DNA of 20,233 nt from a virus. The stretch lies in IMG/VR virus record IMGVR_UViG_3300034101_004661, positions 1 to 20,233 of that record. One strand, 5' to 3'. This document shows, in pieces, positions 1 through 20,233 of this stretch. Position 1 is the stretch's first letter. The number at the start of each line of letters is the position of its first letter. The translations under genes and the position numbers were made by a program. The notes beneath the pieces are model-generated. The model was not told where the DNA came from, did not search any database, and saw only the letters and a list, made by a program, of their open reading frames with translations.

Positions 1-355
1 CAAATTTACATTGATAATGCATTTCATAGTATGTGAGTTCTTTTTTTGTTTTACATGGTTTGAGTATTAGACACTCAAAAAACTCTGATCCTAGTTCATT
101 AACATCAGTTAATAATTCTTTAGATGAGCCCCAATATGTTTTCCAATCGCTTTCAACACGAACAATTTCATGTGTTGGTTTACGACCTGGAGTGACTGGT
201 AATTCAGCTAGTTGTTTTTTGGTTAGTTTTTTCTTTTTGTTGTACCAAAAATACTTTTTACCAATGTAAAATTTACTATTAGCTAAGTTTGTAATTTTAT
301 AAACAAAACCAATATAATCTTCGGGGTCTAATTTATCCCAATAATTCCATTTCAT
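1..355 (-). CDS. GIY-YIG family nuclease, C-terminus cut by window edge
   Basis: Reading the minus strand from the ATG at 355 gives 118 open codons running off the left edge. The protein starts MKWNYWDKLDPEDYIG. The GIY-like half is GFVYKI (residues 16-21) and the YIG half is FYIGKK (29-34). A W-x-TYWGSS block lies at 71-78, and a CKTKKELTYYE segment at 101-111 places Glu111 where the family has its metal-binding Glu. This layout is typical of the GIY-YIG nucleases, including free-standing Seg-like homing endonucleases, that are scattered through T4-like genomes. The first motif is GFVY rather than a clean GIY. The gene follows the 601-aa fibre gene by 22 nt on the same strand and carries the ATATTTATA leader motif. 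Whether it is a homing enzyme or another phage nuclease cannot be decided from the visible part. Confidence 0.82.
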   Translation of the reverse strand, partial: MKWNYWDKLDPEDYIGFVYKITNLANSKFYIGKKYFWYNKKKKLTKKQLAELPVTPGRKPTHEIVRVESDWKTYWGSSKELLTDVNELGSEFFECLILKPCKTKKELTYYEMHYQCKF

Positions 356-367
356 AACGTTATTTTA

Positions 368-375
368 TATAAATA
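368..375 (-). promoter_or_regulatory. TATTTATA leader motif before GIY-YIG gene
   Basis: The coding strand reads AATATTTATATAAAATAAC in the 22-nt gap between the 601-aa gene and the nuclease ATG, with the 8-mer ending 12 nt before the start. The same ATATTTATA core precedes three other genes here (5234, 11577 and 14984). It is the reverse complement of the T4 late-promoter core TATAAATA. It may be a promoter, an RNA-level signal, or an A/T-rich coincidence. Confidence 0.35.
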
Positions 376-377
376 TT

Positions 378-2183
378 TTAACAGGCGGTAGAACCATCCA
401 CTGTGATGTAAACATTTTGTGGACCTGATGATAAAACAGAATAGCTAAAGTCACAACCGAATCCACCTGGCCCATCAGGACAAACTGATGTACTTCCTGC
501 TACTGTAAATGTTGATGTGTTATTGAAATCAATTGTATCTCCAATTTCTAATCCACTAATTGCAAAACTATAAGTACAAGATGTGGTTGTCACTGGACCA
601 GCATTGATAAATGTTCCATTATTTATACTAAATTGTAAATTTCCCGTGGGTGCAGTAGTTTTATATTTTGTGTAAACAAGTACTTGATTCTCAACCGGTG
701 TGGATGTAGGTGTTGGTGTTGGTGTATTAGTAGGAGCAGGTGTTGGTGTTGGTGTATTTGATAGTACTGGAGTAGGTGTTGGCGTATCCGTTGGTAACGG
801 AGTTGGAGTTGGTGTGACAGTTGGCGCTGGAGATGTTGGAGTAGGTGTTGGTGTGTTAGTTGGTGAAGGTGTTGGAGTTGGTGTGATACAACTACAAGAC
901 GTGTTACCGTATACTACTGATGATATTGTTGCTCCTATACCTGTAACTGTTCCAAAATCAACACAATCGTTTATTACTTGTGGTCCTATTCCGTAAAAAC
1001 TTGAAACTGGTGTTCCACAGCAATTTATATATCCAACTGAACCTGCGACATCAACATCAAATGTAACTTGTGTTACACACTCAGGAGGTATTGGTGTACT
1101 TGTTGGAGTAGGTGTTGGTGTATCTGTTGGTAACGGAGTTGGGGTTGGTGTGTCTGTTGGTACTGGGGTTGGAGTTGGAGTATTAGTTGGTGCTCCAGTT
1201 GGAGTAGGGGTTGGTGTGTCAGTTGGTGGAGCAGTTGTTGGTGTTGGTGTAGGTGTAGATGTTGCTGTTGGTGTTGGAGTAGGGGTTGCTATTGAACAAG
1301 TAGCACATGATGTGAGTGCTTGATATGTTGTTGTATTAATTTTACCTGCTGATATATAACTACCAGAGCCATCTGTTAAGTATGTAGGTGACTGTGTTAT
1401 ACCTGTGAAGTTAACACTTGTGAAATTAGTTGATGTACAGAAAGTTGGGCCGTCTCCAGTAACACCTGTAACTGTTGTTCCTATTCCATTACAAATATCA
1501 ACTAATATTCCACCTTGTATTAAACTTCCACTAAATACTGTTAGTGTAGGAGTTGGAGTAGGGGTAGATGTTGGTGTTGGTGTGTTAGTAGGTGTTAATG
1601 TTGGAGTAGGAGTTGGTGTATCTGTTGGTGGTGGTGGAGTTGGAGTAGCAGTAGGTGTTGCTGTAGCAGTTGGTGTTGCTGTAGCAGTAGGTGTTGCTGT
1701 TGGTGTTGGTGTATTAGTAGCAGTTGGTGTTGGTGTTGGGGTTGGTGTAGCAGTTGGAGTTGGGGTAGGAGTAGCAGTTGGATAAAATCCATCAGTATAA
1801 TTCAAATCCCATTTAATCAAAAATGTTTGATCAGTATTTGATGAAATAGGAATTGGTTCAGCCATTTTAGCTACCGCTATTAAATCTTGAGCGTCATTAT
1901 ATAAACCTACTGTCGACACATAAGGTGAAAATTCTGAACCAGAAATAGATCCAGTAGCAAAATCTTTTAATATACCATAGCTATCCTCTGGTGTGATATA
2001 AACTACACTACCATTAACTGATGAACTAAATGGTGTCATAACACCTTGTGAACCTGATAATAATGTTGGGTTATATGATGTGTTAAATTCATAGTCCTTT
2101 ATAGTACATTTGATGAAAGTCTCATAAACAACATGGTTGTTTTTAAACTTAACATCGAAATTTGGTACTATAGTTCTAATCAT
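378..2183 (-). CDS. Pro-Thr-linked multi-module tail fibre/adhesin-like structural protein (601 aa)
   Basis: The protein has four globular parts joined by three Pro-Thr tracts. Residues 1 to about 133 form an N-terminal domain containing [18 protein letters not shown] and ending in LIKWDLNY; it resembles the C-terminus of the 344-aa protein encoded at 3507..4541. PT tracts lie at about 134-214, 297-367 and 432-495. Between them are module A (about 215-296, four Cys, ending TSCATC), module B (about 368-431, six Cys, ending NTSCSC) and C-terminal module C (about 496-601, four Cys). The N-terminal domain has only one Cys. The N-terminal similarity suggests docking in the baseplate, with the PT stretches as extended spacers carrying disulfide-stabilised tips; this is inference. 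No enzymatic motif is seen. The start ATG at 2183 is 20 nt after the 430-aa gene and has a weak AAGAG upstream. Confidence 0.8.
697..886 (-). repeat. Degenerate hexamer tandem repeat encoding Pro-Thr tract 3
   Basis: The plus strand shows runs of GGTGTTGGTGTTGGAGTA-type units, a degenerate 6-bp repeat. The coding strand reads as alternating Thr-Pro with occasional Asn, Ser, Ala, Val or Leu. Units differ at third positions. Gain or loss of a unit keeps the frame. Confidence 0.85.
1083..1291 (-). repeat. Degenerate hexamer tandem repeat encoding Pro-Thr tract 2
   Basis: Same 6-bp repeat class as at 697..886. It separates Cys-rich modules A and B of the 601-aa fibre protein and includes short PTDTPTPTP sub-repeats. 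Confidence 0.85.
1540..1782 (-). repeat. Degenerate hexamer tandem repeat encoding Pro-Thr tract 1
   Basis: This is the longest PT tract of the 601-aa protein (about 80 residues). It contains alternating TPTAT/TPTPT sub-repeats, visible on the plus strand as GTTGCTGTAGCAGTAGGT-like repeats. It joins the N-terminal domain to Cys-rich module A. Confidence 0.85.
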
Positions 2184-2203
2184 CTCTTATTATTTAATTT
2201 ATG

Positions 2204-3496
2204 TTATGGACAAGCTCCTAAAAAGCAATCTGTTTCTACTATAACTTGATCACCAATATTTACCACAACACCTGTGATTTGTGGGAATGGATTTGATGTG
2301 AAGTAAGTTACATATGTTGGTGTTCCGTTTATATAAACTCTTAACGCACCACAATTTCCTGTACCTGGTAAGTTAGTAGTCACATTAAGTTGAATTGTAT
2401 TTGAACCACCATAGTTTACACTACCTGGGTTTAACACACTTCCTTGCAATGTTGATGTTAATGGGAAGTTTGATGGTCCCGCTGATAATGATCCTATAAA
2501 GTTACCATTAATACCAGCATCATTAATTGATCCAAATCCACAGTTAGCATTTCTAATTGTCCAAATAGTTGGTGGAGGTGTTGGTGTTGGAGTAGGTGTA
2601 GGTGTTGGTGTAGGTGTTGGTGTATTAGTTGGGGTATTAGTTGGTGTTGGTGTTACTGTAGGAGTTGAAGTTGCTGTTGGTGTTGGTGTTATTGTTGGTG
2701 TTGGTGTTGGAGTGAAAGTATTAGTTGGTGTTGGCGTTACTGTAGGAGTAGCAGTATTAGTTGGTGTAGGGGTTGGAGTTGGTGTAGGGGTTGGAGTTGG
2801 TGTATTAGTAGCAGTAGGAGTAGGTGTTGGTGTTCCAGTTGGGGTTGGAGTTGGAGTAGGGGTTGGTGTTGGTGTAGGCATAAATCCATTAGGAATTATA
2901 CTTAATATGGCTATATTTTGCTCATAAAACACATTACCTACATATGAACTCTGAGATAATACTGTTCCAATAGAAGAACTAACATTACTACCGCTGTAAA
3001 ATAAGTTATAATTTCCATCATCATATATTTTATAATCAGCAGATGCGCTCACATATGATAATTCAAATGTTGTTGGTAAAATTTTATCACCAGTTAACTG
3101 ACGTGGAAAATTAATAGCGTAAATTAATGATCCATTTCCTGTTGGAAAATATCTTACAGTATCTAAATTACCTAAATTAACAATTCCTTCATTATAAGAA
3201 GATGTAGATAAGGTACCATCATTAAAGATAGTACCTTGCATTGAACTAGTATTCACATACCCTGGAAGAAATCTAGGGTAATAAGTAGCGTTTACCATGT
3301 CATAAACTAAACGATCATATTGACCGTTAGTTTCAAGTTCATTGTAGGGATCAAATAGCGAACTAGTAAACTTAACTCCTGCGTTTACAGTTATTTGATT
3401 GTCAGCTAAAGACCCAGACCTAATATCCCAGCTTTTGTTTGCTGTATAAGGTACTACAAAATAGTCTGATACGTTAATTCGTTTAAATGCTGACAT
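2204..3496 (-). CDS. Pro-Thr-linked tail fibre/structural protein (430 aa)
   Basis: The N-terminal domain (about 1-205, starting [17 protein letters not shown]) contains no cysteine and looks like a beta-rich virion protein. A Pro-Thr tract of about 100 residues (206-309) follows, then a C-terminal module (about 310-430) with four Cys ([22 protein letters not shown]). The C-terminal module has an IGDQV segment comparable to IGDTI in the last module of the neighbouring 601-aa protein, so the tips may be distantly related. The gene starts 10 nt after the 344-aa gene and ends 20 nt before the 601-aa gene. I infer a fibre or whisker-like appendage exposed on the virion. No enzymatic motif is visible. 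Confidence 0.78.
2569..2880 (-). repeat. Degenerate hexamer tandem repeat encoding the Pro-Thr tract of the 430-aa protein
   Basis: The plus strand carries about 50 units of GGTGTT/GGAGTA/GGGGTT type. The coding strand gives PTPTPT with interspersed Asn, Ala, Val, Ile and Phe. It is the longest uninterrupted repeat of the window and matches in kind the three tracts of the downstream gene. Confidence 0.87.
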
Positions 3497-3506
3497 TGGC
3501 GGAACA

Positions 3507-4541
3507 TTAGAAATCTAATTTAACTCTTAACAGTAATTCTTTAGTAAAATCTTTTACTAATGGTTTATTTAATTTTGCTACAGCAACTAAATCACCAGCT
3601 TCATTATACATACCAACAGTTGTAATGTATGTTTGTGGGTTGTAAATTAATGATGTGTATAATAAGTTACCATTTGAATCAATTACAGTTGGATTTGTTG
3701 TGTAATTATTCTCAGCATTTTTAACTCTTACAAAGAAATAACGTGATGAGATAGTTTCATAGTTTTGTAAACGGAAACCAGCTCCTGAATTTATTAATTC
3801 AAATATTTTTCTGTTATTATAGTTGTAAGATGGATTCGCTGAAGCTACTGTATTAGAGCTATCTTCATTCCAAGTTATATTCAAACCACCTAAAGCTCCA
3901 ACTGGGTTAGCTAAAGCACGTGGATTTAAGATGATTAAGCCTTCATCAGGAATCATAATACCATAAGAACCACTCACTGTGTAAGCTGAAGAATAAATAC
4001 TATCAAAAGATCCACTTAATAGTTGGTAAACACGAGATGTACCAATATAAGTAGCTGTTGATGTTACAGTTGAATCATCAGTTAATTTTAAAATACTACT
4101 ACCAGTAGCTAACGTTAAAGTTATTGAACCTGGGTTGAATGATTCTTTAAAACGAGCTCTATTAACAGATAAAACAATAATATCTTTTGATACATAGTTT
4201 GAAGTACCAAATGAGAATGAAGTATTTTCATCTCCATAGATCAATGTTCTAAATTGACCATAGATATCTCTTGTTGGAGTTTTATCAATAATAGATGGAT
4301 TAAAATAAGCTGAACCTGAACCACTTATATGTCCATAGGCTATAGAAAATTGAACTTCAGTATCTGTATTAGATGAACCAGTTTGGTAAACATCTAAATA
4401 AAATTTTCCTGGAGTTGAAGATTCTTGAATTGAACTTGAATAAAGAGCAGTTAATGTAGTCACATCTCCCGTCCACATTGGTGAAATGGAAGCGTCTGAA
4501 CTTATTACTGAATCATCAGAAGCAAAAGCTGTAAATGACAT
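3507..4541 (-). CDS. Virion structural protein, baseplate/fibre-associated (344 aa)
   Basis: This Ser/Thr/Tyr-rich, beta-rich protein has no signal peptide or membrane segment and no cysteine that I noticed. Central features are a [17 protein letters not shown] segment and [19 protein letters not shown] near the C-terminus. The last 45 residues contain [20 protein letters not shown] and end LLLRVKLDF. That terminal segment recurs in the N-terminal domain of the 601-aa protein at 378..2183. I recall this type of protein from baseplate-distal clusters of uncultured T4-like phages, but its exact role is not assigned. It follows the 222-aa gene by 7 nt and precedes the 430-aa gene by 10 nt. Confidence 0.75.
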
Positions 4542-4548
4542 ATATTAA

Positions 4549-5217
4549 TTAGGTTTTAATTATTGTTAAAGGTATAGTAATTCTAGCACCACTGTCTCTA
4601 CCAATACAAGTTAATGTAGTTGTAATAGTAGCTCCTGGTAGAGCTGAAGTACCGAACAATGTATTAATTGTTGTTGCAATTAAACTAAATGAAGTACCAA
4701 TTTGGCTTACTGATAAGCTAGCACCACTAGCATTAGGAACAGTTACATCAGTTGCTAAAGCAGTTGTGTCAACACCAGCGCCAGTAAATGTACTTAAGAA
4801 TCTTGAATCTCCCACAGTCATTAAATAACCTGATGGTTCAAATGTTGAAACAGCACCTAAGTAGTTTAATGTTTGAGGAGTGATAGTTAAAGCAGCTGAC
4901 TGACGTAATGTCACAGTTGTATAACCAAGATTTAATACTGGTAGTTTTGAAGTACCACGTGGTAAAGTTACTAACTTATATTTTAAGTTTTGTGTTTCAT
5001 CAGTGAACGCCTGTAATAAAGGCATTTTTTCAATTGCTTCACCAAAGAAAGCTGAACCAGATGGGTGATTAGGATTGTATAAAGTGTAATCAATCTCATC
5101 ATCAGCTAATGCAAATTGTGTAATCTGAAATGATCCGTCGTTACGAGCCATCAATTCGCGGCCCTTCTTTGTTAATACGGCGTCAATCGTTACTAATTGG
5201 TTGTTTAAAAATGACAT
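4549..5217 (-). CDS. Small virion structural protein (222 aa)
   Basis: The protein begins MSFLNNQLVTIDAVLTKKGR and continues ELMARNDGSFQITQFALADDEIDY. This opening is characteristic of structural proteins that recur in tail/baseplate clusters of T4-like phages from metagenomes; the family assignment is from memory. The C-terminal half is Ser/Thr/Ala-rich and beta-prone. A single Cys lies near the end (LTCIGRD). The start at 5217 is 26 nt after the 1622-aa gene, and the gap holds the ATATTTATA motif. It is likely a peripheral baseplate or fibre-connector protein; no enzymatic signature is seen. Confidence 0.75.
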   Translation of the reverse strand: MSFLNNQLVTIDAVLTKKGRELMARNDGSFQITQFALADDEIDYTLYNPNHPSGSAFFGEAIEKMPLLQAFTDETQNLKYKLVTLPRGTSKLPVLNLGYTTVTLRQSAALTITPQTLNYLGAVSTFEPSGYLMTVGDSRFLSTFTGAGVDTTALATDVTVPNASGASLSVSQIGTSFSLIATTINTLFGTSALPGATITTTLTCIGRDSGARITIPLTIIKT

Positions 5218-5233
5218 CTTTTAATGTGTTTTA

Positions 5234-5241
5234 TATAAATA
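5234..5241 (-). promoter_or_regulatory. TATTTATA leader motif before the 222-aa structural gene
   Basis: The coding strand of the 26-nt gap reads AATATATTTATATAAAACAC, then CATTAAAAG before the ATG. The 8-mer ends 16 nt before the start. It shares 14 nt (ATATTTATATAAAA) with the leader of the GIY-YIG gene at 355. It is a candidate promoter or other leader signal in a late operon. Confidence 0.38.
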
Positions 5242-5243
5242 TA

Positions 5244-8200
5244 TTATGGAATCAGAACTGTACTAAATATCTTACTCTTCAAGTCACTTACTATGTTAGC
5301 CATCTTAGCATCAATATCAGAAGCTAAATTAGTATTTTTAACAACTCCAGCTGATGTTTGACCATCACGTTTTTGGTAATCAATTACAATGTTTGTTTCA
5401 TCAGGTATTTTTCTACTGATGATGTATCGTTTAATACTACCTGTCAAATTATTAGCTGAGAATGATTGGATTGTACCTAAGTTAATATTTTTATTTAGTG
5501 AGAATGACATTGAATCATTAGTAGATGTTGGGGTATGAACACTAGTTATTTCATATTCTTCTAAAATTGAGAAACCTTGAGCTGATGATCCTGTGTTATA
5601 TAACCTAATTAAGTCACCAGGGTTTAAAATAAATGGATAATCAGCTTCACCATAAGTTGGTGAACTACCATCTACACCATTAAAATAAAATCCATCACTA
5701 GTGTAACTACCACTAACAACTCCATAATAAAATTCAGACATAACTTTTGGAGCTATTAATACATTTGATTGGCTAACATGTACTCTAAAATGTCCTTGAT
5801 CAACTGCTTCAAACGATGAACTTATAAAAGTATTATAAGTACTTGTTCCACCGGTTCCTGTTCCTCCGCCTGGTTGATAAGTTATTGGGCCAATACCAGA
5901 TGTTAGTACAGTTACAAATCCTATCTTTTGAGTGTCATAAGTGACTGAATTTTGAGTTTGTCCTTCTTGTCCATTTATAGGAACTTGAAATCCAGCAAAA
6001 TTAAAACTTGAACCACCATAATTATATTGTATAAGAACACCCACATTTATATTATCAACTAATGGCGCAGCTCCAATATATCTAACTGTAACTTGAAATA
6101 ATCTAAAATCAGTATTAGGATCTATTGTAGAGTTAAGTGTATAACTAAAATCACCTAACAAATAAGGAGGAATAGTTGATCCACCACTTTGTTGTGTTGT
6201 TACACTAATTAATTTAGATTTTACTAAATTATAAGTTAAAGCAGCTGAATCATTTCTTCTCCATAATACAGGAGAAAATTTAAATCCACCAGCAAATATA
6301 TGCTTATTACCATCTAACAACTGTTGTTTAGTTGGATTTTGATTATCAAATAAACCAATATTAATTGTGTCTTCAGTCTTGAAAATACTTTGTACTTGGT
6401 ATAAATTATATTTTTGATCTTCAGTTAATAACTCATAGTTACGTTTTGTTAACTCAGTTAATGAACCTGTTTCATCAATTAAATACTTAATGTAAACATT
6501 ACTACGTTCAGGCATTGATAATAAATCAGATCCTGAAGCTACTATTTCACTAAAGAAAGCAAATTGTCTTGTATTTTTATTAATAGCTGCTGTTTTACCA
6601 AATGTGGTATCACCATCTGAGAATACATTATATAATGTACTTGTTGTGGTTGAACCTTCATATCTTGGTCTTATATGACGTTGATATGTGTCTGTAAAAT
6701 CCTGGTATTGTAAGCTATGAGTTATTGGAGTAAGATTTTCTAATACTGTTAATGCTTTTCTTTTACTAGAAGTTTGATTTAACTCAACATTATTTAATAG
6801 TGGATTAAACTCAACATTCCATATTGATTGAGAGTATGAACTAGTTAAAATAGTATTATAACCAACAGCAAATGGATTAAAATTAGCTATATCAAAATCA
6901 TCATGTATAAAAATAGATGATGAAGGTAATTCACCTGTAAAGAAATCTCTAGCATCTGATGTTACAGTTGTTGGGCCAAGATTTGTTTTATAATTTATTT
7001 CATAAAGAGATTGACTATAATCACCACCATTACTAGCTGTAATAAATAAAGTATCAATAGAACCACTTTGATTATTATGTCTAGTTACTCGAGTATTTAT
7101 AACTTTAACACTTGGTCTTTCAAGTAAGTGTGGTTTAATAACAATACCTGAAGCTAAATTTGTTCTAGCTGGTGTGAAATCTTTAAGTGTTCTGAAAAGT
7201 GAATTGTGAAAATAACTAATTAGTTCTATAAAATCTTTATAGTTAAATTCATTAACATACTTTTTAAAATAGTCAGCTCTTAAAGTGTCTAGCTTATCAT
7301 ATCCTACTCCAGTTGGGTCACCTATAAATTCATCAATTGTATAAGTTGAACCTAATTGAGCGATAATGTCTTTATTTATTTCATCTTGAGGTGATAAACC
7401 AGCATCTAATAAGTGTATATCTTTTGATGTTGGAAGTATAGGTTGTAATTCAATACTCTTATTAGGTAATAATTGAGTACCATATAAACTATTACTCACA
7501 ATTCTGACTTTATCAGTTACTGGATTAGCATATCCAGAATTTGGAGTATCAGCGTAATATGTTTCTACAAATGAAACATAATTATTTTGATTAGAAAAAT
7601 TACTAAATGAAGCTGTCCATTTTTGAATTGTTTGATTTGGAGCTGTTGAAGCTACAGTTGTAGTTATACTATGGTTATAAGTGTATAAGTTATTTCCTAA
7701 AGTAAATCTAGTAGTTAAATCATTATAAGCTGATGAAGTGTAGTTACCTTCAAATGATTCAGGATTTAAAACATGAGAGTTAAATGCTGATTCAGATAAG
7801 TAGTTAGACCATAATCTTACTTCTTGAATTGAGCCACTAAATGGATAAGAACCACTACCAAAAGCAAGTGTTGTTCCATTAGTGTACCAAGAACTATTTT
7901 GAGTTGTTGTAGTTAAACTAGCACTTGCTACATGTCCTACTTCTCCCCAAACGTTATTTTTAATATAAACATTGTATGTTTGAGATGTGCTTACATCACC
8001 TATTCTTAGATCTGGATTTGTTCTTTGTACTAATACACTATACCAACTGTTTTCACCTGTTGATCCTGTCATAAACACAGGTACAGTAGGTGTTGTAACA
8101 GAAGTTGAACCTAAGTTAAATTGTAAATATCCAAATTTACCTACACTACCTGAGTATATAGAATTAGCTGAGCCAGTATTAGTATATAATAAATGTAAGT

Positions 8201-10112
8201 TATAGTTAGATCCATTATGGAATAATGATTGAGTAGCAGAATAGCTTGGTGAAGCTTTAAATCTAAACTCAATACCATTAGGAGCTATATCACTATATCC
8301 TGTTCTAGATAAACTTTGAGATGTATAATTCCAAGGTATACTTACAGCGCTTGATCCTGATAGTTGTAAAGCATAAGTAAACCTATCATATTCATATTCA
8401 GAAGTAGATTCAGTTTTATCAACACCACCATATTCAATATAAGACATCACAGTTGGTGGAATACCAAATATAGTATTTAAGTATTGAATAAATCGAGTTG
8501 TACCTTTAGACTTAAGTAATAAAGGTAAGTTATGATATAAACGCTTATATATTCCTTTTTGTTGGTCTTGTCCTGATGTTTGATATCGAGAGGAAGTGAT
8601 TAATGTTTGATATGAACCTGTATTAGGTAAATAAGTACCATCAGGATTTACACCATACAAATATTGAAATACATCAGTACCATCTTCATCAGTGTATACA
8701 TTTATACCCATTGATTGAAGAGCATAATACACTAAATCTTTAGAAATACCTTGATCTAAAGCATTTCTAGACTTATATAAATCAGTTATTGCTTTAGTGT
8801 ATATCCAAACCTCATCAAACATAGTTCCTATAGAACCTATAAATTGAAATAATTCTTGATTACCAGAATTTTCATTTACATATGTTGGTAAAGCGTATAT
8901 TAAATAGTCTTGGTTTCTACTATCATAATCTGAGGATATAATAGATTGACTAGTATAGAAATTAAAAGCAGCTACAGATGATGTAGACGCATTTATATAA
9001 GGTTTAGTTGATGTTGTTTTAGGCCAAGCGTATGAACTAGATTCATAGTATAAGAATTTCTCATATCCATCAAATCCTTGTACAACACCATTTATTTTAA
9101 GTTGATAGTTTTGAGCGTCTAATTGAGATGTTGTATTACCACCTAAAGCCGCTGAAGCACTTGCAGCAGTGTAATCTTCAATTTGTGTTAATTTATATTT
9201 AAATCCATCTAATCTTTGTTGAGCAGAGGAAAAATGAACAAAGTTACCAAGATCTGTATAATCAACATTTATTTGAAACTGAGATGAGCTAATTAATCCT
9301 AATAATGATTGTAAATTAGAATTTATACTAGTTTTAGAATCAGTTAAACCAGTTAAATTATAATACTCAGTTGGATTTGATCTAACATTATCTAATTCAA
9401 GATCAAAGTTAGGTCCACGAAGTGTTGGGTATGTAATAGTTACAGGAGTTGGTCTTCTTGTAACTGTGAAAACTTGAGCGTCAGATATTTTATCAACAAC
9501 AGATAATGGTGTTAATAAACTAACTGTGAAAGGTAATGGGTTAAGTAGTTTAATTAATATACTAGATGGAGTTGTATTATCATCTAATGCTATATTTGTA
9601 GCAGGAAATAATACTCCATTTCCAACATTAATATAAAATTCTTTAAAATATCCTAATGATTGAAATTCATTTATAAATGATAAAGTACCTTCTCTTACAA
9701 CCTCATCAGAAACATTATTGGTTGATAATCTTATCTCAGTTCTATCTGAAGATATTTCTTTAATAAAAAATAACTTATTAGAAGTATTGATAATTTTAGG
9801 ACGGAGAATATTATAATTAACTGTGTAATCTCCACTACTAGCTCCAAGATTATCTAAATCTCTACTAGGATCAAATATTAATTCTTGAGTGTAACTACCA
9901 GAAGCATCAGCTGGGTAGTTTCCAGGAATATTATAGTTTCTAAAATCAGAAATTATATATAAAAGAGAGCCAGCAGGATTGAAGACATCCATTTCAACAA
10001 AGTCTCCACTCACACCAAATTTTCTAACTTGACTAATAGAACTAACTAATGATCCAGCTGATCCAGTTAATATATTATTATTACTATATATTCTTGTAAC
10101 GGTACTTACCAT
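5244..10112 (-). CDS. Giant baseplate/tail structural protein with gpI-like motif and LamG-like domain (1622 aa)
   Basis: This is the largest gene of the window, two nt after the 115-aa gene. The N-terminal part (about 1-240) is beta-rich (MVSTVTRIYSNNNILTGSAG). Residues about 520-560 carry YHNLPLLLKSKGTTRFIQYL, then FGIPPTVMSYIEYGG, a pattern like the conserved helix-turn segment of P2 gpI-type tail proteins that link baseplate and fibres. Residues about 610-790 look like a LamG/concanavalin-A-like lectin domain ending SGSIQEVRLWSNYLSESAF. A Gly/Thr-rich linker lies near 1417. The C-terminus ends in a helical segment (DIDAKMANIVSDLKSKIF). I noticed no cysteine. Its place after gp6 and its size suggest the role of gp7 or a baseplate-fibre adaptor, which is inference. 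The LamG-like part may bind cell-surface glycan. Confidence 0.8.
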   Translation of the reverse strand: MVSTVTRIYSNNNILTGSAGSLVSSISQVRKFGVSGDFVEMDVFNPAGSLLYIISDFRNYNIPGNYPADASGSYTQELIFDPSRDLDNLGASSGDYTVNYNILRPKIINTSNKLFFIKEISSDRTEIRLSTNNVSDEVVREGTLSFINEFQSLGYFKEFYINVGNGVLFPATNIALDDNTTPSSILIKLLNPLPFTVSLLTPLSVVDKISDAQVFTVTRRPTPVTITYPTLRGPNFDLELDNVRSNPTEYYNLTGLTDSKTSINSNLQSLLGLISSSQFQINVDYTDLGNFVHFSSAQQRLDGFKYKLTQIEDYTAASASAALGGNTTSQLDAQNYQLKINGVVQGFDGYEKFLYYESSSYAWPKTTSTKPYINASTSSVAAFNFYTSQSIISSDYDSRNQDYLIYALPTYVNENSGNQELFQFIGSIGTMFDEVWIYTKAITDLYKSRNALDQGISKDLVYYALQSMGINVYTDEDGTDVFQYLYGVNPDGTYLPNTGSYQTLITSSRYQTSGQDQQKGIYKRLYHNLPLLLKSKGTTRFIQYLNTIFGIPPTVMSYIEYGGVDKTESTSEYEYDRFTYALQLSGSSAVSIPWNYTSQSLSRTGYSDIAPNGIEFRFKASPSYSATQSLFHNGSNYNLHLLYTNTGSANSIYSGSVGKFGYLQFNLGSTSVTTPTVPVFMTGSTGENSWYSVLVQRTNPDLRIGDVSTSQTYNVYIKNNVWGEVGHVASASLTTTTQNSSWYTNGTTLAFGSGSYPFSGSIQEVRLWSNYLSESAFNSHVLNPESFEGNYTSSAYNDLTTRFTLGNNLYTYNHSITTTVASTAPNQTIQKWTASFSNFSNQNNYVSFVETYYADTPNSGYANPVTDKVRIVSNSLYGTQLLPNKSIELQPILPTSKDIHLLDAGLSPQDEINKDIIAQLGSTYTIDEFIGDPTGVGYDKLDTLRADYFKKYVNEFNYKDFIELISYFHNSLFRTLKDFTPARTNLASGIVIKPHLLERPSVKVINTRVTRHNNQSGSIDTLFITASNGGDYSQSLYEINYKTNLGPTTVTSDARDFFTGELPSSSIFIHDDFDIANFNPFAVGYNTILTSSYSQSIWNVEFNPLLNNVELNQTSSKRKALTVLENLTPITHSLQYQDFTDTYQRHIRPRYEGSTTTSTLYNVFSDGDTTFGKTAAINKNTRQFAFFSEIVASGSDLLSMPERSNVYIKYLIDETGSLTELTKRNYELLTEDQKYNLYQVQSIFKTEDTINIGLFDNQNPTKQQLLDGNKHIFAGGFKFSPVLWRRNDSAALTYNLVKSKLISVTTQQSGGSTIPPYLLGDFSYTLNSTIDPNTDFRLFQVTVRYIGAAPLVDNINVGVLIQYNYGGSSFNFAGFQVPINGQEGQTQNSVTYDTQKIGFVTVLTSGIGPITYQPGGGTGTGGTSTYNTFISSSFEAVDQGHFRVHVSQSNVLIAPKVMSEFYYGVVSGSYTSDGFYFNGVDGSSPTYGEADYPFILNPGDLIRLYNTGSSAQGFSILEEYEITSVHTPTSTNDSMSFSLNKNINLGTIQSFSANNLTGSIKRYIISRKIPDETNIVIDYQKRDGQTSAGVVKNTNLASDIDAKMANIVSDLKSKIFSTVLIP

Positions 10113-10114
10113 AA

Positions 10115-10462
10115 TTAAATTTCTTCTATTTCACCAGGATTAAGCCCAGTAACTTGTAAAATTTGATTTTTTAATTCCACATTTTCTTGTCTTAAATAGT
10201 CAATTTCACTTTGTAAATCTTCTATAGACACTCCTAAATACTCTAAACTTCTAGTAGCTAAACCTAAATGAGACTCATCTGAACCTGATGGAGGAATATC
10301 AAAAAATAAAGTATTATATTGATTAAAAAATTCATTAACAGTTAAATCAGGTGTGTCTTCAGTTTGAGTTGTTTGAGGAACTAACTGATTGAAATTATTG
10401 TTAATAACATTATTAATGTTACTACTATAAATAGTTTTTGTTAATTGTACTAATTCAGCCAT
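10115..10462 (-). CDS. Small coiled-coil virion-cluster protein (115 aa)
   Basis: The protein is Asn/Gln-rich at the N-terminus (MAELVQLTKTIYSSNINNV). It has a predicted coiled coil at about 76-104 with hydrophobic residues at heptad spacing (IEDLQSEIDYLRQENVELKN) and an acidic tail. Its ATG overlaps the stop of the upstream 364-aa gene by one base (TAATG), which suggests translational coupling. The next gene starts 2 nt after its stop. Position and size suggest a trimerising or assembly partner of the neighbouring baseplate proteins; the function is not recognised. Confidence 0.7.
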   Translation of the reverse strand: MAELVQLTKTIYSSNINNVINNNFNQLVPQTTQTEDTPDLTVNEFFNQYNTLFFDIPPSGSDESHLGLATRSLEYLGVSIEDLQSEIDYLRQENVELKNQILQVTGLNPGEIEEI

Positions 10463-11556
10463 TACTCAACAGTTTGTAAAACTTTAAAATAAAAATCATC
10501 ATCATAAATGTAAGTACCACCATCAATTTGTGATTTGATTTGTACTTTATAATAACGATCAGGTTCTAATCCATTCATATACATCATAAAGAAACTACTT
10601 GTAGCATCAGCACTTAATTTAGTGGCTGAAGCATCAAAGTCAATTACTTTTAGATTTGATTGTAAGTCAATAACAGAGTAGTAAGATGTCTCAGGTAATA
10701 TTTTATTGTATATTTGTAAAGAACTAGTTACAAACGTTCTAGCGGGGTATCTTTCTTTAGCGTATACTCTTAACTTAACATACTCACTGTCATAATAAGT
10801 GTTTTTATTGTTTGATAATGATACTAATATGTTATTATTACTTACAACAGTACTTGAACCGGGACTGAATGTACTATCATTCCATTTAAACTCCAAATAA
10901 GGTGGATAAATAGTGTTAGTATCTCTTGAGAAGAAATTAAATGTGTATTGATAATTAACATCAAATTCAATTGAACCTGTGTTACGAATAATAAATCCAT
11001 TGTTAGGAATTACACTAGCAGTCCAAGCGGCTACTATTGGTGTCACATCAACATTAATATCTTTAGTTGAAAAGTAATTAAATGTTTGTGAAGCAGAATA
11101 AGCTGTATACCAAGCTGCACCTCCTTGATTACCTGTGAAATAATATGAAGCTACACCAGCTGGTAAACTAGTTACAGCCCAAGCATTTGTTTGGTTTGAG
11201 CTTCTATATTGCCAACTACATCCATCATCTGTCTCAGGAACATTGTTAAAACGTCCTGTACCCATATCCCAACTTTGGTATATTGGGTTAATATCAATAT
11301 TAAAATTGGTTGGTATTCCATCAACATGAGCATTATATAACTTTAAAGAGGCAGTGTAATTAACGCCTGATTTAGATATAACATCAGCTATATCAGTATT
11401 ATCAAATTTAATTAATATACGACTTGTTGATGAAGATGCAAATAGGTTAGGCGCGTTTTTAGATAAATCTAAAACAGCGTCTAACCCTGCATTCAGAGTA
11501 TTATAGTCTGTATAAATTGTTGTGTCCTGTGAAGGAAATATTTTGTAAACACCCAT
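10462..11556 (-). CDS. DNRLRE/CBM96-like beta-sandwich structural protein (364 aa)
   Basis: Residues about 3-215 fit the DNRLRE/CBM96-like pattern: KIFPSQDTTIYTDYNTLNAG at the start, then ILIKFDNTDI, a SLKLYNAH strand, IYQSWDMGTGRF, a DINVDVTPIVAAW block and NGFIIRNTGSIEF. That fold is common in carbohydrate-binding and surface proteins. The remaining 150 residues are beta-rich, with no catalytic motif. The gene lies between the GH19 gene and the coiled-coil gene and starts after a 45-nt gap, the largest of the window, which contains the ATATTTATA motif. T4 gp8 (334 aa) is similar in size, but I see no sequence reason to equate them. Likely role: baseplate component that may contact glycans. 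Confidence 0.75.
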   Translation of the reverse strand: MGVYKIFPSQDTTIYTDYNTLNAGLDAVLDLSKNAPNLFASSSTSRILIKFDNTDIADVISKSGVNYTASLKLYNAHVDGIPTNFNIDINPIYQSWDMGTGRFNNVPETDDGCSWQYRSSNQTNAWAVTSLPAGVASYYFTGNQGGAAWYTAYSASQTFNYFSTKDINVDVTPIVAAWTASVIPNNGFIIRNTGSIEFDVNYQYTFNFFSRDTNTIYPPYLEFKWNDSTFSPGSSTVVSNNNILVSLSNNKNTYYDSEYVKLRVYAKERYPARTFVTSSLQIYNKILPETSYYSVIDLQSNLKVIDFDASATKLSADATSSFFMMYMNGLEPDRYYKVQIKSQIDGGTYIYDDDFYFKVLQTVE

Positions 11557-11576
11557 TTATATTAGTATTATTCTAG

Positions 11577-11584
11577 TATAAATA
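11577..11584 (-). promoter_or_regulatory. TATTTATA leader motif in the largest gap of the window
   Basis: The 45-nt gap between the GH19 gene and the 364-aa gene reads, on the coding strand, CCCATATTTATACTAGAATA, then ATACTAATATAAATGGG across the start. The TATTTATA core ends 20 nt before the ATG, a plausible distance for a promoter with a short leader. No stable hairpin is seen in the gap. Confidence 0.4.
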
Positions 11585-11601
11585 TGGGATAATTACAGAG
11601 A

Positions 11602-12201
11602 TTAAGCTAGTAAGTGATGATACTCTTTAAAGTGTTTAATACGATCAGCTAAACCAATAGTACCACCATTAACACGTTTTGTAATTTTAGTTACAACTGC
11701 GTCAGTAGCGCCTTCATCAGCTATCTTATGTAAACCATTCTTATTAAAAAACCAAGCAGCTGATAATAAAGCATATTTGTCTGCTACTGATGTTGGATCT
11801 TTAGTTAAGTCTTCATTAATAGATTTACCAAATGCTGTGTAGTTATCTTTACCTGTTAATTGAATATAACCACGGCCACAGAATTTAGCGCCATCACCTG
11901 ATGCTTCAGGACCATTACCCATTCTATTACCATATACTTTATTGGCAATTTTTTCTGGTTGTCTAGCGTAAGCAGCAGCTGATGCTTCAGTTGGGAAATA
12001 TTTTTTGAAAGTGCCTGTTAAACCCTTAGCACTATAGTTTAAGTTTTCTTTAGTTAGTCTAAATCCACCTGATTCATGACCACATTGAGCTAAAAAGTGA
12101 GCTAAACGTAGTGGAGTATTGATTTGGAATTTTTCCATTACTCCTGGGATTTGGCTAATTACTTTGTCTGGGATGTGTCCTTTTAATTTGTCTAGGTTCA
12201 T
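11602..12201 (-). CDS. GH19 chitinase-like peptidoglycan hydrolase (199 aa)
   Basis: This is a single GH19 domain spanning nearly the whole protein. AQCGHESGGFRLTKENLNYS holds the two candidate catalytic acids, Glu43 and Glu52. It is followed by YARQPEKIANKVYGNRMGNG, GDGAKFCGRGYIQLTGKDNY and the C-terminal TKRVNGGTIGLADR segment, all typical of bacterial and phage GH19 endolysins. Members cleave beta-1,4 bonds in chitin or peptidoglycan; in a phage the likely substrate is peptidoglycan. There is no signal peptide or membrane anchor. The gene lies 10 nt after gp6, inside the baseplate operon. It could be the lysis endolysin made late, or a tail-associated muramidase used at entry; no holin is visible in the window. 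Confidence 0.92.
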   Translation of the reverse strand: MNLDKLKGHIPDKVISQIPGVMEKFQINTPLRLAHFLAQCGHESGGFRLTKENLNYSAKGLTGTFKKYFPTEASAAAYARQPEKIANKVYGNRMGNGPEASGDGAKFCGRGYIQLTGKDNYTAFGKSINEDLTKDPTSVADKYALLSAAWFFNKNGLHKIADEGATDAVVTKITKRVNGGTIGLADRIKHFKEYHHLLA

Positions 12202-12211
12202 ATTTTAATTT

Positions 12212-14083
12212 TTAGTAAGTTACTACTTTACCATAAATATCAGTGTCAGGGAATCTTACTTCAAAAATCATTGGATCAAGAGATGGATAAACAACACCTT
12301 GCTTTGTAGCGGCTTTAATATCATATGAGTATAAAGAGTAGTTACCACCCGCTAAGTTTACAACATCTACTTTAACAACTGATTGAACTCCCATTACAGC
12401 ACCGATTAAATTATAAATGTTTGAATAAATAATTGGTTGATTGATTTGCCATTTAGAAATATCAAAATAGTCTTTAACAGCAGCTATAGCTCTGGTTAAT
12501 ACTTCTTGAGAGTTATAAGCTGGAGATGTTGTTATATCAAATGATACTTTTATATTAGCATAATAAGCATCCTTAATTAAAATAGCATCACTAGCCATTT
12601 TATGATACGCTAAATATGTTTTTAAATTTTGTTTAATAGCATTAGATGCTCTAGTCATTTTATTATCTAAATCAGTTGATAAAATATAAATAGATAAAGC
12701 TAATGGATTATTAGTTACAAAATTTTGTCTATCAGTATCATTAGCTACTAAATAATCTTGTGTTACATAAGCTTTACTTATATAACCAAATTTAGCAGGC
12801 ATTGAAAGTGTTCTAACTAAATAGTCAGCTTTAGTAACATTTCTATTTTGAGTAGGGAAGTTAGCTAAAGCTTGTAAACGAATCTGTTCTGTTGATTCAC
12901 CAGGTCCACCACCAGCTGATGGTTGTGAGTTATTAAATCTAATAGAATTTCTTAAACTAGTAATTAAATTAGCATCTAAATTGTAAGAGTCAATAAATGA
13001 AGTTACTATTGAATTTATATTAATATCATCAGATGGTAAGTTAGCTGTTATACCTCCTCCAGTAACATATTCAACAACTAATGTTGTGTTAGCTGGGGCT
13101 ATACCATATTCATTTGTGTATAAGAAATTTGATGGATCATAAGCTTGATTTAGCTTACTAATTCCATCTACTAAACCTAAACCTACATTATCTGGATTTG
13201 GAATAATAGTTTCATCAGGTACTGATGTTACTCCACTACCAAATTCTAAAGTTAAATTATTATCATCATCAAAACGAGATACAAAACGTCTTGGTACTCG
13301 TTTTAAACGTAACATAAAACGAGCATTATCATTTTCATCAGCATAATTAGGCTCATTAGACGCTATGTTCAATGTTTCGTCAAATACTGTATCTTGAGCT
13401 AAATAAGGTACTTCATACCACTGATTATTATCACTATCTGTTACACTTAATATTTGAATTATATCAGGGTCAGATATAGTTACAGTTGAAAATTGTTGAG
13501 GATTACCAAATGTAAAATCTGTTGTTTTAATAGTACCTGAATATGCTTTTACTTGTTTTTTAAGTAAGTAAAATTGTGGATTACCACTTCCATCATATTG
13601 ATATATAGTGATTGTTGTTGGATCAAATGAAGATGAGAATCCAAAATCAACTAAATCCTCAGTTATAAAAGTTACACTTGGATTTGATGTTGATTGTATA
13701 GTTGAGTTTTGAGCTATTTTAAAAGCATATCTCCAGTCAGGGCTATAAGTTGGAGCGCCAATACTTGGTACCTGTTGATACACATCTAACATAACACTAG
13801 ATGCTGTTGTTATTTTAGGTCTATACCCTAAAGCATAAGCTAAAGCAATTATATTTTTTCTCTCTTGAGCGTATAATAATAATGTTTCTTGTAATTGAGT
13901 ATCAGTATAAAATGATAAAACGTCACCAATATAAGCGGCCATCTCCATAAACATATTACCTGGAGATGATGGACTGAAGTCCATATAAGTATTTTGGAAA
14001 TATGTTCTAGCGTAGTTAATAAGATCTTGTCGCAACGTAGCGAAATCTTTATTATAATATTTTATATCTGGTTGGTTTGCCAT
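12212..14083 (-). CDS. Baseplate wedge protein gp6-like (baseplate J family)
   Basis: The start MANQPDIKYYNKDFATLRQD, followed by YARTYFQNTYMDFSPSSPGN and the MFMEMAAYIGDVLSFYTDTQ segment, is the hallmark of T4 gp6/baseplate-J-like wedge proteins. VTKADYLVRTLSMPAKFGYI in the C-terminal half and the ITTSPAYNSQEVLTRAIAAV region also match the family. Length (623 aa) is close to T4 gp6 (660 aa). In T4, gp6 dimers link neighbouring wedges into the ring around the hub and undergo the main rearrangement at contraction. The start at 14083 lies 1 nt after the gp25 stop (TAA-A-ATG), preserving the gp25-gp6 adjacency. Confidence 0.93.
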   Translation of the reverse strand: MANQPDIKYYNKDFATLRQDLINYARTYFQNTYMDFSPSSPGNMFMEMAAYIGDVLSFYTDTQLQETLLLYAQERKNIIALAYALGYRPKITTASSVMLDVYQQVPSIGAPTYSPDWRYAFKIAQNSTIQSTSNPSVTFITEDLVDFGFSSSFDPTTITIYQYDGSGNPQFYLLKKQVKAYSGTIKTTDFTFGNPQQFSTVTISDPDIIQILSVTDSDNNQWYEVPYLAQDTVFDETLNIASNEPNYADENDNARFMLRLKRVPRRFVSRFDDDNNLTLEFGSGVTSVPDETIIPNPDNVGLGLVDGISKLNQAYDPSNFLYTNEYGIAPANTTLVVEYVTGGGITANLPSDDININSIVTSFIDSYNLDANLITSLRNSIRFNNSQPSAGGGPGESTEQIRLQALANFPTQNRNVTKADYLVRTLSMPAKFGYISKAYVTQDYLVANDTDRQNFVTNNPLALSIYILSTDLDNKMTRASNAIKQNLKTYLAYHKMASDAILIKDAYYANIKVSFDITTSPAYNSQEVLTRAIAAVKDYFDISKWQINQPIIYSNIYNLIGAVMGVQSVVKVDVVNLAGGNYSLYSYDIKAATKQGVVYPSLDPMIFEVRFPDTDIYGKVVTY

Positions 14084-14084
14084 T

Positions 14085-14519
14085 TTATCTAATTAAATTA
14101 ATAAGTCCTCTTGTCTCAACATTAACAACAACTTGTTGGTTTTGTTGATTAAGTTGATAATTTATAGCTATGTTCACTAAATTATTGTTTGGGTCTCTTC
14201 TAATGATTATAGACTGTAAAATAATATTAGGAACATAAATTAATATTTCATCCTCTAGTCTAGCAGCTATATCATCAAATGTTGAATCATCATTAGCCTC
14301 AAATATAGCTCGTCTAATATCTCCTCCAAAATTAGGGTCATATAAACGTTCACCCTTGTTAGTTAAAACATAATTAATCAAATTAGATTTAATTTGATCT
14401 TTAGTTGTTATTGTTGAGTTAAAAACACTAGTGTTATTACTGTATAAAACACTAATACCAATACCTTTTGGTTGTCCAAAGTCTTGAGGGTTAAGTCTAT
14501 ATATTTGTCTAATTGCCAT
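14085..14519 (-). CDS. Baseplate wedge protein gp25-like (GPW/gp25 family)
   Basis: The GPW/gp25 signature is clear: YVLTNKGERLYDPNFGGDIR followed by RAIFEANDDST, then IAARLEDEILIYVPNI and a beta-rich end (INYQLNQQNQQVVVNVET). Length 144 aa is typical (T4 gp25 is 132 aa). In T4 this protein connects the wedge to the sheath-initiating core; homologues occur in type VI secretion (TssE). Despite old annotations of lysozyme activity for the family, no catalytic residues are evident. Its ATG overlaps the upstream stop by one base (TAATG), and gp6 follows 1 nt after its own stop, so all three are probably co-translated. Confidence 0.94.
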   Translation of the reverse strand: MAIRQIYRLNPQDFGQPKGIGISVLYSNNTSVFNSTITTKDQIKSNLINYVLTNKGERLYDPNFGGDIRRAIFEANDDSTFDDIAARLEDEILIYVPNIILQSIIIRRDPNNNLVNIAINYQLNQQNQQVVVNVETRGLINLIR

Positions 14520-14980
14520 TAGAGTTTTCCGTCTTGTTTCATTTTATTCATTAACGCGCTAAAATCAGGTACTACATCAATTTTAACAGCATTTATATCT
14601 CCTGCTGGTCTAGTACTAGATAGCATTTGGTCTACACTATTTACTACTTGTACTTCATTCATCATTGGTCTACCAAAACCTTGAGCCATTGATGAATCCA
14701 TAGTGCCTAATGATTGCCAATCACTAGCATGTTTAGTTTCATTTAATATCTCATTTAAGATATTATTATTAGTAAACGCGGTAGGTTTAATAGGCTGTGT
14801 AGGTTTGGCAGGTTTTATAGATTCAACCATGGAATTTTTTACTGTGGTTTGTCTGGCCTCTGCCACCACTGGCTTGGGTTCCGGTGCCTCAAGCAATATT
14901 CCAAGCTCTTCTCTTACAACAGCTTGTACTTCTTCGCGTATAACCTTGCGTAATAATTTTACAAATGTATCAGCTTTCAT
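14519..14980 (-). CDS. Small helical/disordered virion-cluster protein (153 aa)
   Basis: I choose the ATG at 14980, giving MKADTFVKLLRKVIREEVQA; such amphipathic openings are common in small T4-like structural proteins. An upstream in-frame ATG at 15037 would overlap the 407-aa gene by 41 nt and adds only a poorly convincing peptide. The helical N-terminus (about 1-30) is followed by a low-complexity Pro/Lys/Thr stretch (KPAKPTQPIKPTAF-like) and a C-terminal part ending DFSALMNKMKQDGKL. The chosen start is preceded 3 nt away by the ATATTTATA motif. It sits just upstream of gp25, with a TAATG junction. Function not recognised; a baseplate assembly or connector role is a guess from context. Confidence 0.65.
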   Translation of the reverse strand: MKADTFVKLLRKVIREEVQAVVREELGILLEAPEPKPVVAEARQTTVKNSMVESIKPAKPTQPIKPTAFTNNNILNEILNETKHASDWQSLGTMDSSMAQGFGRPMMNEVQVVNSVDQMLSSTRPAGDINAVKIDVVPDFSALMNKMKQDGKL

Positions 14981-14983
14981 GTC

Positions 14984-14991
14984 TATAAATA
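14984..14991 (-). promoter_or_regulatory. TATTTATA leader motif before the 153-aa gene
   Basis: The 16-nt gap between the 407-aa stop and the ATG at 14980 reads AAAATATTTATAGAC on the coding strand, so the motif ends only 3 nt before the start. A promoter -10 element here would give an almost leaderless message. The position therefore argues equally for a translation-related A/T-rich leader. Confidence 0.3.
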
Positions 14992-14996
14992 TTTTA

Positions 14997-16220
14997 TTAT
15001 CCAAGTATTGATTTAATTTCTTCAAGTAATTCAGCATCCGTTTTTAAACGGCTTGGTGCGGTTTGTGTTATTTTTAATTTACTAAATGAATCTAACGCCT
15101 GATATTGACGCTGTTCATTAGGTAATGTTGTTAATTTAAGTATATATGTTTTACCACTAGCACTGGTGTAATTCTCATCAGATGGAACACTATTTTTAGA
15201 ATCTTCTAATTGTAAACTTAATGCATCTTTATCAACACCTGAATTGTTTTGATCAATTAAATTAAATTGTAATCTATTAATTTTGATTCTAATTTTAGTT
15301 AGCATTTCTTTAAATATAGTTAGAAACAATTGAAGAGATGTAACAGCAGCTTGATACTGATCTATTTTTTTGTTGTCTTTTTCTAACTGTTGTAAACTTC
15401 TAACTGTATTGAATAACGCTACACCTGTTGTTGGTTTAGAAGGTGTTGGGGCTGCTAATTCAGCTGTAATTCTAGCGAATCTAGCTAACATTAATCTTTG
15501 TTTAATTTTAATATATATTTTTATTACAGATAAAGCTATATTAAATACTCTAATTATATTATTTAAAGTTGTTATTATTCTGTTAAGTGTTTCTACAGTT
15601 CTTTTAATATTAGAAACACGTCTATCAAAATTACTTTTAAATATAGCGTAATTACCTGGATTTGAAGGTGTAAAAGTAAATACACCATTTTCAATAGTTA
15701 GTGTACCTTTATTTTGTAATTGTTGTTTAGTATCTTTAGTTAATTTTTTAATTAATAAATCTGCTATATTTTCAGCTCTAATAAAAGACATTAATATAGG
15801 AGTAGCTATAGACGCTATTTGAAGTTTAGCATTTTTAGCTGTTTGTCCTACTTGATCTTTTAAAAATCCTTTTTTATCATCAAGTGATTTTTCAAGTTCT
15901 TCTGATTTTTTCTTTTCTTTATCCTTACGATCCTTTATTTGTTTTTGTGTCTTATCAAGTTTATTTTTAGATTCATTTGAATTAGGTAATTTTGATGTAA
16001 AATCTTTTAACTTATTAGGATCTAATTTTTTTAATTGATCAATAGGTACATTGTTGAGTGATGCTAATTTTTCAGGAGGTAAATTTTTAATAGCATCTAA
16101 CTGAGCAGGACTTAATTGTTTAAGTTTACTTGGATCTAAAGTAGAAGTTAATCCTGCGGGTACATTATTTACATTACCTGGTTGTGAATATTGTGATGGT
16201 ATATTTCCTATTGTTGACAT
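14997..16220 (-). CDS. Helix-rich virion-cluster protein of unknown function (407 aa)
   Basis: The N-terminus is Pro/Asn-rich. Residues about 28-80 show a repeat of about 10-11 residues with the pattern P-x-x-L-x-x-L-x-x-L/V-P (DPSKLKQLS, PAQLDAIKNLP, PEKLASLNNVP, IDQLKKLD, PNKLKDFTSKLP). A highly charged probable coiled coil follows (about 85-115, KDRKDKEKKKSEELEKSL). Two hydrophobic helical stretches come next: IASIATPILMSFI (about 136) and IIRVFNIALSVIKIYIKI (about 220-237), either of which might insert in a membrane or pack in a helical bundle. The C-terminus is helical and ends LLEEIKSILG. The gene sits between the spike-like 149-aa gene (3-nt gap) and the gp25 block, so a hub, tube-end or tail-lumen role is plausible. 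I do not recognise the family. Confidence 0.65.
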   Translation of the reverse strand: MSTIGNIPSQYSQPGNVNNVPAGLTSTLDPSKLKQLSPAQLDAIKNLPPEKLASLNNVPIDQLKKLDPNKLKDFTSKLPNSNESKNKLDKTQKQIKDRKDKEKKKSEELEKSLDDKKGFLKDQVGQTAKNAKLQIASIATPILMSFIRAENIADLLIKKLTKDTKQQLQNKGTLTIENGVFTFTPSNPGNYAIFKSNFDRRVSNIKRTVETLNRIITTLNNIIRVFNIALSVIKIYIKIKQRLMLARFARITAELAAPTPSKPTTGVALFNTVRSLQQLEKDNKKIDQYQAAVTSLQLFLTIFKEMLTKIRIKINRLQFNLIDQNNSGVDKDALSLQLEDSKNSVPSDENYTSASGKTYILKLTTLPNEQRQYQALDSFSKLKITQTAPSRLKTDAELLEEIKSILG

Positions 16221-16223
16221 TAT

Positions 16224-16673
16224 TTATATTATTGATACAGTATCTGATTTGACATTACCTGGTTCGGCTAAAGAATTTTTCACATTAGCCATTTTTAGTT
16301 TTAAATAAGCAGATGCTATAACAGCTAATGGAGGAAAAGCAACAGCTGCCTCCATCATTTTACTATAATTAGTCACAGCATCATTTTGGTCATTAACTGT
16401 TTCCTCTAAAGCATCTGCCTTAGGTACAGGTTCAACTGTTCTTCCTTTAGTGTCATATCCAAATTGAATATATGGAGAGTTAATGATAAAAAAGTTTTTT
16501 TCTGAATTTGTACTACCTTCAGGACCAATATCATATCTAACAGAATCTCTTGAAGTGAAGTGAACTGTTCCTTTTGAATTAAACAATATATTGTTATCAT
16601 CAGTGTTAAACACTAATCTTCCTGATGATATTAATATCTGTTCTCCTGTATAGTCTTTTATTGGATCAGCCAT
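16224..16673 (-). CDS. Spike/beta-prism-like protein, possible gp5 C-terminal equivalent (149 aa)
   Basis: Residues about 8-75 are short alternating beta-strands: GEQILISSGRLVFNTDDNNI, then LFNSKGTVHFTSRDSVRYDI and FFIINSPYIQFG. This resembles the stacked-strand prism in the C-terminal part of gp5/VgrG-type spike proteins of contractile tails. The rest is helical (about 85-130, including AVAFPPLAVIASAYLKLKM) and ends KSDTVSII. There is no enzymatic motif. The gene follows the two modular hydrolase genes (6-nt gap). That would fit a spike encoded separately from its lytic domains; this is inference from pattern and position only. Confidence 0.6.
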   Translation of the reverse strand: MADPIKDYTGEQILISSGRLVFNTDDNNILFNSKGTVHFTSRDSVRYDIGPEGSTNSEKNFFIINSPYIQFGYDTKGRTVEPVPKADALEETVNDQNDAVTNYSKMMEAAVAFPPLAVIASAYLKLKMANVKNSLAEPGNVKSDTVSII

Positions 16674-16679
16674 AATTTT

Positions 16680-18377
16680 TTATTTAAAATATGATTTATA
16701 TTGATTAAGTAGTGTTCTAGCTGCTTTTAGTTTTCCTTTTAAAACTTGAACACCTACTCTAGAATTTTGTTCTATATTAAATATATCACCACTAGGATAA
16801 TATTTCTTAAATTCAGATTGTGCTAAGGCAAACAACCCTTTATACCCAGGATTTCCAGAGTTTGGTTTAAAACTACTTTCAATATAAGCTGTTGTTATTA
16901 TATAATCAAGAGGTACACCATATTCACCTGATAAGTTTGAGAATAAAGCATATAAATCTTTAGGTATACTTTTCTTAGCTTGAGCTATTTTTTGAGCTAT
17001 TTTAAATGATGCCCAATAGGTAAAAAAGTTACCTGGTGTAAAACTTGTTTCTGCATTATTACCAAATGTTTTAATAAAATCATCACTAACATTAGTACTC
17101 CATTTGGAGTAAGTCGCAGTAACATATTTTGTACCATTTAATCTAAAACCATACATGTTACCATTAACATTTTCTGAGGTGAAATCATTATTTTTTGGTA
17201 CTTTTTGGCTTGGTTGTATAAAAGAATAATATAAAATAGCTTGTAAACCTCCAGGTCCTTGGTTATGACTTAAATAAACAAGAGTAAACTCAGTTTGATC
17301 TGAGGCTGTGACTGGTGGAAGATCTGTTTTCTTAGATGGTGCTCTTTTAACATCATTAGGATCATTTAAAGCATCAACATATTCTTTAGTATAATTAAAA
17401 ACGTGTCTAGCTACTTGATCTGTTACTTGAGTTGAAGCTAATTCTAATTCTTGATCCTCTAAGAATACAAATTCATCAATTTGTTCCTCATCAGGAGGGG
17501 GAGCGGCTGGTGGTAGTTTTTCTTCTTGTTGTGGGGGTGTAGCAACTTGTGGAGTAGGAGTTATTGTCACAGTTGGAACAACATTTTTTGATATTATTTC
17601 ATCTATTTTTTTTCCAATTAATTTATAAACAGGTTTATCACCATGTGGTTCAATAGCTCCAATTGGTGGTTCAACAAGTATTGCTCCTTGTTTTTCATAT
17701 TGTTTATAATAGTCTCTAACTTCTTTTTCAGTTATATCTTTTAATCCACCCCAACCCCAAGAACCTTGGACTGTTAAAACAACTGCTTTTGGAAATTTTG
17801 TTTTTATTAAACTAAATAATTTAGGAATATTATCTTTAACAAATTTACCAAATCCACCATTTGTTCCAATTACAGTAACAACATGTGTTACTTCAGGATC
17901 ACCACTATACTCTGTTAAAGCTTCTATTAACCAAGAAACTCCTTTTCCACCTTCCCATAAAGATGATTTACCACCTTTATCAGTTAATCGTGATGATTGA
18001 GTTGAGTTTTTATCAACATATGGAGTTTGACTATCACCAATTAAAATAGCTTTAACTTTTGGGAGTTTAGGATTATTATCAGTTGTTATTATTTTATTAG
18101 CATCTGTTTTATTATTTAATGTTTCATAATTATTATTTCCTAAAGCCAAAGTAGAATGTGTTTGGCTTTTAGTTATAGCAACATATGAGTTTCCATAATA
18201 TAAAGGAATATTATCTTTATTTTGAGTCTCTGATAGGAAATCTAATTCAGTATCTTTTAATCCAGAATATATAAATACATTTCCTTTGTTATCAGCTGTG
18301 ACACCATTAGATTGTCTGCCTTCAATACTTACCTCACCAGGTTTAACATCTCTAAAATATTGTTTTTTAGTTGACAT
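16680..18377 (-). CDS. Modular tail protein: shared N-module, SGNH-hydrolase-like domain, lytic-transglycosylase-like domain (565 aa)
   Basis: Residues 1-100 form a module shared with the 611-aa protein (KQYFRDVKPGEVSIEGRQSN and NKDNIPLYYGNSYVAITKSQ). Residues about 105-265 look like an SGNH hydrolase: AILIGDSQT with Ser116, VIGTNGG at 169-175, and IEPHGDKPVYKLIGKKI with candidate His245. A hinge with EEKLPPAAPPPDEE and DEFVFLED (about 281-313) is also shared. The C-terminal domain has YGVPLDYIITTAYIESSFKP with candidate catalytic Glu500, then GLFALAQSEFKKYYP, the pattern of soluble-lytic-transglycosylase/goose-lysozyme folds. Predicted roles are glycan deacylation and peptidoglycan cleavage at entry. 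The canonical Asp of SGNH block V is not obvious. The start overlaps the 611-aa gene by 11 nt, implying coupled translation. Confidence 0.8.
   Translation of the reverse strand: MSTKKQYFRDVKPGEVSIEGRQSNGVTADNKGNVFIYSGLKDTELDFLSETQNKDNIPLYYGNSYVAITKSQTHSTLALGNNNYETLNNKTDANKIITTDNNPKLPKVKAILIGDSQTPYVDKNSTQSSRLTDKGGKSSLWEGGKGVSWLIEALTEYSGDPEVTHVVTVIGTNGGFGKFVKDNIPKLFSLIKTKFPKAVVLTVQGSWGWGGLKDITEKEVRDYYKQYEKQGAILVEPPIGAIEPHGDKPVYKLIGKKIDEIISKNVVPTVTITPTPQVATPPQQEEKLPPAAPPPDEEQIDEFVFLEDQELELASTQVTDQVARHVFNYTKEYVDALNDPNDVKRAPSKKTDLPPVTASDQTEFTLVYLSHNQGPGGLQAILYYSFIQPSQKVPKNNDFTSENVNGNMYGFRLNGTKYVTATYSKWSTNVSDDFIKTFGNNAETSFTPGNFFTYWASFKIAQKIAQAKKSIPKDLYALFSNLSGEYGVPLDYIITTAYIESSFKPNSGNPGYKGLFALAQSEFKKYYPSGDIFNIEQNSRVGVQVLKGKLKAARTLLNQYKSYFK
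17455..17528 (-). repeat. Shared hinge repeat, copy 2 (in the 565-aa gene)
   Basis: This 74-nt segment aligns without gaps to 19142..19215, with 63 of 74 positions identical by hand count. It encodes the acidic/proline hinge (EEKLPPAAPPPDEE). The flanking domains on both sides are unrelated between the two genes. Confidence 0.75.
18080..18144 (-). repeat. Shared N-module repeat, copy 2 (in the 565-aa gene)
   Basis: This 65-nt segment matches 19905..19969 at 62 of 65 positions by hand count. It encodes the end of the shared N-terminal module (LGNNNYETLNNKTDANKIIT). Similarity drops sharply beyond it, where the variable enzyme-like domain begins. Confidence 0.8.
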
Positions 18378-20202
18378 AAGCTATTCTTTCTAATCCTGCT
18401 TCTATTTGATCACGTGATTGATTTTTTCTAATTACACCACCTGCTGGGTCAAATACAGTATATGTTCCATCTGAATTTTTACCAGTTATTACCATCCAGT
18501 GTTGGTTACAACATGTATAACTTATACCTTTAGAATCTCCTTTATAATTTCCTTTTTTATTACCTTTATATAAGTTATATCCTTTAGGCCATCCTTTCTT
18601 TGATGACCATTCAAAACCAACTGGTTTAGTTTTTAATATATTATCAATTCCAGCTAAACTTCCACTTGTTAATTTTATACTTTTACCAAACACACCCGCT
18701 AAATTATCAAAGTATACAAGTACAGATTTAGTATTTGGTTTACCACTATTCCATACAGAATAAGGAGTAGTTTTGCTAGCATCCTTTGTAGCATTACCTA
18801 ATAACATACATATTGTAGTATAACAACATCCATGACTACTCATTTTTAAATCACCTGATTTATATGATCCCCATTCAGGATCACTTTGGCTATATAATGG
18901 TGTTGAATGGTAAATTATATCTCCTAAATTATTGTAGTCTTTAGAATTATTTTGAATTAATGCTTTTATAGATCCAACTTTATCACCAGTTGGTATTTTT
19001 TCTTTCTTTTTCTCTCTTCTAATGATTTTTTCTTCTTCTTCTTTTTCTCTTCTAAGATCTTCAATAGTTAATTCTTCATTATTATTAACAGTAGTATCAA
19101 TAAAAGCAGTTAATTGTGTAGGAGAAAGTTCAGGAGAGCTTTCTTCTAAGAATATAAATTCAGTTACTTCTTCATCATCAGGAGGAGGTGCGGCTGGTGG
19201 TATTTTTTCTTCTTGCTTTGGAGGAAGAGATTGTTGTTGTTGAGGTTGAGTTTGAGTTTGTTGAGGAGTAATAGTTGTATCTAAATTAGATTCAATTTGT
19301 GATTTGAATCTAGTTAACATTTCTGAGGGTATGTCTATATGTTTTGTAGTTACCTTAACAACATTATCTTTATTATTTTTTTCTACTACACTTAATAAGT
19401 TTTTTAAACCTGAAGGATAAGTGTTATATGATGTCCATTCACCTGGATTATACATCATATATACTTTTATACCTTTATTTTTTATAGCAGTGACATTATC
19501 TTTAAGTGTAGATCCAGGCCATGGGTCCATTATTATAAAATTGACCATACCATCAATCTTACTTAGATATTTTTGAATATCTCTATTATTATTACCACTA
19601 CCTGAGAATATACCAATGCTAATATTTTTGGTTGTTAAGTTAGCTTTTTTTACTTCAGCTTCATATTCACTTTTGATATTAGACCATGCTGTTTTATCTG
19701 TATTAGGGACAACAATAACATATTTTTCATAAAAATCAGGAAGTGCTTTTTTTATTATAGGAGGCATATAATCCTTTCCATCTTTTCCTCCAACAGCTAT
19801 TCCAGGATAAAATACAAGTACACTTATCGGACCTGTTTTTCCATTTGGTATTGTTATAGTAGCATTAGTAGTTATTATAGTTTTATAACCAGTAATGTTA
19901 GGATCAGTTGTTATTATTTTATTAGCGTCTACTTTATTATTTAATGTTTCATAATTATTATTTCCTAAATTAAGATTATTATGAACTTCAGATTTAATAA
20001 CTCCAAAGTAAGAATTACCATAGTAAAGAGGTATATCATCTTTATTTTGAGTTTCAGCCAAATAATCTAACTCAGAATCTTTCAATGCTGAATAAAATAT
20101 AACATTACCTTTTTTATCAGCTGTAAAGCCATTAGACTGTCTACCTTCGACACTTACATCTCCAGGTTTAATGTTTCTAAAATATTGTTTTTTATCAGCC
20201 AT
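18367..20202 (-). CDS. Modular tail protein: shared N-module, alpha/beta-hydrolase-like domain, C39-like cysteine peptidase (611 aa)
   Basis: Residues 1-100 match the N-module of the 565-aa protein (KQYFRNIKPGDVSVEGRQSN). Residues about 105-300 resemble an alpha/beta hydrolase: ISIGIFSGSGNN places a candidate Ser at 200 or 202, FIIMDPWPG gives Asp226 and TTKHIDIP gives His288; this call is tentative. The hinge (about 326-365, EEKIPPAAPPPDDEEV) is shared. A charged coiled coil (about 385-410, EDLRREKEEEEKIIRREKKK) follows. The C-terminal domain looks like a C39-type papain-fold peptidase: YSQSDPEWGSYKSG, SSHGCCYTTICMLLG with Cys459, HWMVITG with His568 and FDPAGG with Asp585. I infer a tail-associated enzyme cutting peptide cross-links and possibly an ester- or amide-bearing surface glycan. 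The start ATG at 20202 overlaps the upstream stop by one base. Confidence 0.8.
   Translation of the reverse strand: MADKKQYFRNIKPGDVSVEGRQSNGFTADKKGNVIFYSALKDSELDYLAETQNKDDIPLYYGNSYFGVIKSEVHNNLNLGNNNYETLNNKVDANKIITTDPNITGYKTIITTNATITIPNGKTGPISVLVFYPGIAVGGKDGKDYMPPIIKKALPDFYEKYVIVVPNTDKTAWSNIKSEYEAEVKKANLTTKNISIGIFSGSGNNNRDIQKYLSKIDGMVNFIIMDPWPGSTLKDNVTAIKNKGIKVYMMYNPGEWTSYNTYPSGLKNLLSVVEKNNKDNVVKVTTKHIDIPSEMLTRFKSQIESNLDTTITPQQTQTQPQQQQSLPPKQEEKIPPAAPPPDDEEVTEFIFLEESSPELSPTQLTAFIDTTVNNNEELTIEDLRREKEEEEKIIRREKKKEKIPTGDKVGSIKALIQNNSKDYNNLGDIIYHSTPLYSQSDPEWGSYKSGDLKMSSHGCCYTTICMLLGNATKDASKTTPYSVWNSGKPNTKSVLVYFDNLAGVFGKSIKLTSGSLAGIDNILKTKPVGFEWSSKKGWPKGYNLYKGNKKGNYKGDSKGISYTCCNQHWMVITGKNSDGTYTVFDPAGGVIRKNQSRDQIEAGLERIAYVN
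19142..19215 (-). repeat. Shared hinge repeat, copy 1 (in the 611-aa gene)
   Basis: Partner of 17455..17528 (63 of 74 nt identical by hand count). It encodes EEKIPPAAPPPDDEE and the following EFIFLEE segment. Confidence 0.75.
19905..19969 (-). repeat. Shared N-module repeat, copy 1 (in the 611-aa gene)
   Basis: Partner of 18080..18144 (62 of 65 nt identical). The near-identity at nucleotide level, including third positions, points to recent duplication or recombination between the paralogues rather than protein-level constraint alone. Confidence 0.8.
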
Positions 20203-20233
20203 TATGGATAAACATTATCTTGTAAAGTTAGTT
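20202..20233 (-). CDS. 3' end of an upstream gene (last nine codons)
   Basis: One minus-strand frame from the right edge is open and ends LTLQDNVYP-stop, with its TAA sharing one base with the ATG of the 611-aa gene (TAATG). The same junction type occurs twice elsewhere in this operon, and the other two frames hit stops earlier in the 32 nt. I take it as the tail of the next upstream virion gene. The fragment is too short to identify. Confidence 0.45.
   Translation of the reverse strand, partial: LTLQDNVYP

Follow-up and report, generated by a model that had tools for sequence, protein, structure and literature searches.

Why would a phage keep side by side two genes whose products share a first module and a hinge but differ in everything between and behind these, and what might such twin proteins do in the virion? 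The question is raised by a complete IMG/VR record of 20,233 bases (the window in the following), from an uncultured phage with a contractile tail, which encodes two adjacent carriers, here given the working names P1 (carrier 1) and P2 (carrier 2). The original prediction described them as modular entry proteins that share a docking platform of around 100 amino acids and an acidic, Pro-rich hinge, and that carry SGNH-like plus transglycosylase-like domains (P1) and alpha/beta-hydrolase-like plus C39 peptidase-like domains (P2) in two exchangeable slots. The features discussed are collected in Table 1.

Significant similarity between the twins was limited in BLASTP to two blocks, the N-module (residues 1-102, 75% identity, E 5e-42) and the 50-residue hinge (54% identity, E 2e-6), so that the shared parts are indeed present and both slots differ, as had been predicted. 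The two ORFs lie on the same strand and overlap by 11 bases. In an iterated profile search the N-module was found, among the matches listed, as one copy in each of 61 ORFs of related phage contigs, and it is thus a real module and not a stretch of low complexity.

Table 1. Features of the twin-carrier locus, in window positions (aa, amino acids; domain assignments are putative).
Feature	Positions	Strand	Length or basis
P1, carrier 1	16680-18377	minus	565 aa
P2, carrier 2	18367-20202	minus	611 aa
N-module of P1 (residues 1-102)	18072-18377	minus	75% identity to P2 N-module; profile family
N-module of P2 (residues 1-102)	19897-20202	minus	BLASTP to P1; profile family
P1 slot 1, SGNH-type hydrolase domain (residues 108-268)	17574-18056	minus	Foldseek; invariant blocks
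P1 acidic Pro-rich hinge (residues 279-328, EEKLPPAAPPPDEEQIDEFVFLED)	17394-17543	minus	54% identity to P2 hinge
P1 slot 2, SLT-type lytic transglycosylase domain (residues 352-565)	16683-17324	minus	Pfam; PDB profile match; invariant Glu
P2 slot 1, putative alpha/beta-hydrolase (residues 103-315)	19258-19896	minus	motifs
P2 acidic Pro-rich hinge (residues 325-374)	19081-19230	minus	BLASTP to P1 hinge
P2 slot 2, C39/papain-like cysteine peptidase (residues 408-610)	18373-18981	minus	invariant residues; fold
Predicted C-terminal piece of split spike, 149 aa	16224-16673	minus	hhalign to single-chain spike
Helical baseplate-cluster protein, 407 aa	14997-16220	minus	conserved neighbour
gp25/gpW-like baseplate wedge protein	14085-14519	minus	Pfam GPW_gp25, E 1.4e-10
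gp6/gpJ-like baseplate wedge protein	12212-14083	minus	PHROG 219 (baseplate wedge subunit), E 5.9e-20

Direct searches gave little. P1 and P2 matched none of 50,697 annotated phage records, the 149-aa protein matched none of the annotated phages, and a direct search of genome contigs with these three proteins was likewise without a match. NCBIfam returned nothing for either twin, the N-module gave chance-level PDB matches only (e.g. phage Mu gp45 at E 0.89), and pattern scans, run with the twins and the N-module, recovered just two near-identical viral contigs. The relatives were therefore reached through the gp6-like neighbour, which yielded at least 80 loci; as these were chosen by gp6-like similarity and include near-duplicates, the frequencies derived from them are rough. 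The nearest isolates by this protein are Flavobacterium phage immuto (46% identity) and Microcystis phage Mel-JY01; an uncultured phage of 484 kb is also among the nearest relatives.

Within the window the minus-strand baseplate cluster consists of P2, P1, the 149-aa gene (which starts 6 bases downstream of P1), the 407-aa gene, a 172-aa gene and the genes for the gp25-like and gp6-like proteins. A near-identical contig (L002) reaches further upstream and has, directly before P2, an ORF of 260 aa whose N-terminus is OB-like, so that in the window this ORF would follow immediately past the end of the contig. Among the matches listed, 48 loci hold an OB-like ORF, a carrier and the 149-aa gene, and in all 48 the carriers are flanked by the other two; 45 loci retain the complete series of sigma factor, 121-aa, OB-like, carrier(s), 149-aa, 407-aa, 172-aa, gp25 and gp6. 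The 407-aa family was recovered by profile search in 73 ORFs of relatives at the same position, again among the matches listed.

The first slot of P1 (candidate catalytic residues S116, N173 and H245) was compared with known folds by Foldseek, on the basis of an AlphaFold model of low confidence (pLDDT 56). SGNH enzymes lead the list (best E 8e-4), the closest being PAF-acetylhydrolase, a sialate O-acetylesterase of Bacteroides and CE2 esterases, and in five relatives the GDS and GTN blocks do not vary. Block V (Asp-x-x-His) deviates, in that its His is present but shifted relative to the relatives and its Asp is not evident. The predicted fold thus supports an SGNH-like domain and, putatively, an esterase-type enzyme. 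For the second slot the Pfam SLT model scored just below the cut-off (E 3.4e-4) and above it in a relative (L068, E 1.3e-6), the tape measure protein of PDB entry 9b45 matched at E 1.6e-5, and the candidate catalytic residue E500 corresponds to a Glu that is invariant among the relatives compared. This supports the assignment of an SLT-like, putative lytic transglycosylase.

For P2 the outcome differed between the slots. The second slot matches papain-like proteases (E 7e-5) and the endoisopeptidase PeiR in a Foldseek search with a low-confidence model (pLDDT 54), its residues Q439, C459, H568 and D585 belong to a Gln-Cys-His-Asp set that is invariant in six sequences, and Pfam C39_2 recognizes the homologous domains of two relatives (L047 and L048). 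Fold and relatives together support a C39/papain-like, putative cysteine peptidase. Of the alpha/beta-hydrolase proposed for the first slot the motifs stand: FSGSG, IIMDP and KHIDIP (candidate residues S200/S202, D226 and H288) occur in the order expected for such enzymes and are invariant in three relatives. The acid of a Ser-Asp/Glu-His triad was not recognized with certainty, profile searches gave no alpha/beta-hydrolase match and Foldseek on the AlphaFold model no confident fold, so that the identity, drawn from the motifs only, is unproven. The weak profile matches that were obtained favour periplasmic binding proteins which, together with the deviating block V of P1, would suit a reading in which some slots are non-enzymatic and the SGNH and alpha/beta-like domains serve as inactive binding domains. 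Considering that the GDS and GTN blocks of the SGNH domain are invariant across relatives and that the recognizable cargo of the family is nearly all hydrolytic, we regard this as rather unlikely.

That cargo was surveyed with a Pfam domain scan of 44 non-redundant carriers. SLT was found in four of these, C39_2 in three and VanY in two (E 1.9e-16), and further cargo included Phage_lysozyme2 (4.5e-22), Glucosaminidase (1e-17), GH108, GDSL, CHAP, GH19, DUF5675, DUF2272 and a phosphatase-like domain. An automatic clustering of the cargo domains put most of them in one cluster and was left unused. The domains are shuffled between carriers: SGNH is combined with SLT in P1 and L068 and with C39 in L047, the alpha/beta-like domain is followed by C39 in P2 and by a different C-terminal domain elsewhere, and C39 is preceded by DUF5675 in L026. 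The clearest exchange was found between two loci (L020 and L023) whose N-module, gp25 and gp6 are 100% identical and whose 149-aa and OB-like pieces are 94% and 91% identical, whereas their cargo shares 29%. Exchangeable slots, as originally envisaged, are thus a property of the family. A fixed order with an esterase first and a peptidoglycan cutter last is not, as GDSL is last in L077 and DUF5675 first in L026.

What the cargo is attached to became apparent from the single-chain relatives. In immuto, Mel-JY01 and the 484-kb phage one chain of around 400 aa takes the place of the OB-like ORF, the carrier and the 149-aa gene, and a scan with these chains recovered at least 584 relatives, 77 intact ones of which measured 344-425 aa. 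In profile-profile alignments with the immuto chain the OB-like family covers residues 16-126 (E 1.8e-12), the N-module residues 153-240 (E 6.4e-5) and the 149-aa family residues 244-377 (E 8e-27; 241-378 and E 3e-27 in an hhalign repeat). The N-module scored 34.9, as compared with at most 18.3 for 100 column-shuffled controls; its probability in the hhalign repeat was a modest 65%. The N-module and the 149-aa family showed no similarity to each other in a profile alignment. Since the three families align in order to one chain, the twins appear to be duplicates of a middle piece that, in the relatives, is still part of one unbroken chain. The split, the collinearity, the exchange and the duplication can all be read from the sequences. 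The predicted link to the 149-aa protein is likewise borne out, as both families match the same chain. The docking platform was correctly seen in so far as paralogues are built on a common module connected to this protein; its nature, that of a probable middle spike segment, had been missed.

The modest N-module match could also mean that the carriers serve as accessory enzymes of entry, attached by the N-module to the outside of the hub or tube, the true spike being another protein. The acidic hinge and the long linkers would fit such a dangling accessory, and the 407-aa neighbour lacks an assigned role. The split phages would then, however, be left without the middle segment of the chain, and it would be hard to see why the pieces that flank the carriers match that same chain in order, with synteny in all 48 loci, which makes this arrangement improbable. 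In our preferred reading the twins are probably duplicated middle pieces of a split central cell-puncturing spike, to which exchangeable enzyme cassettes are attached.

The pieces are homologous to the single chain whether or not that chain is the spike. Contractile systems typically show the gene order V-W-J. Given that the single chain, or the split pieces, lie just upstream of gp25 and gp6, as in this order, the position points to the central spike. In addition, the OB-like piece can bear cargo too, as the OB-like ORFs of L032 and L077 carry the tail-lysozyme domain Phage_lysozyme2 (E 4e-14 and 7e-12, respectively). Pfam Gp5_OB gave no match in the nine records searched (immuto included), and no significant profile match of the chain to T4 gp5, PDB or PHROG was obtained, so that the OB and prism folds named here are inferred. 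Matches to DUF2345 (E 0.08) are a weak hint towards a prism of the VgrG type. Altogether, we are fairly confident that the chain represents the central spike, probably of the gp5/VgrG type.

In the mechanism that we propose, the spike would be encoded by separate genes, one for the OB-like N-terminal piece, one for each carrier (P2, P1) and one for the C-terminal piece of 149 aa. The N-module would form a stacked segment of it, with the OB collar on one side and the tip prism on the other. The wall-cutting cassette downstream of the N-module, on flexible acidic/Pro linkers, would be held beside the spike like the lysozyme domain of T4 gp5. Upon tail contraction the spike would bring the enzymes across the outer membrane, where the C39-like peptidase, the SLT lytic transglycosylase and one or two esterase-type enzymes (SGNH and the putative alpha/beta-hydrolase) could make a local opening in the envelope. 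The cassette is terminated by a stop codon and not embedded in a continuous spike chain, and could for this reason be swapped or duplicated without breaking the spike fold. Trimerization, enzyme activity and the presence of both carriers in one virion are presumed in this scheme.

Two carriers occur in 7 of the 48 loci and a single one in 41, as a rough count among the matches listed, and the twinned state is spread over five lineages. In a tree of N-modules the same-genome copies pair with strong support in the window lineage (97/98), L026 (100/100) and L077 (95/92), while those of L055/L063 and L069 group as older pairs; in the latter three loci the first carrier is a short piece of 167-184 aa without an enzyme. 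Gene conversion as the main source of the similarity within the window pair is mostly rejected, since 49 variable sites track the gene copy and 2 the genome; a single short patch (10 sites at nt 119-149) is suggestive of conversion. The prevalence of single carriers implies that one suffices, and the N-modules of the twins are only 75% identical, so the carriers might be alternatives, of which one is used per spike or each serves a different host, and no virion would then contain all four enzymes. We lean against this, though not strongly, as the 11-base overlap on one strand suggests coupled translation and the twinned state is recurrent. Co-assembly of both carriers in one virion, as mixed trimers or stacked N-module rings with up to four enzymes per spike, is a tentative proposal to which we give slightly less than even weight, together with the idea that evolution makes general use of such gene splitting to turn a rigid puncturing needle into an exchangeable tool holder.

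The family would offer a naturally modular set-up, with one conserved spike module that can be fitted with at least ten kinds of predicted wall-active enzymes. It provides likely roles for genes that carry no annotation beyond 'hypothetical' across a large group of phages from aquatic habitats, as well as a catalogue of candidate virion-borne lysins. Moreover, with modular carriers one can test whether cargo follows the wall chemistry of the host and how needle and enzymes evolve separately.

Our literature search, of incomplete coverage and with few subscription journals, brought up no previous account of a spike split in this way; several known systems resemble it in part. In evolved VgrGs of type VI secretion systems a spike protein carries swappable C-terminal effector domains. 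The carriers share this property, but their cargo is borne by a middle piece that is a protein of its own, and the probable target is the envelope at the time of phage entry. The baseplate of the Rak2-like phage CBB combines adjacent proteins with lysozyme or M23 domains with an OB-type spike protein, and is thus similarly multi-enzymatic, although a shared carrier module or cassette exchange is not described there (PMC5259590). The gp5 of bacteriophage P1 is an enzyme-free spike (PMC9024508), like the single-chain relatives, which have no space for an enzyme, and unlike the clade of the window, with its split spike and a cassette on the middle piece. The closest parallel, already drawn in the original prediction, is T4 gp5, in which an OB fold is followed by lysozyme and a triple beta-helix and which is cleaved between the latter two during maturation (PMC7650644, PMC3004832). 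The comparison holds for the order of parts, with the enzyme between the OB and C-terminal pieces, for the cluster with gp6-like and gp25-like proteins, and for the final T4 spike, which also consists of separate chains; the OB-like ORFs with tail lysozyme (L032 and L077) reproduce the OB-plus-lysozyme plan of mature gp5 (PMC7650644). The split-spike pieces differ from gp5 in lacking detectable sequence similarity to it, in being encoded by separate genes, and in having an extra N-module, two carriers and several enzyme-like domains other than lysozyme.

Carriers join exchangeable cargo domains to a shared N-terminal module, and in six loci of related phages (L064, L069, L070, L073, L077 and L081) the first cargo position, slot 1, holds a recurrent domain of ~230 aa, which has no match in Pfam and is a candidate for an uncharacterised wall hydrolase; by eye, a motif near LPPGLR was spotted in it. 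Cargo similar to a dual-specificity phosphatase (Pfam DSPc, E 0.007; HCxxGxDRTG-like motif), surprising in an entry spike, was found in a carrier of L077. The ORF flanked by two carriers in L059 resembles, by eye, a cargo domain of L027, as if it were cargo detached from its carrier. In two other loci the 149-aa piece of the proposed split spike is fused to an N-terminal extension, so that each of the three spike pieces (OB-like ORF, carrier and 149-aa protein) can bear extra domains.

Coordinates of the features discussed, by locus or in the window
Feature	Location	Strand
Carrier, phosphatase-like cargo	L077:6053-7399	
ORF without N-module between two carriers (320-366 aa range)	L059:3764-4861	
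ORF without N-module between two carriers (same range)	L069:4109-5077	
149-aa piece with ~226-aa extension	L030:4327-5433	
149-aa piece with ~226-aa extension	L043:1099-2214	
GIY-YIG-like ORF	window 2-355	-
601-aa and 430-aa proteins	window 378-3496	-
GH19-type endolysin	window 11602-12201	-

In the window, the endolysin (PHROG 181, E 1e-71) is encoded within the baseplate cluster, flanked by the gp6-like wedge gene and a 364-aa gene. Inspected by eye, the ORF that continues beyond the contig end resembles a homing-type endonuclease of the GIY-YIG family. Both tail-end proteins consist of small folded segments separated by very long PTPTPT-type repeats, which are likely linkers in tail fibre or adhesin proteins.
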